DNA of 64,000 bases from Sporosarcina jeotgali. GTDB lineage: Bacteria; Bacillota; Bacilli; Bacillales_A; Planococcaceae. The stretch covers positions 1,097,001 to 1,161,000 of the forward strand of contig NZ_CP116341.1 in NCBI RefSeq assembly GCF_033304595.1, given 5' to 3'. Positions within the stretch are counted from its first letter, which is position 1; every line of letters begins with the position of its first letter. Under the pieces are notes generated by a model. That model worked only from the letters and a program-made list of their open reading frames with translations, was not told the DNA's origin and searched no databases. Below, piece after piece: positions 1 to 64,000 of this stretch. Made by a program: the position numbers and the translations under genes.

Positions 1-162
1 AATGTCTTTGATTTCGACGGGGATCTATATGGCAAAAAGGTGATAGTTGACTGGATAGATCATATCAGATCTGAACAGAAATTCGATTCAATCGATATGC
101 TGATCAAACAGATTGCAGAAGACAAGGAAACAGCAAAAAAAATCCTTTCAAAAAAAGACTGA
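1..162 (+). CDS. ribF: C-terminal end of RibF, riboflavin kinase/FAD synthetase (partial)
   Basis: Only the last 53 codons are present; the gene begins before the window. The reading frame opens at base 1 and ends at a TGA at 160-162. The tail carries the NVFDFDGDLYG motif and the later KFDSIDMLIKQI stretch, both typical of the riboflavin-kinase domain of bacterial bifunctional RibF. RibF phosphorylates riboflavin to FMN and adenylates FMN to FAD in the cytoplasm. The ribF-rpsO-pnp order is the usual Bacillales arrangement and supports the assignment. No catalytic residue of the nucleotidyltransferase half is visible here. Confidence 0.85.
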   Translation, partial: NVFDFDGDLYGKKVIVDWIDHIRSEQKFDSIDMLIKQIAEDKETAKKILSKKD

Positions 163-165
163 AGG

Positions 166-194
166 TTGCAGTCGTAAGATGTGCATGCTATGAT
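166..194 (+). promoter_or_regulatory. sigma-A promoter of rpsO
   Basis: TTGCAG (166-171) and TATGAT (189-194) are separated by 17 bases, with a TGC extension just before the -10. It begins just past the ribF stop and is well placed to transcribe rpsO. Confidence 0.6.
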
Positions 195-291
195 AGTCAA
201 GTGTACAGTGTACACGAACCTTTCCTTGGCATTACGATTCACCAACGGCTGCTTGGGACTTGGGGATATTAAAGAATGGGAGGTGACTAGG
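195..291 (+). promoter_or_regulatory. rpsO 5' leader with hairpin, candidate S15 autoregulatory leader
   Basis: The leader holds a perfect small hairpin GTGTAC-AGT-GTACAC at 201-215, right at the expected transcript start. Further down is a GGGAGGTGA ribosome binding site (278-286). In several bacteria S15 binds its own mRNA leader to repress translation. The presence of such a structure here is inference, because I could not fold the leader or compare it with covariance models. Confidence 0.35.
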
Positions 292-561
292 ATGGCTATT
301 ACACAAGAGCGTAAACATGAATTGATCAACGAATTCAAAACTCATGAAAACGACACAGGGTCTGCAGATGTTCAGATCGCTATCCTTACTGAAGAGATCA
401 ACAACTTGAACGAGCACTTGCGTTCACACAAGAAGGATAACCACTCACGCCGCGGTCTTTATAAGATGGTCGGTACACGTCGTCGTCTTTTGAAGTACTT
501 GCGTGAAACAGAAGTTGCACGTTACCGTGATCTAATTGCTAAACTCGGCCTGCGCCGTTAA
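292..561 (+). CDS. rpsO: Ribosomal protein S15
   Basis: Encodes an 89-residue protein starting MAITQERK, the normal length and start for bacterial S15. S15 binds 16S rRNA at the helix 20/22/23a junction and nucleates the platform of the 30S subunit. The central [20 protein letters not shown] segment is the conserved rRNA-binding region. An upstream in-frame ATG at 181 is rejected: the strong GGGAGGTGA site lies just before 292, and the family begins there. It has its own promoter and terminator and sits between ribF and pnp, as in B. subtilis. Confidence 0.97.
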
Positions 562-573
562 TATTGACAACCG

Positions 574-599
574 AAAAAGCGGGCTCTGCCCGCTTTTTT
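574..599 (+). terminator. Rho-independent terminator of rpsO
   Basis: AAAGCGGG, a short CTCT loop and CCCGCTTT form a strong stem directly after the rpsO stop, followed by a T-run. The A-run on the other arm extends the stem. Confidence 0.9.
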
Positions 600-683
600 C
601 TATGCAAACGAATGGTTTTTCAACCTTCTTTGCTTCCTAAATCCCATTACTTAACGATATATTTCGCAAACCATTGCTTAATT

Positions 684-692
684 TGATACACT
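684..692 (+). promoter_or_regulatory. Possible extended -10 promoter of pnp
   Basis: TGATACACT has the TGn extension of an extended -10 element and lies about 55 bases before the pnp start. No convincing -35 box accompanies it. Since rpsO ends in a strong terminator, pnp needs its own promoter somewhere in 600-746. Confidence 0.35.
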
Positions 693-746
693 ATTATGTA
701 ATACATACTTCGTATTCAAAGGATGTAAACCGAGAGGAGATCAATC

Positions 747-2864
747 ATGACAGAACACAAAAAGTTTACAATGGATTGGGCTGGCAGAGAGCTTACAATC
801 GAAACAGGACAACTTGCTAAGCAAGCAAACGGGGCGGTTTTCGTACGCTACGGAGAAACAACAGTCCTCTCTACTGCAACAGCTTCTAAAAAGCCGAAAG
901 CACTGGATTTCTTCCCCCTTACTGTGAATTATGAAGAACGACTATATGCAGTTGGTAAAATCCCAGGAGGATTCATCAAGCGTGAAGGACGTCCTTCTGA
1001 AAAAGCGATTTTGACGAGCCGTTTAATTGACCGTCCAATCCGACCGCTATTCCCAGAAGGATTCCGAAATGACTTGCAAGTCATTTCGCTAGTAATGTCA
1101 GTGGACCAGGACTGTTCGTCAGAAATGGCAGCAATGATCGGTTCATCACTTGCAATTTCCATTTCAGATATTCCATTTGATGGTCCGATTGCAGGCGTTC
1201 AAATCGGTCGTTTGAATGGCGAATTCATCGTCAATCCTACACCGGCACAGCTTGAAGCGAGCGAGCTTGACCTCGTAGTAGCTGGAACAAAAGATGCAAT
1301 CAACATGGTGGAAGCAGGCGCGAAAGAAGTGTCTGAAGATATTATGCTGGAGGCAATCATGTTCGGCCATGAAGAGATCAAAAAACTCGTTGCCTTCCAA
1401 GAGAAAATCATTGCAGAAGTAGGCAAAGAAAAGATGGAGATCGAATTATTCCAACTCGATCAGGATCTCGTTACTGCGATTAAAGAGAGCTGTAACAGCG
1501 ACTTGGTACAAGCAATCCAGACAGAAGAAAAGCATGCCCGTGAAGAAGCAATCACTGCTGTGAAAAACGAAGTGATTGCTCGTTACGAAGAGAACGAAGC
1601 GGATGACGCGACTATGAAACAAGTCCGCAACGTATTGGAAAAGCTTGTGAAAGATGAAGTCCGTCGTCTGATTACAGATGAAAAGGTCCGTCCGGATGGA
1701 CGTGGACTTGAAGAAATCCGTCCACTTTCTTCTGAAACAGGCATTCTTCCTAGAGCGCACGGTTCAGGTCTATTTACACGCGGACAAACTCAAGCGCTTA
1801 GCGTATGTACATTAGGTGCTCTTGGTGAAGTACAAATTATTGATGGGCTGGGGCTGGAAGAAACAAAACGCTTCATGCACCACTATAACTTCCCGAACTT
1901 CAGTGTGGGTGAAACAGGCCCAATCCGTGCTCCAGGACGTCGTGAAATTGGTCACGGTGCACTGGGAGAGCGCGCACTCTCAACAATTATTCCAGATGAA
2001 AAAGAATTCCCATATACGATTCGTCTTGTAGCTGAAGTTCTAGAATCTAACGGTTCTTCATCTCAAGCATCGATTTGTGCATCCACAATGGCAATGATGA
2101 ATGCGGGTGTGCCAATCAAAGCTCCAGTAGCAGGAATTGCAATGGGACTTGTAAAAAAAGGTGACAACTACTCTGTCCTGTCTGATATCCAGGGAATGGA
2201 AGACCACTTAGGAGATATGGACTTTAAAGTAGCAGGTACTTCTGAAGGTATTACAGCACTTCAAATGGATATTAAAATCGATGGTCTTTCACGACAAATC
2301 CTAGAAGAAGCTTTGGCTCAAGCGAAAATCGGCCGTATGAAGATTCTTGGTCATATGCTTGAAACGATTGCACAGCCAGCAGAAGAACTTTCAAAATATG
2401 CTCCTAAGATTATCATGATTCACATTAATCCAGACAAAATCCGCGATGTTATCGGACCTGGAGGAAAAGTTATCAACAAGATTATTGAAGAAACTGGCGT
2501 GAAAATTGATACGGAACAAGATGGGACAATTTACATTTCTTCTCCTGATTCTGAGATGAACGACAAAGCGAAGAAGATGATTGAAAACATCGTCCGCGAA
2601 GCAAAAGTCGGCGAATATTACATGGCTAAAGTGAAACGCATTGAAAAATTCGGTGCTTTCCTTGAGTTATTCCCAGGAAAAGATGGATTGCTCCACATTT
2701 CTGAAATTCAAGAAGAACGTACAAAAGCGGTGGAAGACGTTATGAAATTGGGAGACGAACTCTTCGTCAAAGTCATCGAAATTGACAACCAAGGCCGCGT
2801 TAACTTATCACGTAAAATTGTCATAAAAGAAGAAAAAGAAAAAGCAGAACAAAAAGGCGAGTAA
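747..2864 (+). CDS. pnp: Polyribonucleotide nucleotidyltransferase (PNPase)
   Basis: The 705-residue product has the full family length. PNPase degrades RNA 3' to 5' by phosphorolysis, releasing nucleoside diphosphates, and works with the RNase Y/RNase J machinery encoded further along this window. Two RNase PH-like domains are visible: the first contains [10 protein letters not shown], the second [11 protein letters not shown] and the conserved [14 protein letters not shown] segment. A KH domain with the [11 protein letters not shown] loop follows, and then an S1 domain near the C-terminus ([15 protein letters not shown]). The C-terminus ends in a short Lys/Glu-rich tail. The start has a good AGAGGAG ribosome site. 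Confidence 0.98.
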
Positions 2865-2876
2865 TTTTATCGCAAG

Positions 2877-2914
2877 AAGCCTCCCTCCCACAGTTGTGAG
2901 AGCGGGGCTTTTTT
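2877..2914 (+). terminator. Imperfect terminator after pnp
   Basis: AAGCCTCCCTC pairs imperfectly with GAGAGCGGGGCTT across a short loop, followed by TTTTTT. It lies between the pnp stop and the mlpA ribosome site and probably terminates only partly. Confidence 0.5.
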
Positions 2915-2940
2915 GTTTACATACAATAGGAGGCACAACA

Positions 2941-4170
2941 ATGGTAACCATTCAAACATTAGAAAATGGCGTGAGGGTCGTCAGTGAACCAATTTCTCAC
3001 GCACGTTCCGTATCGCTCGGGATATGGGTAAAAGCAGGATCTGCAGAAGAGATGGCCGGCGAGGAAGGTATCGCGCATTTCATAGAACATATGCTGTTTA
3101 AAGGAACCGCGACTTTTACAGCGAAAGAAATCGCGCAGCAATTTGACCGATTTGGCGGAGACATCAATGCCTTTACGACAAAAGAAGCGACATGTTTTTA
3201 TGCAACTGTATTAGAAGATCGTGCTGAAGACGCAGCTCGCATTTTAGCGGATATGCTATTGAATTCAAAGCTAGATGAAACGGAAATGGCGAAAGAAAAG
3301 TCAGTCATTATCGACGAATTGGCATCCGTTGAAGATTCGCCTGAAGAAGATGCGGATGAACGCTTATGGGCACTTATGTATCCCAATCACCCCATAGGCA
3401 GACCGATTGGCGGCACACCTGACAGGGTTCAGTCATTTACAAAGCAGAACTTAATCACTTTCATGGATCGCTTTTATACACCGGACAGGATTGTCATCTC
3501 GGTTGCAGGGAATTTTGAAAATACCTTGCTATCAGCGGTTGAACAACTATTTGGTTCATTTAGCAAACCCATTTCAAACGAGCCTCGACCAGTGCTGGCA
3601 CCGGCTGACTTCAAAAGCGGGAATGGAAGAAAAGCAAAAGATATCGAGCAGTCACATCTTTTCTTAGGCTATCCTGGCCTCCCTCTTAAGCATACTGATA
3701 TATATAGCTTAGCGCTGCTCGATAGTATTCTGGGCGGTACGATGTCATCGCGATTGTTCCAAGAAGTGAGAGAAGAAAAAGGATTGGCGTACTCGGTTTA
3801 TTCTTATTATGCCTCTCATGCGGAAGAAGGGGCATTCGTCATTGGCTGTGCAGCTTCTCCGGAGAACGAACAACAGTTATTTGATACTGTCCAATCCGTT
3901 ATACACGAATTAATTGAACATGGAGTTACTGCTGATGAGCTTCGAAATGCAAAAGAACAAATGCGCGGAAGTTACTTAATCGGTTTGGAGAGTACAGAAG
4001 CAAGAATGCACCGTAATGGCAATAACGAACTGCTCCTGGGTGAACATACGTCAGAGGAAGATATCATAGCTAAAATCCAAGCAGTGACGGCGGATGATAT
4101 AGCGAAGATGGCCATCAAATTACTAGGAAATATACCTGCAGTCTCCATCCTGTCTCCGAATCAAGACTAA
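2941..4170 (+). CDS. mlpA: M16 family zinc processing peptidase (MlpA/YmxG)
   Basis: A 409-residue M16 (pitrilysin/mitochondrial-processing-peptidase-like) protein. The inverted zinc motif HxxEH is intact (H46, E49, H50 in AHFIEHMLFKG). The second half carries the usual YSxxxHAEEG substrate-binding stretch. B. subtilis MlpA has the same length and sits at the same place after pnp. The start at 2941 is chosen because AGGAGG lies 7 bases upstream and family members begin there; an in-frame upstream ATG at 2896 lies inside the pnp terminator. The exact substrates are not predictable from sequence. Confidence 0.93.
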   Translation: MVTIQTLENGVRVVSEPISHARSVSLGIWVKAGSAEEMAGEEGIAHFIEHMLFKGTATFTAKEIAQQFDRFGGDINAFTTKEATCFYATVLEDRAEDAARILADMLLNSKLDETEMAKEKSVIIDELASVEDSPEEDADERLWALMYPNHPIGRPIGGTPDRVQSFTKQNLITFMDRFYTPDRIVISVAGNFENTLLSAVEQLFGSFSKPISNEPRPVLAPADFKSGNGRKAKDIEQSHLFLGYPGLPLKHTDIYSLALLDSILGGTMSSRLFQEVREEKGLAYSVYSYYASHAEEGAFVIGCAASPENEQQLFDTVQSVIHELIEHGVTADELRNAKEQMRGSYLIGLESTEARMHRNGNNELLLGEHTSEEDIIAKIQAVTADDIAKMAIKLLGNIPAVSILSPNQD

Positions 4171-4203
4171 TCAATTGGTTTGTCAGCTTTTCACTTGCTC
4201 AAT

Positions 4204-4212
4204 CATAGACTA
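4204..4212 (+). promoter_or_regulatory. Mother-cell sigma (E/K)-like -10 element before ymxH-dpaAB
   Basis: CATAGACTA matches the sigma-K -10 consensus CATAnnnTA exactly and is close to the sigma-E -10. It lies 36 bases before the ymxH start. No clear -35 element is present, so this is a candidate only. Dipicolinate synthase is expressed in the mother cell in B. subtilis, which makes the position sensible. Confidence 0.35.
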
Positions 4213-4239
4213 GTGGTAAAGAGACTAGGAGGAATGCGT

Positions 4240-4512
4240 GTGTTGTTGTCTGAACTAGCACAAAAAGAGCTGATTCAAGTGGAAGAAGGCATCCGGTACG
4301 GCTTTTTAGCGGATACAGATTTGTTATTCGACCGCTCCAGCGGTACAATTATTGGATTTGAAATTCGGGACCGTGCGAGCAAAATCCCATTTCTCCAAAA
4401 GAAAGAGACTTCCAAGCAATATATTCCGTGGAGCGAAATTGTATTAATTGGTGAACACCGTATATTATTCGGGCGTACACACTTCCTGGATGGTGCAGAA
4501 TTTGATGAGTGA
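4240..4512 (+). CDS. ymxH: YlmC/YmxH family PRC-barrel sporulation protein
   Basis: A 90-residue protein opening with LLSELAQKELI, typical of the YmxH/YlmC family of small PRC-barrel-like proteins in spore formers. The family's molecular function is not established. The GTG at 4240 is preferred because AGGAGG (4227-4232) is then 7 bases away; the ATG at 4234 is only 1 base from that site and the ATG at 4180 has none. The gene overlaps dpaA by 8 bases, so the two are translationally linked and probably made together during sporulation. Confidence 0.8.
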   Translation: MLLSELAQKELIQVEEGIRYGFLADTDLLFDRSSGTIIGFEIRDRASKIPFLQKKETSKQYIPWSEIVLIGEHRILFGRTHFLDGAEFDE

Positions 4513-5284
4513 AGCACGCTGGCTACTGATCGGTTCTGATCTTCGAATTAAAGAATGTACCCGGCTTTTTAATGAAAAAGATATGGATGTTACCCACTAT
4601 CCGTATGATGAAGTAACGGATGAGCTTGTGAAGCAGATTGACAAAATTCATCCAACACATATCGTGTTGCCGATGCAGGGAATAATGGGATCGCTTGACT
4701 TAAAACAACTTTCTAAAGGTACTGTATTTGTCACTGGCATCCTTCCTGAAATCCAGAAAACAGAGTTAGAATCTGCTGGGCACTATGTATCGAGTTACTT
4801 AAAGGATGAACGATTTGTATGGAATAATGCCCGCCTCACAGCAGAAGGTTTCGTAAAGGACTTTTACTTGGTAACAAACACGCCGATTGCAAGTACCCAT
4901 TTTCAAATCACTGGTTTTGGAAGAGTGGGAAGAATGCTTGCACACGTTCTTGCTGCGGCAGGAGCCAAATTGACGATCTATGCGAGATCAGAAGCTCAGC
5001 TCGGTGAAGCGGAAGCGCTCGGATTTGAAGTGAAGAGGCTATCGACAGAGGCTGAATTCGAAACAGGTTATCTTATAAACACCATTCCTGCGCAATGGCT
5101 GGCTTTACAGCCAGAAGATTCTCTTCGTGTGTTTGATCTTGCGTCAAAGCCCGGGTGCCTAAAGCCCGGAATGTCCTCTGCATACTATACGTTACACCTC
5201 GGTCTGCCGGGAAAACATTTCCCGCAAAGAGCTGCAAGCTATTTAGCAGATACAATTTTGAGGATGTGCAGAGGAAAGGAGTAA
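4505..5284 (+). CDS. dpaA: Dipicolinate synthase subunit A
   Basis: A 259-residue protein, somewhat shorter than the roughly 297 residues of B. subtilis SpoVFA/DpaA. Subunits A and B oxidise the asd/dapA-derived dihydrodipicolinate to dipicolinic acid, the calcium chelator of the spore core. A Rossmann nucleotide-binding loop appears mid-protein (ITGFGRVGRMLAHVLAAAGA), followed by conserved LINTIPA and FDLASKPGC stretches. The start chosen, ATG 4505, overlaps the ymxH stop; a longer in-frame start at 4448 would lie well inside ymxH. dpaB follows after 4 bases, and asd and dapA, which feed the pathway, come next. Confidence 0.92.
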   Translation: MSEARWLLIGSDLRIKECTRLFNEKDMDVTHYPYDEVTDELVKQIDKIHPTHIVLPMQGIMGSLDLKQLSKGTVFVTGILPEIQKTELESAGHYVSSYLKDERFVWNNARLTAEGFVKDFYLVTNTPIASTHFQITGFGRVGRMLAHVLAAAGAKLTIYARSEAQLGEAEALGFEVKRLSTEAEFETGYLINTIPAQWLALQPEDSLRVFDLASKPGCLKPGMSSAYYTLHLGLPGKHFPQRAASYLADTILRMCRGKE

Positions 5285-5288
5285 AAAA

Positions 5289-5882
5289 ATGCTTGAAAAT
5301 AAACGTATTGGATTGGGGATCACAGCTTCCCATTGTACGTACGAAGAATTGCTGCCGATGATTGCAAAACTTCAAGACGCCGGCGCAACGGTTGTACCTG
5401 TTATCACTCACTCCGTTCTTAAAGCAGCTACACGCTTTGGAACAGGCGAAGAATGGGTAGAAAAAATCGAGAATGCAACTGGGGAAAAAGTGATTTCATC
5501 TATTGCAGGAGCAGAACCTTTTGGTCCGTCTACCCCAGTTGACTGTATGATTATCGCTCCGCTCACGGGGAATTCGATGAGCCGTTTTGCGAATGCAGCC
5601 ACCGATTCCCCAGTTCTTATGGCGGCTAAAGCTACTTTGCGCAATTATTCACCTGTACTGCTTGGAATCTCAACTAATGACGCATTAGGATTAAACGCAG
5701 CAAACCTCGTCAAACTCTTGAATATGAAAAATGTATTCTTCATACCTTTTGGTCAAGATGACCCCTACAAAAAACCGAATTCCCTCATAAGCGATTTTTC
5801 ATTGATTGTTGAAGCTGCGGCTGCGGCAATTGACAAAGAACAACTCCAGCCATTACTAATACTTCATTCTTCTGAAAAATAA
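5289..5882 (+). CDS. dpaB: Dipicolinate synthase subunit B (flavoprotein)
   Basis: The 197-residue product belongs to the flavoprotein (UbiX/Dfp-like) family and matches SpoVFB/DpaB in length. The start region RIGLGITASHCTYEEL and the PLTGNSMSRFANA segment resemble the FMN-binding loops of this family. It acts with DpaA to make dipicolinic acid in the mother cell. A clear AGGAAAGGAG site precedes the ATG and the gene follows dpaA by 4 bases, so they form one transcription unit. Confidence 0.92.
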   Translation: MLENKRIGLGITASHCTYEELLPMIAKLQDAGATVVPVITHSVLKAATRFGTGEEWVEKIENATGEKVISSIAGAEPFGPSTPVDCMIIAPLTGNSMSRFANAATDSPVLMAAKATLRNYSPVLLGISTNDALGLNAANLVKLLNMKNVFFIPFGQDDPYKKPNSLISDFSLIVEAAAAAIDKEQLQPLLILHSSEK

Positions 5883-5904
5883 CACTGCTGACTAACCCTT
5901 GTTA

Positions 5905-5913
5905 TGGTATAAT
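5905..5913 (+). promoter_or_regulatory. Extended -10 promoter of asd
   Basis: TGGTATAAT is a perfect extended -10 (TGn plus TATAAT), placed 67 bases before the asd start. The -35 region is weak. It would let asd-dapA be expressed in growing cells independently of the sporulation genes upstream. Confidence 0.6.
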
Positions 5914-5980
5914 TCCTCCAATACGAATTATCGGTGTTTTCATTTTTCTCGGGACATCGAGTTAGAGAAGGAGAATCATT

Positions 5981-7027
5981 ATGCAGACTTATACGGTTGC
6001 GATTGTTGGTGCGACTGGTGCAGTGGGCGCCAAAATTCTTGATAAACTGATCGAACGGAAATTTCCGTTTCGTTCAGTAAAGCTGTTAGCTTCTTCCCGA
6101 TCAGCAGGTACGGTTATTCAAGCTGGCGGAAGACTGTTCACAATCGAAGAAGCGAAACCAGAGTCATTCGATGGCGTCGATTTTGCTTTTTTCAGTGCGG
6201 GCGGGGCTATTTCAGAAAACCTGGCATCAGAAGCCACTCGGTGGGGAACGGTTGTAATTGACAATACCAGTGCGTTCCGAATGGATGCAGAGGTTCCTCT
6301 TGTTGTTCCTGAAGTAAATCCTAAAGCATTGGATTCTCATAACGGATTGATTGCAAATCCGAACTGTTCAACGATTCAAATGGTCGTTGCCCTAAATCCC
6401 ATAAAAGAAGCATTCGGCCTTAAGAAAATTCTCGTATCTACTTACCAGGCGGTTTCTGGTGCAGGAGCAGATGCGATTTTAGAATTGAAATCGCAAAGCG
6501 GTCAATTTGACAGCAGAGCAGAAAATTCAGCGTCACAGCTGCCAAGCGCCGGGGCTGAACGACATTATCCGATAGCATTTAATGCAATCCCGCAAATCGA
6601 TTCTTTCGATGATATGGGCTATACAAAAGAAGAGTGGAAAATGATTAATGAAACTAAAAAAATCTTTAATGATTCAACTATAGCGGTATCTGCCACATGT
6701 GTACGATTGCCAGTTGTCACTGGGCATTCAGAATCGGTTTATGTGGAAATTGAAAAAGAGGGGATAACTGCGGAGGAATTCAGTCGGGCGATTTCAAAAG
6801 CACCCGGCGTAATCGTTCAGGATAACCCTGCTACACAGACGTATCCAATGCCTCTTTTTGCAGAGAACAAAGACGATGTCTATGTCGGACGCATTCGGAA
6901 AGATCCAGATCATCCAAGAGGCTTTCACTTGTGGATCGTCGCGGATAACTTGTTGAAAGGTGCTGCACTGAATTCTGTCCAGATCGCAGAGCAGCTTCTT
7001 AAAAATCGCGACGCACAAAACAACTAG
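5981..7027 (+). CDS. asd: Aspartate-semialdehyde dehydrogenase
   Basis: A 348-residue enzyme of the usual length that reduces aspartyl phosphate to aspartate semialdehyde with NADPH, feeding lysine, diaminopimelate, threonine, methionine and dipicolinate synthesis. The N-terminal VAIVGATGAVGAKIL is the NADP-binding loop. The catalytic cysteine lies in IANPNCSTIQM, and the downstream RLPVVTGHSESVYVE segment contains the substrate-binding histidine. It is followed directly by dapA, whereas B. subtilis has dapG (aspartokinase I) between them; that kinase gene is absent here. Confidence 0.97.
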   Translation: MQTYTVAIVGATGAVGAKILDKLIERKFPFRSVKLLASSRSAGTVIQAGGRLFTIEEAKPESFDGVDFAFFSAGGAISENLASEATRWGTVVIDNTSAFRMDAEVPLVVPEVNPKALDSHNGLIANPNCSTIQMVVALNPIKEAFGLKKILVSTYQAVSGAGADAILELKSQSGQFDSRAENSASQLPSAGAERHYPIAFNAIPQIDSFDDMGYTKEEWKMINETKKIFNDSTIAVSATCVRLPVVTGHSESVYVEIEKEGITAEEFSRAISKAPGVIVQDNPATQTYPMPLFAENKDDVYVGRIRKDPDHPRGFHLWIVADNLLKGAALNSVQIAEQLLKNRDAQNN

Positions 7028-7050
7028 ATAACTGAAAAGGAATGGTGCGA

Positions 7051-7944
7051 ATGAAGTTAGGTTCGATTGGTACAGCGATGGTTACACCGTTTAACGAAGA
7101 AGGGCAGATTGACTATGAAGTGACGACACTTCTTATCAATCATCTAATCGATAACGGAACAAATTCGCTCATTGTCAATGGAACGACTGGAGAATCACCT
7201 ACATTATCAGAACAAGAAAAAGAACGATTGCTCATTCATGCGATTTCAATCGTGGATAAACGAATCCCTGTTATTGCGGGTACTGGCAGCAATGATACTC
7301 ACGCCTCAATACAAGCAACGAGACGGGCAGAACAGCTTGGTGCAGACGGTGTAATGCTTGTCGTGCCTTATTATAATAAACCCGACCAAGACGGGCTGTA
7401 TGCACACTTTAAAACAATTGCAGAAAATACATCCCTTCCAGTCTTGCTTTACAACATTCCTGGGAGATCAGGAGTGAATTTGTCTGCAGAAACAGTCATT
7501 CGGTTATCGAAAGTAACGAACATTAAAGCAGTTAAAGAAGCCAGCGGAGACTTGGCCCAAATGGCTGCAATCATTGAAGGAACAGATGATGCATTTAGAG
7601 TTTACAGCGGAGATGATGCGCTGACTTTACCGCTATTGGCAATTGGAGGATCAGGAGTTATTTCAGTAACTTCACATATTGCGGGATTCGAAATGCAGCG
7701 TATGATCCGTGACTATCATACTGGAAACACAGTTAATGCAGCGGCGTTGCACCTAATACTCATGCCGCTGTTTCACGCTGTATTTTCAAAACCAAATCCC
7801 GTGCCGATAAAATATCTCTTGAAAAAAATTGGTCTTCCGGTGGGGGATGTACGTCTGCCGCTGGTAGGAATTGCAGATCATAATTCTTATTTAGACCGTA
7901 CATTGCTAACGTTTCAACAGCAATTTGATTTGAAAACGGGATAG
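7051..7944 (+). CDS. dapA: 4-hydroxy-tetrahydrodipicolinate synthase
   Basis: A 297-residue TIM-barrel aldolase that condenses aspartate semialdehyde with pyruvate. Conserved features are visible: GTTGESPTL near residue 45, YYNKPDQDGLY with the proton-relay tyrosine, YNIPGRSG, and the Schiff-base lysine in IKAVKEASGD. The ATG at 7051 is preferred over the one at 7042 because the AAAAGG site is 10 bases away rather than 1, and it gives the usual N-terminus (MKLGSIGTAMVTPF). The gene lies 23 bases after asd and ends at a strong terminator. Confidence 0.96.
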   Translation: MKLGSIGTAMVTPFNEEGQIDYEVTTLLINHLIDNGTNSLIVNGTTGESPTLSEQEKERLLIHAISIVDKRIPVIAGTGSNDTHASIQATRRAEQLGADGVMLVVPYYNKPDQDGLYAHFKTIAENTSLPVLLYNIPGRSGVNLSAETVIRLSKVTNIKAVKEASGDLAQMAAIIEGTDDAFRVYSGDDALTLPLLAIGGSGVISVTSHIAGFEMQRMIRDYHTGNTVNAAALHLILMPLFHAVFSKPNPVPIKYLLKKIGLPVGDVRLPLVGIADHNSYLDRTLLTFQQQFDLKTG

Positions 7945-7968
7945 CCGGCGAGACTGCCGGCTTTTTTT
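7943..7968 (+). terminator. Terminator of asd-dapA
   Basis: AGCCGGC-GAGACT-GCCGGCT is a perfect 7-base-pair stem overlapping the dapA stop and followed by a T-run. Confidence 0.92.
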
Positions 7969-7970
7969 GT

Positions 7971-7999
7971 TTGTGCAGAACTGCTCTGTAAAGTATAAT
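7971..7999 (+). promoter_or_regulatory. sigma-A promoter of rnjB
   Basis: TTGTGC (7971-7976), 17 bases, then a perfect TATAAT (7994-7999). It starts immediately after the dapA terminator. Confidence 0.7.
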
Positions 8000-8045
8000 G
8001 AGAACTAGTCGTTTAGCGCGGGAATTTTTTATAGGAGGAAACAAT

Positions 8046-9713
8046 GTGACTAAAGTCAAAAATGAAGTAATTAAAGTCATTCCGCTTGGCGGAGTGGGAG
8101 AGTTAGGGAAATCGATGTATGTGGTAGAAATCGACGAGGAATTATTTGTCGTTGATGCAGGCCTGATGTTCCCGGAAGAAGAAATGCTTGGAATTGATTT
8201 TGTGATTCCTGATATGACGTACCTGGAAGAAAACAAAGATCGTGTTAAAGGAATCTTTTTAACACACGGTCATGAGGACGCAATTGGGGCAATTGCATAT
8301 TTACTGCAAAAAGTACAAGCTCCAGTTTACGGATCAAAACTGACACTTGCTCTTGCTAAAGAACATTTGAAAGTGATGCCTGCTCCTTCCAACGTGAAAT
8401 TTTTCGAAGTATCTACGAAGAGTCGCATGAATTTCAAACGTACATATGTGACGTTTTTCAATACGACTCACAGTATCCCTGATGCACTGGGGATTGTGTT
8501 CCATACGAGTGAAGGAGCAATCGTTCATACAGGGGAGTTTAAATTTGACCAGGCTGCGAAAGGGCCTTACAAACCTGATCTTGGGAAAATGGCAGCACTT
8601 GGCGAAGAAGGCGTATTTATTTTAATGTCCGATTCAACCGAGGCTGAGCGGCCGGGATATACAACTTCTGAAACAGTCGTCGAAAACCAATTGTCCAAAA
8701 CGTTTTATGGTGCAGAAGGAAGAATACTAGTTGCAGTTTACGCATCTAATTTCCTTCGTATCCAGCAAGTGCTGGACAAGGCAGCTGAAACAGGCAAGAA
8801 AGTGGCAGTTGTCGGTAAAAGCTTAGAGAGCTACTTCGAGGTTGGTGTTAAACTTGGTTACTTAAATGCGGGCGAAGGCATCGTCATTTCTGTTAAAGAT
8901 ATCGGCAACTATGATGATAGTGAAGTCGCAATCATTTTAACAGGCAACCAGGGCGAACCACTTGAAGCACTTGAAAAAATCGTTCGCAAACATCATCGGG
9001 ATATCCGCATTAAAGATACGGATACAGTACTGATCACGGTTACACCGTCTCCGGGTTCTGAGGTCTCTGTCTATTCTATGATGAACGAACTTGCAAAAGC
9101 TGGTGCAACGGTCTTGACGTCAGCTCGTAATGTCCACGTTTCAGGACATGGCAGTCAAGAAGATTTGAAAATGATGCTTAACCTTATGCAGCCAAAAAAC
9201 TTCATCCCTGTAACGGGTGAATACAGAATGCTGATTGCCCACTCTAAACTTGCTCAAGAAATTGGTATGCGCAAAAATCAGATTTTCATTGCTGACAAAG
9301 GCGATATCGTTGAATACAAGAGCGGTAAAATCAGGATGAGCGGCCGTGTTACTGCAGGAAACATATTAATCGATGGAATTGGTGTAGGAGATGTTGGAAA
9401 TATCGTTTTGCGGGATCGTAAGCTGCTTTCCCAAGACGGTATTTTTACAATCGTGATTACACTAAGCCGCAAACAAAAACGAATTGCTGCAGGTCCTGAA
9501 ATTGTCTCACGCGGATTTGTCTACGTTCGTGAATCTGAAGAGCTGCTAGAAGAAGCATCTAACTTGATTCGTAAAATTGTAGAAAAATATGTGAATAAAG
9601 AAACGTTTGAATGGACAAACATTAAACAAGAGATCCGCGACACGCTTAGCTCTTATTTGTATCAGCAAACGAAAAGACGACCAATGATTATTCCAATTAT
9701 TATGGAGTATTGA
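8046..9713 (+). CDS. rnjB: Ribonuclease J2
   Basis: A 555-residue metallo-beta-lactamase/beta-CASP ribonuclease, the same length as B. subtilis RNase J2. It forms a complex with RNase J1 in mRNA decay and maturation. The HGHEDAIG motif is the metal-binding site; the standard HxHxDH has E at the first Asp position as TH-GH-ED, in line with J2 proteins being weakly active. PVTGEYRML and the C-terminal domain complete the protein. The start is GTG at 8046, 7 bases after AGGAGG; the longer in-frame ATG at 7998 overlaps the promoter. Confidence 0.9.
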   Translation: MTKVKNEVIKVIPLGGVGELGKSMYVVEIDEELFVVDAGLMFPEEEMLGIDFVIPDMTYLEENKDRVKGIFLTHGHEDAIGAIAYLLQKVQAPVYGSKLTLALAKEHLKVMPAPSNVKFFEVSTKSRMNFKRTYVTFFNTTHSIPDALGIVFHTSEGAIVHTGEFKFDQAAKGPYKPDLGKMAALGEEGVFILMSDSTEAERPGYTTSETVVENQLSKTFYGAEGRILVAVYASNFLRIQQVLDKAAETGKKVAVVGKSLESYFEVGVKLGYLNAGEGIVISVKDIGNYDDSEVAIILTGNQGEPLEALEKIVRKHHRDIRIKDTDTVLITVTPSPGSEVSVYSMMNELAKAGATVLTSARNVHVSGHGSQEDLKMMLNLMQPKNFIPVTGEYRMLIAHSKLAQEIGMRKNQIFIADKGDIVEYKSGKIRMSGRVTAGNILIDGIGVGDVGNIVLRDRKLLSQDGIFTIVITLSRKQKRIAAGPEIVSRGFVYVRESEELLEEASNLIRKIVEKYVNKETFEWTNIKQEIRDTLSSYLYQQTKRRPMIIPIIMEY

Positions 9714-9729
9714 TCGAAAGATTCTTCTT

Positions 9730-9766
9730 AAGGATTTCCTTGCCGTCAGGCAGGAAATCCTTTTTT
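9730..9766 (+). terminator. Terminator of rnjB
   Basis: AAGGATTTCCTTGCC, loop GTCA, GGCAGGAAATCCTT, then TTTT. The long stem starts 16 bases after the rnjB stop. Confidence 0.9.
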
Positions 9767-9785
9767 CGCAAAAAGGAGGTACAGC

Positions 9786-12158
9786 ATGTCTAAGAAAGTC
9801 TCAAAAAAGAAAAAGAAACGAGCACCCAGTAAGAAAAAAGGGAAATCGCCCTTAAACCCGCTCTTATTTGAAGTGATCGGCTTAACAATGCTGGCACTTG
9901 CCGTTATCATGATTTTCGAATTCGGCATTGTTGGGAGAGGTCTGGGTTCGTTTGGCAGATTCCTATTTGGTAATTGGCATGTAGCGCTGCCCTTCATACT
10001 GATTGTTCAAGCGTTACTATTCATGGTGAAACGCGGGGAACTTGGCTGGAAAAACCGGATTGTCGGTGGAAGTCTCTGCATCCTTGCAAGTCTGCTCTTA
10101 TTCAGCCATATTTTACTGTTTAAAGAACTCTCTGCTAGCCGGGTCCTAATGTCAGATTCTGCATTAAAGGAAACGTGGAAAGTACTTATCTCGAATGGAG
10201 GGATTAGTACAAGAAGTGGAACGCTTGGCGGCGGCATGATTGGAGCCGTCCTTTTTGCAATGTTCTATTCGCTCTTCGATTCTGCAGGTGCAGCAGTAGC
10301 GGGTGTATTGCTTTTATTAACTGGGTTAATCCTTGTTTCTGGAAAGGCCCTTGCGCCATATCTGGCCGAGTGGTTCCCAGCAGCATATTCAACCATAAAA
10401 CAAAAGCTTAAAGGAATTAGTTTTCGAACCGCTCCGAAAGCAGTCCCTGAAAAAAAGACCAAGCCAGCGCGCTCAACCCGCTCAAGCAAGCATCAGAAAG
10501 AGTCTGTACAAGAGAAGGACTCCTCATCGCAGCCTGTTCATGTGAATGCACTTCCTGAAGATGAGGCGCCGTATGTTCAGCCAATCATATCCGCATTTAA
10601 TGAACGCAATGATGATGCAGAAATGCCGGCTCCAAAAGAGACGGAATCTGCACAGTCTGCAGATCAAAAAGATCCTGATTCAAATAATGCAGCTAAGGAT
10701 CCTTATCAAGGTGTATCAGGAGAAGAAGAAAACGAGTCTTATCAGTTACCATCATTCAACTTATTGAAACAGCCTCCTGAAAACGACCAATCCGGAGAGT
10801 ACAATGCAATTCAAGCAAATGCCCAAAAACTGGAGCGGACCTTCCATAGTTTCGGAGTGAAAGCACGTGTTACACAAGTCCATTTAGGACCCGCTGTAAC
10901 CAAATATGAAGTACTGCCGGATACCGGAGTGAAAGTGAGTCGGATTGTCAGTTTGGCGGATGATATTGCCTTGGCACTCGCAGCAAGCGGGATCCGGATC
11001 GAAGCACCAATCCCCGGGAAATCGGCAGTTGGCATTGAAGTGCCCAATACCGCAGTTGCAGTCGTGAGTTTGCGCGAGGTTCTAGAAGCGAAAGAGAACA
11101 ACCGCCCTGATTCGAAACTGCTGATTGCTTTGGGACGGGATGTGACAGGTGAAGCCATGCTGTCAGAATTGAACAAAATGCCTCACGTGTTGATTGCTGG
11201 TGCGACTGGCAGCGGTAAAAGTGTCTGCGTCAATGGAATTATTATCAGCATTATAATGAGAGCCAAACCTCATGAAGTGAAAATGATGATGATAGACCCT
11301 AAGATGGTGGAGCTCAATGTCTATAACGGAATTCCGCATTTATTGGCACCAGTTGTGACAGATCCTAGAAAAGCGGCTCAAGCACTGAAAAAAGTAGTTT
11401 CTGAAATGGAAAGACGTTATGAGTTGTTTTCCCATACAGGCACGAGGAATATCGAGGGCTATAACTCACATATCGACACTTGGAATGAAGAAAATGATGA
11501 GAAGCATCCCAAAATGCCTTACATCGTAGTCATTGTGGATGAGCTTGCTGATTTGATGATGGTTGCATCTAACGAAGTGGAAGATGCGATTACACGCCTT
11601 GCTCAAATGGCGCGTGCCGCAGGTATTCATTTGATCATCGCTACACAGCGGCCAAGTGTAGATGTCATTACAGGGATCATCAAGGCAAACATTCCATCTA
11701 GAATTGCATTTTCAGTCTCTTCTGCAATCGATTCCCGAACGATTCTTGACAGTGGCGGTGCAGAAAAACTTCTTGGCAGAGGGGATATGCTGTTCCTTCC
11801 GGCTGGTGCTTCTAAGCCAACGCGGGTTCAAGGTGCATTTGTATCGGATCGTGAAGTGGAATCAGTTGTCGACTTTGTCATTCAACAGCAAAAAGCACAG
11901 TATCAAGAAGAAATGATTCCAACAGAAATCGAGGAAGTCCAGCAGTTTGATGAGACAGATGAACTTTATGACGATGCAGTTCAATTAGTCGCAGAGATGC
12001 AAACAGCCTCCGTTTCCCTGCTGCAGCGGCGTTTCCGTGTAGGGTATTCGCGGGCAGCACGCATTGTCGATCAAATGGAGATGCGCGGAGTCGTAGGACC
12101 GCCTGAAGGAAGTAAGCCAAGACAAGTATTAGTAGGAAAAGATTCTGCAGACATGTAA
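9786..12158 (+). CDS. spoIIIE: DNA translocase FtsK/SpoIIIE
   Basis: The 790-residue protein has the length of B. subtilis SpoIIIE, the ATPase that pumps the chromosome into the forespore and clears DNA from septa. A very basic N-terminus precedes a membrane domain of about four hydrophobic helices (residues ~27-190), then a low-complexity acidic linker (~215-340). The motor domain carries Walker A GATGSGKS at 472-479 and Walker [11 protein letters not shown] with D585. The C-terminal gamma domain (winged helix, [16 protein letters not shown]) recognises SRS/KOPS-like sequences. Start ATG 9786 follows AAAGGAGG. tepA, which separates it from rnjB in B. subtilis, is absent. Confidence 0.95.
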
Positions 12159-12245
12159 CGCAGTCATTTCTCAGATTTAGAACATTATCTAATCCTTAAG
12201 AAATATTTTTTTTGAAACGATGTTTATTTTTTCGTCGTTAAATGT

Positions 12246-12293
12246 TATAGTATGGGTGAATAGAACGATGTTAAACATCAGAGGTCTGACCTC
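12246..12293 (+). promoter_or_regulatory. Promoter and palindromic operator in front of ymfC
   Basis: TATAGT (12246-12251) is a likely -10, with a weak -35. Downstream, GAGGTC-T-GACCTC (12281-12293) is a perfect 6+6 palindrome. Its GGTCtGACC core resembles GntR-family operators such as the FadR site. It lies between promoter and start codon, where binding of the encoded regulator would block transcription. Autoregulation is inference. Confidence 0.5.
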
Positions 12294-12310
12294 GGCCGGA
12301 GGGAGATGGA

Positions 12311-13039
12311 TTGGTGATTAAGGCAGATCAAAGACATTTATATGTCCAAGTCATCGAGCATATTAAGCAGGACATTGAAGCCGGCGTTTTTAAAGAGAAT
12401 GAAAAATTCCCTTCGGAGTTTGAACTGGCAAGGACGTTAGGCGTAAGTCGGGCAACATTGCGGGAAGCACTCCGTGTTTTAGAAGAAGAGAAAATTATTG
12501 TTCGAAAACACGGAGTGGGGACGTTTTTGAAAGCGCGTCCATTATTCTCCTCTGGTATCGAAGAGCTATCAAGTGTTTCTTCCATGATACGTGCTGCGGG
12601 TATGGAGCCTGGCACGATTTTTCTTGAAGTTTCAGACGCATTTGCAACAGAAGAAAGTATTGAAAAGTTCGGTTGCAACCACGAGGACTCCATTGTTACA
12701 ATTAAGAGAGTCCGGACAGCGGACGGTGAACCTGTCGTTTATTGTGTGGATCAAGTAGATAAGAAAAATCTTCAAACAGAAGCGACAGCTCTTATGAAGA
12801 ACTCGATTTTTGATGCGCTAGAAAAAGATGGGACAATTCATATTTCCCAAGCGATCGCGCATATTGAACCTGTAGGATACGATGAAGAAGCATCTTCCAT
12901 ACTTCGGTGCGGTGTCGATGTTCCACTGCTTGTATTGCTGCAAAAACACTACACGGAAACCGGGGAAATGGTCTTGTTTTCTAAGAACTATTTCCGCGCG
13001 GACAAATTCAGCTTCCATGTAGTACGTAAACGGGTATAA
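12311..13039 (+). CDS. ymfC: GntR/HutC family transcriptional regulator (YmfC-like)
   Basis: A 242-residue regulator with an N-terminal winged helix (residues ~8-75, including FPSEFELARTLGVSRATLREAL) and a C-terminal UTRA ligand-binding domain. B. subtilis YmfC occupies the same place after spoIIIE. It starts at TTG 12311, 8 bases after GGAGG; the adjacent GTG at 12314 is an alternative. The immediately following nucleoside ABC transporter is the obvious candidate target, since HutC-type regulators commonly control neighbouring uptake genes. The ligand cannot be read from sequence. Confidence 0.85.
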   Translation: MVIKADQRHLYVQVIEHIKQDIEAGVFKENEKFPSEFELARTLGVSRATLREALRVLEEEKIIVRKHGVGTFLKARPLFSSGIEELSSVSSMIRAAGMEPGTIFLEVSDAFATEESIEKFGCNHEDSIVTIKRVRTADGEPVVYCVDQVDKKNLQTEATALMKNSIFDALEKDGTIHISQAIAHIEPVGYDEEASSILRCGVDVPLLVLLQKHYTETGEMVLFSKNYFRADKFSFHVVRKRV

Positions 13040-13088
13040 GGCGATTTACGCCATAATCATACCAACATATAAATAGGGAGGTCACAAA

Positions 13089-14162
13089 ATGAGTAAACGC
13101 AGATTTGGTCTTGCACTATCTCTTGTACTTGCTGCAGGTACAGTTTTGGGTGCTTGTGGTTCAGACAAGGAAGATAACAAGGGAAGTGACAAAGGTTCAT
13201 CTTCTGACGGCGGCAATGCATCTGAATTCTCAGTAGGTATGGTAACGGATGTCGGCGGTATCGACGACAAATCCTTTAACCAATCCGCTTGGAAAGGGAT
13301 TCAGGAGTTTGGTGAAGAAAACAGCTTGAAAAAAGGCGACAAAGGATTTGACTACTTGCAATCACAGAGTGATGCAGACTATACAACAAATCTAAATGCG
13401 CTCGCTCGTCGTGATTTCAACTTGATCTTTGGTGTTGGCTTCCTAATGGAAGATGCAATTGATACAATTGCTCAGCAGCAGAAGGATACTGAGTTCGCAA
13501 TCATTGATGGTGTTGTTGAACAGCCAAACGTAGCAAGTGTTCTCTTTAAAGAACAAGAAGGTGCTTACCTTGCAGGTGTTGCTGCAGCTCTAATGACTAA
13601 ATCCGATAAAATCGGTTTTGTTGGTGGTATGGAAATTCCAGTTATCGAACGCTTTGAAGTAGGTTTCCTTGCAGGTGTTAAAGCAGTTAAGCCGGAAATC
13701 AAAGTTGACGTTCAGTACACAGGTGCTTTTGATAAAGCAGAACTTGGTAAAGCAGCAGCTAACCGTATGTATTCATCAGGCGTAGATATTATCTTCCACG
13801 CAGCTGGCGGTACTGGAAATGGTGTATTCAGTGAAGCAAAAGAACGTAAAACTGCAGATAAAGATGCATATGTATGGGTAATCGGAGTTGACTCAGACCA
13901 GTATGACGAAGGTCAAGTTGGAGACGATAACGTAACATTGACTTCTATGTTGAAGCGCGTTGACAATGCAGTAAATGATATTGCTAAATTGTCTCAGGAT
14001 GGTAAATTCCCTGGCGGCGAAACAAAAGTTTATGGTTTGCATGATGAAGGTGTAGCACTTGCAGATTCACGCGGTGCAATCCCTGAAGATGTACTTGCTG
14101 AAATTGAAAAGTACGACAAAAAGATTTCTGATGGTGAAATCGAAGTGCCAGGCGAAAAGTAA
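13089..14162 (+). CDS. nupN: BMP-family nucleoside-binding lipoprotein
   Basis: A 357-residue substrate-binding protein of the basic membrane protein/PnrA family. A lipoprotein signal peptide ends at the lipobox VLGAC (Cys23), followed by a Gly/Ser/Asp/Lys-rich linker. The mature domain opens with [20 protein letters not shown], the classical BMP motif in which the Asp and Phe residues contact nucleosides. It delivers nucleosides, probably guanosine or related compounds, to the ABC importer encoded next. A GGGAGGTCAC site precedes the ATG. In B. subtilis the homologous nup operon lies elsewhere, so the link to ymfC is specific to this lineage or its relatives. Confidence 0.93.
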
Positions 14163-14186
14163 GAATTGTCCTAAAGCTACAAATGA

Positions 14187-14217
14187 GGGCCGGTCCATAC
14201 CGGCCTTCGTTATTTTT
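14187..14217 (+). terminator. Partial terminator between nupN and nupO
   Basis: GGCCGGT-CCAT-ACCGGCC is a perfect 7-base-pair stem, but the following tract is interrupted (TTCGTTATTTTT). Such an intercistronic hairpin after a binding-protein gene usually lowers downstream expression and stabilises the upstream mRNA. Confidence 0.7.
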
Positions 14218-14338
14218 GTATACATAGTGAAAACCGATTGTTAGAAGTTGCCAGACTAAAAGGTTCTGCCAAAGAATCTTTTATTGTGTCAATTTTACAA
14301 ACCAAAATATAGAAACTACAAGCAAGGAAGTGAGATCA

Positions 14339-15907
14339 GTGGAATACGTCATCGAGATGCTGAATATTAAAAAGAAGTTCGGTACTTTCTATGCGAATAA
14401 CAATATTACCCTTCAGTTGAAAAAAGGGGAAATCCATGCACTTTTAGGCGAGAATGGTGCAGGTAAGTCAACATTGATGAACGTATTATTCGGCCTGTAT
14501 CAGCCAGACGGCGGAGAGATTAAAGTCAAAGGCAAAAAAGTCGACATCTCTAATCCGAACGTCGCTAATGATTTAGGAATTGGAATGGTTCACCAGCACT
14601 TTATGCTTGTTGAAAATTTAACGGTTACTGAAAATATTATTCTTGGCAGTGAACCTACTAAAATGGGTATGATCAACATTAAGGATTCTGCTAAGAAAGT
14701 GGCGGAAATCTCCAAGTTGTACGGGTTGGACGTAGATCCATATGCGAAGATTGAAGATATTTCTGTCGGCATGCAACAACGTGTGGAAATTCTGAAAACG
14801 CTTTATCGCGGTGCGGAAATCCTGATTTTTGATGAACCGACAGCTTCATTGACACCACAGGAAATCGACGAATTAATCAGAATAATGCATAAGTTGATTG
14901 AAGAAGGAAAGTCAATCATTCTAATCACTCACAAACTTCAAGAGATAATGTCCGTATCTGATCGCGTCACTGTTATCCGTAAAGGAGAAGGGATTGGAAC
15001 AGTTACAACATCCGAGTCGAATCCCGAGGAACTTGCTACGCTAATGGTTGGGCGCCAAGTAACGTTCAAAACCGAAAAAGGTCCATCTCATCCAACAGAG
15101 GAAATTTTGAAAATTGAAAACTTAGTTGTAACCGATTATCGCGGAATTGAAAAAGTTAAAAGTTTAAACTTATCTGTTCGGCGAGGAGAAATCGTTGGTC
15201 TTGCTGGTATTGACGGCAACGGTCAATCAGAATTGATTGAAGCGATTGCAGGACTGCGTAAAGTGAAATCCGGTAAAATCATTATGGGTGATAAAGACGT
15301 AACGAATAAGAGTCCCAGACAAATTACAGAAAACGGATTGGGTCATATCCCTCAAGACCGTCATAAACATGGTCTGATTCTGGACTTTAGCGTTGGATAT
15401 AATGCAGCATTGCAATCGTATTATCAAAAACCTTACTCTACGAATGGTCTTATGAATTATAAAGAAGTTTCAAAACATGCAAACAAACTAATTGCTGACT
15501 TTGACGTTCGTACTCAAGGTGAACATGAGCTGGCACGTGCGCTTTCTGGGGGGAATCAGCAGAAGCTGATTATCGGCCGTGAAGTAGATCGGAATCCTGA
15601 TTTGCTTATTGCTGCACTTCCTACTCGAGGTCTGGATGTAGGTGCGATTGAATTCATTCACAGACGCCTGATTGAGCAGCGGGATCAAGGAAAAGCAGTT
15701 CTCTTAATCTCATTTGAGCTTGATGAAGTTATGAACGTATCTGACCAAATTGCTGTTATTTACGACGGAGCAATTGTGGACACAGTTATTCCTGCAGAAA
15801 CGACAGAACAAGAACTTGGGTTATTCATGGCGGGGCATAATAAAAATGAAATTGTTGAAACCAGTGAAGGTGCTGTATTGAAAGAAGGTGATGACGACCA
15901 TGTCTAA
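14339..15907 (+). CDS. nupO: Nucleoside ABC transporter ATP-binding protein, two ABC domains
   Basis: A 522-residue protein with two fused ABC cassettes, as in sugar/nucleoside importers of the RbsA type. The first cassette has Walker A GENGAGKST and a modified signature (ISVGMQQR). The second has the degenerate P-loop GIDGNGQSEL and an intact LSGGNQQKL signature. It powers uptake through NupP/NupQ at the membrane. The GTG at 14339 is chosen because AAGGAAGTGA lies 5 bases upstream; the in-frame GTG at 14330 is inside that site. The end overlaps nupP by 8 bases. Confidence 0.93.
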   Translation: MEYVIEMLNIKKKFGTFYANNNITLQLKKGEIHALLGENGAGKSTLMNVLFGLYQPDGGEIKVKGKKVDISNPNVANDLGIGMVHQHFMLVENLTVTENIILGSEPTKMGMINIKDSAKKVAEISKLYGLDVDPYAKIEDISVGMQQRVEILKTLYRGAEILIFDEPTASLTPQEIDELIRIMHKLIEEGKSIILITHKLQEIMSVSDRVTVIRKGEGIGTVTTSESNPEELATLMVGRQVTFKTEKGPSHPTEEILKIENLVVTDYRGIEKVKSLNLSVRRGEIVGLAGIDGNGQSELIEAIAGLRKVKSGKIIMGDKDVTNKSPRQITENGLGHIPQDRHKHGLILDFSVGYNAALQSYYQKPYSTNGLMNYKEVSKHANKLIADFDVRTQGEHELARALSGGNQQKLIIGREVDRNPDLLIAALPTRGLDVGAIEFIHRRLIEQRDQGKAVLLISFELDEVMNVSDQIAVIYDGAIVDTVIPAETTEQELGLFMAGHNKNEIVETSEGAVLKEGDDDHV

Positions 15908-16946
15908 TCGATTAATAAATGTCCTAGTTCCTGTAATTTCAATTATTCTCGGACTGCTAGTAGGTGCGGTTGTCATGCTTGTCAGCGGCTACGATCCAGT
16001 CGCGGGTTACACTGCACTTTGGAACGGTATATTTGGAGATTCGTATGCGATTGGAGAAACAATCCGCCAAATCAGTCCTTATATTCTTGCAGGACTGGCG
16101 GTTGCGTTTGCTTTCAGAACAGGTCTATTCAATATTGGAGTTGAAGGTCAGCTGATCGTAGGCTGGTTTGCAGCAGCTTACGTAGGTATGGCATTTGAAT
16201 TACCAAAAATCATCCACTTGCCGCTTGCATTGCTAGCAGCAGCGGCGGCAGGAGCGCTTTGGGGACTGATTCCAGGCTTGCTGAAAGCCACCTTAAAAGT
16301 CCACGAAGTAATTGTCACGATTATGATGAACTATATTGCACTGCATCTTGTGAATGCGCTCATTAAAGTTGTGGCTAAAGGTGGATTTAAGACAGACAAA
16401 ATTCACGATACTGCATCACTCCGTTCAGATTTCTTATCGGAACTGACAGATTTTTCTACCCTTCACTACGGAATCTTTGTTGCCCTATTTATGGTCTTCA
16501 TTATGTGGTTTATCCTTGAGAGAATGAAGCTGGGATACGAGCTTAAATCTGTAGGATTCAACGAAAATGCTGCGCAATATGCAGGTATGAGTGTTAAAAA
16601 GAATATTGTTATGGCAATGGTCATTTCAGGCGCCTTTGCCGGTCTAGGCGGTGCAATGGAGGCACTTGGAACGTTCGGTAATATGTCTACACGCGCTGGA
16701 TTTACGGGTATCGGATTTGATGGAATTGCGGTTGCCTTGCTAGGTGCTAATACACCTCTTGGCGTTGTTTTTGGCGCTAGTTTGTTTGGATCGCTTAAAT
16801 ACGGAGCGAACAATATGCCAAATGCTGCAGATATTCCGATCGAAATTGTATCAATTGTCATTGCGTTAATTATCTTCTTTGTAGCATCCGGTTATATTAT
16901 CCGGGTTGGATTACAGCGAATCGGCAAGAAAAAGGAGGCGAAGTAA
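15900..16946 (+). CDS. nupP: Nucleoside ABC transporter permease
   Basis: A 348-residue integral membrane protein of the BPD_transp_2 (RbsC-like) family, with about eight to ten hydrophobic helices. Conserved AGLAVAFAFRTGLFNIGVEGQ and GLGGAMEALG segments are present. It forms the translocation pore with NupQ. ATG 15900 is chosen because AGGTGA lies 8 bases upstream; the preceding in-frame ATG at 15888 lies inside that site. Translation is coupled to nupO by the overlap and nupQ follows after 1 base. Confidence 0.93.
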   Translation: MSNRLINVLVPVISIILGLLVGAVVMLVSGYDPVAGYTALWNGIFGDSYAIGETIRQISPYILAGLAVAFAFRTGLFNIGVEGQLIVGWFAAAYVGMAFELPKIIHLPLALLAAAAAGALWGLIPGLLKATLKVHEVIVTIMMNYIALHLVNALIKVVAKGGFKTDKIHDTASLRSDFLSELTDFSTLHYGIFVALFMVFIMWFILERMKLGYELKSVGFNENAAQYAGMSVKKNIVMAMVISGAFAGLGGAMEALGTFGNMSTRAGFTGIGFDGIAVALLGANTPLGVVFGASLFGSLKYGANNMPNAADIPIEIVSIVIALIIFFVASGYIIRVGLQRIGKKKEAK

Positions 16947-16947
16947 G

Positions 16948-17910
16948 ATGGGTGGCTTTCTCGATATACTATATTTTATCGTTCCAATATCGATTGCTTA
17001 CGCTGCGCCTCTGATTTTCACAGCAATTGGCGGTGTGTTCTCAGAACGCTCCGGTGTTATCAACATTGGACTTGAAGGACTTATGGTTATGGGGGCGTTC
17101 GTAGGAATCGTCTTCAACCTATTCTTTGTAGATACATTTGGTGCATGGACACCTTGGGTTTCAATTTTAGCGGCCATGGTTGTTTCGGCAATCTTCTCAC
17201 TCATGCACGCAGTCGCATCGATTTCCTTCCGAGCGGATCAGGTCGTTTCGGGTGTTGCGATTAACTTGCTGGGTATTGCTATTGCTTTATTCTCTGTAAA
17301 AATGATTTATGGAAAAGGACAGACTGACTTCATCCAGGAAAAAATTCCTCGGTTCAACATTCCTTTTTTGCAGGACATCCCGGTGCTTGGGCCGATGTTC
17401 TTTAAGTCAGTTTACGGTTCGTCTATTCTAGCAGTTGTGATTGCAATCCTTGCTTGGTTTATTATTTTCAAAACTCCATTTGGTTTACGTCTTCGTTCAG
17501 TTGGGGAACACCCAATGGCAGCAGACACGATGGGGATAAAAGTAAACCGAATTCGTTATATCGCAGTTATCATTTCTGGTGGCCTTGCAGGAATGGGCGG
17601 TGCGGTTTATGCACAAACAATGACGAATGATTTTGGTCATGCCACAATCAACGGACAAGGCTTCATGGCCTTGGCTGCGATGATCTTCGGTAAGTGGCAT
17701 CCAATTGGAGCGATGGGAGCGGCGCTGTTCTTTGGTTTTGCACAAGCGCTTGCAATCAGTTCTTCTGGGATCCCATTCATGCAAAATGTTCCATCTGTAT
17801 TTTTATATATACTGCCTTACGCGCTTACGATCATTGCACTTGCTGGATTTATCGGAAAAGCAAATGCACCAAAAGCGATTGGAGATCCGTACATCAAAGG
17901 ATCTCGTTAA
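16948..17910 (+). CDS. nupQ: Nucleoside ABC transporter permease
   Basis: A 320-residue membrane protein paralogous to NupP, carrying the paired AAPLIFTAIGGVFSERSGVI and GGLAGMGGAVYA motifs. Together with NupP it forms the membrane channel for the NupN-delivered nucleoside. ATG 16948 follows an AAAGGAGGCG site at the end of nupP; an upstream in-frame ATG at 16906 lies within nupP and is rejected. It is the last gene of the operon and ends at a long hairpin terminator. Confidence 0.93.
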   Translation: MGGFLDILYFIVPISIAYAAPLIFTAIGGVFSERSGVINIGLEGLMVMGAFVGIVFNLFFVDTFGAWTPWVSILAAMVVSAIFSLMHAVASISFRADQVVSGVAINLLGIAIALFSVKMIYGKGQTDFIQEKIPRFNIPFLQDIPVLGPMFFKSVYGSSILAVVIAILAWFIIFKTPFGLRLRSVGEHPMAADTMGIKVNRIRYIAVIISGGLAGMGGAVYAQTMTNDFGHATINGQGFMALAAMIFGKWHPIGAMGAALFFGFAQALAISSSGIPFMQNVPSVFLYILPYALTIIALAGFIGKANAPKAIGDPYIKGSR

Positions 17911-17916
17911 TCAATT

Positions 17917-17959
17917 ACTGCTCGAAATGTCCCGCTGCGGACAGTTCGGGCAGTTTTTT
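17917..17959 (+). terminator. Terminator of the nup operon
   Basis: CTGCTCGAA pairs with TTCGGGCAG, with an inner TGTCC/GGACA stem, followed by TTTTTT. The two-part stem makes a long and stable hairpin. Confidence 0.9.
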
Positions 17960-17974
17960 GTTGAAACCGTTCGC

Positions 17975-18003
17975 TTGTATGAGAACGTTTGGAAATGTAT
18001 AGT
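17975..18003 (+). promoter_or_regulatory. sigma-A promoter of ymfF operon
   Basis: TTGTAT (17975-17980), 17 bases, TATAGT (17998-18003). It lies just after the nup terminator and about 90 bases before ymfF. Confidence 0.6.
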
Positions 18004-18091
18004 GAAGTTGGAAAGAAGCATACTACTCGAACACGCAATCAGCGTGGAAAAATCAGCACATACTTATCCTATAGATTGAGGTGTTTTTTGA

Positions 18092-19381
18092 ATGTTCCAT
18101 AAAACCGAACTGCAATCTGGCGTGAATTTGTATACACGTCAGACCGCACAGTTTAAAACCGTAAGTGCAGCTATTAAATTTACAGCTCCTTTGACAGAAG
18201 AAACCGCTGCGGCACGCACAGTACTTGCTAATGTATTGGAGGATTCATCTGCGCGATATCCGACACGGACAAAGCTGAGACAGGCCTTAGAAGAACTTTA
18301 CGGTGCTGTATACTATACAGACACAGGTAAAAGAGGGAACGAGCATATCTTTACGGTATATGCAGAAAGTGTAAACGAAGAATATCTGCGTAATCCTGAC
18401 GTTCCTGTTTTTGAGCAGCTTTTAACACTTGTTACAGAGAGCTTATTTAAGCCTAATCTGGCAGATGGAATTTTTGACGAAACAATTGTTGATAGGGAAA
18501 AACAAACAATTATTGACCGAATCGGATCTATTTATAATGATAAAACCCGATATGCCAACAAACGAATGCTTGAACTCATACGCTCGGGTCAGCCGGCGTC
18601 TTTATCTTCTTCAGGAACAGAACAAACAGTTTCAGCTGTAACGAGCGAGTTGTTAAAAAAGACGTATGATCAAATGATGAATGAAGATACTATTGACATT
18701 TATATCTTAGGGGATGTTGATACGGAACAGCTGATAGATCGTGCACAAACACTATTCCCATTTGCAGAAGGAACACGTAAATCTGTGCCACCTGCTGCAT
18801 CGAATGTAAATAAGGGAGTATCTGCTGCTAAACATATCCGGGAAAAACAAGACATGAAGCAAGGCAAGCTGAACATGGCTTACAGTACGCCGGTAGGATT
18901 TAAGCATCCGGATTATCCGAAAATGCAAATGATGAACGGGGTATTAGGCGGATTTGCCCATAGTAAATTGTTTATCAATGTTCGTGAAAAAGAGAGTCTC
19001 GCTTATTATTGTTCGAGTTCTTATGCTTCCCATTATGGATTGCTTTATATCATGTCTGGAATTGATGCTGAACAAGAAGAGAAAACGGCTTCGCTGATTG
19101 ATCAGCAGGTAGAAGCACTGCGTAATGGTGATATTTCCGATTTGGAAATTCAACAAACACTTGCGCTATTATCAAACAGCATCCGCAGTTCGTTCGACTC
19201 TGCGAAAGGTCAGATTGAAATATATGACCAATATAAATTATTAGATGAAAACTTTACATCGGATAAGCTCATAGAGAAGTGGGAGCGTGTGACGAAAGAG
19301 GATATCCAGGAGATGGCTGCGTTATTAACAAAGGAAATCACGTATCTTCTTTCTGGTAGGGAGGCAATGAATCATGAATAA
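18092..19381 (+). CDS. ymfF: M16-like protein without the zinc motif (YmfF)
   Basis: A 429-residue member of the M16 peptidase superfamily that lacks HxxEH; the expected place reads VLANVLEDSS. It overlaps the start of ymfH, which does carry the zinc site. Pairing of an inactive M16 chain with an active one is known from mitochondrial processing peptidase and from bacterial two-subunit M16 enzymes, so YmfF is probably the non-catalytic partner. B. subtilis has the same pair. A GAGGTG site lies 9 bases before the ATG. Confidence 0.88.
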   Translation: MFHKTELQSGVNLYTRQTAQFKTVSAAIKFTAPLTEETAAARTVLANVLEDSSARYPTRTKLRQALEELYGAVYYTDTGKRGNEHIFTVYAESVNEEYLRNPDVPVFEQLLTLVTESLFKPNLADGIFDETIVDREKQTIIDRIGSIYNDKTRYANKRMLELIRSGQPASLSSSGTEQTVSAVTSELLKKTYDQMMNEDTIDIYILGDVDTEQLIDRAQTLFPFAEGTRKSVPPAASNVNKGVSAAKHIREKQDMKQGKLNMAYSTPVGFKHPDYPKMQMMNGVLGGFAHSKLFINVREKESLAYYCSSSYASHYGLLYIMSGIDAEQEEKTASLIDQQVEALRNGDISDLEIQQTLALLSNSIRSSFDSAKGQIEIYDQYKLLDENFTSDKLIEKWERVTKEDIQEMAALLTKEITYLLSGREAMNHE

Positions 19382-20672
19382 AATTCACTTTGATCAGCTT
19401 CAGGAAACGCTTTATCATCAAAAACTTGATAACGGACTTAATGTCTATGTCCTCCCGAAGGAAGGGTTTTCAAAAACGTATGTAACATTTACTACGAAGT
19501 ATGGTTCGGTGGATCGTACGTTCATACCGCGCGGAGGTAAAGAACTCGTAACTGTGCCAGACGGAATTGCCCATTTCTTAGAACATAAAATGTTTGAAAA
19601 AGAAGATGGAGATGTGTTCCAGCAGTTCAGTCAAAACGCAGCTGCGGCAAATGCGTTCACTTCTTTTACTCGGACCTCGTATTTGTTTTCATCGACATCT
19701 GAGTTATATGAGAATACAAAAACTTTGCTTGACTTTGTTCAGCAGCCATATTTCACTGAAAAAACGGTGGAGAAAGAAAAAGGAATCATTGCGCAAGAGA
19801 TTACGATGTATGATGACCAGGCAGATTGGCGCCAATACTTTGGTACGATCGAAAACTTGTTTGAAAATCATCCAGTCCGAATTGACATTGCGGGAACTGT
19901 AGAAACGATTCAAGATATTACTGCGGAGCATCTGTACGAGTGCTATGAAACTTTTTACCATCCATCCAACATGGTTTTCTTTGCAGTAGGGAATGTAGAT
20001 CCTGAAGAAATGCTGAAGTTTGTGGAGCAAGATCAGCAAGCGAAATCTTTCGAATCACCTGAACCTGTTGTTCGCAGTTTCCCGAGTGAGCCAGATTACG
20101 CCGCAAAAAAACGCAGTGAGCTGTATATGGATGTCTCTAAACCTAAATTGATGATCGGCACAAAATGCCGGAATACAGACATGTCTGGAAAAGAAATGCT
20201 GATTCGAGAGTTAGCATCCGATGTAACACTGGATATATTGTTCGGCAGATCTTCTGACTTCTTTACGAAGGCTTACAACGAAGGATTGATTGATGAATCG
20301 TTCTCCTATGAATTCAATCTGGAAAACGGATTTGGATTCGCGGCAATTGGTTCTGATACTGAAAAGCCTGAAGAACTTGAAAAACTAATCAAAAGTGTTT
20401 TTGAGGATGCAAAAAATAATTGGTCAATTACAGATGAGCAGCTTGAGCGAATTCGCAAGAAGCGAATCGGCTTATTTATGAGGGCTTTGAATTCTCCAGA
20501 GTATATAGCCAATCAGTTCACTCATTATAATTTTAATGAGATGAATTTGTTCGACGTTGTACCGGTGTTGGAAGGACTGACAACAGACCAGTTGAAATCA
20601 GCTTTTGAAGACCTTTATTATGAAGACGGACAAACGACCATGACAATCTATCCATCGGAGAAGTCTGAGTGA
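19374..20672 (+). CDS. ymfH: M16 family zinc peptidase (YmfH)
   Basis: A 432-residue M16 peptidase with the intact inverted zinc motif H67-F-L-E70-H71 (GIAHFLEHKMFE). The downstream region with GIIAQEITMYDD supplies the third zinc ligand glutamate. Its ATG overlaps the end of ymfF by 8 bases, and its stop overlaps ymfI by 4 bases, so the three genes are tightly coupled. The likely complex is a YmfF/YmfH heterodimer; the substrate is unknown. Confidence 0.92.
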   Translation: MNKIHFDQLQETLYHQKLDNGLNVYVLPKEGFSKTYVTFTTKYGSVDRTFIPRGGKELVTVPDGIAHFLEHKMFEKEDGDVFQQFSQNAAAANAFTSFTRTSYLFSSTSELYENTKTLLDFVQQPYFTEKTVEKEKGIIAQEITMYDDQADWRQYFGTIENLFENHPVRIDIAGTVETIQDITAEHLYECYETFYHPSNMVFFAVGNVDPEEMLKFVEQDQQAKSFESPEPVVRSFPSEPDYAAKKRSELYMDVSKPKLMIGTKCRNTDMSGKEMLIRELASDVTLDILFGRSSDFFTKAYNEGLIDESFSYEFNLENGFGFAAIGSDTEKPEELEKLIKSVFEDAKNNWSITDEQLERIRKKRIGLFMRALNSPEYIANQFTHYNFNEMNLFDVVPVLEGLTTDQLKSAFEDLYYEDGQTTMTIYPSEKSE

Positions 20673-21403
20673 GCAGCGGACGCCGGGCTCTTGTGCTCGG
20701 TGCGTCCGGCGGAATTGGTGAAGCTATCTGTGAAAAGTTAGCTTCTGAAGGCTGGTCATTATATTTGCATTACAACAATGGCCAGCATACGGTCAATAAG
20801 CTTCAACAAGTTCTCACCAAGAATTATCCGTCTGGTGAATTTCAATGTGTTCAATCAGATTTAAGTCAGCTGGGAGCAGCCGAACGTTTAGCTGCTCAGA
20901 CGACTGACGTTCAGGCAATTATTGTAGCGAATGGTCAATCGATGCTGAAACTTTTATCGGAGACAACCGAAGAAGAGATGGAATCATTATGGCGTGTCCA
21001 TGTTCAAAATCCAGTTCGCTTGATAAGTTTACTTTCTGCTGGTTTGCGTTCCTATTCAGTTTCATATGTCGTCTTCATAGGCTCTATATGGGGCAGTACA
21101 GGTGCTGCAGGTGAAGTGATGTACTCAAGTGTCAAAGGTGCGCAGCATGCGTTTGTCAAAGCTTATGCAAAAGAAGCTGCGTATGGCGGAATTCGGGTGA
21201 ATGGTATTGCGCCGGGGTGGATTGAAACGCGAATGAATGAAGAAATTCCCGAAGAAGAAAGAGCGATGGTAATGGAGGAAATCCCATTAATGATCCCTGG
21301 AAGACCTGCAGAAGTAGCTGATTTGGTCAACTTTTTAACGAGCGGCAAAGCCGATTATATGACTGGGGAGATCTTGAAGTTGAACGGCGGCTGGTATATC
21401 TGA
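20669..21403 (+). CDS. ymfI: SDR-family reductase, EF-P 5-aminopentanone reductase type (YmfI)
   Basis: A 244-residue short-chain dehydrogenase/reductase. The NADP-binding GASGGIGEAI motif is at the N-terminus. The catalytic triad is visible as IGSIWG serine and the Y-x-x-x-K of YSSVKGAQHA. B. subtilis YmfI was shown to finish the 5-aminopentanol modification of elongation factor P, and this gene holds the same position after ymfH. A FabG-like ketoacyl reductase is the general alternative. It starts at GTG 20669, sharing the GTGA overlap with the ymfH stop. Confidence 0.85.
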   Translation: MSSGRRALVLGASGGIGEAICEKLASEGWSLYLHYNNGQHTVNKLQQVLTKNYPSGEFQCVQSDLSQLGAAERLAAQTTDVQAIIVANGQSMLKLLSETTEEEMESLWRVHVQNPVRLISLLSAGLRSYSVSYVVFIGSIWGSTGAAGEVMYSSVKGAQHAFVKAYAKEAAYGGIRVNGIAPGWIETRMNEEIPEEERAMVMEEIPLMIPGRPAEVADLVNFLTSGKADYMTGEILKLNGGWYI

Positions 21404-21540
21404 CCAGTTCCATGCCAACCGGGTCTCCTTGTTTTAGTTTTTCGCTTTCACTCAAGCACTAATTCAGCTATTATAGAAACTAAGCTGTTGTTTTTTGCGT
21501 CCTATCCAATGAGTGGTGAACAGACAAAGGAGTGATTCCA

Positions 21541-22338
21541 TTGGGTGAGTGGTATCTGGAATACAATTTGCAAGTGAATCGTCCCGGTCTTTTGGGGGAT
21601 ATTGCTACATTGCTGGGGATGCTCCGAGTCAACATTGTTACCATTAATGGAGTAGATGGCAATACGCGCGGGATGCTTGTACGAACAGAAGATGATGACC
21701 AAATCAGACGGTTTGAATTAATCGCCTCAACGATGGAACAAATTGAAATCCGTAAGATTAGAGAACCGAAGTTACGGGACGTTCTCGCTGTACGCCACGG
21801 AAGGTATATCCAGCGTACTGTCGATGATCGCAAAACATTTAGATTCCTTCGCAGTGAGTTGGGGGTTCTCGTAGACTTCATGGCAGAAATCTTTAAAACA
21901 GATGGACATAAGCTCGTCGGGATTCGGGGAATGCCGCGTGTTGGAAAAACGGAATCTGTTGTCGCTGCAAGTGTCTGTGCAAACAAAAAGTGGATTTTTC
22001 TTTCATCAACGATGATTAAACAGACAGTCCGCAACAGTTTAATGGGTGATGAATTTTCAAAAGATAATATTTTCATTTTAGACGGGATTGTTACGAGGAA
22101 GGCTGAAGATGAACGTCATATGCAATTAGTTCGTGAAATGATGCGGCTCCCTTCAACAAAAGTTGTCGAGCATCCTGACATGTTCGTTCAGCACTCCGAA
22201 TACTCAATCGAAGATTTTGATTACATTATCGAACTGCGTACAACACCCGAACAGGAGATTACATACGAGGTCATTCAAAACAACGGGATGATTTCTGGCC
22301 GTGATGGCGCGGGCGGCTTTGGAATGTTCAATTTTTAA
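21541..22338 (+). CDS. ymfK: DUF3388 protein YmfK with ACT-like domain and P-loop-like motif
   Basis: A 265-residue protein. Residues ~4-75 have the pattern of an ACT ligand-binding domain (WYLEYNLQVNRPGLLGDI then a second strand around NIVTINGV). The central part holds GMPRVGKTE at ~130-138, resembling a Walker A loop. B. subtilis YmfK occupies the same locus and has no established function. The start is TTG 21541, a few bases after AAGGAGTGA. rodZ follows after 18 bases, suggesting shared transcription. YmfJ, which lies between ymfI and ymfK in B. subtilis, is missing. Confidence 0.8.
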   Translation: MGEWYLEYNLQVNRPGLLGDIATLLGMLRVNIVTINGVDGNTRGMLVRTEDDDQIRRFELIASTMEQIEIRKIREPKLRDVLAVRHGRYIQRTVDDRKTFRFLRSELGVLVDFMAEIFKTDGHKLVGIRGMPRVGKTESVVAASVCANKKWIFLSSTMIKQTVRNSLMGDEFSKDNIFILDGIVTRKAEDERHMQLVREMMRLPSTKVVEHPDMFVQHSEYSIEDFDYIIELRTTPEQEITYEVIQNNGMISGRDGAGGFGMFNF

Positions 22339-22356
22339 AACAGGCAGGTGATAAAG

Positions 22357-23256
22357 TTGTCCGGTTTAGGCGATCGCCTTAAAGAGGCGAGAAAAGCAAA
22401 AGGATATACCTTGGATGACTTACAAGCAATTACTAAGATTCAGAAACGGTATTTGGCTGGAATTGAAAACGAAGACTACAGTATGATGCCTGGTTCATTT
22501 TATGTTCGGGCATTCATAAAGCAATACGCTGAAGCAGTCGGGCTTGATGCACAAGAAATGTTGTCATTATATCGTGAAAACGAATCCTCAGAACAAATGA
22601 AAGAAGAGGAAATTCAACGAAGTGCACCCCAGCTGTCACAAAAAGCAGGGTATATGAAATCCGGCAGAATGAATGAAGTTCTTCCTAAAATCATTGCTGC
22701 TCTGTTTATCATCGTCATTCTTGCTGTTGTTATTTTTCTTTATAAACACCAGGCAAATACACCGAAACCTGAAGTAGGAACATCCGATGAGATTACAGTT
22801 GATAACAACAAACCTGATGATTCTAAATCAGATGGAAACAAAGGTGAGGAAGGCAAAGATGCGGATTCTAAAGAAGATGCAAATAAGCCGAACGAGCCAG
22901 AAGAAGAACCTGAGGAAGAACCAGCTCCTGAACAGACGCTTACACAAGGCGCTGTAAACGGTGAAACAACAACGTTCACACTGGAAAATGCAGATACCTT
23001 CAATTTATCCGTCAAAGTGAAAGATGGCGGCGAATCATGGATTGGAGTAACCAATCAAAATGGGCAAGAACTTCTTCCTAACGGCGCACGCGTAATGAAA
23101 AACGGGGAAGAAGCTGAGCTTGACTTAGCGGACCAGCAATCTGTAAGAATTCGTGTAGCGCGTACTCAATTTACTGAGATTCTTGTGAATGGTCAATCAC
23201 TAACTTATCCCAATGATAATATGATTCAAAATATCGTTATTGAATATAAAAAATGA
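22357..23256 (+). CDS. rodZ: RodZ-like cell-shape protein (YmfM)
   Basis: A 299-residue bitopic protein. A cytoplasmic helix-turn-helix domain occupies residues 1-75 (LKEARKAKGYTLDDLQ), as in RodZ, which binds MreB and helps place the elongation machinery. A single membrane helix spans ~111-129. It is followed by a strongly acidic Asp/Glu/Lys/Pro linker (~140-190) and a C-terminal DUF4115-type beta domain outside the cell. TTG 22357 is chosen because AGGTGAT is 5 bases upstream and it gives the family N-terminus; GTG 22348 lies inside that site. Two terminators follow. Confidence 0.9.
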   Translation: MSGLGDRLKEARKAKGYTLDDLQAITKIQKRYLAGIENEDYSMMPGSFYVRAFIKQYAEAVGLDAQEMLSLYRENESSEQMKEEEIQRSAPQLSQKAGYMKSGRMNEVLPKIIAALFIIVILAVVIFLYKHQANTPKPEVGTSDEITVDNNKPDDSKSDGNKGEEGKDADSKEDANKPNEPEEEPEEEPAPEQTLTQGAVNGETTTFTLENADTFNLSVKVKDGGESWIGVTNQNGQELLPNGARVMKNGEEAELDLADQQSVRIRVARTQFTEILVNGQSLTYPNDNMIQNIVIEYKK

Positions 23257-23260
23257 GAAT

Positions 23261-23285
23261 AGTCATCTGCGAAGATGACTTTTTT
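23261..23285 (+). terminator. First terminator after rodZ
   Basis: AGTCATCT-GCGA-AGATGACT is a perfect 8-base-pair stem followed by TTTTTC. Confidence 0.92.
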
Positions 23286-23290
23286 CTTTA

Positions 23291-23315
23291 AGCCCTGCTG
23301 GAAGGCAGGGCTTTT
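23291..23315 (+). terminator. Second, tandem terminator after rodZ
   Basis: AGCCCTGC-TGGAAG-GCAGGGCT forms another perfect 8-base-pair stem followed by TTT. It starts 6 bases after the first hairpin. Confidence 0.8.
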
Positions 23316-23353
23316 CAAAGAGTAAATCTAAGGAAAAGAGGGTGTATTACACT

Positions 23354-23932
23354 ATGAACTTACCGAATAAAATAACCGTTTCGCGCGTCTTGCTAATTCC
23401 GGTATTTATCGTATTTATGTTGGCGGACTTTGGAATGGGACAGCTGACAATCGGCGGTGCTACAATGCCGATTGAGCAATTTATTGGCGGTCTTATATTC
23501 ATATTTGCTTCTGCAACAGATTGGCTGGATGGATACATTGCGCGGAAAAACAACCTAGTTACCAATATGGGAAAGTTTTTGGATCCGTTAGCTGACAAAT
23601 TGCTCGTCTCTGCGGCATTTATCATATTAGTTGAATTCGGATTAGCCCCTTCATGGGTTGTCATAATTATCATTAGCCGGGAATTTGCGGTTACTGGATT
23701 GCGACTTCTATTAGCAGGTGAAGGAGAAGTGGTAGCTGCTAATCAGCTGGGGAAAATTAAAACTGTCACTCAAATTTTAGCGATTTCATCTTTACTTTTG
23801 AATAATATTTTCTTTGAAGCTATTCACGTTCCTTTTGGAACAATCATGTTGTACATTTGTTTGTTCTTCACAATATGGTCAGGCTTAGATTACTTCATGA
23901 AAAACAAGAGCGTCCTTACGAAATCGATGTAA
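23354..23932 (+). CDS. pgsA: CDP-diacylglycerol-glycerol-3-phosphate 3-phosphatidyltransferase
   Basis: A 192-residue membrane enzyme that makes phosphatidylglycerol phosphate, the precursor of phosphatidylglycerol and cardiolipin. The complete CDP-alcohol phosphotransferase signature is visible: D56, D59-G60, A63-R64, G73, D77 and D81. Several hydrophobic helices surround it. ATG 23354 gives the typical MNLPNKITVSR start; the in-frame ATG at 23342 lacks a good ribosome site. pgsA-cinA-recA is a conserved Bacillales order. Confidence 0.96.
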   Translation: MNLPNKITVSRVLLIPVFIVFMLADFGMGQLTIGGATMPIEQFIGGLIFIFASATDWLDGYIARKNNLVTNMGKFLDPLADKLLVSAAFIILVEFGLAPSWVVIIIISREFAVTGLRLLLAGEGEVVAANQLGKIKTVTQILAISSLLLNNIFFEAIHVPFGTIMLYICLFFTIWSGLDYFMKNKSVLTKSM

Positions 23933-23947
23933 AGAGGGAGATTGTTC

Positions 23948-25198
23948 ATGCGAGCAGAAATCATAGCAGTTGGATCCGAGTTATTGCTCGGTCAAATAAC
24001 CAATACAAATGCAAAATTCATGTCTGCACAACTTGCTGATATCGGAGTGGATGTACATTATCAAACAGTCGTTGGAGATAATCCGGCGCGGTTGGAAGAA
24101 ACAATTCGAATTGCTGAGGGCAGAGCAGATCTAATCATCTTCTCAGGCGGATTAGGACCGACTAAAGATGATTTAACAAAAGAGACCATAGCACGGCATG
24201 CAGGGGTTGAGCTAGAATCCAACAAACAGGCATTGCAGTCGATCGAAGCGTATTTTGAACGTACGGGCAGACCAATGACTGAAAACAATAAAAAGCAGGC
24301 GCTCGTTTTGAAAGATTCTGTTGTGCTGGAAAATCGATATGGGATGGCCCCTGGAATGGCAATTACGGTGAATGAAAAAACCTATATGCTATTGCCAGGA
24401 CCTCCGCATGAAATGGAGCCGATGTTCCGAGACGAGGGAATCCCATATTTACAGCGACTGTCAGGCAGTAAGGAAATTATTGTTTCGACTGTTGTAAAGT
24501 TTTTTGGAATTGGAGAAGCAGAACTTGAGCATAAAGTGCAAGACTTGTTGGATTCTCAAACCAACCCGACCATTGCGCCTTTAGCTTCAAAAGATGCGGT
24601 GACACTTCGGATAACTGCCAAAGCTAAAACGGCTGAAGCTGCACACAGTTTAATTGAGCCGGTTCTATCTGAACTGCATAACCAAGCTGGAGAATTTATT
24701 TATGGAATAAATGAAGATACGCTGTCCTCCAAAGCGGCATCATTACTAATCAGTGCAGGTCTATCAATTTCAGCAGCAGAAAGTTTAACCGCGGGACTTT
24801 TCACTGCATTGCTTGCGGAAGAACCTGGTATTAGTGCCTCTTTAAAAGGCGGTATGACAGTTTATGATGTACAAGCTAAAATAGAGCAGCTTGGATTAGA
24901 TAGAAAACGAATCGAAACTTACGGTACGGTTAGCTCTGAATGTGCGGAAGCATTAGCAGAAAGAATCCGTGAATATTTCCATACAGATATCGGAATCGGG
25001 TTAACTGGCGCCGCTGGACCGGATACACATGATGGAAAACCTGCGGGAACGGTTTGGATAGGTCTCGCCTTCAAAGATAGAACGAAATCGTATCAGCTTC
25101 GGTTATCTGGATCCCGTAACACCAATCGTTTGCGTGCAGCGAACTTCGCTTTATATTATCTCATTCGCGAGCTGGAAACGATAAAGAGTCAAAATTGA
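23948..25198 (+). CDS. cinA: CinA, competence/damage-inducible protein and NMN amidohydrolase family
   Basis: At 416 residues the protein matches B. subtilis CinA. The N-terminal half is a MoeA/MogA-like domain (IIAVGSELLLGQI, FSGGLGPTKDD), associated with ADP-ribose pyrophosphatase activity in this family. The C-terminal half (AAESLTAG, GLTGAAGPDTHDG) is the CinA/PncC domain that deamidates nicotinamide mononucleotide. ATG 23948 has an AGAGGGAG site 7 bases upstream; the in-frame TTG at 23942 is too close to it. The gene lies 15 bases after pgsA and just upstream of recA. Confidence 0.94.
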   Translation: MRAEIIAVGSELLLGQITNTNAKFMSAQLADIGVDVHYQTVVGDNPARLEETIRIAEGRADLIIFSGGLGPTKDDLTKETIARHAGVELESNKQALQSIEAYFERTGRPMTENNKKQALVLKDSVVLENRYGMAPGMAITVNEKTYMLLPGPPHEMEPMFRDEGIPYLQRLSGSKEIIVSTVVKFFGIGEAELEHKVQDLLDSQTNPTIAPLASKDAVTLRITAKAKTAEAAHSLIEPVLSELHNQAGEFIYGINEDTLSSKAASLLISAGLSISAAESLTAGLFTALLAEEPGISASLKGGMTVYDVQAKIEQLGLDRKRIETYGTVSSECAEALAERIREYFHTDIGIGLTGAAGPDTHDGKPAGTVWIGLAFKDRTKSYQLRLSGSRNTNRLRAANFALYYLIRELETIKSQN

Positions 25199-25207
25199 AA
25201 TATACCT

Positions 25208-25261
25208 TGAATTCTCAATTAAAATTCAAATACAAGCTGAATTCTCAATTAAAATGAGAAT
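25208..25261 (+). repeat. 30-bp-spaced direct repeat with inverted repeats upstream of recA
   Basis: TGAATTCTCAATTAAAAT occurs at 25208-25225 and again, identically, at 25238-25255. The first copy extends to an inverted repeat TTGAATT/AATTCAA (25207-25229). The second extends to ATTCTCA/TGAGAAT (25241-25261). Neither is followed by a T-run, so they do not look like terminators. The function is unknown; operator or AT-rich UP-like sequence are possibilities. Confidence 0.75.
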
Positions 25262-25275
25262 CTATAATAAAAAGT

Positions 25276-25289
25276 CGAATACTCGTTCG
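25276..25289 (+). promoter_or_regulatory. LexA (SOS) box of recA
   Basis: CGAATACTCGTTCG matches the Bacillus SOS consensus CGAACnnnnGTTCG at 9 of 10 fixed positions. It sits just upstream of the recA promoter. LexA from this window would repress recA here until DNA damage. Confidence 0.85.
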
Positions 25290-25297
25290 CTTTTTTC

Positions 25298-25326
25298 TTG
25301 TTTATTTTTCTCATAAGGAGTATAGT
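25298..25326 (+). promoter_or_regulatory. sigma-A promoter of recA
   Basis: TTGTTT (25298-25303), 17 bases, TATAGT (25321-25326). A second possible -10, TATAAT, lies at 25263-25268, upstream of the SOS box. Confidence 0.65.
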
Positions 25327-25364
25327 AGAGACAGATAGAAAACACCTTGAAGGAGGAATTATTT

Positions 25365-26423
25365 TTGAGCGAACGCAAAGCGGCTTTAGATCAAGCACTT
25401 AAACAAATAGAAAAACAGTTTGGAAAAGGCTCTGTCATGAAACTGGGCGAGAAGACAGATAGAGAGATTTCCACATCATCGACTGGATCACTTGCACTTG
25501 ACTCTGCACTTGGGGTTGGCGGATATCCAAGAGGACGTGTCATTGAAATTTACGGACCAGAAAGTTCAGGTAAAACGACAGTTTCACTTCACGCAATTGC
25601 AGAAGTTCAAGCTGCAGGAGGAACAGCTGCTTTTATTGACGCGGAGCATGCGCTGGATCCTGTCTATGCACAAAAACTTGGAGTGGATATCGATGAGCTT
25701 CTATTATCACAGCCGGATACAGGAGAGCAGGCACTAGAAATCGCAGAAGCTCTTGTACGAAGCGGTGCAGTTGAAATCATCGTTATTGACTCTGTTGCTG
25801 CTCTAGTACCTAAAGCGGAAATTGAAGGAGAAATGGGAGACTCCCACGTAGGTTTACAAGCACGTTTGATGTCTCAAGCTTTACGTAAACTCTCCGGTGC
25901 TATTAACAAATCGAAAACGATTGCTGTCTTCATCAACCAAATTCGAGAAAAAGTCGGAGTTATGTTCGGTAACCCTGAAGTCACTCCGGGTGGACGCGCA
26001 CTTAAATTCTACGCTTCTGTCAGACTTGAAGTTCGACGCGGTGAAGCGATTAAACACGGAAACGAAATCATGGGTAATAAAACTAGAATTCGTGTTGTGA
26101 AGAACAAAGTGGCACCGCCTTTCCGTACAGCTGAAGTAGATATCATGTATGGAGAAGGTATTTCCAAAGAAGGCGAAATCGTCGACTTAGGTGTTGAAGT
26201 GGAAGTCGTTCAGAAGAGCGGGGCGTGGTATTCTTATGAAGGTGAGCGTATGGGACAAGGTCGTGAAAACGCGAAGCAGTTCTTAAAAGAAAACCCGGCG
26301 ATTCGTGCGGAAATTTCCGATAAAATTCGCAGCAGTTATGGATTGAATAGTGATAATTATGTAATCGCAGCTCACGAGTCAGAGGATGAAGATGAGTTAG
26401 AGCTATTTGAAGAAAAAGAATAA
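25365..26423 (+). CDS. recA: Recombinase RecA
   Basis: A 352-residue strand-exchange protein that also triggers LexA self-cleavage. Walker A GPESSGKT lies at 64-71, Walker [11 protein letters not shown] around 140, and the DNA-binding loop region [20 protein letters not shown] is intact. The C-terminus is acidic, as usual. The real start is TTG 25365, 8 to 9 bases after AAGGAGG, giving the canonical [10 protein letters not shown]; an upstream TTG at 25347 falls inside the ribosome site. Expression is under an SOS box. Confidence 0.98.
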
Positions 26424-26442
26424 CACGATACTGCATGATCCA

Positions 26443-26478
26443 AAGCCGGCTTTCCTCTTGGAGGGAAGCCGGCTTTTC
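26443..26478 (+). terminator. Terminator of recA
   Basis: AAGCCGGCTTTCCTC-TTG-GAGGGAAGCCGGCTT is a 15-base-pair stem with one G-T wobble, followed by a short T-run. Confidence 0.93.
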
Positions 26479-26546
26479 AAAAACTTTTTCTTTACCACTG
26501 CGTCCATTCGGCACTGTAGAATCATAGTGTCATCACTTCTCACGTC

Positions 26547-26589
26547 TTGACATGGGAATATGACACCGATACAATTAGAGTTGTATAAT
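26547..26589 (+). promoter_or_regulatory. Two overlapping promoters of rny
   Basis: TTGACA (26547-26552) with TACAAT (26570-26575) at 17-base spacing is a near-consensus sigma-A promoter. A second perfect TATAAT lies at 26584-26589 with ATGACA as a possible -35 (18-base spacing). About 90 bases of leader remain before rny. Confidence 0.75.
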
Positions 26590-26680
26590 TCTCACCATTT
26601 GAAAAGAATTTGGCGGTATGTTGAAAGTTAATGTACAAGCTGACTGAAAATGAAAAAATAAGCAAGAGGAGGTGACCTGA

Positions 26681-28237
26681 ATGGGTACTATTATCATCTC
26701 CGCTTTGATCGGTCTCATCGTCGGTGCAGTTGTTATGTTTGTGTACAACAAAAACGTGAATGAATCAAAAGTGACAGGTGCAAAGCACTCCGCCGCAACA
26801 ATCGTTGAAGAGGCGAAGCGTGAAGCGGAGGCATTAAAAAAAGAAGCACTTCTTGAAGCGAAGGATGAAAATCACAAATTGCGCGTTGAGGCAGAAACGG
26901 ATATCCGTGAACGAAGGACAGAACTTCAAAAACAGGAAAACCGTATTTTGCAGCGGGAAGAAAATATGGACCGCAAAGATGACTCACTCAACAAGCGAGA
27001 AGCAAGTCTGGAGCGTAAGGATGATGCGCTATCCGGAAGACAACAGCATATTGAAGAGATGGAACGCAAGGCGGAAGAACTGGTTGCCACACAGCAGACA
27101 GAGCTTGAGAAGATTTCAGCTTTGACACGTGATGAGGCAAAACGTCTAATCCTCGATGATGTAGAAAGAGAATTATCTACAGACATCGCTGTAATGACAA
27201 AAGAGTCCGAACAACGTGCCAAAGAAGAATCCGAAAAGAAAGCACGAGAAATTCTATCTCTTGCTGTACAGCGGTTCGCAGCAGATCATGTGGCTGAAAC
27301 GACAGTATCTGTCGTCAATTTGCCGAATGATGAAATGAAAGGCCGTATCATCGGCAGAGAAGGACGGAATATCCGTACACTCGAAACCTTAACTGGTATT
27401 GATCTGATCATTGATGATACACCTGAAGCTGTTATTCTTTCTGGTTTTGATCCAGTTCGCCGTGAGATTGCAAGACTGGCACTGGAAAAGCTTGTAGCAG
27501 ACGGAAGAATTCACCCAGCTCGAATTGAAGAGATGGTGGACAAGGCTAGACGTGAAGTAGATGAGCTGATCCGGGAAACCGGAGAGCAAACTACGTTTGA
27601 CATTGGCGTTCATAATTTACATCCAGACCTGATTAAGATTCTAGGTCGCTTGAAATTCCGTACTAGTTATGGTCAAAACGTATTGAAACACTCAACTGAA
27701 GTAGCTTATCTTGCCGGATTATTAGCAGCAGAGCTCGGCGAAGATGTTACGCTGGCTCGACGTGCCGGTTTGCTTCACGATATCGGAAAAGCGATAGACC
27801 ATGAAGTTGAAGGCAGTCACGTGCAAATTGGTAAAGAACTTGCAGTTAAGTACAAAGAACACCCCGTTGTCATTAACAGTATCGCTTCTCACCATGGTGA
27901 CGAAGAAGCGACATCCGTTATCGCAGTACTTGTCGCAGCAGCAGATGCATTATCAGCTGCTCGTCCGGGCGCACGAAGTGAAACACTTGAAAACTACATC
28001 AGACGTCTGCAGAAACTTGAGGAAATCTCTGAGTCTTATGAAGGCGTTGAGAAATCATTCGCGATTCAAGCAGGTCGCGAAGTTCGAATTATCGTACGTC
28101 CCGATATCATTGATGATATTACAGCCCATCGTCTTGCTCGCGACATTCGGAAACGAATTGAAGAAGAGCTCGACTACCCAGGACATATTAAGATTACTGT
28201 TCTTCGGGAGACACGGTCGGTTGAGTACGCAAAATAA
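26681..28237 (+). CDS. rny: Ribonuclease Y
   Basis: A 518-residue endoribonuclease that initiates mRNA decay at the membrane. A single membrane helix lies at the N-terminus (~3-22). A long charged coiled coil (~30-200, rich in Glu/Arg/Lys) follows. Then comes a KH domain ([19 protein letters not shown]) and an HD domain with [12 protein letters not shown] supplying metal ligands. It begins at ATG 26681 after GAGGAGGTGACC. It works with RNase J2, PNPase and the RicA factor, all encoded in this window. Confidence 0.97.
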
Positions 28238-28241
28238 GGGG

Positions 28242-28280
28242 AAAGGCTTCCTGCTGAATGCTGGAAGCCTTTTTCTTTTT
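28242..28280 (+). terminator. Terminator of rny
   Basis: AAAGGCTTCC and GGAAGCCTTT flank an 11-base loop and are followed by a T-rich tract. ymdB starts 18 bases later, so read-through is possible. Confidence 0.85.
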
Positions 28281-28297
28281 GGAAATGAGGAATAGAA

Positions 28298-29095
28298 ATG
28301 AAAGTGCTGTTTATTGGAGATATCGTAGGTTCACCAGGAAGAGATATGGTTTTTGACTATCTGCCGCGTTTGAAACGAAAATACGAACCGGATGCAGTGA
28401 TTGTGAACGGTGAAAATGCTGCTTCGGGCAGAGGGATTACGAAAGCGATTTTTGACGATTTGCTTCGTGCAGGAGTAGATGTAGTGACAATGGGAAATCA
28501 CACATGGGATCACAAAGAGATTTATGATTTCATCGACGAAACGGATTCACTCATTCGTCCTGCTAACTTTTCAGATGAAGCGCCTGGTCAAGGCATGACA
28601 TACATTGAACGCGGCGGAGTCACATTAGCAGTCATGAATTTGCACGGACGTACTTTTTTACCGCCTCATGATGATCCTTTTAAAAAAGCAGACGATCTTA
28701 TTAAAGAAGCAAAAGAAAGAACTCCTCTTGTTTTTGTTGATTTTCATGCGGAAGCAACGAGTGAAAAGATTGCTATGGGCTGGCATTTAGATGGACGTGC
28801 ATCTGCTGTAGTGGGAACACATACACATGTGCAAACTGCAGACAGCCGGATTCTGCCGGAGGGGACGGCTTATATTACAGATGTGGGTATGACAGGACCT
28901 TATGACGCTATTCTTGGCATGAAAAAAGAGGATGTCATTTATCGATTCCAGACAAATATGCCCGTCCGATTCCAGGTGCCTAAACAAGGCAGAGCCCAAT
29001 TGAACGGTGTCATCATTGACATTGACAATCAGACGGGACGTGCGCGTTCAATAGAACGATTAATGATTAATGAAGATTCACCGTTTCAGTCGTGA
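28298..29095 (+). CDS. ymdB: YmdB metallophosphoesterase (2',3' cyclic phosphodiesterase family)
   Basis: A 265-residue protein of the TIGR00282 calcineurin-like family. Metal-binding motifs are visible: FIGDIVGSPG, VNGENAASGRG, TMGNHTWDHKE and VDFHAEATSEK, with a final GTHTHVQTAD. B. subtilis YmdB hydrolyses cyclic nucleotides and affects biofilm and motility decisions as well as RNA metabolism. It lies directly after rny in both genomes. The start has a GAGGAATAG site. Confidence 0.93.
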   Translation: MKVLFIGDIVGSPGRDMVFDYLPRLKRKYEPDAVIVNGENAASGRGITKAIFDDLLRAGVDVVTMGNHTWDHKEIYDFIDETDSLIRPANFSDEAPGQGMTYIERGGVTLAVMNLHGRTFLPPHDDPFKKADDLIKEAKERTPLVFVDFHAEATSEKIAMGWHLDGRASAVVGTHTHVQTADSRILPEGTAYITDVGMTGPYDAILGMKKEDVIYRFQTNMPVRFQVPKQGRAQLNGVIIDIDNQTGRARSIERLMINEDSPFQS

Positions 29096-29129
29096 AATGA
29101 GCGTCTAATTGTTCAATCTCCTTCATAGG

Positions 29130-29162
29130 ATAGTGCATGGAGAACTGCATTCCATACACTAT
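29130..29162 (+). repeat. Inverted repeat in the spoVS leader
   Basis: ATAGTGcATGGA (29130-29141) is mirrored by TCCATaCACTAT (29151-29162) around a 9-base loop, ending 10 bases before the AGGAGG of spoVS. It could be a weak ymdB terminator or an mRNA structure affecting spoVS translation. The -35-like ATAGGATAG (29125-29133) resembles a sigma-H box, but no matching -10 is seen. Confidence 0.6.
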
Positions 29163-29183
29163 TCTTTACAAGGAGGAAATACC

Positions 29184-29462
29184 ATGAATCCATTAAAAGT
29201 ATCATCACGCTCAAATCCTAATTCAGTTGCAGGCGCTCTCGTTGCAGTCATTAGAGATCAGGGATTTGCAGAAATGCAGGCTGTAGGTGCAGGTGCCTTA
29301 AATCAGGCAGTGAAAGCAGTTGCAATTGCACGTGGCTTTGTAGCTCCAAGCGGGAGTGATTTGATATGTGCACCGGCTTTTGCAGATATTGAAATTAATG
29401 GAGAAGGTCGGACTGCCTTAAAATTATTCGTTGAGAAAAGAACGCGACAGCAATCATTGTGA
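29184..29462 (+). CDS. spoVS: Stage V sporulation protein S
   Basis: A 92-residue protein, nearly identical in its core to the very conserved SpoVS family (ALNQAVKAVAIARGFVAPSG). SpoVS is a small Alba-like protein needed for normal coat assembly and septation progress. ATG 29184 follows AAGGAGG at the family start MNPLKVSSRS; the in-frame ATG at 29109 is rejected because it lies upstream of the leader hairpin. In B. subtilis tdh and kbl separate spoVS from miaB; here miaB follows directly. Confidence 0.96.
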   Translation: MNPLKVSSRSNPNSVAGALVAVIRDQGFAEMQAVGAGALNQAVKAVAIARGFVAPSGSDLICAPAFADIEINGEGRTALKLFVEKRTRQQSL

Positions 29463-29467
29463 AAACA

Positions 29468-29500
29468 AAACTGTGGAGAACTTTCCTCCGCAGTTTTTTT
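29468..29500 (+). terminator. Terminator of spoVS
   Basis: AAACTGTGGAG pairs with CTCCGCAGTTT (one G-T wobble), followed by a T-run. Confidence 0.88.
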
Positions 29501-29533
29501 CTGTGACAATTGGGGGACAATCCCTTATGCTCG

Positions 29534-29562
29534 TATACAGACGTCAAACCCTTCAGTATAAT
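29534..29562 (+). promoter_or_regulatory. sigma-A promoter of miaB
   Basis: TATACA (29534-29539), 17 bases, then a perfect TATAAT (29557-29562), 60 bases before the miaB start. Confidence 0.6.
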
Positions 29563-29621
29563 GAGGGTACCTACTGTTTGGTTTCAACTAGATGAACAGA
29601 ATCAAGAGAGGGGCTCATCAC

Positions 29622-31148
29622 ATGAACGAAGAACAACGGCTTGCTGGACAAGCACCTGCAACAAAAGAAAAGGACTATAGTCACTATTTCCAATCCGTTT
29701 ATACGCCGCCATCTTTAAAAGATGCTAAAAAACGCGGCAAAGAAGCAATTTCCTATCATGACGATTTTGAAATTGATGAACACTTTTCCGGAATGGGAAT
29801 CGGACGTAAATTTTACATAAGGACATTCGGCTGTCAGATGAACGAACACGACACCGAAGTCATGGCAGGTATTTTTGTAGGGCTGGGATATGAACCAACC
29901 GACACAGTCAAAGATGCGGATGTAATTCTATTGAATACGTGTGCAATTCGAGAAAATGCGGAAAACAAAGTGTTCGGTGAACTTGGTCATTTGAAATCTC
30001 TTAAACGTGAACGGCCGGATCTGCTGATTGGTGTATGCGGATGCATGTCGCAAGAAGAATCTGTAGTTAAAAAAATACTGAAAACATATGACCAAGTTGA
30101 CATGGTTTTCGGAACGCACAACATTCACAGGCTTCCTGCAATTTTACGTGAAGCATACTTATCAAAAGAAATGGTCGTTGAGGTATGGTCAAAAGAAGGC
30201 GATATCATAGAAAACCTTCCAAGAGTGCGAAAAGGCAATATTAAAGGTTGGGTTAATATTATGTACGGCTGTGATAAATTCTGTACCTATTGTATCGTCC
30301 CTTATACTCGCGGAAAGGAACGAAGCCGAAGACCAGAAGACATTATTCTGGAAGTCCGTCAGCTAGCTGCTGCTGGTTATCAGGAAATCACGCTGCTCGG
30401 ACAAAATGTTAACGCGTACGGAAAAGACTTTGAAAATGAGACCTATCGATTGGGGGATCTGATGGACGAGCTCCGTAAAATTGATATTCCCCGTATCCGT
30501 TTTACAACAAGTCATCCGCGTGACTTCGATGACCATCTCATCGAAGTGCTCGCTAAAGGCGGAAACTTAGTGAATCATATTCATTTACCCGTTCAATCCG
30601 GCTCTAGTGAAATTTTGAAGTTGATGTCAAGAAAATATACACGGGAACACTTCTTGAATCTCGTTTCGAAGATTAAACAAGCAATTCCGAATGTCACTTT
30701 GACAACAGATATTATTGTTGGTTTTCCAAATGAAACTGAAGAACAATTCCAAGAGACCATTTCGTTGTATAATGAAGTTGGATTTGACATGGCCTTCACA
30801 TACATCTATTCTCCTCGAGAAGGAACACCAGCTGCTAAGATGACAGATAATGTACCAATGGAAGTGAAGAAGGACCGGCTTCAGCGACTGAACAAAGTCG
30901 TCAATGATTTCTCAGCCGCTGGGATGAAACCGTATCAAGGCGAAATAGTGAATGTATTGGTCGAAGGGGAGAGTAAACGGAATAAGGAAGTACTCTCTGG
31001 CTATACCGAAAAGAGTAAGCTGGTGAACTTCCGAGCGCCTGCAAATGTAATCGGTAAAATTGTTCAAGTTCGAATTACGGAAGCTAAATCCTGGTCATTA
31101 GACGGGGAGTTTATCGGAATAAAAGAAAAGGAAAAGGTGATGTTATAA
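29622..31148 (+). CDS. miaB: tRNA-2-methylthio-N6-dimethylallyladenosine synthase MiaB
   Basis: A 508-residue radical-SAM methylthiotransferase acting on i6A37 of tRNA, the product of MiaA encoded 7 kb downstream. The auxiliary cluster cysteines lie in [17 protein letters not shown] and GVCGCMSQ. The radical SAM CxxxCxxC is [15 protein letters not shown]-terminal TRAM domain follows. ATG 29622 has GAGAGGGG 8 bases upstream and matches the B. subtilis length; the ATG at 29592 has no ribosome site. The stop overlaps the ricA start by 1 base. Confidence 0.97.
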
Positions 31149-31582
31149 TGGAAAAGATGTATACAAAACATGATATTATTGAAAAATCAAGAGAGCTTGC
31201 ACATATGGTGGCGAACACGGAGCAAGTGGAATTATTTAAACAAACAGAAGCCCATATTAATGAAAACAAAAAAGTAAGAGAAAAGATTGCAAGCCTGAAG
31301 TCATTGCAAAAACAAGCTGTGAATTTCCAAGAATACGACAAAGAACGTGCACTAGGCATCATTGAAAAGAAAATTGAGCAAATCGAAAATGAAATTGATG
31401 AAATTCCTTTGGTTCAAGAATTCAAGCAATCCCAAAATGATGTAAATGATTTACTGCAATTGATTGCGAATACCATTTCCAATCGGGTAACGGATGAAAT
31501 CATTGAATCTACAGGCGGAGATGTACTAAAGGGGCAGACAGGTTCTTACGTACAAAGCACGCAGCATAAGCCTTTATCCTAA
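31148..31582 (+). CDS. ricA: RicA (YmcA), RNase Y regulator and sporulation/biofilm factor
   Basis: A 144-residue, largely helical protein of the YlbF/YmcA family. RicA, RicF (YlbF) and RicT (YaaT) form an iron-sulfur complex that stimulates RNase Y processing and speeds Spo0A phosphorylation. The helical bundle pattern is clear (VELFKQTEAHINENKKVREKI removed to key residues L, F, I, V spacing). A variable C-terminal tail follows the last helix. Translation is coupled to miaB through TAATG with an AAGGTGATG site. The miaB-ymcA-cotE order matches B. subtilis once tdh/kbl are removed. Confidence 0.92.
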   Translation: MEKMYTKHDIIEKSRELAHMVANTEQVELFKQTEAHINENKKVREKIASLKSLQKQAVNFQEYDKERALGIIEKKIEQIENEIDEIPLVQEFKQSQNDVNDLLQLIANTISNRVTDEIIESTGGDVLKGQTGSYVQSTQHKPLS

Positions 31583-31589
31583 CTTTTAA

Positions 31590-31621
31590 GTCGGGGGAGA
31601 AAAATTCTCCTCCGATTTTTT
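31590..31621 (+). terminator. Terminator of miaB-ricA
   Basis: GTCGGGGGAGAA and TTCTCCTCCGAT form a stem with small mismatches, followed by TTTTT. Confidence 0.85.
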
Positions 31622-31622
31622 C

Positions 31623-31650
31623 ACTTTCTGGGCTTCTGTTGCATAGGATG
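31623..31650 (+). promoter_or_regulatory. Candidate mother-cell promoter of cotE
   Basis: CATAGGATG (31642-31650) resembles sigma-K (CATAnnnTA) and sigma-E (CATACAnT) -10 elements. An AC dinucleotide at 31623-31624 lies 17 bases upstream, as expected for a sigma-K -35. B. subtilis cotE has both sigma-E and sigma-K promoters. The match is imperfect. Confidence 0.4.
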
Positions 31651-31678
31651 TAAAGAAGTCCACGAAGGAGGAAAAAAA

Positions 31679-32227
31679 CTGAAGAATCTACGACAAGTCG
31701 TTACGAAGGCAGTAATTGCAAAAGGGAAGCAGCGTACAGAAAAGGAAGTCACGCTTCTCCCGCCTAATCGTCCTTCCAGTATTCTTGGCTGCTGGGTCAT
31801 CAACCACACCCATAGCGCCAAAAAGGCTGGATCAACCATTGAAGTAACCGGTAAATTCGATGTCAACGTCTGGTACTCTCACCACGACCATTCCAAAACT
31901 TCAGTATTCACAGAGACAGTGAACTACAAAGACAAAATCCGTCTGCGCTATCGGGATGAACCCTCATCCTCTAAAGAAGAAATTCGAGTTGAAGTGTTAC
32001 AACAGCCAAACTGCACAGAGGCAATCATTTCGGATTGTAAAGAGAAGTTCTTAATCAAAGTCGAACGCGAGCTTGTGGCGGAAGTGATCGGTGAAACAAA
32101 AGTCATGATTACAGTCCATCCTAATGATTTTGAAGAGGAATGGTCATTCGATGATGAGTCATCCCACCATCAAAGTCATGCCAATGAAGGCGGTTCGCGA
32201 GCAGGAAAAGACAACTCACAGTTTTAA
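31679..32227 (+). CDS. cotE: Outer spore coat morphogenetic protein CotE, apparent CTG start
   Basis: The frame from 31679 gives a 182-residue protein, matching B. subtilis CotE (181). CotE assembles the outer coat on the mother-cell side. The start reads CTG-AAG-AAT and lies 7 bases after a perfect AAGGAGG (31665-31671). The N-terminal VVTKAVIAKGK aligns with IITKAVVAKGR at the same residue numbers, so CTG falls exactly on the B. subtilis Met1. There is no in-frame ATG, GTG or TTG before GTG 31919, which would remove 80 conserved residues. SSILG-WVINH, VLQQPNC and ELVAEVIGETKV are family hallmarks. The tail is Ser/His-rich rather than strongly acidic. A sequencing error at the A of ATG is the main alternative. 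Confidence 0.88.
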   Translation: MKNLRQVVTKAVIAKGKQRTEKEVTLLPPNRPSSILGCWVINHTHSAKKAGSTIEVTGKFDVNVWYSHHDHSKTSVFTETVNYKDKIRLRYRDEPSSSKEEIRVEVLQQPNCTEAIISDCKEKFLIKVERELVAEVIGETKVMITVHPNDFEEEWSFDDESSHHQSHANEGGSRAGKDNSQF

Positions 32228-32254
32228 AAGCCGAAGCATGTTTTCGGCTTTTTT
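32226..32254 (+). terminator. Terminator of cotE
   Basis: AAAAGCCGAA and TTCGGCTTTT flank a GCATGT-type loop and are followed by more T's, overlapping the cotE stop. Confidence 0.9.
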
Positions 32255-32308
32255 CTTGTTTTTGGAATGGAAACCACGACGCTTTCATAAACGAATGGAA
32301 GCATCTTC

Positions 32309-32317
32309 TGTTATACT
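32309..32317 (+). promoter_or_regulatory. Extended -10 promoter of mutS
   Basis: TGTTATACT combines the TGn extension with a TATACT -10, 35 bases before the mutS start. The -35 region is poor. Confidence 0.5.
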
Positions 32318-32351
32318 TAAGGAATACTATTTAGGCTGTGAGGGAAATAGA

Positions 32352-34916
32352 ATGACAACACATACACCAATGATGCAACAATACTTACAAATAAAATCTC
32401 AATATGAAGATGCCTTTCTCTTTTTCAGATTAGGTGACTTTTATGAAATGTTTTTTACAGATGCGACAGAAGCATCGCATATACTTGAAATTACATTGAC
32501 AAGCCGTGAAGGCGGAGCATCTGGGAGAATTCCAATGTGTGGCGTTCCATACCATTCTGCTCAAGGTTACATAGAAACACTCGTTGGCAAGGGGTATAAA
32601 GTGGCCATCTGTGAACAAACAGAAGACCCGAGAAACGTTAAAGGAATTGTAAAACGTGAAGTCGTGAAAGTCATCACACCCGGGACAATTACAGAAGGTA
32701 AAAATATCGATTCCAATTCCAATCACTTCATCGGGTCCTTCGATCGGATTTCTGAAAATCTGTGTGCATTCGCTTATGTGGATCTGGCTACAGGAGAAGG
32801 CACGGTGGAACATATTCAAGGAGACGAGAGTGCGCTTGCTGCTGCAGTGGAATCCCTTGGAATGAAAGAAGCGGTCGTGGATGAACAAATGCAGCTGATG
32901 CTTGGTGATATTAGCCACAATAAAGGCATTGTGTTATCCATTTGTGACCGGGATTTATATAAGCCTCATGGCAGAGAACTATTTGAAGAGATTCCGGAAA
33001 TGGCAGCGGGTGCATGTGAGCGGCTCGTCGCATATTTGCAGCAAACACAGAAGACCAGCTTAGAACATTTGCAGCCATTTAACTTTCTGGCTCGGGAAGC
33101 TAAATTGACAATCGACGCAAACTCCATGCGGAATTTGGAGCTTGTCCAATCCATCCGTTCCGGCGGCAAAGAAGGAACGTTATTTTGGTTGCTTGATGAA
33201 ACCAATACCGCAATGGGTGCACGGAAATTAAAGACATGGATTCGTCAGCCGCTTGCTGATCGCTTAGAAATCGAACATAGATTAAATACGGTTTCTGAAT
33301 TGATAGATGCATATTTTTTACGGGATGATTTAAAGACAGCTTTGCGTGAAGTATATGACTTGGAGCGATTGGCTGGAAGAATTTCAATGGGGAGTGCAAG
33401 TGCACGCGATCTTGCGCAGTTGCGAAATTCGCTCCGATCAATTCCTGATGTAAAGCAGCAGCTTGCTGAATCTGGTAAGCCGAATTTAGTAGAGTTTTCA
33501 AAGCGAATTGACCCTTGCGGAGACCAATGCGCAATATTAGAAACGTCTATTGCTGAAGCACCGCCTCTTTCCGCAAAAGAAGGAGGCGTCATTAAAGATG
33601 GATACAATGAAAAATTGGATACGTATCGGGATGCTTCAAGAAACGGAAAGCTGTGGCTTGCAGAACTAGAGCAGAAAGAGCGTCAGAAAACGGGTATTAA
33701 AGGATTAAAAATCGGCTACAATCGAATCTTCGGATACTTTATCGAGATTACGAAGTCTAATTTGCATCTTGCAGATCTCACAAGATATGAACGTAAACAG
33801 ACATTGGCAAACGCGGAACGTTATATTACTCCTGAGCTGAAAGAAAAAGAAGAGCTCATTTTAAGTGCAGAATCGGAAAGCTTGGATTTGGAGTACACAT
33901 TATTTGCTGAAGTTCGGGAACAGATGAAACAAGGCATTGAACATATTCAGCAGCTCGCATCCATGCTTAGTGAACTGGACGTTCTGCTTGCGTTCGCTGA
34001 GATCTCAGAATCACAAAATTATGTGAAGCCGATATTCACAGAAGATAAGGCTCTTGATATCCGAAACGGGAGACATCCTGTCGTCGAAAAAATGATGGAC
34101 CATTCACTTTATGTGCCGAACAGCTGCAAGTTAGCAAACGATGCCAATATGTTATTAATCACAGGTCCAAATATGTCTGGTAAAAGTACGTACATGCGCC
34201 AAGTCGCATTAACAGTCATCATGGCCCAAATAGGCTGTTACGTTCCGTGTGAGTTTGCATCACTGCCGATTACAGACCAAATTTTCACTAGAATTGGTGC
34301 AGCAGATGACTTAGCATCAGGTCAGAGTACGTTCATGATGGAAATGCTGGAATCACAGCAGGCAATTGCACATGCTACTGATCGAAGCTTATTGTTATTT
34401 GATGAAATCGGACGGGGGACATCCACATATGACGGCATGTCATTAGCGCAGGCGATGATGGAATATATTCACGATGAAATCGGTGCGAATACGCTGTTTT
34501 CAACACACTATCACGAATTGACAGCGCTGGATGAGCAATTGGACAGGTTAATGAATGTCCATGTTGCGGCAATGGAACAAGAAGGAAAGGTTGTATTTCT
34601 TCATAAAGTGATGGCTGGACCGGCTGATAAAAGTTATGGAATTCACGTCGCAGAACTTGCAGGTTTACCGTCTGAATTACTACAGCGGGCGAGAGAACTA
34701 TTAGAAGGGTTCGAAAATCAAAAAACCTCAGAAAAGAAATTGCTTCCTTCTAGTGAACAAATTAGTTTCTTTGACTTACAATCCGAAGAACCAGTTGCCG
34801 AACAGCCAGCTGAAGAAATCGAAATTCTAGAGAATCTGAAAGCTATAGATTTAACAAATACTACACCGTTGCAAGGCTTGCAATTATTATTTGAACTAAA
34901 AGCAAAACTGAAGTAA
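32352..34916 (+). CDS. mutS: DNA mismatch repair protein MutS
   Basis: An 854-residue mismatch-recognition ATPase. The N-terminal mismatch-binding motif FFRLGDFYEMF (Phe-x-Glu wedge) is present. Walker A GPNMSGKST begins at residue ~605, and the DEIGRGTSTYDG signature/Walker B and STHYHELT helices follow. The protein ends with a short tail probably carrying the clamp-binding region. ATG 32352 is chosen as family start; the same frame runs back to 32124 inside cotE. mutL follows after 15 bases. Confidence 0.97.
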   Translation: MTTHTPMMQQYLQIKSQYEDAFLFFRLGDFYEMFFTDATEASHILEITLTSREGGASGRIPMCGVPYHSAQGYIETLVGKGYKVAICEQTEDPRNVKGIVKREVVKVITPGTITEGKNIDSNSNHFIGSFDRISENLCAFAYVDLATGEGTVEHIQGDESALAAAVESLGMKEAVVDEQMQLMLGDISHNKGIVLSICDRDLYKPHGRELFEEIPEMAAGACERLVAYLQQTQKTSLEHLQPFNFLAREAKLTIDANSMRNLELVQSIRSGGKEGTLFWLLDETNTAMGARKLKTWIRQPLADRLEIEHRLNTVSELIDAYFLRDDLKTALREVYDLERLAGRISMGSASARDLAQLRNSLRSIPDVKQQLAESGKPNLVEFSKRIDPCGDQCAILETSIAEAPPLSAKEGGVIKDGYNEKLDTYRDASRNGKLWLAELEQKERQKTGIKGLKIGYNRIFGYFIEITKSNLHLADLTRYERKQTLANAERYITPELKEKEELILSAESESLDLEYTLFAEVREQMKQGIEHIQQLASMLSELDVLLAFAEISESQNYVKPIFTEDKALDIRNGRHPVVEKMMDHSLYVPNSCKLANDANMLLITGPNMSGKSTYMRQVALTVIMAQIGCYVPCEFASLPITDQIFTRIGAADDLASGQSTFMMEMLESQQAIAHATDRSLLLFDEIGRGTSTYDGMSLAQAMMEYIHDEIGANTLFSTHYHELTALDEQLDRLMNVHVAAMEQEGKVVFLHKVMAGPADKSYGIHVAELAGLPSELLQRARELLEGFENQKTSEKKLLPSSEQISFFDLQSEEPVAEQPAEEIEILENLKAIDLTNTTPLQGLQLLFELKAKLK

Positions 34917-34931
34917 GAAAGGAGCGAAACG

Positions 34932-36800
34932 ATGGATATCATTAAGGTGATGGACGAACCATTAGCAAATAAAATTGCGGCTGGAGAAGTTGTAGAACGA
35001 CCTGCATCCATCGTGAAAGAGCTTGTGGAAAATTCAATCGATGCTGGAAGTACGTCGATTGAAATTACACTCGAAGAAGCAGGGTTAACAAGTATTCGGA
35101 TAACAGACAATGGCAATGGAATGACGACGACAGACGCTATGCGTGCATTTGAGCGTCATGCGACAAGTAAGATCGTCAATGAGCATGATTTGTTTAGAAT
35201 TCGCACACTGGGTTTCAGAGGTGAAGCATTAGCAAGTATTGCAGCAGTATCTAAAGTGCACCTCTGGACGTCTGACGGAATCAGCGGCACAGAAGTAGAT
35301 ATTGAAGGCGGAAAGGTGATTACTCACCGTGCAGCAGCACTTCGGCAAGGAACGGATATTACTGTCTCACAAGTTTTTTTTAACACACCAGCCCGCTTGA
35401 AATATATGAAGACGATCCAAACTGAAATAGGTCATACAATCGACTTAGTCAATCGGCTCGCAATCAGCCATCCTGCAATTGCATTTCGGTTAGCTCACGG
35501 CCAGCAAGTGCTGCTCAAAACATCAGGTTCAGGCGATTTGCTTCGCGTATTATCTGACGTGTATGGAATCGCAGTTGCCAAAAAAATGATCCCTTTTCAA
35601 GCTGAAAACGCAGATTACAAAGTGTGCGGATATGTGACCTTGCCTGAAATGACCCGGGCATCTAAAAACTATATGACAGTGCTCATTAACGGCAGATGGG
35701 TGAAAAGCTATCCCGTCAACAAAGCTGTTTTAGAAGCGATGCACACGTATTTACCGATCGGCCGGTTTCCAATCATTGTTCTGCAAGCAGAGGCAGATCC
35801 ATACTTAACAGATGTCAACGTCCATCCTTCAAAGCAATATATTAAAGTGAGTAAAGAAGGGGAATTGCTTGCAGCCGTCCGCGAAGGGGTGCATGCGGCA
35901 GTAAAGAAAGCAATCATTGTTCCTGATGCAATCATGAAGGAGAAGAAAAAGCCAAGCACCCCTAGTGTGCAGGAATCATTCTGGAAACATCCAGAACGCA
36001 GTGTGAAGCCAGTTCAAGATTTTCAAACGACAAGCGATTATCCTCCCCGGCAAAAGCCTTCTTGGACGGTTGAAGAAGTTCCGCCAAATGAAGACATGAC
36101 GATCACTTCAGATGTTACAGCAGAACCTGTGGAGACAAATGAAACGTCTAAGCCAGACGTTGAATGGCCAGCAATTACACCTCAGGAAGAAGAAGTCCAA
36201 TCTGAACAAAAAGCGTCATTCCCAACATTGTTGCCAGTAGGACAAGTCCATGGAACTTATATCGTTGCACAAAATGAGGATGGCTTTTATATGATCGACC
36301 AGCATGCGGCTCAAGAGCGCATTAAATATGAGTATTTCAGGACGAAAATCGCAGAAGTGGATCATGATGAACGACAAATGCTGTTAATGCCTTTAATCTT
36401 CCATTATTCAGCAGATGAACAGCTGAAGATTGAAGAGAGACTCGATGCGTTAGAAGAAGTCGGTATTTACCTTGAGCAATTCGGTCCTTCGTCGTACACA
36501 GTAAAAGAGTATCCTTCATGGTTCCCTGCTGCAGAAGCTTCTTCGATTATTGAAGAAATGATTGAACAAGTATTGCACACCCGTCAAGTGAACATTGCTA
36601 AACTGCGCGAGGACTCAGCAATTATGATGAGCTGCAAGAAATCTATCAAAGCGAATCATTACTTAACAATGGAAGATATGAATCGATTGTTAACTGATTT
36701 AGGAAATGCAGAAAATCCATATACATGTCCGCATGGACGACCTGTGTTAATCCACTTCACAACGTATGAACTTGAAAAAATGTTCAAGAGAGTGATGTAA
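34932..36800 (+). CDS. mutL: DNA mismatch repair protein MutL, endonuclease type
   Basis: A 622-residue protein with an N-terminal GHKL ATPase (KIAAGEVVERPASIVKEL, DNGNGM, RGEALASIAA) and a C-terminal dimerisation/endonuclease domain. The nuclease metal motif DQHAAQER is at 456-463, and SCKKSIKANH and CPHGRP supply further metal ligands, as in B. subtilis MutL, which nicks DNA in strand discrimination. The central linker (~340-430) is Pro/Glu-rich. AAGGAGCG lies before ATG 34932. Confidence 0.97.
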   Translation: MDIIKVMDEPLANKIAAGEVVERPASIVKELVENSIDAGSTSIEITLEEAGLTSIRITDNGNGMTTTDAMRAFERHATSKIVNEHDLFRIRTLGFRGEALASIAAVSKVHLWTSDGISGTEVDIEGGKVITHRAAALRQGTDITVSQVFFNTPARLKYMKTIQTEIGHTIDLVNRLAISHPAIAFRLAHGQQVLLKTSGSGDLLRVLSDVYGIAVAKKMIPFQAENADYKVCGYVTLPEMTRASKNYMTVLINGRWVKSYPVNKAVLEAMHTYLPIGRFPIIVLQAEADPYLTDVNVHPSKQYIKVSKEGELLAAVREGVHAAVKKAIIVPDAIMKEKKKPSTPSVQESFWKHPERSVKPVQDFQTTSDYPPRQKPSWTVEEVPPNEDMTITSDVTAEPVETNETSKPDVEWPAITPQEEEVQSEQKASFPTLLPVGQVHGTYIVAQNEDGFYMIDQHAAQERIKYEYFRTKIAEVDHDERQMLLMPLIFHYSADEQLKIEERLDALEEVGIYLEQFGPSSYTVKEYPSWFPAAEASSIIEEMIEQVLHTRQVNIAKLREDSAIMMSCKKSIKANHYLTMEDMNRLLTDLGNAENPYTCPHGRPVLIHFTTYELEKMFKRVM

Positions 36801-36816
36801 AAGAGGAGGGAATGTA

Positions 36817-37731
36817 ATGAAACAACAGGAACTCAAAATGTCTGATGGAGTAATTCTTGATGCCTATGTCATGGAACCTTCTGGAGCTCCGCGCGGACAA
36901 ATCCATCTTGTTCATGGCATGGCAGAGCATATTGGGCGGTACGAAGCGGTCATGAATGATCTTTCTCAAGCTGGCTACTTAGTCACTGGATATAACCAGC
37001 GCGGACATGGACAACGGGCGCTTGACCAAAAGCAGCTAGGGGACTTTGGCGAAGGGATCACATTTGATAGACTCGTTGAAGATGTGCGGGAAGTAATGAA
37101 TGCATTTAGTGCAGATGACTCTAACCAGCCGCGGATTTTGTTTGGACACAGTATGGGATCGTTTATTGTCCGTCGTTTTTCTCAGAGATACGGAAAAGAA
37201 ATAGATGCCCTTATTTGTTCCGGAACTGCTGGGAAACCAGGTATGACAAGAGTTGGAGGCAGTATTCTAGCCTCTGTTTTATCCATTAAAGACGGTTCGC
37301 ATGCACCAAGTGAAGTACTTGATAGGATTGGTTTTGGCGGATACAACAGAACTGTCGAAAATCCAGAGACGAAGTTCGATTGGCTTTCTACAGATCGGCA
37401 AACTGTGCATGATTATATTGAGGATCCTCTTTCAGGAGCGGTTTCAACGAATCATTTCTTCCATGTCTTATTTGACGGCTTGAAATTAATCAGTTCGACA
37501 TCCGCATACGAATCGGTTCCTAAGAAATTGCCTGTCCTTTTATTTGCAGGGACAGAAGATCCTGTAGGGAACATGGGAAGCGGGATTTTTGAAGCAGCGG
37601 GAATGTATCAGGATGCGGGTGTTGAAAATGTACGGGTCCATCTATTTGAAGGTGTTAGACATGAATCCTTACAAGGGACTTCGAGAGACTCTGTGCTGAC
37701 GATGATGAAACAGTGGGTGAATAATTTATGA
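36817..37731 (+). CDS. Alpha/beta hydrolase, lysophospholipase/monoacylglycerol lipase type
   Basis: A 304-residue serine hydrolase of the S33/Hydrolase_4 family. The nucleophile elbow GHSMGSF is intact. HLVHGMAEHIGRYE forms the oxyanion/HG region and the late GTEDPVGN and GVRHESL stretches give the acidic and histidine members of the triad. Related enzymes cleave lysophospholipids or monoacylglycerols; the substrate here is unknown. It has its own AGAGGAGGG site, lies 16 bases after mutL and overlaps miaA by 4 bases. I know of no equivalent gene at this point in B. subtilis. Confidence 0.85.
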   Translation: MKQQELKMSDGVILDAYVMEPSGAPRGQIHLVHGMAEHIGRYEAVMNDLSQAGYLVTGYNQRGHGQRALDQKQLGDFGEGITFDRLVEDVREVMNAFSADDSNQPRILFGHSMGSFIVRRFSQRYGKEIDALICSGTAGKPGMTRVGGSILASVLSIKDGSHAPSEVLDRIGFGGYNRTVENPETKFDWLSTDRQTVHDYIEDPLSGAVSTNHFFHVLFDGLKLISSTSAYESVPKKLPVLLFAGTEDPVGNMGSGIFEAAGMYQDAGVENVRVHLFEGVRHESLQGTSRDSVLTMMKQWVNNL

Positions 37732-38687
37732 ATCAACCATCAGAAGTGATAGCAATTGCTGGTCCAACAGCTTCAGGGAAGACTGCCCTGGCTGTTGGTC
37801 TTGCCCATTGCCTAAACGGCGAAGTGATCAATGGAGATGCTATGCAAGTTTACCGCGGTCTCGATATTGGGACCGCCAAAATTACAAAAGACGAAATGGA
37901 AGGCATTCCCCACCACTTATTCGATATCAAATCTCCCAGTGAATCGTTTTCAGCAGCAGAATACCAGCAAATTGTTCGGGATAAGATTTCAGAAATACAA
38001 TCCCGTGGAAAATTCCCGATCTTGGCAGGCGGCACAGGGCTGTATATGCAGTCTGTTCTTTTTGACTACCGATTCACGGAAGCAGCAGCTGATTTGGAAG
38101 TGCGAAGCCGTCTGGAAAGTGAACTTGAAGCGTCAGGGGCTTCTGTATTATACGAGCGACTTCTTCAGCAAGACCCGGTAAGTGCTGAAAAGATTCATCC
38201 GAATAATCATAGACGACTCGTTAGAGCCTTAGAGATTCTAGAAGTGAGCGGGGAGACAAAAGCGAATCATGAAGCGGACCAAGGCGCAACACCGATGTAC
38301 CGGTCTTCTATTATAGGCCTTGAGCTGCCTAGGGAGCTCCTTTACGAGAGAATTGACAGACGTGTCGATTTGATGATGGAAAAAGGATTACTGAATGAAG
38401 TCCAAGGATTATGGGAGCAAAACATAAGGGACGTCCAGTCAGTTCAAGCAATCGGATACAAAGAGCTGTATCAAGCAATTGATGGTAATTTATCAGTAGA
38501 TGAAGCAGTCGATCTAATTAAAAAGAATACTCGCCACTATGCAAAACGGCAGATGACGTACTTCCGCAACAAGCTGGAAGTCAATTGGTATGATGCAACA
38601 ACAGAGAAAACGCTGCTGGTTGAGAAAATATGTGACGAAGTAAAGGGATTTAACCTGCATATCGCGAATACAAAAAGCAGGCATTAA
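37728..38687 (+). CDS. miaA: tRNA dimethylallyltransferase MiaA
   Basis: A 319-residue enzyme that transfers dimethylallyl from DMAPP to A37 of tRNAs reading UNN codons, giving the substrate for MiaB. The P-loop GPTASGKTAL is at the N-terminus, followed by NGDAMQVYRGLDIGTAK, FDI and AGGTGLYMQS, all family motifs. The ATGA overlap with the preceding hydrolase couples the two genes. hfq comes next after 30 bases. Confidence 0.97.
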   Translation: MNQPSEVIAIAGPTASGKTALAVGLAHCLNGEVINGDAMQVYRGLDIGTAKITKDEMEGIPHHLFDIKSPSESFSAAEYQQIVRDKISEIQSRGKFPILAGGTGLYMQSVLFDYRFTEAAADLEVRSRLESELEASGASVLYERLLQQDPVSAEKIHPNNHRRLVRALEILEVSGETKANHEADQGATPMYRSSIIGLELPRELLYERIDRRVDLMMEKGLLNEVQGLWEQNIRDVQSVQAIGYKELYQAIDGNLSVDEAVDLIKKNTRHYAKRQMTYFRNKLEVNWYDATTEKTLLVEKICDEVKGFNLHIANTKSRH

Positions 38688-38717
38688 TTGCGAATATGAA
38701 CTGTGGGGGGTAATTAG

Positions 38718-38942
38718 ATGGCAAATGCCAATATGCAAGATACGTTTCTGAATTCACTCAGGAAGAATAACACGTTTGTAACTGTATTTTTAACAAATGG
38801 TTTTCAGCTTAAAGGGTTGATCAAGTCGTATGATAACTATACAGTTCTTCTAGAATCAGACGGCAAGCAGCAGCTGATTTATAAGCATGCAATCTCTACT
38901 TATGTTCCTGCAAAACCGGTTATATTGAAAGATGAACAATAA
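38718..38942 (+). CDS. hfq: RNA chaperone Hfq
   Basis: A 74-residue Sm-like protein. Sm1 motif features ([22 protein letters not shown]) and the Sm2 YKHAIST motif are present. It forms a hexameric ring that binds small RNAs and A-rich RNA. The GTGGGGGG site is unusual but G-rich. miaA-hfq is a widely conserved pair. It ends at a bidirectional terminator shared with the convergent channel gene. Confidence 0.97.
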
Positions 38943-38967
38943 AAAAAGGCCATGACTGGCCTTTTTT
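38941..38967 (+). terminator. Bidirectional terminator between hfq and the TRIC-type gene
   Basis: AAAAAAGGCCA-TGAC-TGGCCTTTTTT is a symmetrical hairpin that works in both directions. It overlaps the hfq stop and abuts the end of the convergent gene. Confidence 0.92.
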
Positions 38968-39571
38968 ATTTTGGCAATAAAGAGCGCTGCGGCAGCTGCC
39001 AGTGAAACTTAATGGATAACATGCGTAACGCGGCTGTAGCAATGAGCAATATATAAAGTGCAGCATCGTGTATATACGTATCGAATCCAACAATTAAACC
39101 AGCAAGTGCGGCCCATACTGCATAGATATCACTTTTAAAAACCAAAGGCTGACGTCCGGCAAGCAAGTCACGGATGACTCCTCCGCCGGCACCTGTCAAC
39201 ACCGCTGCCGCCACTACAGCGAACAGAGACATTTCCATCTCAACGGCCATTAAGGCGCCTTGAATGGCAAAGGCAGCTAACCCAACCGCATCAAAGTAAG
39301 ATCCCCACCTATTCCACGTTTTCAGCAAGTATCCGGAAAAGAAAAAGATGACTGCTATAAGTACTGACGCAACTGTGAAAAACAGCTCTTGTCCCCATAA
39401 GACTGAAACGGGAACTCCTATAAAAACGTTCCGTACGGCGCCTCCGCCAAACGCAGTGACCATTCCTAATATATAGACTCCAAACATATCAAAGTCCTCT
39501 TCCATCGCAACAATCGCACCCGAAATTGCAAATGCGGCTGTACCAATCAGACTAAATACATCCCATGTCAC
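38966..39571 (-). CDS. Trimeric intracellular cation channel (TRIC/UPF0126) family protein
   Basis: A 201-residue membrane protein with about seven helices arranged as two copies of a repeated module. The paired motifs AFAISGAIVA ... GGGAVRNVFIG and AFAIQGALMA ... GAGGGVIRDLL are diagnostic. Family members form cation channels, and some bacterial members have been linked to glycine uptake. The start follows a GGAGGAAC site on the minus strand. It is convergent with hfq and not obviously part of any operon. Confidence 0.85.
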   Translation of the reverse strand: MTWDVFSLIGTAAFAISGAIVAMEEDFDMFGVYILGMVTAFGGGAVRNVFIGVPVSVLWGQELFFTVASVLIAVIFFFSGYLLKTWNRWGSYFDAVGLAAFAIQGALMAVEMEMSLFAVVAAAVLTGAGGGVIRDLLAGRQPLVFKSDIYAVWAALAGLIVGFDTYIHDAALYILLIATAALRMLSIKFHWQLPQRSLLPK

Positions 39572-39688
39572 TTCAAAGTTCCTCCGTTCAATACGTTTTA
39601 AAATTGTCAGGATGAGAATCCGTTTACCGAAAGCGTTCTACCTGTTAAAATGGGCAGTAAACCTATGGTACAGAATGGAGCATCCTGA

Positions 39689-40954
39689 ATGAGTATACAG
39701 CAATTGAACGATGAAATCTTAAATCGTGCAGAAAAAGTTGAAAACGAACTACAACCTTATGCAAAAGCTGCCGAACGCATCGCTTTCCTCAATCAAAAGA
39801 AAGTATTGGCAGCGTTCAGAAAGAATCGTGTGAGTGACTTTCATTTAACCGGATCCACTGGATATGGATATGATGATGCAGGCAGAGAAGTGCTTGAGCA
39901 ATTATATGCCGATGTTTTTGGAGCGGAAGCAAGTCTAGTGCGCGGTCAAATCATTTCGGGCACACATGCGATTGCGATTAGCCTTTTCGGGATATTGCGG
40001 CCCGGAGATGAACTGCTTTATATAACAGGGAAGCCCTATGATACGTTAGAGTCAATCGTATCCGGCGGAGATCAAGATACAGGCTCGCTGCAGGACTTCA
40101 ATATCGGCTACCATCATGTTGATTTATTGGAAAATGGAACTGTTGACTATGAAGAAGTTGAACGTCAGATCAATCCCAACACTAAAATGATTGCCATTCA
40201 GCGTTCCAGAGGCTACGCGGACCGCCCATCGTTCACAGTTGCCGAGATTGGCGACATGGTGAAGCGGATAAAAGCAAATCATCCCGATATTATTATATTT
40301 ACTGATAATTGTTATGGTGAATTTGTCGAAGAGCTGGAGCCGACGGATGTTGGTGCAGATCTGATGGCGGGGTCATTGATCAAAAACCCGGGTGGCGGTC
40401 TTGCTCGTACAGGCGGCTACATTGCAGGAAGAAAAGAATTGATTGAGAAATGCGGATACCGCATGACTTCACCTGGCTTAGGCGCAGAAGCAGGAGCATC
40501 ACTGGATACGTTACGAGAAATGTACCAAGGATTTTTCCTAGCTCCGCACACTGTAAGTCAAGCCGTAAAGGGCGCACAATTTACGGCAGGCATGCTTGAA
40601 TCCTATGGGCTAGTGACAGCCCCTCATTATTCTGCAGCCCGAACGGATCTGATTCAATCGGTATCATTCCAAAATGCCGAGCAAATGGTCGCATTCTGCC
40701 AAATGATCCAAGCCAACTCACCAATCGATGCACACGTGAGTCCTGTGCCATCGTACATGCCAGGCTATGCAGATGATGTCATTATGGCCGCTGGAACCTT
40801 CATCCAAGGCTCCAGCATCGAGTTGACAGCGGACGGCCCTATTCGTCCGCCGTATACAGCGTACATCCAAGGCGGCCTCACGTACGAACACGTAAAAGTC
40901 GCCATCCTATCGTCTGTTGAGCGACTAATCGAACTTGAATTAATCAAATCATAA
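39689..40954 (+). CDS. ynbB: PLP-dependent methionine gamma-lyase family protein (YnbB)
   Basis: A 421-residue protein, the same length as B. subtilis YnbB, of the aluminium-resistance/cystathionine-gamma-synthase-like group. The PLP-binding lysine is in SLIKNPGGGLARTGGYI. A glycine-rich phosphate site (SGTHAIA) and FTDNCYGEF with the PLP-contacting Asp are visible. Specific activity is not established. In B. subtilis it lies between hflX and glnRA; neither neighbour is present here, and the repeat array follows immediately. Confidence 0.88.
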   Translation: MSIQQLNDEILNRAEKVENELQPYAKAAERIAFLNQKKVLAAFRKNRVSDFHLTGSTGYGYDDAGREVLEQLYADVFGAEASLVRGQIISGTHAIAISLFGILRPGDELLYITGKPYDTLESIVSGGDQDTGSLQDFNIGYHHVDLLENGTVDYEEVERQINPNTKMIAIQRSRGYADRPSFTVAEIGDMVKRIKANHPDIIIFTDNCYGEFVEELEPTDVGADLMAGSLIKNPGGGLARTGGYIAGRKELIEKCGYRMTSPGLGAEAGASLDTLREMYQGFFLAPHTVSQAVKGAQFTAGMLESYGLVTAPHYSAARTDLIQSVSFQNAEQMVAFCQMIQANSPIDAHVSPVPSYMPGYADDVIMAAGTFIQGSSIELTADGPIRPPYTAYIQGGLTYEHVKVAILSSVERLIELELIKS

Positions 40955-40957
40955 GGT

Positions 40958-41299
40958 GGAAGTGATCATAAACTGCGGAAAGCGCTCATAACCCTGTAAA
41001 AGTGATCATAACCCGTGGAAAAGCGCTCATAACCCTGTGAAAGTGATCATAAACCGAGGAAAGCGCTCATAACCCTGTGAAAATGATCATAAGTCGCGGA
41101 AAGCGCTCATAACCTTGTGAAAGTTATCATAACCCGAGGAAAGCGCTCATAACCCTGTGAAAGTGATCATAACCCGCGGAAAGCGCTCATAGCCCTGTGG
41201 AAGTGATCATAAACCGAGGAAAGCGCTCATAACCCAGGGAAAGCGCTCATAAACTTGCGAAAATGACCATAGCCTATAGAAAGTGCCCATACCCGCATG
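40958..41299. repeat. 17-copy, 20-bp-period tandem array
   Basis: The core TCATAA (or a close variant) recurs 17 times, starting at 40966, 40986, 41006, 41027 and then every 20 bases to 41287; only one interval is 21. Two versions alternate: AAAGTGATCATAACCCGnGG and AAAGCGCTCATAACCCTGTG, so the true unit is 40 bp. The first contains TGATCA, the second AGCGCT, both self-complementary. The alternation breaks down in the last three copies, which are also the most diverged. Every forward frame contains stops. The 418-base gap between ynbB and lexA holds only this array and the terminator after it. Confidence 0.95.
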
Positions 41300-41315
41300 C
41301 AAAAAATCCCCCACT

Positions 41316-41362
41316 AAAAAAACTGCGTATCCCTCAAAGTGAATGAGGAATACGCAGTTTTT
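41316..41362 (-). terminator. Terminator of lexA (bidirectional)
   Basis: AAAAACTGCGTATCCCTCA and TGAGGAATACGCAGTTTTT form a long stem with one mismatch. Read on the minus strand it ends lexA transcription; it would also stop transcripts leaving the repeat array. Confidence 0.92.
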
Positions 41363-41372
41363 ATCTATAAAA

Positions 41373-41993
41373 TTAATGAATCGTGCGATAAACACCGACC
41401 ACTTTGCCGAGAATCGATACATTCTCAATAATAATAGGATCCATTGATGAGTTCTCGGGCTGCAAACGGAAGTAATCTTTTTCTTTGAAGAAACGTTTCA
41501 CGGTTGCCTCATCTTCCTCAGTCATCGCTACTACAATTTCACCATTACTGGCAGTATGCTGCTGCTTCACAACGACGCGGTCTCCATTTAAAATACCAGC
41601 TTCAATCATACTATCTCCTACGATTTCCAGCATGTATAAGTTGTCCTCCGAAGTCCCGAACGTATCCGGAATGGGGAAGTACTCTTCGATATTTTCAATT
41701 GCAGTAATCGGAATTCCAGCTGTAACTTTTCCGACTAAAGGAACGTGAACGACGCCTGTTTTTAACTCGTCCATTCCATCTTGATCCAAAATCTCAATGG
41801 CACGGGGTTTAGTTGGGTCGCGTCTAATTAGTCCTTTACTTTCAAGTCGCGCGAGATGGCCATGGACAGTTGAGCTGGAAGCAAGTCCGACAGCTTCACC
41901 AATTTCCCGTACGGAAGGCGGGTATCCCTTTTTTTGCACTTCATCTTTAATGAAAGTCAGGATGTCTTCCTGTCTTTTGGAGATCTTTTTCAA
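41373..41993 (-). CDS. lexA: SOS repressor LexA
   Basis: A 206-residue repressor with an N-terminal winged helix ([25 protein letters not shown]) and a C-terminal self-cleaving domain. The cleavage bond Ala92-Gly93 and the Ser128/Lys166 dyad are present. It represses recA, itself and yneA through SOS boxes seen in this window. The start is TTG (41991-41993) behind a GAGGTGA site, giving [12 protein letters not shown]; the frame extends upstream but passes through the lexA promoter region. Confidence 0.97.
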
Positions 41994-42055
41994 TATGTTC
42001 ACCTCTTCACTTTTTTTGCAGGAGACGTCGCTCTGCGAAGTGTTTCTATGAAAAT

Positions 42056-42084
42056 AGTATAACATGTGTTCGTACGCATAGCAA
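42056..42084 (-). promoter_or_regulatory. lexA promoter (minus strand)
   Basis: On the minus strand TTGCTA and TATACT are separated by exactly 17 bases. An SOS-like box (42059-42072) covers the -10 side of the spacer, consistent with autorepression. Confidence 0.7.
42059..42072. promoter_or_regulatory. SOS-like box 1, lexA side
   Basis: ATAACATGTGTTCG matches CGAACnnnnGTTCG at 8 of 10 fixed bases and overlaps the lexA -10 element. Confidence 0.5.
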
Positions 42085-42095
42085 ACAAAGGTTCT
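42082..42095. promoter_or_regulatory. SOS-like box 2
   Basis: CAAACAAAGGTTCT matches 8 of 10 fixed SOS-box bases and overlaps the lexA -35 element. Confidence 0.45.
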
Positions 42096-42106
42096 AATTT
42101 TTAGTG

Positions 42107-42136
42107 TTGACACACAAACCTTTGTTCGCATATAAT
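42107..42136 (+). promoter_or_regulatory. Promoter of yneA operon
   Basis: Perfect TTGACA (42107-42112) and perfect TATAAT (42131-42136) with an 18-base spacer. Such a strong core promoter needs tight repression, and an SOS box fills the spacer. Confidence 0.88.
42115..42128. promoter_or_regulatory. SOS box 3, in the yneA promoter spacer
   Basis: CAAACCTTTGTTCG matches 9 of 10 fixed SOS-box bases and lies between the -35 and -10 of yneA. Confidence 0.8.
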
Positions 42137-42149
42137 AAAAGCATAGAAG

Positions 42150-42163
42150 CGAACGTACATTCT
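42150..42163. promoter_or_regulatory. SOS-like box 4, downstream of the yneA promoter
   Basis: CGAACGTACATTCT has one perfect half-site and an imperfect second half (8 of 10). It lies just after the predicted transcript start. Confidence 0.55.
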
Positions 42164-42180
42164 GAAAGGGGAAATCATCC

Positions 42181-43154
<974 letters not shown>

Positions 43155-43219
43155 TTGGTTGCACTTCTGGCCGTTTTTGTTTACGTTCTAAATAATGAAT
43201 GTGAACTGGAGGGAACGTT

Positions 43220-43453
43220 ATGCTGGAAGAAAATAAGATAAACCGTATTAATGAGCTTGCAAAAAAGGCAAAAACATCGGGTCTTTCCATTGAAGAAGCG
43301 AAAGAGCAATCTCAATTGCGCAGTGAGTATTTGAAAACTTTCCGTTCAACAATGAGAGATACCATCGAAAATGTTAAAGTGCTGGACCCTGATGGAAATG
43401 ACGTAACACCTGAAAAAGTAAAAGATGCTCAAAACAAGAAGTTTTTAAATTAA
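43220..43453 (+). CDS. ynzC: DUF896 protein YnzC
   Basis: A 77-residue protein, identical in length to B. subtilis YnzC. It has the helical hairpin typical of DUF896 (INRINELAKKAKTSGLSIEEA then RSEYLKTFRSTMRDTIENV key residues). The family is part of the SOS yneA cluster; its role is not established. GGAGGGAACG precedes the ATG, and a terminator follows. Confidence 0.92.
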   Translation: MLEENKINRINELAKKAKTSGLSIEEAKEQSQLRSEYLKTFRSTMRDTIENVKVLDPDGNDVTPEKVKDAQNKKFLN

Positions 43454-43471
43454 GTATCCGCATATCATCTG

Positions 43472-43499
43472 ACCGCAGTTTGTATTCCTGCGGTTTTTT
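43472..43499 (+). terminator. Terminator of yneA-yneB-ynzC
   Basis: ACCGCAG and CTGCGGT flank a 9-base loop, followed by TTTTT. Confidence 0.88.
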
Positions 43500-43501
43500 C
43501 A

Positions 43502-43530
43502 TTACAATGGATGAGGAATCTAGTTAAAAT
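43502..43530 (+). promoter_or_regulatory. sigma-A promoter of tkt
   Basis: TTACAA (43502-43507), 17 bases, TAAAAT (43525-43530). It follows the ynzC terminator directly. Confidence 0.55.
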
Positions 43531-43558
43531 AAGAGATTGTGAAAGGGTGTAATTACCG

Positions 43559-45565
43559 ATGACTAACACTACTGATCAACTGGCGATTAATACGATCCGG
43601 ACGTTATCGATCGACGCTATCGAAAAAGCAAATTCTGGCCACCCTGGCCTTCCTATGGGTGCTGCGCCAATGGCGTATGTACTATGGACCCAGCACATGC
43701 ATCATAATCCGTCAAACCCATCTTGGTTTAACCGGGATCGCTTTGTTTTGTCGGCAGGTCATGGCTCAATGCTTCTATACAGCATGCTCCATTTAAGCGG
43801 ATATGATTTGCCAATGGACGAACTGAAGAATTTCCGTCAGTGGGGATCTAAAACACCGGGTCACCCTGAATATGGCCATACAGCTGGAGTCGAAGCGACC
43901 ACAGGACCGTTAGGACAAGGTATTGGAATGGCTGTTGGAATGGCTATGGCTGAAAAGCATCTTGCTGCTACTTACAATAAGCCAGGTTTTGATGTTGTGG
44001 ATCATTACACTTATGCGCTGTGTGGTGACGGAGACTTAATGGAAGGTGTGGCGGCTGAGGCGATTTCACTCGCTGGACATCTTGAATTGGATAAGCTGAT
44101 TGTTCTCTACGATAGTAACGACATCTCCCTAGATGGGGAATTAGATATGTCTTTCACAGAAAAAATTCAAAATCGATTTGAATCATATGGATGGAATTAC
44201 ATTCATGTTGGTGACGGCAATGACACAGCGCGCTTGTCTCAAGCAATTGAACAAGCGAAACAAAATACGGGCGGTCCGACAATAATTGAAGTGAAAACTG
44301 TTATTGGATATGGCTCACCTAACAAATCAGGTAAATCAGATGCTCATGGAGCACCGCTTGGTGAAGATGAGATGAAACTTACAAAAGAAGCTTACAAGTG
44401 GACTTTTGAAGAGGACTTCCACGTCCCTGAAGAAGTTTATGACCACTTTAAAACGTCTATACAAAAACTTGGCGCAGACAGTGAATCCGAGTGGGACAAA
44501 TTATTCGCTGCCTACGAAAAAGAAAATGGGGAGCTTGCTGCCCAATTGAAAAATGCAATTGATGGAACTGATAAAGCTGCAGTTGAAGCGCAGTTGCCTG
44601 TTTATGAAGCAGGTAAGTCTGTTGCGACACGTTCAGCTTCTGGAGATGCAATAAATGCGATCGCGAAAGCTCTTCCATCATTCTTTGGCGGCAGTGCAGA
44701 CTTGGCCGGATCCAATAAAACTGCCATCAAAGGAGCAGGAGATTTTCTTCCTGGCAGCTTTGATGGCCGCAATATCTGGTTTGGTGTGCGTGAATTCGCA
44801 ATGGGTGCTGCTTTGAACGGAATGACCCTGCACGGTGGACTGAATGTATTTGGAGGAACGTTCTTTGTCTTTAGTGACTATGTACGTCCTGCTGTTCGGT
44901 TGTCTGCTTTAATGGGAATTCCTGTGACTTATGTATTCACACACGACAGTATTGCTGTTGGAGAAGATGGTCCTACACACGAGCCGGTTGAGCATTTAGC
45001 TTCACTTCGTGCAATGCCAGGACTATCTGTTATCCGTCCTGCTGACGCTAATGAAACTTCAGCTGCGTGGAATCTAGCAGTAACTTCAACAAACCAACCA
45101 ACCGTTCTAGTATTGTCCCGTCAAAACTTGCCGGTACTGGAAAAGTCAGCTGAACTTGCATCTGCTGGTGTCAGCAAAGGTGCCTATACGGTATCTCCGT
45201 CCAACGCAGATCAACCAGAAGCAATTTTGATTGCGACAGGTTCTGAAGTTAGTTTGGCTGTTGATGCGCAAACTGAACTAAAAGAAAAAGGAATCGACGT
45301 AGCAGTCGTCTCTATGCCTTCATGGGATCGATTTGAAGAGCAAGACGCTGCGTACAAAGAACAAGTGTTGCCTAAAGCCGTAACAACGCGTCTTTCTCTT
45401 GAGATGGGATCATCACTCGGCTGGCATAAATATGTCGGCAATGACGGTGACGTCCTCGCGATCGATACATTTGGTGCAAGTGCGCCAGGAGAAACGGTCA
45501 TGAAAGAATACGGTTTCAGTGTGGAAAATGTTGTATCAAAAGTATCCACTATGTTAGGCAAATAA
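43559..45565 (+). CDS. tkt: Transketolase
   Basis: A 668-residue thiamine-diphosphate enzyme of the pentose phosphate pathway. The first domain has [27 protein letters not shown] and the ThDP motif GDGDLMEG...N. The second has [17 protein letters not shown] and [15 protein letters not shown]. The C-terminal domain contains ILIATGSEV. Length and motifs are standard. AAAGGGTG precedes the ATG. It lies between ynzC and sirA, as in B. subtilis. Confidence 0.98.
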
Positions 45566-45579
45566 AATAATAATAAATA

Positions 45580-45618
45580 AAGCAGAGACGAGAATTAAAT
45601 TCGTCTCTGCTTTTATTT
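45580..45618 (+). terminator. Terminator of tkt
   Basis: AAGCAGAGACGA and TCGTCTCTGCTT form a perfect 12-base-pair stem, followed by TTATTT. Confidence 0.92.
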
Positions 45619-45679
45619 ATGACAGAAAGATTTATACAAAATGTGACGGTACTGATAATCTAATTAAAAATCAAATTAT

Positions 45680-45694
45680 TTTGACATTTCGACA
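45680..45694 (+). promoter_or_regulatory. Spo0A boxes upstream of sirA
   Basis: TTCGACA (45688-45694) is a perfect reverse-strand 0A box (TGTCGAA). TTTGACA (45680-45686) is a one-mismatch copy directly beside it. They lie about 80 bases before the sirA start, where Spo0A-P could activate transcription. Confidence 0.65.
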
Positions 45695-45774
45695 TAATTA
45701 GTGACGTTCCATTCCGCCAAGTGACAGCCTTTGCGAAATGTCTCCTGTACGATAATGTAAAGGAGTGGTCATAC

Positions 45775-46221
45775 ATGCGAACATATGGAATTTATAAAAT
45801 CAAAGAAATGTACCAGACATTTGTCCTTGGACGTGAGCGGCTGCTATATGATTTACTGAAAGCAGATGGTCGTGAAAATCATTTACAGGAAGTCCGATAT
45901 TTATGCGATCAATTGGAAATTAAAGATGTTGAACAAGCTATTATGAGCGAACTCGGAAAGAACTTTCATACAGTAGAAGCTGGAGATATGAAATATACAT
46001 TGACCCATCCTTTGAAGGGAACAATTGATATTGGATTTTCTTCGCATGCCTTGCATGCGGCCTGTCATGGTTCTAGAATGCTGGATTTGGATTTGTTCGT
46101 AGCTCTTTCCAGTGTGGAAGACCGGTATTTCGCAATTATGGATGAAGCAGGCGAGTGGGGCTGGCTGAAACCAGTCAGGTATACATCATCAGCGTTAGAA
46201 CCACAATATGTATTCGTTTGA
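45775..46221 (+). CDS. sirA: Sporulation inhibitor of replication SirA
   Basis: A 148-residue protein, identical in length to B. subtilis SirA, which binds DnaA and blocks new rounds of replication when cells commit to sporulate. The conserved YGIYKIKEMYQTFVLGRERLL start and the GIDIGFSSHALHA-type core are visible. ATG 45775 follows AAAGGAGTGG; an in-frame start at 45721 lies nearer the 0A boxes and is rejected. tkt-sirA-yneF order is conserved. Confidence 0.93.
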   Translation: MRTYGIYKIKEMYQTFVLGRERLLYDLLKADGRENHLQEVRYLCDQLEIKDVEQAIMSELGKNFHTVEAGDMKYTLTHPLKGTIDIGFSSHALHAACHGSRMLDLDLFVALSSVEDRYFAIMDEAGEWGWLKPVRYTSSALEPQYVFV

Positions 46222-46297
46222 TTGTTACCTCGAAGTAGAAAATTAAAGAGAACGCAGATTCCGCGCATAGTAAAACATGAATCTGACAACTGAGACG

Positions 46298-46327
46298 TTG
46301 CGTACTGGGGTTCGGATGCTGTATAAT
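46298..46327 (+). promoter_or_regulatory. Promoter of yneF
   Basis: TTGCGT (46298-46303), 18 bases, then a perfect TATAAT (46322-46327). Confidence 0.65.
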
Positions 46328-46376
46328 CCTTCTTGGTGGAAACACTTGGACTATTGCAGTAGGGGAGGTAGTACGT

Positions 46377-46622
46377 ATGACTGTTTGGTGGATCGTTGGA
46401 ATAATTGTTGCTCTCGCAGCAGGAGTTGCCCTTGGTTTCTTCTTAGCTCGTCAATATATGATGAAGTATTTGAAAGATAACCCGCCGATTAATGAAGATA
46501 TGCTTCGAATGATGATGATGCAGATGGGGCAGAAACCTTCTCAAAAGAAAATCAATCAAATGATGGCTCAAATGTCTAAAGCATCTGAAAAAGATGCTAA
46601 GAAAAAGAAGGAAAAGCGTTGA
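46377..46622 (+). CDS. yneF: UPF0154 small membrane protein YneF
   Basis: An 81-residue protein with an N-terminal membrane helix (~3-24, [16 protein letters not shown]) and a charged cytoplasmic part containing the near-invariant [17 protein letters not shown] and [11 protein letters not shown]. It is slightly longer than B. subtilis YneF because of an extra Lys-rich tail. The function is unknown. AGGGGAGG precedes the ATG. Beyond this point the gene order departs from B. subtilis. Confidence 0.94.
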
Positions 46623-46666
46623 TATAATACGTATTTACAGCACTATGAATGATAAAAATAACAACA

Positions 46667-46701
46667 CCCGTTCAATGCTTTGACATCGAACGGGATTTTT
46701 T
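46667..46701. terminator. Bidirectional terminator between yneF and yqkD
   Basis: CCCGTTC and GAACGGG enclose a 14-base loop that can pair further, with TTTTTT after the stem. It lies between the two convergent genes. Confidence 0.8.
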
Positions 46702-47626
46702 AATTCAAAAAACCATATTTCCGCAAGAAACGCCGGACTGTCGCTTCGTATTCTTCCGGATTTTCATTGAAGGATCGAGCGTGTGCGCCTTTAGGAAACA
46801 GTTTAATAGACTTGGCACCATTTTTATGGTCAAACAATTCTTCCGTCATGCTCGGAAGGATGAAATCATCTTCCAAACTATGAATGAACAGCATCGGCTG
46901 TGCAACTTGAGCAATGACTTGTTTTGGTGAAACCAAAGAAGTTGTGTACCCATCGCGTATTTTCAAAAAGATGTTAGCAATCCGAATGACCTTAGGTGTG
47001 CGAAGCGGTGTCGTCGTTTTTAGTATATGAAAAACCTGTGCTGTGAAATCTGAAAAAGGGCAGTCTGCTATATAAAAATCCGCTTCTTCAGGATAGGTCC
47101 CCGCTGTCAAAATCATCGTTGCTGCTCCCATGGATTCGCCGTGTATTCCGAGCAGGGCCCGCTTGCCTATACGCTCACGGACGGCTTGAATGATTGCGCG
47201 TAAGTCCATTTTTTCATAGAAACCAAAACTGGTTGTTTTCCCGCCGGACTCTCCATGACGGCGATGATCGTACACAATCGAGTTAAATCCGAGACGTTCG
47301 AACATACGGGCAAACTTCATGGAATTTATCTTATTTTCCGTAACGCCGTGGCAAATAATCACAGTTCTTGTTGTATCGAGCGGTCTCAAATAAATTGCAT
47401 GTAACAAATAGCCGTTAGGGGACTGAATGCGCAAGGTTGTTTTTGGAACGGTTTCATACCATTGCGCATCGAATCGCCGGGCGATGGATTCTCGTTTTAA
47501 AACAACCTCTGCATCTTTTATTTTAAGAAACATTAATCGATTGGTAGCAAGGATGCCGAAAGTTGTTACCAGAGCAGTCGCAATGAAAGTGACACCACCT
47601 GTAATTGCAAGCAGACGCTTTCTCAA
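46700..47626 (-). CDS. yqkD: Membrane-anchored alpha/beta hydrolase (YqkD-like)
   Basis: A 308-residue protein with an N-terminal membrane helix (~6-28) followed by an alpha/beta hydrolase domain. The nucleophile elbow is GIHGESMGAAT. ICHGVTENK is the oxyanion region, with acid and His at HSLEDDFI and GAHARSF. B. subtilis YqkD has similar size and layout. The start is TTG (47624-47626) with AAGGAG upstream; the reading frame extends back into mvaB, which is rejected. It lies 13 bases after mvaB on the same strand. The substrate is unknown. Confidence 0.82.
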   Translation of the reverse strand: MRKRLLAITGGVTFIATALVTTFGILATNRLMFLKIKDAEVVLKRESIARRFDAQWYETVPKTTLRIQSPNGYLLHAIYLRPLDTTRTVIICHGVTENKINSMKFARMFERLGFNSIVYDHRRHGESGGKTTSFGFYEKMDLRAIIQAVRERIGKRALLGIHGESMGAATMILTAGTYPEEADFYIADCPFSDFTAQVFHILKTTTPLRTPKVIRIANIFLKIRDGYTTSLVSPKQVIAQVAQPMLFIHSLEDDFILPSMTEELFDHKNGAKSIKLFPKGAHARSFNENPEEYEATVRRFLRKYGFLN

Positions 47627-47639
47627 TAAATTCAGCTCC

Positions 47640-48542
47640 TTAGATCCTTCCGTTTTCAAATAAACGGTACATGCCGCTTTCGATAGGTCTTGACACATGA
47701 GGTGCAATTTTTCCGACAGCTTCGCAAACGTTTTTAACATCAATTCCCGTTGAAATTTTTAACGAATCAAGCATGTTGACTACATCCTCGGTTGCAACGT
47801 TTCCTGTTGCACCATCCGCGAATGGACAGCCGCCAAGGCCGCCGGCTGCCGTATCAAAACGATCAATACCTGCCTGTAAAGATGCAAAAATATTAGCAAG
47901 CGCCATTTTTCTAGTGTCATGGAAATGAGCAGTTAATAGTACTGAAGGGAATGATTGGCGAAGTCGAGTGAAAAGTTCATAGCTCTCGACAGGATTGGCC
48001 ATACCAATGGTATCTGCCACACTAAGCTCATCGACACCTAATGCAACAAACTTCCTGCAAAGTTCAATACAATCCTCCACTTCAATTTTCCCTTCGTATG
48101 GACAATAAAACGCAGTAGAGATACAAGCCCGTACAAAAACCTGTTCTTCTTTCAGCTTGAGAATAACCGGAGCAAGTGCTTCTACGCTCTCATCCGTCGT
48201 GCGGTTAATATTTTTTTGATTAAATGTATTACTGACACCCACAAACACTGCAATATTTTTGGCGCCTGCTTCTTGGGCAAGTTCAACACCTTTTGCATTC
48301 GGTGCGAGGACAATCGAGCGCTCTGCTAAATCTGCTTTCTTCATTATACTTTTCGCATCACTCATTTGCGGTACCCACTTAGGGGATACAAAGGATGTGA
48401 GTTCCATTTCAGTTACACCTGAGTTTTTCAGTAAGTGGATAAATTCTAGTTTTACATCTGTTTCCACTAGGTTCTTTTCATTTTGCAGACCATCACGGGG
48501 TCCGACCTCGATAATTGTCACTTTTTTTGGTAAACTAAACAT
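47640..48542 (-). CDS. mvaB: Hydroxymethylglutaryl-CoA lyase
   Basis: A 300-residue TIM-barrel lyase that splits HMG-CoA into acetyl-CoA and acetoacetate, the last step of leucine catabolism. EVGPRDGLQNE carries the catalytic Arg-Asp pair. AHFHDTRKMALAN supplies metal-binding histidines, and the active-site cysteine is in GLGGCPFADGATGN. A GGAGGGGAT site precedes the ATG. The divergent thiolase gene can use the acetoacetyl-CoA made from its product, suggesting a shared acyl-CoA role. Confidence 0.93.
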   Translation of the reverse strand: MFSLPKKVTIIEVGPRDGLQNEKNLVETDVKLEFIHLLKNSGVTEMELTSFVSPKWVPQMSDAKSIMKKADLAERSIVLAPNAKGVELAQEAGAKNIAVFVGVSNTFNQKNINRTTDESVEALAPVILKLKEEQVFVRACISTAFYCPYEGKIEVEDCIELCRKFVALGVDELSVADTIGMANPVESYELFTRLRQSFPSVLLTAHFHDTRKMALANIFASLQAGIDRFDTAAGGLGGCPFADGATGNVATEDVVNMLDSLKISTGIDVKNVCEAVGKIAPHVSRPIESGMYRLFENGRI

Positions 48543-48661
48543 ACAATCCCCTCCTACAGCTTATTCTAACGGACTGTAGCAGATGCAGGCAATGCATATG
48601 TGGGAATGTTCTGTATTTCAATTAGGGAAAAGTCTCATAAAGACAAATAGGGGGAGTTACA

Positions 48662-49846
48662 ATGTCAGAACAAATCGTTATAGCGAGTGCTGTCAGAACA
48701 CCAATCGGTTCATTTTTAGGCGCGTTAAAAAATGTAAGTGCGACCGAATTAGGTGCTTTGGTTATTAAAGAGGCAGTAAACCGTGCAGGCATTACAGCAG
48801 CAGATGTGGATGAAGTCATTATGGGGAATGTACTTCAAGCCGGTCTAGGGCAAAATCCGGCCCGGCAAGCGTCAATGAAAGCAGGACTTCCAGAACAGGT
48901 GCCGGCGATGACAATCAATAAAGTTTGCGGCTCAGGATTGAAAGCGGTTCAGCTTGCTCGCCAAGCAATTTTATCAGGAGATGCCGAAGTAATCGTAGCG
49001 GGCGGTATGGAAAGTATGAGTCAGGCACCCTATGTGCTGAATAATGCACGAGAAGGATTTAAAATGGGTGATCAAAAAATGGTGGATACTATGATTTCTG
49101 ATGGTCTTTGGTGCGCATTCAACAATTATCATATGGGCGTCACTGCTGAAAATCTGTGTGACCGATATGGCTTATCCCGTGCAGAACAAGACGAATTCGC
49201 TGCGAATTCTCAGAAAAAAGCTGCAGAAGCGCGTGCTGCAGGGAAATTTGAAGATGAAATCGTGCCCGTTGAGATACCCGTACGTAAAGGTGATCCTATC
49301 CAATTCAAGGAAGATGAATACATTAAAGAAGGTACGACTGCAGATAAACTTGCAAAATTACGTCCTGCCTTTAAAAAGGATGGCAGTGTAACTGCGGGGA
49401 ACGCTTCCGGACTGAACGATGGCGCTGCTGCTTTAGTTATCATGTCGAAAACGAAAGCGGATGCTCTTGGCATAACACCTCTCGCAACAATTACTGCGAA
49501 TGCAAATGCAGGGGTAGATCCTGCAGTTATGGGGATCGGCCCTGTACAAGCTGTTACAAATGTGCTGAAACGTTCGAACCTTGCGTTGCAAGATATGGAT
49601 TTGATTGAAGCGAATGAAGCGTTCGCCGCACAATCACTTGCTGTCGATCGAGAGCTGGAATTTGATACTGAAAAACTGAACGTTAATGGCGGTGCTATTG
49701 CGCTCGGTCACCCAATCGGTGCAAGTGGTGCCCGTATACTTGTAACATTACTGCATGAAATGAAACGTCGAGATGCAAAACGCGGACTGGCTACGTTATG
49801 TATAGGCGGCGGTCAAGGTGTAGCGATAGTTGTCGAGCGTCCTTAA
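48662..49846 (+). CDS. Acetyl-CoA C-acetyltransferase (thiolase)
   Basis: A 394-residue thiolase. The acyl-carrying cysteine lies in [12 protein letters not shown] (~residue 89). The catalytic His is in [17 protein letters not shown] and the second Cys in CIGGGQGVA. The protein interconverts two acetyl-CoA with acetoacetyl-CoA. Sequence alone does not say which paralogue (MmgA, YhfS or AtoB type) it is. It is divergent from mvaB with about 120 bases between them. yqkE follows after 22 bases. Confidence 0.94.
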
Positions 49847-49868
49847 GCAGAAAAGAGGAGAATCACTC

Positions 49869-50120
49869 ATGGCAAAAAAAAGAAACCAACAACGTTCAGA
49901 GAACAAACCAAAAGAAGACGGAGCACTCCGGCTCGCAGATTCATTAGGGGAAGATGTTCTATCCAAGCTGAAAGAAGCGAAGCTGGAACTTTCTCAAGCC
50001 GAAGCTAAAGCTGAGGAGGCGCGTCAGGAGCAACTCATCAAAGAGAAAAAAGAGCGGGAAGCAAATAAAAGTTTTGCTGAATTGCTTGACGAATACGATG
50101 GGAAAACCCGTAAATATTAA
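49869..50120 (+). CDS. yqkE: DUF3886 protein YqkE
   Basis: An 83-residue, highly charged protein: a Lys/Arg/Gln-rich start, then a long predicted helix rich in Ala, Glu and Lys (residues ~30-65) that may form a coiled coil, and the conserved FAELLDEYDGK-type end. B. subtilis YqkE is of similar size. Its function is unknown. ATG 49869 follows AAGAGGAGAATC; the in-frame start at 49830 is inside the thiolase gene. Confidence 0.85.
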   Translation: MAKKRNQQRSENKPKEDGALRLADSLGEDVLSKLKEAKLELSQAEAKAEEARQEQLIKEKKEREANKSFAELLDEYDGKTRKY

Positions 50121-50125
50121 CAAAC

Positions 50126-50156
50126 AAAACCGCATGTGTTTCTCACGTGCGGTTTT
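50126..50156 (+). terminator. Terminator after yqkE
   Basis: AAAACCGCA and TGCGGTTTT, with inner GTG/CAC pairing, followed by AT-rich sequence. The symmetrical A/T flanks could work both ways. Confidence 0.75.
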
Positions 50157-50180
50157 ATCCGTAAAGAAAGGAATGATGTA

Positions 50181-51290
50181 ATGATTATCCGTGATGTCAT
50201 GATTAGAAGGCTGGAAATGACGATGAAGAATTCGTTTTCAACCAGCTTCGGAACGATGCAAACCCGCCAATTTCTTGTGATTGAAGTGATTGATGAAAAG
50301 GGAAATCATGGCTTTGGAGAAGGTGTAGCATTTTCGATTCCTTGGTATACAGAAGAGACCACAGTGACATCACTGCATATGATCCAAGACTTTTTAGTGC
50401 CAATGCTTAAAGGGAAAACGCTTCATCATCCTGACGAAGTTAATATAATCTTTAAATCCATTCGGAAAAATAATATGGCTAAAGCTGCAGTTGAGTGCGC
50501 AGTATGGGATTGCTGGGCAAAACGTCAAGGCATTACGTTAACAGAAGCAATAGGCGGAAAGAAAGAAAAAATCGATGTAGGAATCAGCATCGGACTTCAA
50601 GCAGACTTCGAAACGCTTGCTGAACGGATTAATCAGAGTTTGGCATCGGGCTTTAAACGAATAAAAGTGAAGATCAAACCAGGACAAGATATTAAATTAC
50701 TCTCACAAATCCGTGAACGATTTCCTGACATTCCACTCATGGCAGATGCCAATTCTGCCTACACGCTGGACGACTTGGATTTATTAAAACAACTTGATCA
50801 ATTTAACTTAACGATGATTGAACAGCCGCTTTCGTCAGACGATATCATTGACCATGCAACATTGCAACGGCAAATTCAAACACCTATTTGTTTAGATGAA
50901 AGCATCCTTTCTGCTGAAGATGCACGCAAAGCCATCCAGCTCGGCAGCTGCCGTGTCATCAATGTCAAAATCGGCCGCGTAGGGGGAATGACAGAAGCTA
51001 AGAAAATACATGATGTATGCCAGCAGTCCGGAATTCCAGTCTGGTGTGGCGGAATGTTGGAATCCGGTATCGGCCGAGCACATAACATCGCGCTTACTGC
51101 GTTACCGAATTTCACATTCCCTGGAGATACAGCTGGATCTGCTTCTTATTGGGAACGTGACATCATAACACCTGAAGTCGTTGTAAATGACGGTACAATC
51201 AGCGTTCCTAAATTGGATGGCATGGGCTTTGAAGTGGACGTAAGTGAGCTTGAGCGGCATACGACTCAGCGAATAGAAATTCATCTTTAG
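50181..51290 (+). CDS. menC: Enolase-superfamily enzyme, o-succinylbenzoate synthase / N-succinylamino-acid racemase type
   Basis: A 369-residue protein of the MenC2/NSAR group. All catalytic residues are present: the KxK pair K164 and K166 (VKIKPG), metal ligands D189, E214 and D239, and the second acid/base K263. These coincide with the numbering of well-studied NSAR/OSBS enzymes. Such proteins can make o-succinylbenzoate for menaquinone or racemise N-succinyl amino acids. No other men gene lies nearby, so the racemase role is at least as likely. ATG 50181 follows AAAGGAA; the in-frame ATG at 50136 falls in the yqkE terminator. Confidence 0.88.
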   Translation: MIIRDVMIRRLEMTMKNSFSTSFGTMQTRQFLVIEVIDEKGNHGFGEGVAFSIPWYTEETTVTSLHMIQDFLVPMLKGKTLHHPDEVNIIFKSIRKNNMAKAAVECAVWDCWAKRQGITLTEAIGGKKEKIDVGISIGLQADFETLAERINQSLASGFKRIKVKIKPGQDIKLLSQIRERFPDIPLMADANSAYTLDDLDLLKQLDQFNLTMIEQPLSSDDIIDHATLQRQIQTPICLDESILSAEDARKAIQLGSCRVINVKIGRVGGMTEAKKIHDVCQQSGIPVWCGGMLESGIGRAHNIALTALPNFTFPGDTAGSASYWERDIITPEVVVNDGTISVPKLDGMGFEVDVSELERHTTQRIEIHL

Positions 51291-51299
51291 TAGAAAAAC

Positions 51300-51329
51300 A
51301 CATATTTTCTCTGTTTTTGTCCATACTGT
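51300..51329 (+). promoter_or_regulatory. Sporulation-sigma-like promoter of the lipoprotein gene
   Basis: CATATT (51301-51306), a 15-base spacer and CATACTGT (51322-51329) resemble a sigma-E promoter (ATATT / CATACAnT). CATACTG is also close to the sigma-G -10. It lies 14 bases before the GGAGGAGA ribosome site. Confidence 0.45.
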
Positions 51330-51356
51330 CTGTAAACAGATATGGAGGAGAGACAA

Positions 51357-51884
51357 ATGAAGAAATTTTGGATGGTATTCGCTGCTTGCTTGCTGATGTT
51401 ATCGCTTGCTGCATGTGGTAAAAAAGATAAAGAGGCAGACAATCAGACGAACGATACTGGTGTTGTGGAGAATGAAGCGGATACAACGACAGACATGGAT
51501 GGAACGAATGATGAAAATGAAGAGGGAACCGCTGACGAAAATGCGACAAACGATCAAAAAGTCGAAAATGCTGATGAAATTGCAGACGCTGTTTCAAGTC
51601 TGGAAGAAGTTGATCATGCAAGAGTCCTTAAGATGAACAACAGTGCTTATGTTGGCGCAACTCTGAAAGAAGGAACCACTTCTTCAAAAGAATTAGATGA
51701 CAAAATTGCAGATAAAGCCAAAGAAGCAGGCGCTGACACTGATAAAGTATATGTATCTTCAAATCCTGACTCTGCAAAACAAATTGATGAGTACAGTGAT
51801 AAAATTCGAGATGGGGAACCTGTTGAAGGGTTCTTCGAAGAAGTTGGAGATGCCATGAAGCGAATATTCCCGGACGCTCATTAA
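51357..51884 (+). CDS. YhcN/YlaJ-family sporulation lipoprotein
   Basis: A 175-residue lipoprotein with a signal peptide ending at LAAC (Cys20). An acidic Asn/Asp/Glu/Thr-rich linker (~25-80) leads to the globular part. The DEIADAVSSLEEVDHARVL and NNSAYVGATLKEG segments are typical of the YhcN/YlaJ family of spore lipoproteins. Such proteins sit in the inner spore membrane and influence germination in B. subtilis. ATG 51357 follows GGAGGAGAGAC; the in-frame ATG at 51342 overlaps that site. A sporulation-type promoter precedes it. Confidence 0.8.
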   Translation: MKKFWMVFAACLLMLSLAACGKKDKEADNQTNDTGVVENEADTTTDMDGTNDENEEGTADENATNDQKVENADEIADAVSSLEEVDHARVLKMNNSAYVGATLKEGTTSSKELDDKIADKAKEAGADTDKVYVSSNPDSAKQIDEYSDKIRDGEPVEGFFEEVGDAMKRIFPDAH

Positions 51885-51892
51885 AATATGAA

Positions 51893-51923
51893 AAAAACCC
51901 GGCACATATCGTGTCGGGTTTGC
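51893..51923. terminator. Bidirectional terminator between lipoprotein gene and ilvE
   Basis: AAACCCGGCAC-ATATC-GTGTCGGGTTT forms a stem with one wobble, with A's before and T-rich sequence after. It serves both convergent genes. Confidence 0.85.
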
Positions 51924-51929
51924 TTTGTG

Positions 51930-53024
51930 TTAACCTATTTTTACGAATGAGGGAGTAAGTTCTGTTACCCATTGAAGGGCATCTTCTTCATCACCTAATT
52001 GAATTTTAGTTAACGTATCATATAATTTTTTAGAAAGTGCACCCGTTTTTCCTTCGTTGACTGTCATGATTTTACCATTCCAGTTCAATTCACCAACGGG
52101 TGAGATGACCGCTGCTGTTCCAGTACCGAATACTTCTTCCAATTTCCCGGATGCATGGGCTGCGGCTAATTCCTCCATTGAAATTTTTCTTTCTGTTACT
52201 GGAGTACCCCAATGTGCCAGAAGTTCGATAATGGATTTACGTGTAATTCCTTCAAGGATACTTCCGTTAACTGCCGGAGTGATGACTTCACCATCAATTT
52301 TAAAGAAGATATTCATACTGCCCACTTCTTCAACGTACTTTCGCTCGACTCCATCGAGCCACATCACTTGTGAATAGCCCTGGGCAGTGGCAGTCTCTTG
52401 TGCTTTTAATGCTGAAGCGTAGTTCCCAGCAGTTTTCGCACCGCCAGTTCCACCTTTTACGGCACGGACAAATTCATTTTCTACTAGAATTTTAACGGGA
52501 TGGATTCCCTCTTCATAGTAAGATCCGACAGGCGACAGGATAATGTAAAATTGGTAAGTGGTAGCAGGTGCTACTCCTAAGAATGCTTCTGTCGCAATAA
52601 CGAATGGACGGATGTAAAGTGAATTTCCTTCCAACTTGGGAACCCATTCTTCTTCTACTTTCAATAACTCAAGCAGTCCTTCAATCGCTTTTTCTTCGTC
52701 CACTTGAGGCATACATAGTCTGTCTAATGAACGATTCAGCCGTTTGAAATTCTCTTCTGGACGGAATAGCCGAATTGAATCATCTTTTGCACGATACGCT
52801 TTCAACCCTTCGAATACGGTCTGACCATAGTGGAATACGATAGCCGCGGGGTCGAGTGATATCGGTGCATACGGGACGATACGATGATTTTGCCATCCAG
52901 TTCCTTTTACATAATCTGCGATGAACATATGGTCTGTGAAGTGTCTGCCGAAAACGAGATTCTCTTCGCTCGGTTTTTGTTTACGGGAATCGGTAAGGTT
53001 GAATTCAATCTTAGGTGTCGTCAT
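51930..53024 (-). CDS. ilvE: Branched-chain amino acid aminotransferase
   Basis: A 364-residue class IV PLP aminotransferase that interconverts leucine, isoleucine and valine with their 2-oxo acids. The FHYGQTVFEGLKAYR region, YIRPF, the Schiff-base lysine in GGAKTAGNYA and the EVFGTGTAAVISPVG phosphate-binding loop are present. Length and motifs match the long eukaryote-like bacterial form (IlvK/YbgE type). An AAAGGGGAA site precedes the ATG. The nearby mvaB functions in leucine breakdown, a possible metabolic link. A TATAAT (minus strand, 53082-53087) may be its promoter -10. Confidence 0.94.
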   Translation of the reverse strand: MTTPKIEFNLTDSRKQKPSEENLVFGRHFTDHMFIADYVKGTGWQNHRIVPYAPISLDPAAIVFHYGQTVFEGLKAYRAKDDSIRLFRPEENFKRLNRSLDRLCMPQVDEEKAIEGLLELLKVEEEWVPKLEGNSLYIRPFVIATEAFLGVAPATTYQFYIILSPVGSYYEEGIHPVKILVENEFVRAVKGGTGGAKTAGNYASALKAQETATAQGYSQVMWLDGVERKYVEEVGSMNIFFKIDGEVITPAVNGSILEGITRKSIIELLAHWGTPVTERKISMEELAAAHASGKLEEVFGTGTAAVISPVGELNWNGKIMTVNEGKTGALSKKLYDTLTKIQLGDEEDALQWVTELTPSFVKIG

Positions 53025-53221
53025 GGCTTATTTCCCCTTTACAATTTAAAGTCAGTTGCATTTGATATATCGAATACTGCAATTATACGCCATTATCGAT
53101 GAAATGAAAGAATAGTTTGCATATTACTTTTGTTACAATTTTGAAAACGATTTCAGCGCCATTGGTTTGAGGAATATCGGTGCCCGTTGTACACTGTTAG
53201 GATGGAAAGGCGGGAATTAAA

Positions 53222-54340
53222 TTGGAAAAAGTTATTATAATCGGATCAGGGATTTTAGGTTCATCTGCAGCATATGAATTAGCAAAAAGAGGAGCTGCTG
53301 TTACTGTTATTGATCGAAATGATCCTGGCAGTGCAACTAAAGCTGCTGCAGGTATTATATGCCCTTGGCTGTCGCAGCGCAGAAACCAGGATTGGTACAA
53401 ACTTGTCCGAAATGGTGCCAGGCATTATAAAACACTAATTCCTGAACTTGAATCGCTTAGTGAGTCTGAAACAGGGTATCGGCAAGTGGGTGCGATCAGC
53501 TTGTTTGCAGATGAAGCTAAACTTGAAAAAGCCTTTGAGCGTGCATTCTTACGCAAAGAACAAGCTCCAGAAATAGGTGACATCGTTAAGCTGACGGAAG
53601 CGGAAACTAAGCAGTATTATCCTCCGATTGCTGGAGGATTTCAATCGATATACATATCCGGGGCTGCACGGGTCGATGGACGTCAACTTCAACAAGCGCT
53701 AATTCGTTCTGCGAAACATTACGGCGCACTATTTTTGGAAGGAAGTGCAGCACTTCACAAGGATACCAATGGCGCAATTCAAGTTCTATGCAACGAGCAG
53801 CTCTATGAAGCGGACAAAATTATATTGACAACGGGTGCATGGCCGCCTGAATTTGGTTCACTCAATATTCGTCTAAACGTTCGCGGCCAGAAAGCACAAA
53901 TTGTGCATATGAATCCGTTCGATGAAAACAGTTCGAATTGGCCAGTCGTAATTCCGCCAGGCGATCAATATCTCCTGTCCCTCGATGACGGGAGGGTGAT
54001 TGCAGGTGCAACTCATCAGGATGAGGATGTATTTCAGCCGGCAGTCACGATAGGCGGTGTTCAAGAAGTTTTATCAAAAGCCTTGAACGTAGCACCAGGT
54101 TTAGAAAACGCTGAATTGATAGAGGTCCGGACCGGAGTACGGCCGTTCACTCCAGGTTTTTTGCCAATCATTGGTCAATTGCCTGAACACCCGTCAATTT
54201 TAATTGCAAACGGTTTAGGGGCATCTGGACTTACGGCGGGGCCTTATTTAGGGAAATTATTAGCACAGCTGGCCATAGAAGAGCAGGCAGACCTTGATCT
54301 ATCCCCGTATGCAGCAGAACAGGCCATTGAACACCTTTAA
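53222..54340 (+). CDS. FAD-dependent oxidoreductase, DAO family
   Basis: A 372-residue flavoenzyme. The FAD-binding GSGILGSSAAYELAKRG motif lies at the very N-terminus, followed by GSATKAAAGIICPW. The C-terminal RTGVRPFTPGFLPIIGQ and NGLGASGLTAGP segments are conserved in D-amino-acid dehydrogenase and glycine-oxidase-like proteins. The substrate is not predictable. It starts at TTG 53222, behind an AAAGGCGGG sequence, a rather distant ribosome site. Neighbours give no clear pathway. Confidence 0.85.
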   Translation: MEKVIIIGSGILGSSAAYELAKRGAAVTVIDRNDPGSATKAAAGIICPWLSQRRNQDWYKLVRNGARHYKTLIPELESLSESETGYRQVGAISLFADEAKLEKAFERAFLRKEQAPEIGDIVKLTEAETKQYYPPIAGGFQSIYISGAARVDGRQLQQALIRSAKHYGALFLEGSAALHKDTNGAIQVLCNEQLYEADKIILTTGAWPPEFGSLNIRLNVRGQKAQIVHMNPFDENSSNWPVVIPPGDQYLLSLDDGRVIAGATHQDEDVFQPAVTIGGVQEVLSKALNVAPGLENAELIEVRTGVRPFTPGFLPIIGQLPEHPSILIANGLGASGLTAGPYLGKLLAQLAIEEQADLDLSPYAAEQAIEHL

Positions 54341-54378
54341 AAGAATCCGCTTACATTTTTCCGGTTTTAGAATAGGTC

Positions 54379-54406
54379 TTGTTTTCTCGCTTAGGCATGC
54401 TATACT
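54379..54406 (+). promoter_or_regulatory. Promoter of xpt-pbuX
   Basis: TTGTTT (54379-54384) and TATACT (54401-54406), 16 bases apart, with a TGC extended -10. Transcription would start just before the riboswitch. Confidence 0.7.
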
Positions 54407-54427
54407 AAAATCAAAATCGAATACATT

Positions 54428-54496
54428 CACTCATATAATAGCGGAGATATGGTCCGCAAGTTTCTACCGGTTTGCCGTAAACAAACTGACTATGAG
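54428..54496 (+). promoter_or_regulatory. Guanine (purine) riboswitch aptamer
   Basis: P1 is CACTCATA paired with TATGAG. ATATAATAGCGG, GATATGG and CCGCAAGTTTCTACCGG match the conserved purine aptamer core, with P2 and P3 stems visible. The J3/1 segment reads GACTATG; the C at the specificity position (74) indicates guanine or hypoxanthine rather than adenine. It controls xpt-pbuX through the terminator at 54563-54626. Confidence 0.96.
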
Positions 54497-54562
54497 GGCA
54501 ACGGACTTGAGAGAATCTGAAGAAGGACCCAGATTTTCGCTTGTTTCCATCTGGTGAATTTT

Positions 54563-54626
54563 AAGCCGTGATGACCATTGCTCCACTCATAGTTATGACT
54601 GGATGCGCGGGTCATACGGCTTTTTT
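54563..54626 (+). terminator. Riboswitch-controlled terminator
   Basis: AAGCCGTGATGACC pairs with GGTCATACGGCTT, followed by a T-run. The loop contains CTCATAGT, complementary to ACTATGAG of the aptamer P1 3' strand. That offers an antiterminator when guanine is absent. The 318-base gap before xpt is thus fully used by promoter, aptamer and terminator. Confidence 0.92.
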
Positions 54627-54647
54627 GTATGTCCGCCAGATCATTGA

Positions 54648-56532
<1,885 letters not shown>

Positions 56533-56533
<1 letters not shown>

Positions 56534-56573
56534 AAAAGAGTGGGAGCTAATTTCTAGCCACCCACTCTTTTTA
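56533..56573. terminator. Bidirectional terminator between pbuX and yqkF
   Basis: AAAAAGAGTGGG pairs with CCCACTCTTTTT around a 15-base loop that can itself pair (GCTA/TAGC). Confidence 0.92.
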
Positions 56574-56586
56574 ATTTATTGTCAAA

Positions 56587-57489
56587 TCAAATTCGATGCT
56601 GGTCGTATTTGTGCAACTCAAGAAGTCTGGTCACCGCATCTAGTGTTGCACTACTAACTGGCGCGTCATAAGCGTGGATAGAATCCATCAGCTGGTCACG
56701 TGTACGTGCTCCTACCAGTGCAGTCGCAACGGTATCATGCTGAAGACAGAATTGAATCGCAGCTGCATGAAGATTTGACGCAGTAGCTGTCAAATTATGT
56801 ACGACCTCCCTGAGCTCAGGCTGCTCATAGTGAACAAATGAGTCAGTTTGGCCAACCCGCTGCTTAGCTTCAGCAGTTAGCAGACCTTTTGCTAAAGTTC
56901 CCCGTACAATGACAGAAGCACTGTGTTTTTTAATCATTGGAAACCATTCTTCAGGGCGTCTGTCGAGCATGTTGTACTGCATCATAATAGAAACTGCTTT
57001 GTTATCATTCAGAAACTGTTGAATCACATTTGGCCGGATAGATGAAATTCCGTATTGGCGAATTACACCTTCGTCTTTTAACCGTTCAAACGCCTCCGTC
57101 ACTTCCTCAAAATTATCATCCATCGTTCCGCCATGAAGCTGATACAAATCAATATAATCAGTGCCCAGTCTTCTTAAACTCGCCTTCACACCTTCGATGA
57201 TATGTCCTTTCGAGGCATCCCAGTGCCATGTCTTTCCATCGGGGTTCATCTTATTGCCGACCTTTGTGGCTAAGATGATTTCCTCTCTTCGATTGCGGAT
57301 TGCATGTCCGACAACTTCTTCATTCTTACCGCCCTCGTACAAATCTGCAGTATCAAAGAACGTAATGCCTGCATCTAGTGCGGTTGATACGATATTGTCT
57401 GCCTCATCACGATTAGTTGGCAGCGACATGCACCCTAGTCCCAATTCAGATACATAAAGTCCGCTATTGCCGAGTTCTCTTTTCTTCAT
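56587..57489 (-). CDS. yqkF: Aldo/keto reductase (YqkF-like)
   Basis: A 300-residue NADPH-dependent reductase of the AKR superfamily. The catalytic tetrad is visible: Asp and Tyr in FFDTADLYEGG, Lys in ATKVGNK and His in YQLHGG. The C-terminal ALVGARTRDQL segment binds NADP. B. subtilis YqkF lies beside nudF (yqkG) in the same way. The physiological substrate is unknown. The ATG (57487-57489) follows GGAGGTG; a much longer frame running back over nudF is rejected. Confidence 0.92.
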   Translation of the reverse strand: MKKRELGNSGLYVSELGLGCMSLPTNRDEADNIVSTALDAGITFFDTADLYEGGKNEEVVGHAIRNRREEIILATKVGNKMNPDGKTWHWDASKGHIIEGVKASLRRLGTDYIDLYQLHGGTMDDNFEEVTEAFERLKDEGVIRQYGISSIRPNVIQQFLNDNKAVSIMMQYNMLDRRPEEWFPMIKKHSASVIVRGTLAKGLLTAEAKQRVGQTDSFVHYEQPELREVVHNLTATASNLHAAAIQFCLQHDTVATALVGARTRDQLMDSIHAYDAPVSSATLDAVTRLLELHKYDQHRI

Positions 57490-57552
57490 GCAAACACCTC
57501 CATTATCCCTCATGGTATACTGGACCAAACCAGAAGGAAAGTGGGGAACCTT

Positions 57553-58098
57553 ATGAAAAAATTTGAAGAGCGAACAATAGCCAGTGAGACCTTGTACAAT
57601 GGAAAAATTATTGAACTGCGTGTCGATGATGTTGAATTGCCGGACGGCAAGCGTGCAAAGCGAGAACTCATCAAACACCCGGGGGCAGTTGCGATTATTG
57701 CCATTACGGATCAAAACGAATTGGTTCTTGTGGAACAATTCAGGAAAGCTCTTGAACGATCTATCATAGAAATTCCTGCAGGAAAGATAGAACCAGGGGA
57801 AGACCCTGAGAAAACAGCAATCCGAGAGCTTGAAGAAGAAACAGGTTATCGTGCGAACGAATTTACATATGTCCAATCTTTTGCAACTTCACCTGGCTTT
57901 GCAGATGAAATTATTCATCTTTATCTAGCGAGGTCTTTAGAAAAAGTGGAAAACCCTGCAGCTGGCGATGAAGACGAATTCATCAATCTTCAGGAATGTA
58001 CGATTGAAGAGACAGAGGAAATGATGAAAGATGGACGGATTTTTGATGCGAAAACAGCTTTTGCTGTTCTGTTTTTAAAAGAACTATTAAAAAAATGA
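57553..58098 (+). CDS. nudF: ADP-ribose pyrophosphatase NudF
   Basis: A 181-residue Nudix hydrolase that splits ADP-ribose into AMP and ribose 5-phosphate. The complete Nudix box GKIEPGEDPEKTAIRELEEE spans residues ~80-100, ending in TGY. ATG 57553 gives MKKFEERTIASE, which aligns with B. subtilis NudF; GTG 57541 is a less likely alternative. It is divergent from yqkF with only 63 bases between them, so their promoters must overlap closely. Confidence 0.95.
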   Translation: MKKFEERTIASETLYNGKIIELRVDDVELPDGKRAKRELIKHPGAVAIIAITDQNELVLVEQFRKALERSIIEIPAGKIEPGEDPEKTAIRELEEETGYRANEFTYVQSFATSPGFADEIIHLYLARSLEKVENPAAGDEDEFINLQECTIEETEEMMKDGRIFDAKTAFAVLFLKELLKK

Positions 58099-58118
58099 AC
58101 TAATTATAACCGGACAAG

Positions 58119-58127
58119 CATAGAGTA
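58119..58127 (+). promoter_or_regulatory. Mother-cell sigma-like -10 element of the SpoIIM-position gene
   Basis: CATAGAGTA fits sigma-K CATAnnnTA exactly and sigma-E CATACAnT with one mismatch. It lies 14 bases before GGAGGTG, a good distance for a short leader. A -35 element is not clear. Confidence 0.4.
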
Positions 58128-58154
58128 GTACAAACTATTCGGAGGTGCTTGTCT

Positions 58155-58670
58155 ATGGTTCGTTCGTTATCGTTTTTGCAGTTGTTTGTGATACTCGCAG
58201 TAGGTTACATAGGCGGCGTGTTACTCTATCGAGGTATTCCTGATGCGGATTTCTCTTTTATCGTTCAGATATACGATAGCCGTGCGGCGCAAATCAGCTC
58301 AGCATCTATGCTTATCCAACTGGCAACAGTACTCTCTTTTTACGCAGCAGCTTTTGTTTTGTCAATATCCAGGAGAACTAGATGGTCTGTTATGCTTGTA
58401 GGTGCGCTAAAAGCTGTACTGTTCGGGCTTGCCTCTGCGCATATTCTTGCTGGCGGTGTGAATATGCTTGCTTACACAGGATGGTGGTTTCCATTCAAAT
58501 TTTTAGGGACATTTCTTGTGCTGCTATTTTGTTGGACACTTTCACCTCCTTTTTTCACTAAGAGATCGCCTAAAAGAACGCAAAATTTAAAGGTTCCTTT
58601 AATGATAGCCGGAGTTGGTCTGCTGCTATTCTTCGCTGACAAGGCTGTTTACAATCTCTTAGGAGGTTAA
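58155..58670 (+). CDS. Five-helix membrane protein at the spoIIM position, candidate divergent SpoIIM
   Basis: A 171-residue hydrophobic protein with about five membrane helices (around 10-28, 50-70, 78-98, 106-130, 145-165). It sits between nudF and fur; in B. subtilis spoIIM lies in this neighbourhood next to fur. SpoIIM is longer (~214) and also has five helices. The segment VGALKAVLFGLASAHIL loosely resembles FMKGIVVGFTVGFLV of SpoIIM. SpoIIM acts with SpoIID and SpoIIP in engulfment. Identity rests on position, topology and a mother-cell -10-like element, not on strong sequence similarity. ATG 58155 has GGAGGTG 7 bases upstream; TTG 58149 is too close. Confidence 0.55.
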   Translation: MVRSLSFLQLFVILAVGYIGGVLLYRGIPDADFSFIVQIYDSRAAQISSASMLIQLATVLSFYAAAFVLSISRRTRWSVMLVGALKAVLFGLASAHILAGGVNMLAYTGWWFPFKFLGTFLVLLFCWTLSPPFFTKRSPKRTQNLKVPLMIAGVGLLLFFADKAVYNLLGG

Positions 58671-58697
58671 AAGCGCCATAGGGCGGTTTCCTTTCTA

Positions 58698-58727
58698 TTG
58701 TCATAACGAATGACGATTTGCTATAAT
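58698..58727 (+). promoter_or_regulatory. Promoter of fur, with an inverted repeat in the spacer
   Basis: TTGTCA (58698-58703), 18 bases, perfect TATAAT (58722-58727). GTCAT-aacga-ATGAC forms an inverted repeat covering the -35 and the start of the spacer, so it could be an operator. It does not match the standard Fur or PerR box well. Confidence 0.6.
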
Positions 58728-58753
58728 AGAATCATTCTTGAGGGGGGCGTCCT

Positions 58754-59212
58754 ATGGAAAGCCGAATTGAACGCATAAAAAAACAATTGCATGGGGCCAG
58801 CTATAAATTGACGCCTCAACGGGAAGCCACAGTCATGGTGCTTCTGGAAAACGAGGCAGACCATTTAAGTGCAGAAGACGTATTTCTGCTCGTTAAAGAA
58901 AAAGCCCCAGAAATTGGTCTAGCTACTGTTTACAGAACACTAGAATTGTTAACTGAATTGAAAGTCGTAAACAAAATTAATTTTGGAGATGGCGTAGCTC
59001 GATACGATTTGCGAAAAGAAGGAGCTGCAAGGTTCCACCATCATCTAATATGTATTGAATGCGGAGCAGTCGATGAAATTCAAGAAGATCTTCTCGGTGA
59101 GGTAGAAAAAGTCGTTGAAAAACGATTTGGATTTACAGTCAAGGATCATTGGCTCACCTTCCATGGGATTTGCAAACGTTGTAAATCTGAGGGAGACACA
59201 AAGGGAAAGTGA
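58754..59212 (+). CDS. fur: Ferric uptake regulator family repressor Fur
   Basis: A 152-residue regulator, close to the 149 of B. subtilis Fur. The winged-helix domain (YKLTPQREATVMVLLE ... EIGLATVYRTLELL) is followed by the metal-binding HHHLICIECGAV region and a second Cys pair (CKRC) forming the structural zinc site. Fur represses iron uptake genes when ferrous iron is available. Fur rather than PerR or Zur is favoured by the position upstream of xerD-deoB. GAGGGGGGCG precedes the ATG. Confidence 0.9.
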   Translation: MESRIERIKKQLHGASYKLTPQREATVMVLLENEADHLSAEDVFLLVKEKAPEIGLATVYRTLELLTELKVVNKINFGDGVARYDLRKEGAARFHHHLICIECGAVDEIQEDLLGEVEKVVEKRFGFTVKDHWLTFHGICKRCKSEGDTKGK

Positions 59213-59213
59213 G

Positions 59214-59241
59214 AGAGGGCGGCAGCATGCTGTCCTCTTTT
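59214..59241 (+). terminator. Terminator of fur
   Basis: AGAGGGCGGCAGC and GCTGTCCTCTTTT pair imperfectly and end in a short T-run. Confidence 0.6.
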
Positions 59242-59316
59242 AGCGTTTATGTAAGTAAAGGAGGGAAGGGATCCTTGTTTGCAGCATAATGTTGTTGAAC
59301 TGGAGGTCCATATCAT

Positions 59317-60213
59317 ATGACAGATTTGCAATTCGCTCTGCAAGATTACTTGCACTTCTTAAAAGTTGAGCGGCAGCTGGCAGAAAATACAATCTCTTCT
59401 TACAAACGGGACTTAACCGCTTATATAAGCTGGCTTTCTAACAACCTAGCGTCTGCAGATAAGATTGACCAGCAATTAATTACGAATTATTTGCATCTAT
59501 TGAAAGAACAAGGGAAATCATCCAGAACCATCTCAAGACATATCTCTTCAATCCGTTCTTTTCATCAGTTTATGCTGAGGGACAAGGTAACAGATACGGA
59601 TCCTACGGTACACTTGGAGCTGCCTAAATTGGAGAAGAAATTACCGCGCGTTCTCTCCGTATCTAATATTGATAAGATCATTAAGGCAGTTGGTACTTCG
59701 ACACCGCAAAGCATACGGGACACTGCGATCCTTGAACTGTTATATGGGACAGGAATGAGGGTAAGTGAACTAATAGGCATGGATGCCGATGATATCAATT
59801 TAACAATGGGATTTGTTCGCGTTTTCGGTAAAGGAAGTAAAGAACGGATTATTCCTTTAGGGAGCACCGCAGTGAAAGCGTGTACAAGCTACCTAAAAGA
59901 CGTTCGGCCTGAGTTCGTTTCTTCTGGCGCAAGTAAAGAGGCACTTTTCTTGAATGCAAGAGGGGGGCGGTTAACACGACAAAGTATTTGGGGCCTTTTG
60001 CAAGACGTTTCTAAAAATGCTGGTTTAACACAAAAGTTGACACCGCACATGCTGCGTCACTCTTTTGCAACGCACCTCGTGGAAAACGGAGCTGACCTCA
60101 GAGCTGTACAAGAAATGCTTGGGCATGCGGATATTTCAACGACTCAAATCTATACACACGTCAGTCGAACGCGATTAAAAGATGTGTATAGTCAGTTTCA
60201 TCCAAGAGCATAA
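59317..60213 (+). CDS. xerD: Tyrosine recombinase XerD
   Basis: A 298-residue site-specific recombinase that resolves chromosome dimers at dif with XerC/CodV. The N-terminal SAM-like DNA-binding domain (~1-90) is followed by the catalytic domain: Arg in YGTGMRVSEL, HMLRHSFATHL with His and Arg, and the final GHADISTTQIYTHV containing His and the nucleophilic Tyr. It is a housekeeping gene, not a phage integrase, as shown by the fur-xerD-deoB context. Confidence 0.96.
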   Translation: MTDLQFALQDYLHFLKVERQLAENTISSYKRDLTAYISWLSNNLASADKIDQQLITNYLHLLKEQGKSSRTISRHISSIRSFHQFMLRDKVTDTDPTVHLELPKLEKKLPRVLSVSNIDKIIKAVGTSTPQSIRDTAILELLYGTGMRVSELIGMDADDINLTMGFVRVFGKGSKERIIPLGSTAVKACTSYLKDVRPEFVSSGASKEALFLNARGGRLTRQSIWGLLQDVSKNAGLTQKLTPHMLRHSFATHLVENGADLRAVQEMLGHADISTTQIYTHVSRTRLKDVYSQFHPRA

Positions 60214-60239
60214 TTATATTATTATAGGAGGTAATTCAA

Positions 60240-61439
60240 ATGAATAAACAGCCATTTAAAAGAATTCACTTAATCGTTCTTGATTCTGTAGGGATCGGTG
60301 AAGCACCGGACGCCCACTTGTTTGGGGATGAAGGCGCTGATACACTCGGTCATATCGGAGAACATATGGAAAATGGTTTACATATGCCGAACCTAGCTCG
60401 CTTGGGCTTGTCTAATATTAAGAAAATCCAAGGTATTCCTGAAGAGCAGGCTCCGATTGGGCTATACGGTAAAATGCAGGAAGCGTCAGTGGGAAAAGAT
60501 ACGATGACAGGTCATTGGGAAATGATGGGGCTGAATATTGATAAGCCATTTAAAGTGTATCCAAATGGCTTTCCTTCTGAACTGATAGAAGAGCTGGAAA
60601 AGCGGACAGGCCGTAAAGTGATTTGTAACCAGCCAGCAAGCGGTACTGCTGTTATCGAAGAATACGGAAAAGAGCATATGGAAACCGGAGCACTCATTGT
60701 TTACACATCTGCCGATCCTGTCCTTCAAATTGCAGCGCATGAAGGCATCATCCCAATTGAAGAGCAATATCGTATTTGTGAAATTGCTCGTGAAATTACA
60801 TTGCAGCCTGAATTTTTAGTTGGGCGGGTCATTGCACGTCCCTTTATCGGTGAACCAGGCAGCTTTACTCGTACGACAAATCGACATGATTATGCACTTA
60901 AACCGTTTTCCCCAACTGTCATGAATGCTTTGCAGGATATTGGACGGGATGTAGTAGCTGTAGGGAAGATCTCTGATATCTTTAACAATGAAGGTGTCAC
61001 AAAAGCAGTTCGTACGAAGAGCAATATGGATGGAGTCGATAAATTGCTTATAGAAATGGACACTGATTTCGAGGGGTTAAGTTTTACGAACCTTGTAGAC
61101 TTCGATGCACTTTTCGGGCATCGTCGTGATCCCGAAGGCTATGGACTTGCTTTACAAGAATTCGATGCCCGTATGCCTGAAATAATGTCCCGTTTGAAAT
61201 CGGATGATTTATTGATCATCACTGCGGATCATGGGAACGATCCAATTCATGAAGGAACGGATCACACTCGAGAGTTTGTTCCATTGCTTATATTCTCTCC
61301 GCGTTTTACAAGTGGCGGTTCACTCCCGCTTCGCAAGACTTTTGCTGATATCGGAGCAACGATTGCCGAGAACTTTGAAGCGAAAGCACCTGAATTCGGA
61401 GAAAGTTTTTTACAATCATTAAACGAAAAGGCACGGTGA
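60240..61439 (+). CDS. deoB: Phosphopentomutase
   Basis: A 399-residue alkaline-phosphatase-superfamily enzyme that interconverts (deoxy)ribose 1- and 5-phosphate. [15 protein letters not shown] at the N-terminus and the [10 protein letters not shown] motif with the phosphorylated Thr are visible. The C-terminal TADHGNDP and [10 protein letters not shown] supply metal ligands. AGGAGGT precedes the ATG. It processes the sugar phosphates released by the next gene, pdp. punA, which follows drm in B. subtilis, is not present. Confidence 0.97.
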
Positions 61440-61444
61440 TCAGA

Positions 61445-62746
61445 ATGAGAATGGTTGATGTGATTCAGAAAAAAAGAGATGGCGAGACGTTGTCAGAAGA
61501 AGAAATTCGTTTCTTCATAAATGGATACACAGATGGCACAATCAGTGATTATCAAGCAAGTGCTTTTCTAATGGCAATCTATTTCTCTGATATGAACGCA
61601 GAAGAACAAGGGTATTTAACGATGGCTATGGTGAATTCAGGCGACCAAATCGATTTGTCAGCAATTGAGGGGATTAAGGTCGATAAGCATTCTACAGGAG
61701 GCGTTGGTGATACAACGACGCTTATTCTTGCACCGCTTGTAGCTGCATGCGGGGTGCCCGTTGCCAAAATGAGCGGCAGAGGACTGGGACACACTGGAGG
61801 AACTCTTGATAAGTTAGAAGCAATCGAAGGTTTCCATATCGAAATCTCAGAGTCAGAGTTCGTGAAACAAGTAAATGATTTGAAATTAGCCGTTATTGGG
61901 CAAAGTGGTAATTTAACGCCTGCTGATAAAAAGCTCTACGCGCTTCGCGATGTTACAGCGACTGTGGATAGCATCCCGTTAATTGCCAGCTCCATTATGA
62001 GTAAAAAGATTGCAGCAGGTGCGGATGCAATTGTATTAGATGTGAAGACAGGTGACGGTGCCTTCATGAAAACAACAGAAGATGCCGAAGCGTTAGCTCA
62101 ATCGATGGTGGCGATCGGCAAGGAAGTGGGCCGTAATACGATGGCTGTTATTTCGGATATGAGTCAGCCGCTTGGCTATGCGATCGGGAATGCCCTTGAA
62201 GTGAAAGAAGCAATCGATACACTGAACGGTAATGGACCAGAAGACTTGACTGAATTGTGTCTTGTCCTTGGGAGCGAGATGTTAATTGCCGGAGAAAAAG
62301 CGAAAGATACAAAAGATGCTCGAAAACAGCTGAACGCAGTCATTAAAGATGGTTCTGCTTTAGAGTTATTCGCTAAGTTCCTTGAAGCGCAAGGCGGGAA
62401 TCCTGAAATTGTAAAAAATCCGGAACTCTTGCCGAAAGCCGCTTATCAAATTGAAGTGAAATCGACAACAACTGGATTCATAACAAAGATGGAAGCTGAT
62501 GAAATCGGCGTTGCAGCGATGCTGCTGGGAGCAGGAAGGGCGACTAAAGAGGATGATATCGACTTGGCTGTCGGCATTGTCCTGAAGAAAAAGATTGGAG
62601 ATGCTGTGAAGTCAGGAGAGACGATTGCAGTTGTCCACTCGAATACAGAAAATATATTACAAACTGAGAGATTGCTACTGAAACATATTCATATTTCACA
62701 ACACGCTCCGAAAAGACCCAAGCTGATTTATAAAGTTATGAAATAA
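61445..62746 (+). CDS. pdp: Pyrimidine-nucleoside phosphorylase
   Basis: A 433-residue enzyme that splits uridine, deoxyuridine and thymidine with phosphate. The family signature [20 protein letters not shown] is intact, and [13 protein letters not shown] is the phosphate-binding loop. The ATG at 61445 gives [10 protein letters not shown] as in B. subtilis; the GGTGATC just upstream is complementary to the 16S tail. The start lies 5 bases after the deoB stop, making a deoB-pdp salvage pair. Confidence 0.96.
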
Positions 62747-62767
62747 GATTGCCTATACATCAGTAAC

Positions 62768-62802
62768 GCACCCATCACAATAATTGTGATGGGTGCTTTT
62801 TT
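62768..62802 (+). terminator. Terminator of deoB-pdp
   Basis: GCACCCATCACAAT and ATTGTGATGGGTGC form a perfect 14-base-pair stem, followed by TTTTTT. Confidence 0.95.
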
Positions 62803-62905
62803 GGTATTAAAAAAGAATAGCTGTCTAAAGATTGTTCTAATCGGACATACTGTGAGCAAGTTCTAATGTCGGTTCATGTAACGTTAACACTAGTTTTGTC
62901 ATGAA

Positions 62906-62933
62906 GAAGGGTTCAGCTTTCCTGCCGTTGAAT
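62906..62933 (+). promoter_or_regulatory. sigma-H promoter of the spoIIA operon
   Basis: GAAGGGTTC (62906-62914) fits RnAGGAWWW with two mismatches. After 12 bases, GTTGAAT (62927-62933) fits RnnGAAT exactly. The spacing is right, and spoIIA is sigma-H dependent in B. subtilis. Weak 0A-box-like sequences (TGTCGGT near 62867, TCGGACA near 62841) lie upstream. Confidence 0.6.
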
Positions 62934-62958
62934 AGTTGGCGAGAAGGAGGGATTAACG

Positions 62959-63312
62959 ATGACAGATATAGCAATTACAAAAAATGGCATCATAGTTGTG
63001 ACGTTACGCGGAGAATTAGGAAATCATGAAGCCAATCGCATTCGAACACAAATTTCATCGGAGATCTTTAGTGGAAAAGTGCACGGGGTTATTTGGGATT
63101 TGACGTATCTTGGATTTATGGATAGTTCAGGGATTGGATTGATCTTAGGGCGAATGAGAGATCTCGCACCTGTAAATGGGAAGACACTCATACTTAATCC
63201 CTCAGCCACGATGGAGAAGATTTTTCAATTCTCAGGTCTTGGCGAAGTGGTGAGGCATTGCAATGCAGAAAAAGCTATAGGTGAAATCGGAGGGGTTTTA
63301 CATGAACAATGA
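62959..63312 (+). CDS. spoIIAA: Anti-sigma F factor antagonist SpoIIAA
   Basis: A 117-residue STAS-domain protein. The phosphorylation site is the serine of LGFMDSSGIGLILGR (Ser57 by this numbering). Unphosphorylated SpoIIAA binds SpoIIAB and frees sigma-F in the forespore. AAGGAGGG precedes the ATG. It overlaps spoIIAB by 11 bases. The dacF gene that precedes it in B. subtilis is absent; pdp and its terminator lie upstream instead. Confidence 0.97.
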   Translation: MTDIAITKNGIIVVTLRGELGNHEANRIRTQISSEIFSGKVHGVIWDLTYLGFMDSSGIGLILGRMRDLAPVNGKTLILNPSATMEKIFQFSGLGEVVRHCNAEKAIGEIGGVLHEQ

Positions 63313-63748
63313 GATGACATTGTCATTTGTCGCAATCGAGGAGAACGAAGCGTTGGCTAGAATGACGATGACGTGTTTCATAACACCTTTAGATCCGACG
63401 ATTGAAGAGTTATCCGAATTTAAAACGATAGTTTCTGAAGCTGTGACTAATGCAATTATTCATGGTTATGACTGTGATGGAAAAAGAGAAGTGACCATTC
63501 ATGCAAAAATTGAAGATAGTAAAGTGACAATGACAGTTACGGATGAAGGAAATGGCATTTTCGACGTAGATCAGGCGATGGAACCGATGTTTACAACAAA
63601 ACCCTTGTTAGAAAGATCAGGGATGGGCTTTACAATCATGGAAAGTTTTGCAGATAAGTTGTCAGTAGAATCCGCTATTGGACAAGGGACTGTTGTGCGG
63701 TTTGAAAAAACATTTTCTCCGGTCGCGGAAAAAAGCAGAATGAGGTGA
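63302..63748 (+). CDS. spoIIAB: Anti-sigma F factor SpoIIAB
   Basis: A 148-residue GHKL-type kinase and anti-sigma factor. N, G1 and G2 boxes are visible: EAVTNAIIHGY, DEGNGI and RSGMGFTIMESF. It holds sigma-F inactive and phosphorylates SpoIIAA. ATG 63302 follows GGAGGGG; an in-frame start at 63281 is inside spoIIAA and lacks a ribosome site. Overlap with spoIIAA ensures balanced production. Confidence 0.97.
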   Translation: MNNEMTLSFVAIEENEALARMTMTCFITPLDPTIEELSEFKTIVSEAVTNAIIHGYDCDGKREVTIHAKIEDSKVTMTVTDEGNGIFDVDQAMEPMFTTKPLLERSGMGFTIMESFADKLSVESAIGQGTVVRFEKTFSPVAEKSRMR

Positions 63749-63751
63749 CCT

Positions 63752-64000
63752 ATGGAAATGTCTGTTGAAAAAAATGGAGCACTTCTATCCCAAGAGGAAA
63801 TGCGCATGCTGATTCAACAGTCCCAAGCAGGCGATAAGGAATCCCGCAGACGCATGGTGGAAGGGAATACACGCCTCGTCTGGTCAATTGTTCAGCGGTT
63901 CGCTTCGCGTGGTGCAGACTTGGAGGATCTGTTTCAAATCGGCTGTATCGGCCTCATGAAATCGATTGATAAGTTCGATCTATCCTATGAAGTAAAGTTT
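63752..64000 (+). CDS. sigF: RNA polymerase sigma-F factor (partial)
   Basis: The first 83 codons of the third spoIIA gene; it continues past the window. The start follows GAGGTGACC and lies 3 bases after the spoIIAB stop. The opening reads MEMSVEKNG, and RRRMVEGNTRLVWSIVQRF then DLFQIGCIGLMKSIDKFD are sigma-70 region 2 motifs of the sporulation sigma factors. Sigma-F is the first forespore-specific factor. Identity is supported by the complete spoIIAA-spoIIAB-sigF order. Confidence 0.96.
   Translation, partial: MEMSVEKNGALLSQEEMRMLIQQSQAGDKESRRRMVEGNTRLVWSIVQRFASRGADLEDLFQIGCIGLMKSIDKFDLSYEVKF

Follow-up and report, generated by a model that had tools for sequence, protein, structure and literature searches.

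Our analyses indicate that cotE of Sporosarcina jeotgali is likely translated from a CTG codon at position 31679 of the window (the whole 64-kb stretch of DNA analyzed), and that this codon has probably been kept because poor initiation would limit the amount of CotE. We consider this the best explanation as a whole and hold it with good confidence.

The cotE Gene and Its CTG Codon

The cotE coding sequence occupies positions 31679–32227 of the forward strand (182 codons for 182 residues, followed by the stop codon at 32225–32227), with its frame intact, and is present as a single copy in the genome. Its product gave a full-length match to the Pfam CotE family (PF10628, outer spore coat protein E), in which residues 4–163 aligned to profile positions 2–162 of 177 with 199.7 bits (E 3.5e-59; the curated cut-off is 25 bits). 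A search of CotE against NCBIfam gave no match. The closest named records by CotE were those of Sporosarcina sp. isolate cluster2_bin.11 (99%), S. gallistercoris (98%) and Sporosarcina sp. D27 (95%).

The CTG (31679–31681, forward strand) is preceded by the Shine-Dalgarno sequence AAGGAGG (31665–31671, forward strand), from which it is separated by a 7 nt spacer, AAAAAAA. An earlier note made from the letters of this DNA had described a complete CotE frame opened by CTG behind this sequence, and had stated that no ATG, GTG or TTG occurs in the frame before residue 81. Both statements proved correct. The nearest in-frame stop upstream lies 33 codons before the CTG, and none of these three codons is found in the frame between that stop and the CTG, nor after the CTG until the GTG at 31919–31921 (forward strand), which is codon 81. 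A gene listing that allows only ATG, GTG and TTG as starts consequently shows cotE as a 102-residue remnant from GTG 31919. When both strands of the 64-kb window were searched for AGGAGG at 5–10 nt before a CTG, two sites only were found, that of cotE and one at 25627. The latter opens a frame of 36 codons, in which another NTG follows three codons later and others lie upstream. Since there is just one other such site in the 64-kb window, the arrangement at cotE appears to be more than chance.

The conserved block T-K-A/S-V-V/I-A-K-G of the encoded protein, numbered from the CTG, falls at the same residue number as in nine CotE proteins of Bacillus/Jeotgalibacillus-type records (L132–L138, L140 and L141), all of which have ATG as codon 1. 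The earlier note had made this comparison with B. subtilis; the agreement in numbering stands for these nine records. The window's CotE and that of Bacillus have in common their family (PF10628), their N-terminal numbering and a GCATA-type promoter element in front of the gene. They differ in the start codon: the nine Bacillus/Jeotgalibacillus-type records have ATG, and genomes of the Sporosarcina, Bhargavaea, Viridibacillus and Lysinibacillus types have CTG.

Start Codons of cotE among Relatives

Comparing the cotE starts of close relatives had been suggested in the earlier note. Codon 1 was read in 61 genomes of the genus (60 CTG, 1 TTG) and in three more from a family sample, giving CTG in 63 of 64 Sporosarcina genomes (g1) and TTG in one. 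The family sample comprised 151 genomes, 116 of which had a cotE match with a readable start, such that 163 distinct genomes of the family were available in total; genus names were assigned to groups by agreement with named records. A search at the level of the order returned genomes of the same family only and no outgroups.

Codon 1 was an NTG codon in all 163 genomes: 93 CTG, 28 TTG, 25 GTG and 17 ATG. Besides Sporosarcina, CTG was found in every sampled genome of Bhargavaea/Edaphobacillus (g3, 8/8), Viridibacillus (g5, 3/3) and Lysinibacillus (g14, 15/15). ATG was found in all 16 genomes of Psychrobacillus (g4) and in one of Paenisporosarcina (g11), the other eight of which had TTG. The remaining groups had GTG (g13, 16 genomes; g15, 1; g19, 3), TTG (g18, 5) or both (g10, 12 TTG and 4 GTG; g2, 2 TTG and 1 GTG, the g2 genes being distant matches with 34–39% identity). 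As ATG is codon 1 in only 17 of the 163 genomes, we infer that the family tends to weak cotE starts.

The 93 CTG genomes include the four of group g17 (L178, L208, L209 and L210), in each of which the CTG is immediately preceded by an ATG in the same frame (ATGCTG). The cotE start in g17 is probably this ATG, as though the weak start had been sidestepped and the CTG left in place. Two further observations concern the sample itself. No cotE match was obtained in 35 of the 151 genomes, and 6 of the 19 genera had none in the sample; these may be non-sporulating lineages. In addition, a record titled Arthrobacter beigongshangensis REN13 (L094) has a Sporosarcina-type cotE region, and its name looks wrong.

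These comparisons bear on two alternatives raised in the earlier note. The first is that an ATG at 31679 was misread through a sequencing or assembly error, in favor of which are the single-base difference between the two codons and the seven consecutive A in front of this one. This reading is refuted by relatives, since the same CTG recurs in 63 of the 64 genus genomes, which are independent of one another, and in 26 of 26 genomes of the three further genera, and we give it practically no chance of being right. The same holds for the second, that cotE is a pseudogene in decay whose start has been lost, a view for which the unusual nature of CTG as a start codon might speak. Against it are the intact, single-copy frame with its full Pfam match, the occurrence of CTG throughout the genus, and the pattern of change across the 64 genomes, in which codons vary synonymously and residues are conserved.

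Position of the Initiation Site

In seven genomes of the genus the sixth codon upstream of the CTG is the stop codon TAA, and the interval between the two consists of GAA GGA GGA and two spacer codons. Because of this stop, the CTG is the only plausible start in these seven genomes. A further 22 genomes have a stop at the tenth or eleventh codon upstream, after which the CTG is the sole NTG. (In 12 of the 64 genomes the fetched stretch ended before any stop.) All 63 CTG genomes of the genus have AAGGAGG (42 genomes) or AGGAGG (21 genomes) at exactly 7 nt before the CTG.

We considered whether translation might begin elsewhere, either upstream, at a non-NTG codon or as a leaderless start, or internally, at the GTG of codon 81. 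In model systems CUG initiates poorly, and in-frame NTG codons do occur upstream of the CTG in 4 of the 64 genus genomes and in all Lysinibacillus- and Bhargavaea-type genomes. The Bhargavaea type has a TTG immediately behind the Shine-Dalgarno sequence, two codons upstream of the CTG, and the Lysinibacillus type has a GTG nine codons upstream, before the Shine-Dalgarno sequence, such that another start is less firmly excluded outside Sporosarcina. Within the genus, however, the four upstream NTG codons are at places that differ from one another, and the 29 genomes with a stop 6–11 codons upstream have no other NTG in between. As to the internal GTG, 8 of 42 Sporosarcina-type loci have GTG as codon 81 and the others GTT, ATT, GTA, ATC or ATA, and a start there would remove about half of the CotE domain. 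A start away from the CTG is thus, in our judgment, very unlikely.

An upstream mini-ORF, whose TGA stop would overlap the start (CTGA) and allow re-initiation at the CTG, seems even less likely. The overlap arises wherever codon 2 begins with A, which is the case in 163 of 163 genomes, and several genomes of the genus have an out-of-frame ATG or TTG before the TGA (e.g., L020 and L010). However, the corresponding frame in the window has no ATG, GTG or TTG between the TGA and the preceding stop, the ATG of relatives being ACG in the window, and the overlap is a simple consequence of lysine at codon 2 (Lys in 161 of the 163 genomes, Arg, encoded by AGA, in the other two). We therefore rejected the mini-ORF, the internal GTG start, sequencing error and pseudogene decay as explanations of the cotE CTG.

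Together, these comparisons strongly support initiation of cotE at CTG 31679. The gene has no usable ATG, GTG or TTG, its Shine-Dalgarno sequence is at a working distance, and the codon is kept beyond synonymous drift, as detailed below. The proposal of the earlier note that translation starts at the CTG is accordingly backed by the presence of this codon in nearly the entire genus at a fixed spacing of 7 nt.

Conservation of the CTG Codon

A tree of the 64 genus genomes was built with FastTree, excluding the start codon (10.2 substitutions per site), and codon changes were counted on it by parsimony. Codon 1 of cotE changed once. By comparison, four leucine columns conserved in at least 63 of the 64 genomes had 20–23 codon changes each, with 10, 5, 11 and 11 changes at the first position. 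Across all residues conserved in 60 or more of the 64 genomes (87 residues, Met and Trp excluded), the median was 13 codon changes and the minimum 3. Codons 2–6 changed 5–10 times each, which is below the leucine columns and above codon 1. The single change at codon 1, set against 20–23 at conserved leucine codons, suggests that the CTG itself is held by selection. Comparison thus showed that CTG in particular is kept in Sporosarcina, and the codon is also present in all sampled genomes of the three further genera.

Neighboring genes served as a control in 42 named Sporosarcina-type loci, where a locus was counted only if it had an NTG at the aligned start. Start codons changed 11 times in the gene at 36817, six times in mutL, three times in miaA, twice in hfq and once in ymdB; no changes were found for ymcA, the gene at 39689 and the GTG-started gene at 22348. 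The last of these (22348–23256) has a strictly kept non-ATG start, GTG being present in all 33 loci whose start could be aligned (of 37 loci with a hit). As ATG and GTG starts of some neighbors are equally fixed, cotE is not alone in having an unchanging start, but its fixed codon is unusual in being CTG.

These results also allow a neutral account, in which the CTG is a real start that persists through inertia, or because every alternative carries a slight cost, and has no role in setting the level of CotE. The equally fixed starts of ymcA and of the genes at 39689 and 22348 favor this view, as do the use of all four NTG codons at codon 1 within the family and the absence of compensation by Shine-Dalgarno strength across genera (see below). 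On the other hand, first positions of conserved leucine codons changed far more often (10, 5, 11 and 11 times) than codon 1. Moreover, AUG, GUG and UUG are each one step away from CUG, and the switches described in a published survey go towards AUG (PMC5622118). We regard the neutral account as unlikely, with a modest chance of being right, and favor selective retention of the CTG.

The Shine-Dalgarno Sequence, Promoter and Leader

Upstream of the Shine-Dalgarno sequence is a probable sporulation promoter (31622–31649, forward strand), which consists of CAC and then GCATAGGAT and resembles a sigma-K site. Its GCATA and the AT after it showed no variation among the 64 genus genomes. The element (CAC ... 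GCATAnnAT) comes directly after the T-run behind ymcA, and a CTGGGC block stands before it in most of the loci inspected.

Duplex energies of the Shine-Dalgarno sequence, compared across clades, did not support a stronger Shine-Dalgarno sequence offsetting weak starts: the means of clade means were −12.6 for CTG, −12.6 for GTG, −12.8 for TTG and −11.8 for ATG. By longest exact match, CTG genomes always had at least AGGAGG. Shorter matches were found in the GTG genera g15, g19 and part of g13, in the TTG genus g18 and in the lone TTG genome of Sporosarcina. There is no clear pattern relating match length to start codon, as the TTG genera g10 and g11 and the ATG-started Psychrobacillus also have AGGAGG or longer. 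The TTG genome of Sporosarcina, a single case, has GAAGGGGG in place of GAAGGAGG (−11.7 versus −12.5).

A conserved leader structure was considered and rejected, as the RNAalifold consensus of 57 distinct leaders was empty and a CAGT able to pair with the start was found in 26 of the 64 genus genomes, this partner not being conserved. Folds of single sequences placed the CTG within a helix in some genomes; its unpaired probability was below 0.1 in 17 of the 64, and the window's genome was among these low ones.

Comparison with Other Rare Start Codons

A parallel to the cotE CTG is infC, which encodes the initiation factor IF3. The ATT start of infC is conserved and serves feedback by IF3 itself. 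The infC gene of the window's genome (L257) appears to start at ATT behind CGGAGGTGG, bringing the apparent number of rare starts in this genome to at least two, the CTG of cotE and the ATT of infC. In both genes a rare start is kept behind a Shine-Dalgarno sequence. CotE, however, is a coat protein with no known role in initiation, and a feedback loop of the infC type probably does not apply to it. Judged by its sequence conservation, the cotE CTG would be real and would join known conserved rare starts such as the infC ATT.

A putative upstream CUG with a Shine-Dalgarno sequence, resembling the arrangement at cotE, was seen by toeprint upstream of dnaA in Caulobacter. This CUG is reported to be unused in vivo (PMC8443254), whereas the cotE CTG is conserved and has no alternative start. 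CTG starts hardly occur in bacterial annotation, with 20 annotated ORFs in 69 model genomes, as cited in PMC9845219, and they are very rarely gained: in a published survey, switches to CUG were 2 of 61,358 ancestral AUG, 1 of 5,080 GUG and 1 of 2,468 UUG starts (PMC5622118). Initiation complexes on CUG are described as less stable than those on AUG, GUG and UUG (PMC11497404), and one study could detect no product of a CUG reporter, either in E. coli or in chloroplasts (PMC9845219). Our literature searches, which reached few subscription journals, found no report of a CTG start of cotE.

Proposed Role of the CTG Start

Based on these observations, we propose that cotE is transcribed with a short leader, probably from the conserved sporulation-type promoter just upstream, and that the near-perfect Shine-Dalgarno sequence at its fixed 7 nt would place the initiator tRNA on the CUG. 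Initiation of CotE would then occur with formyl-Met at low efficiency, a protein made from a CUG start presumably beginning with formyl-Met and not with leucine. By analogy with published work on CUG starts, it is plausible that the CTG lowers the level of CotE, as the earlier note had supposed, and the codon has probably been kept because poor initiation would hold this coat-organizing protein at a low set level.

More tentatively, we speculate that the CTG is a developmental translation throttle. The weakest usable NTG would be kept in at least four genera by selection, such that initiation in the late mother cell would determine how much CotE is made or when, perhaps in step with the levels of initiation factors at that stage. 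We think this extended form of the proposal doubtful.

The finding has a practical side, as cotE starts in the family may be wrongly annotated: a listing confined to ATG, GTG and TTG cuts the gene at codon 81. This developmental gene has retained a rare CTG start throughout a genus, and the same codon is present in every genome sampled from three others. Because it is natural and simple to edit, cotE would be a suitable system for asking if a poor start codon can be deliberately maintained in bacteria.
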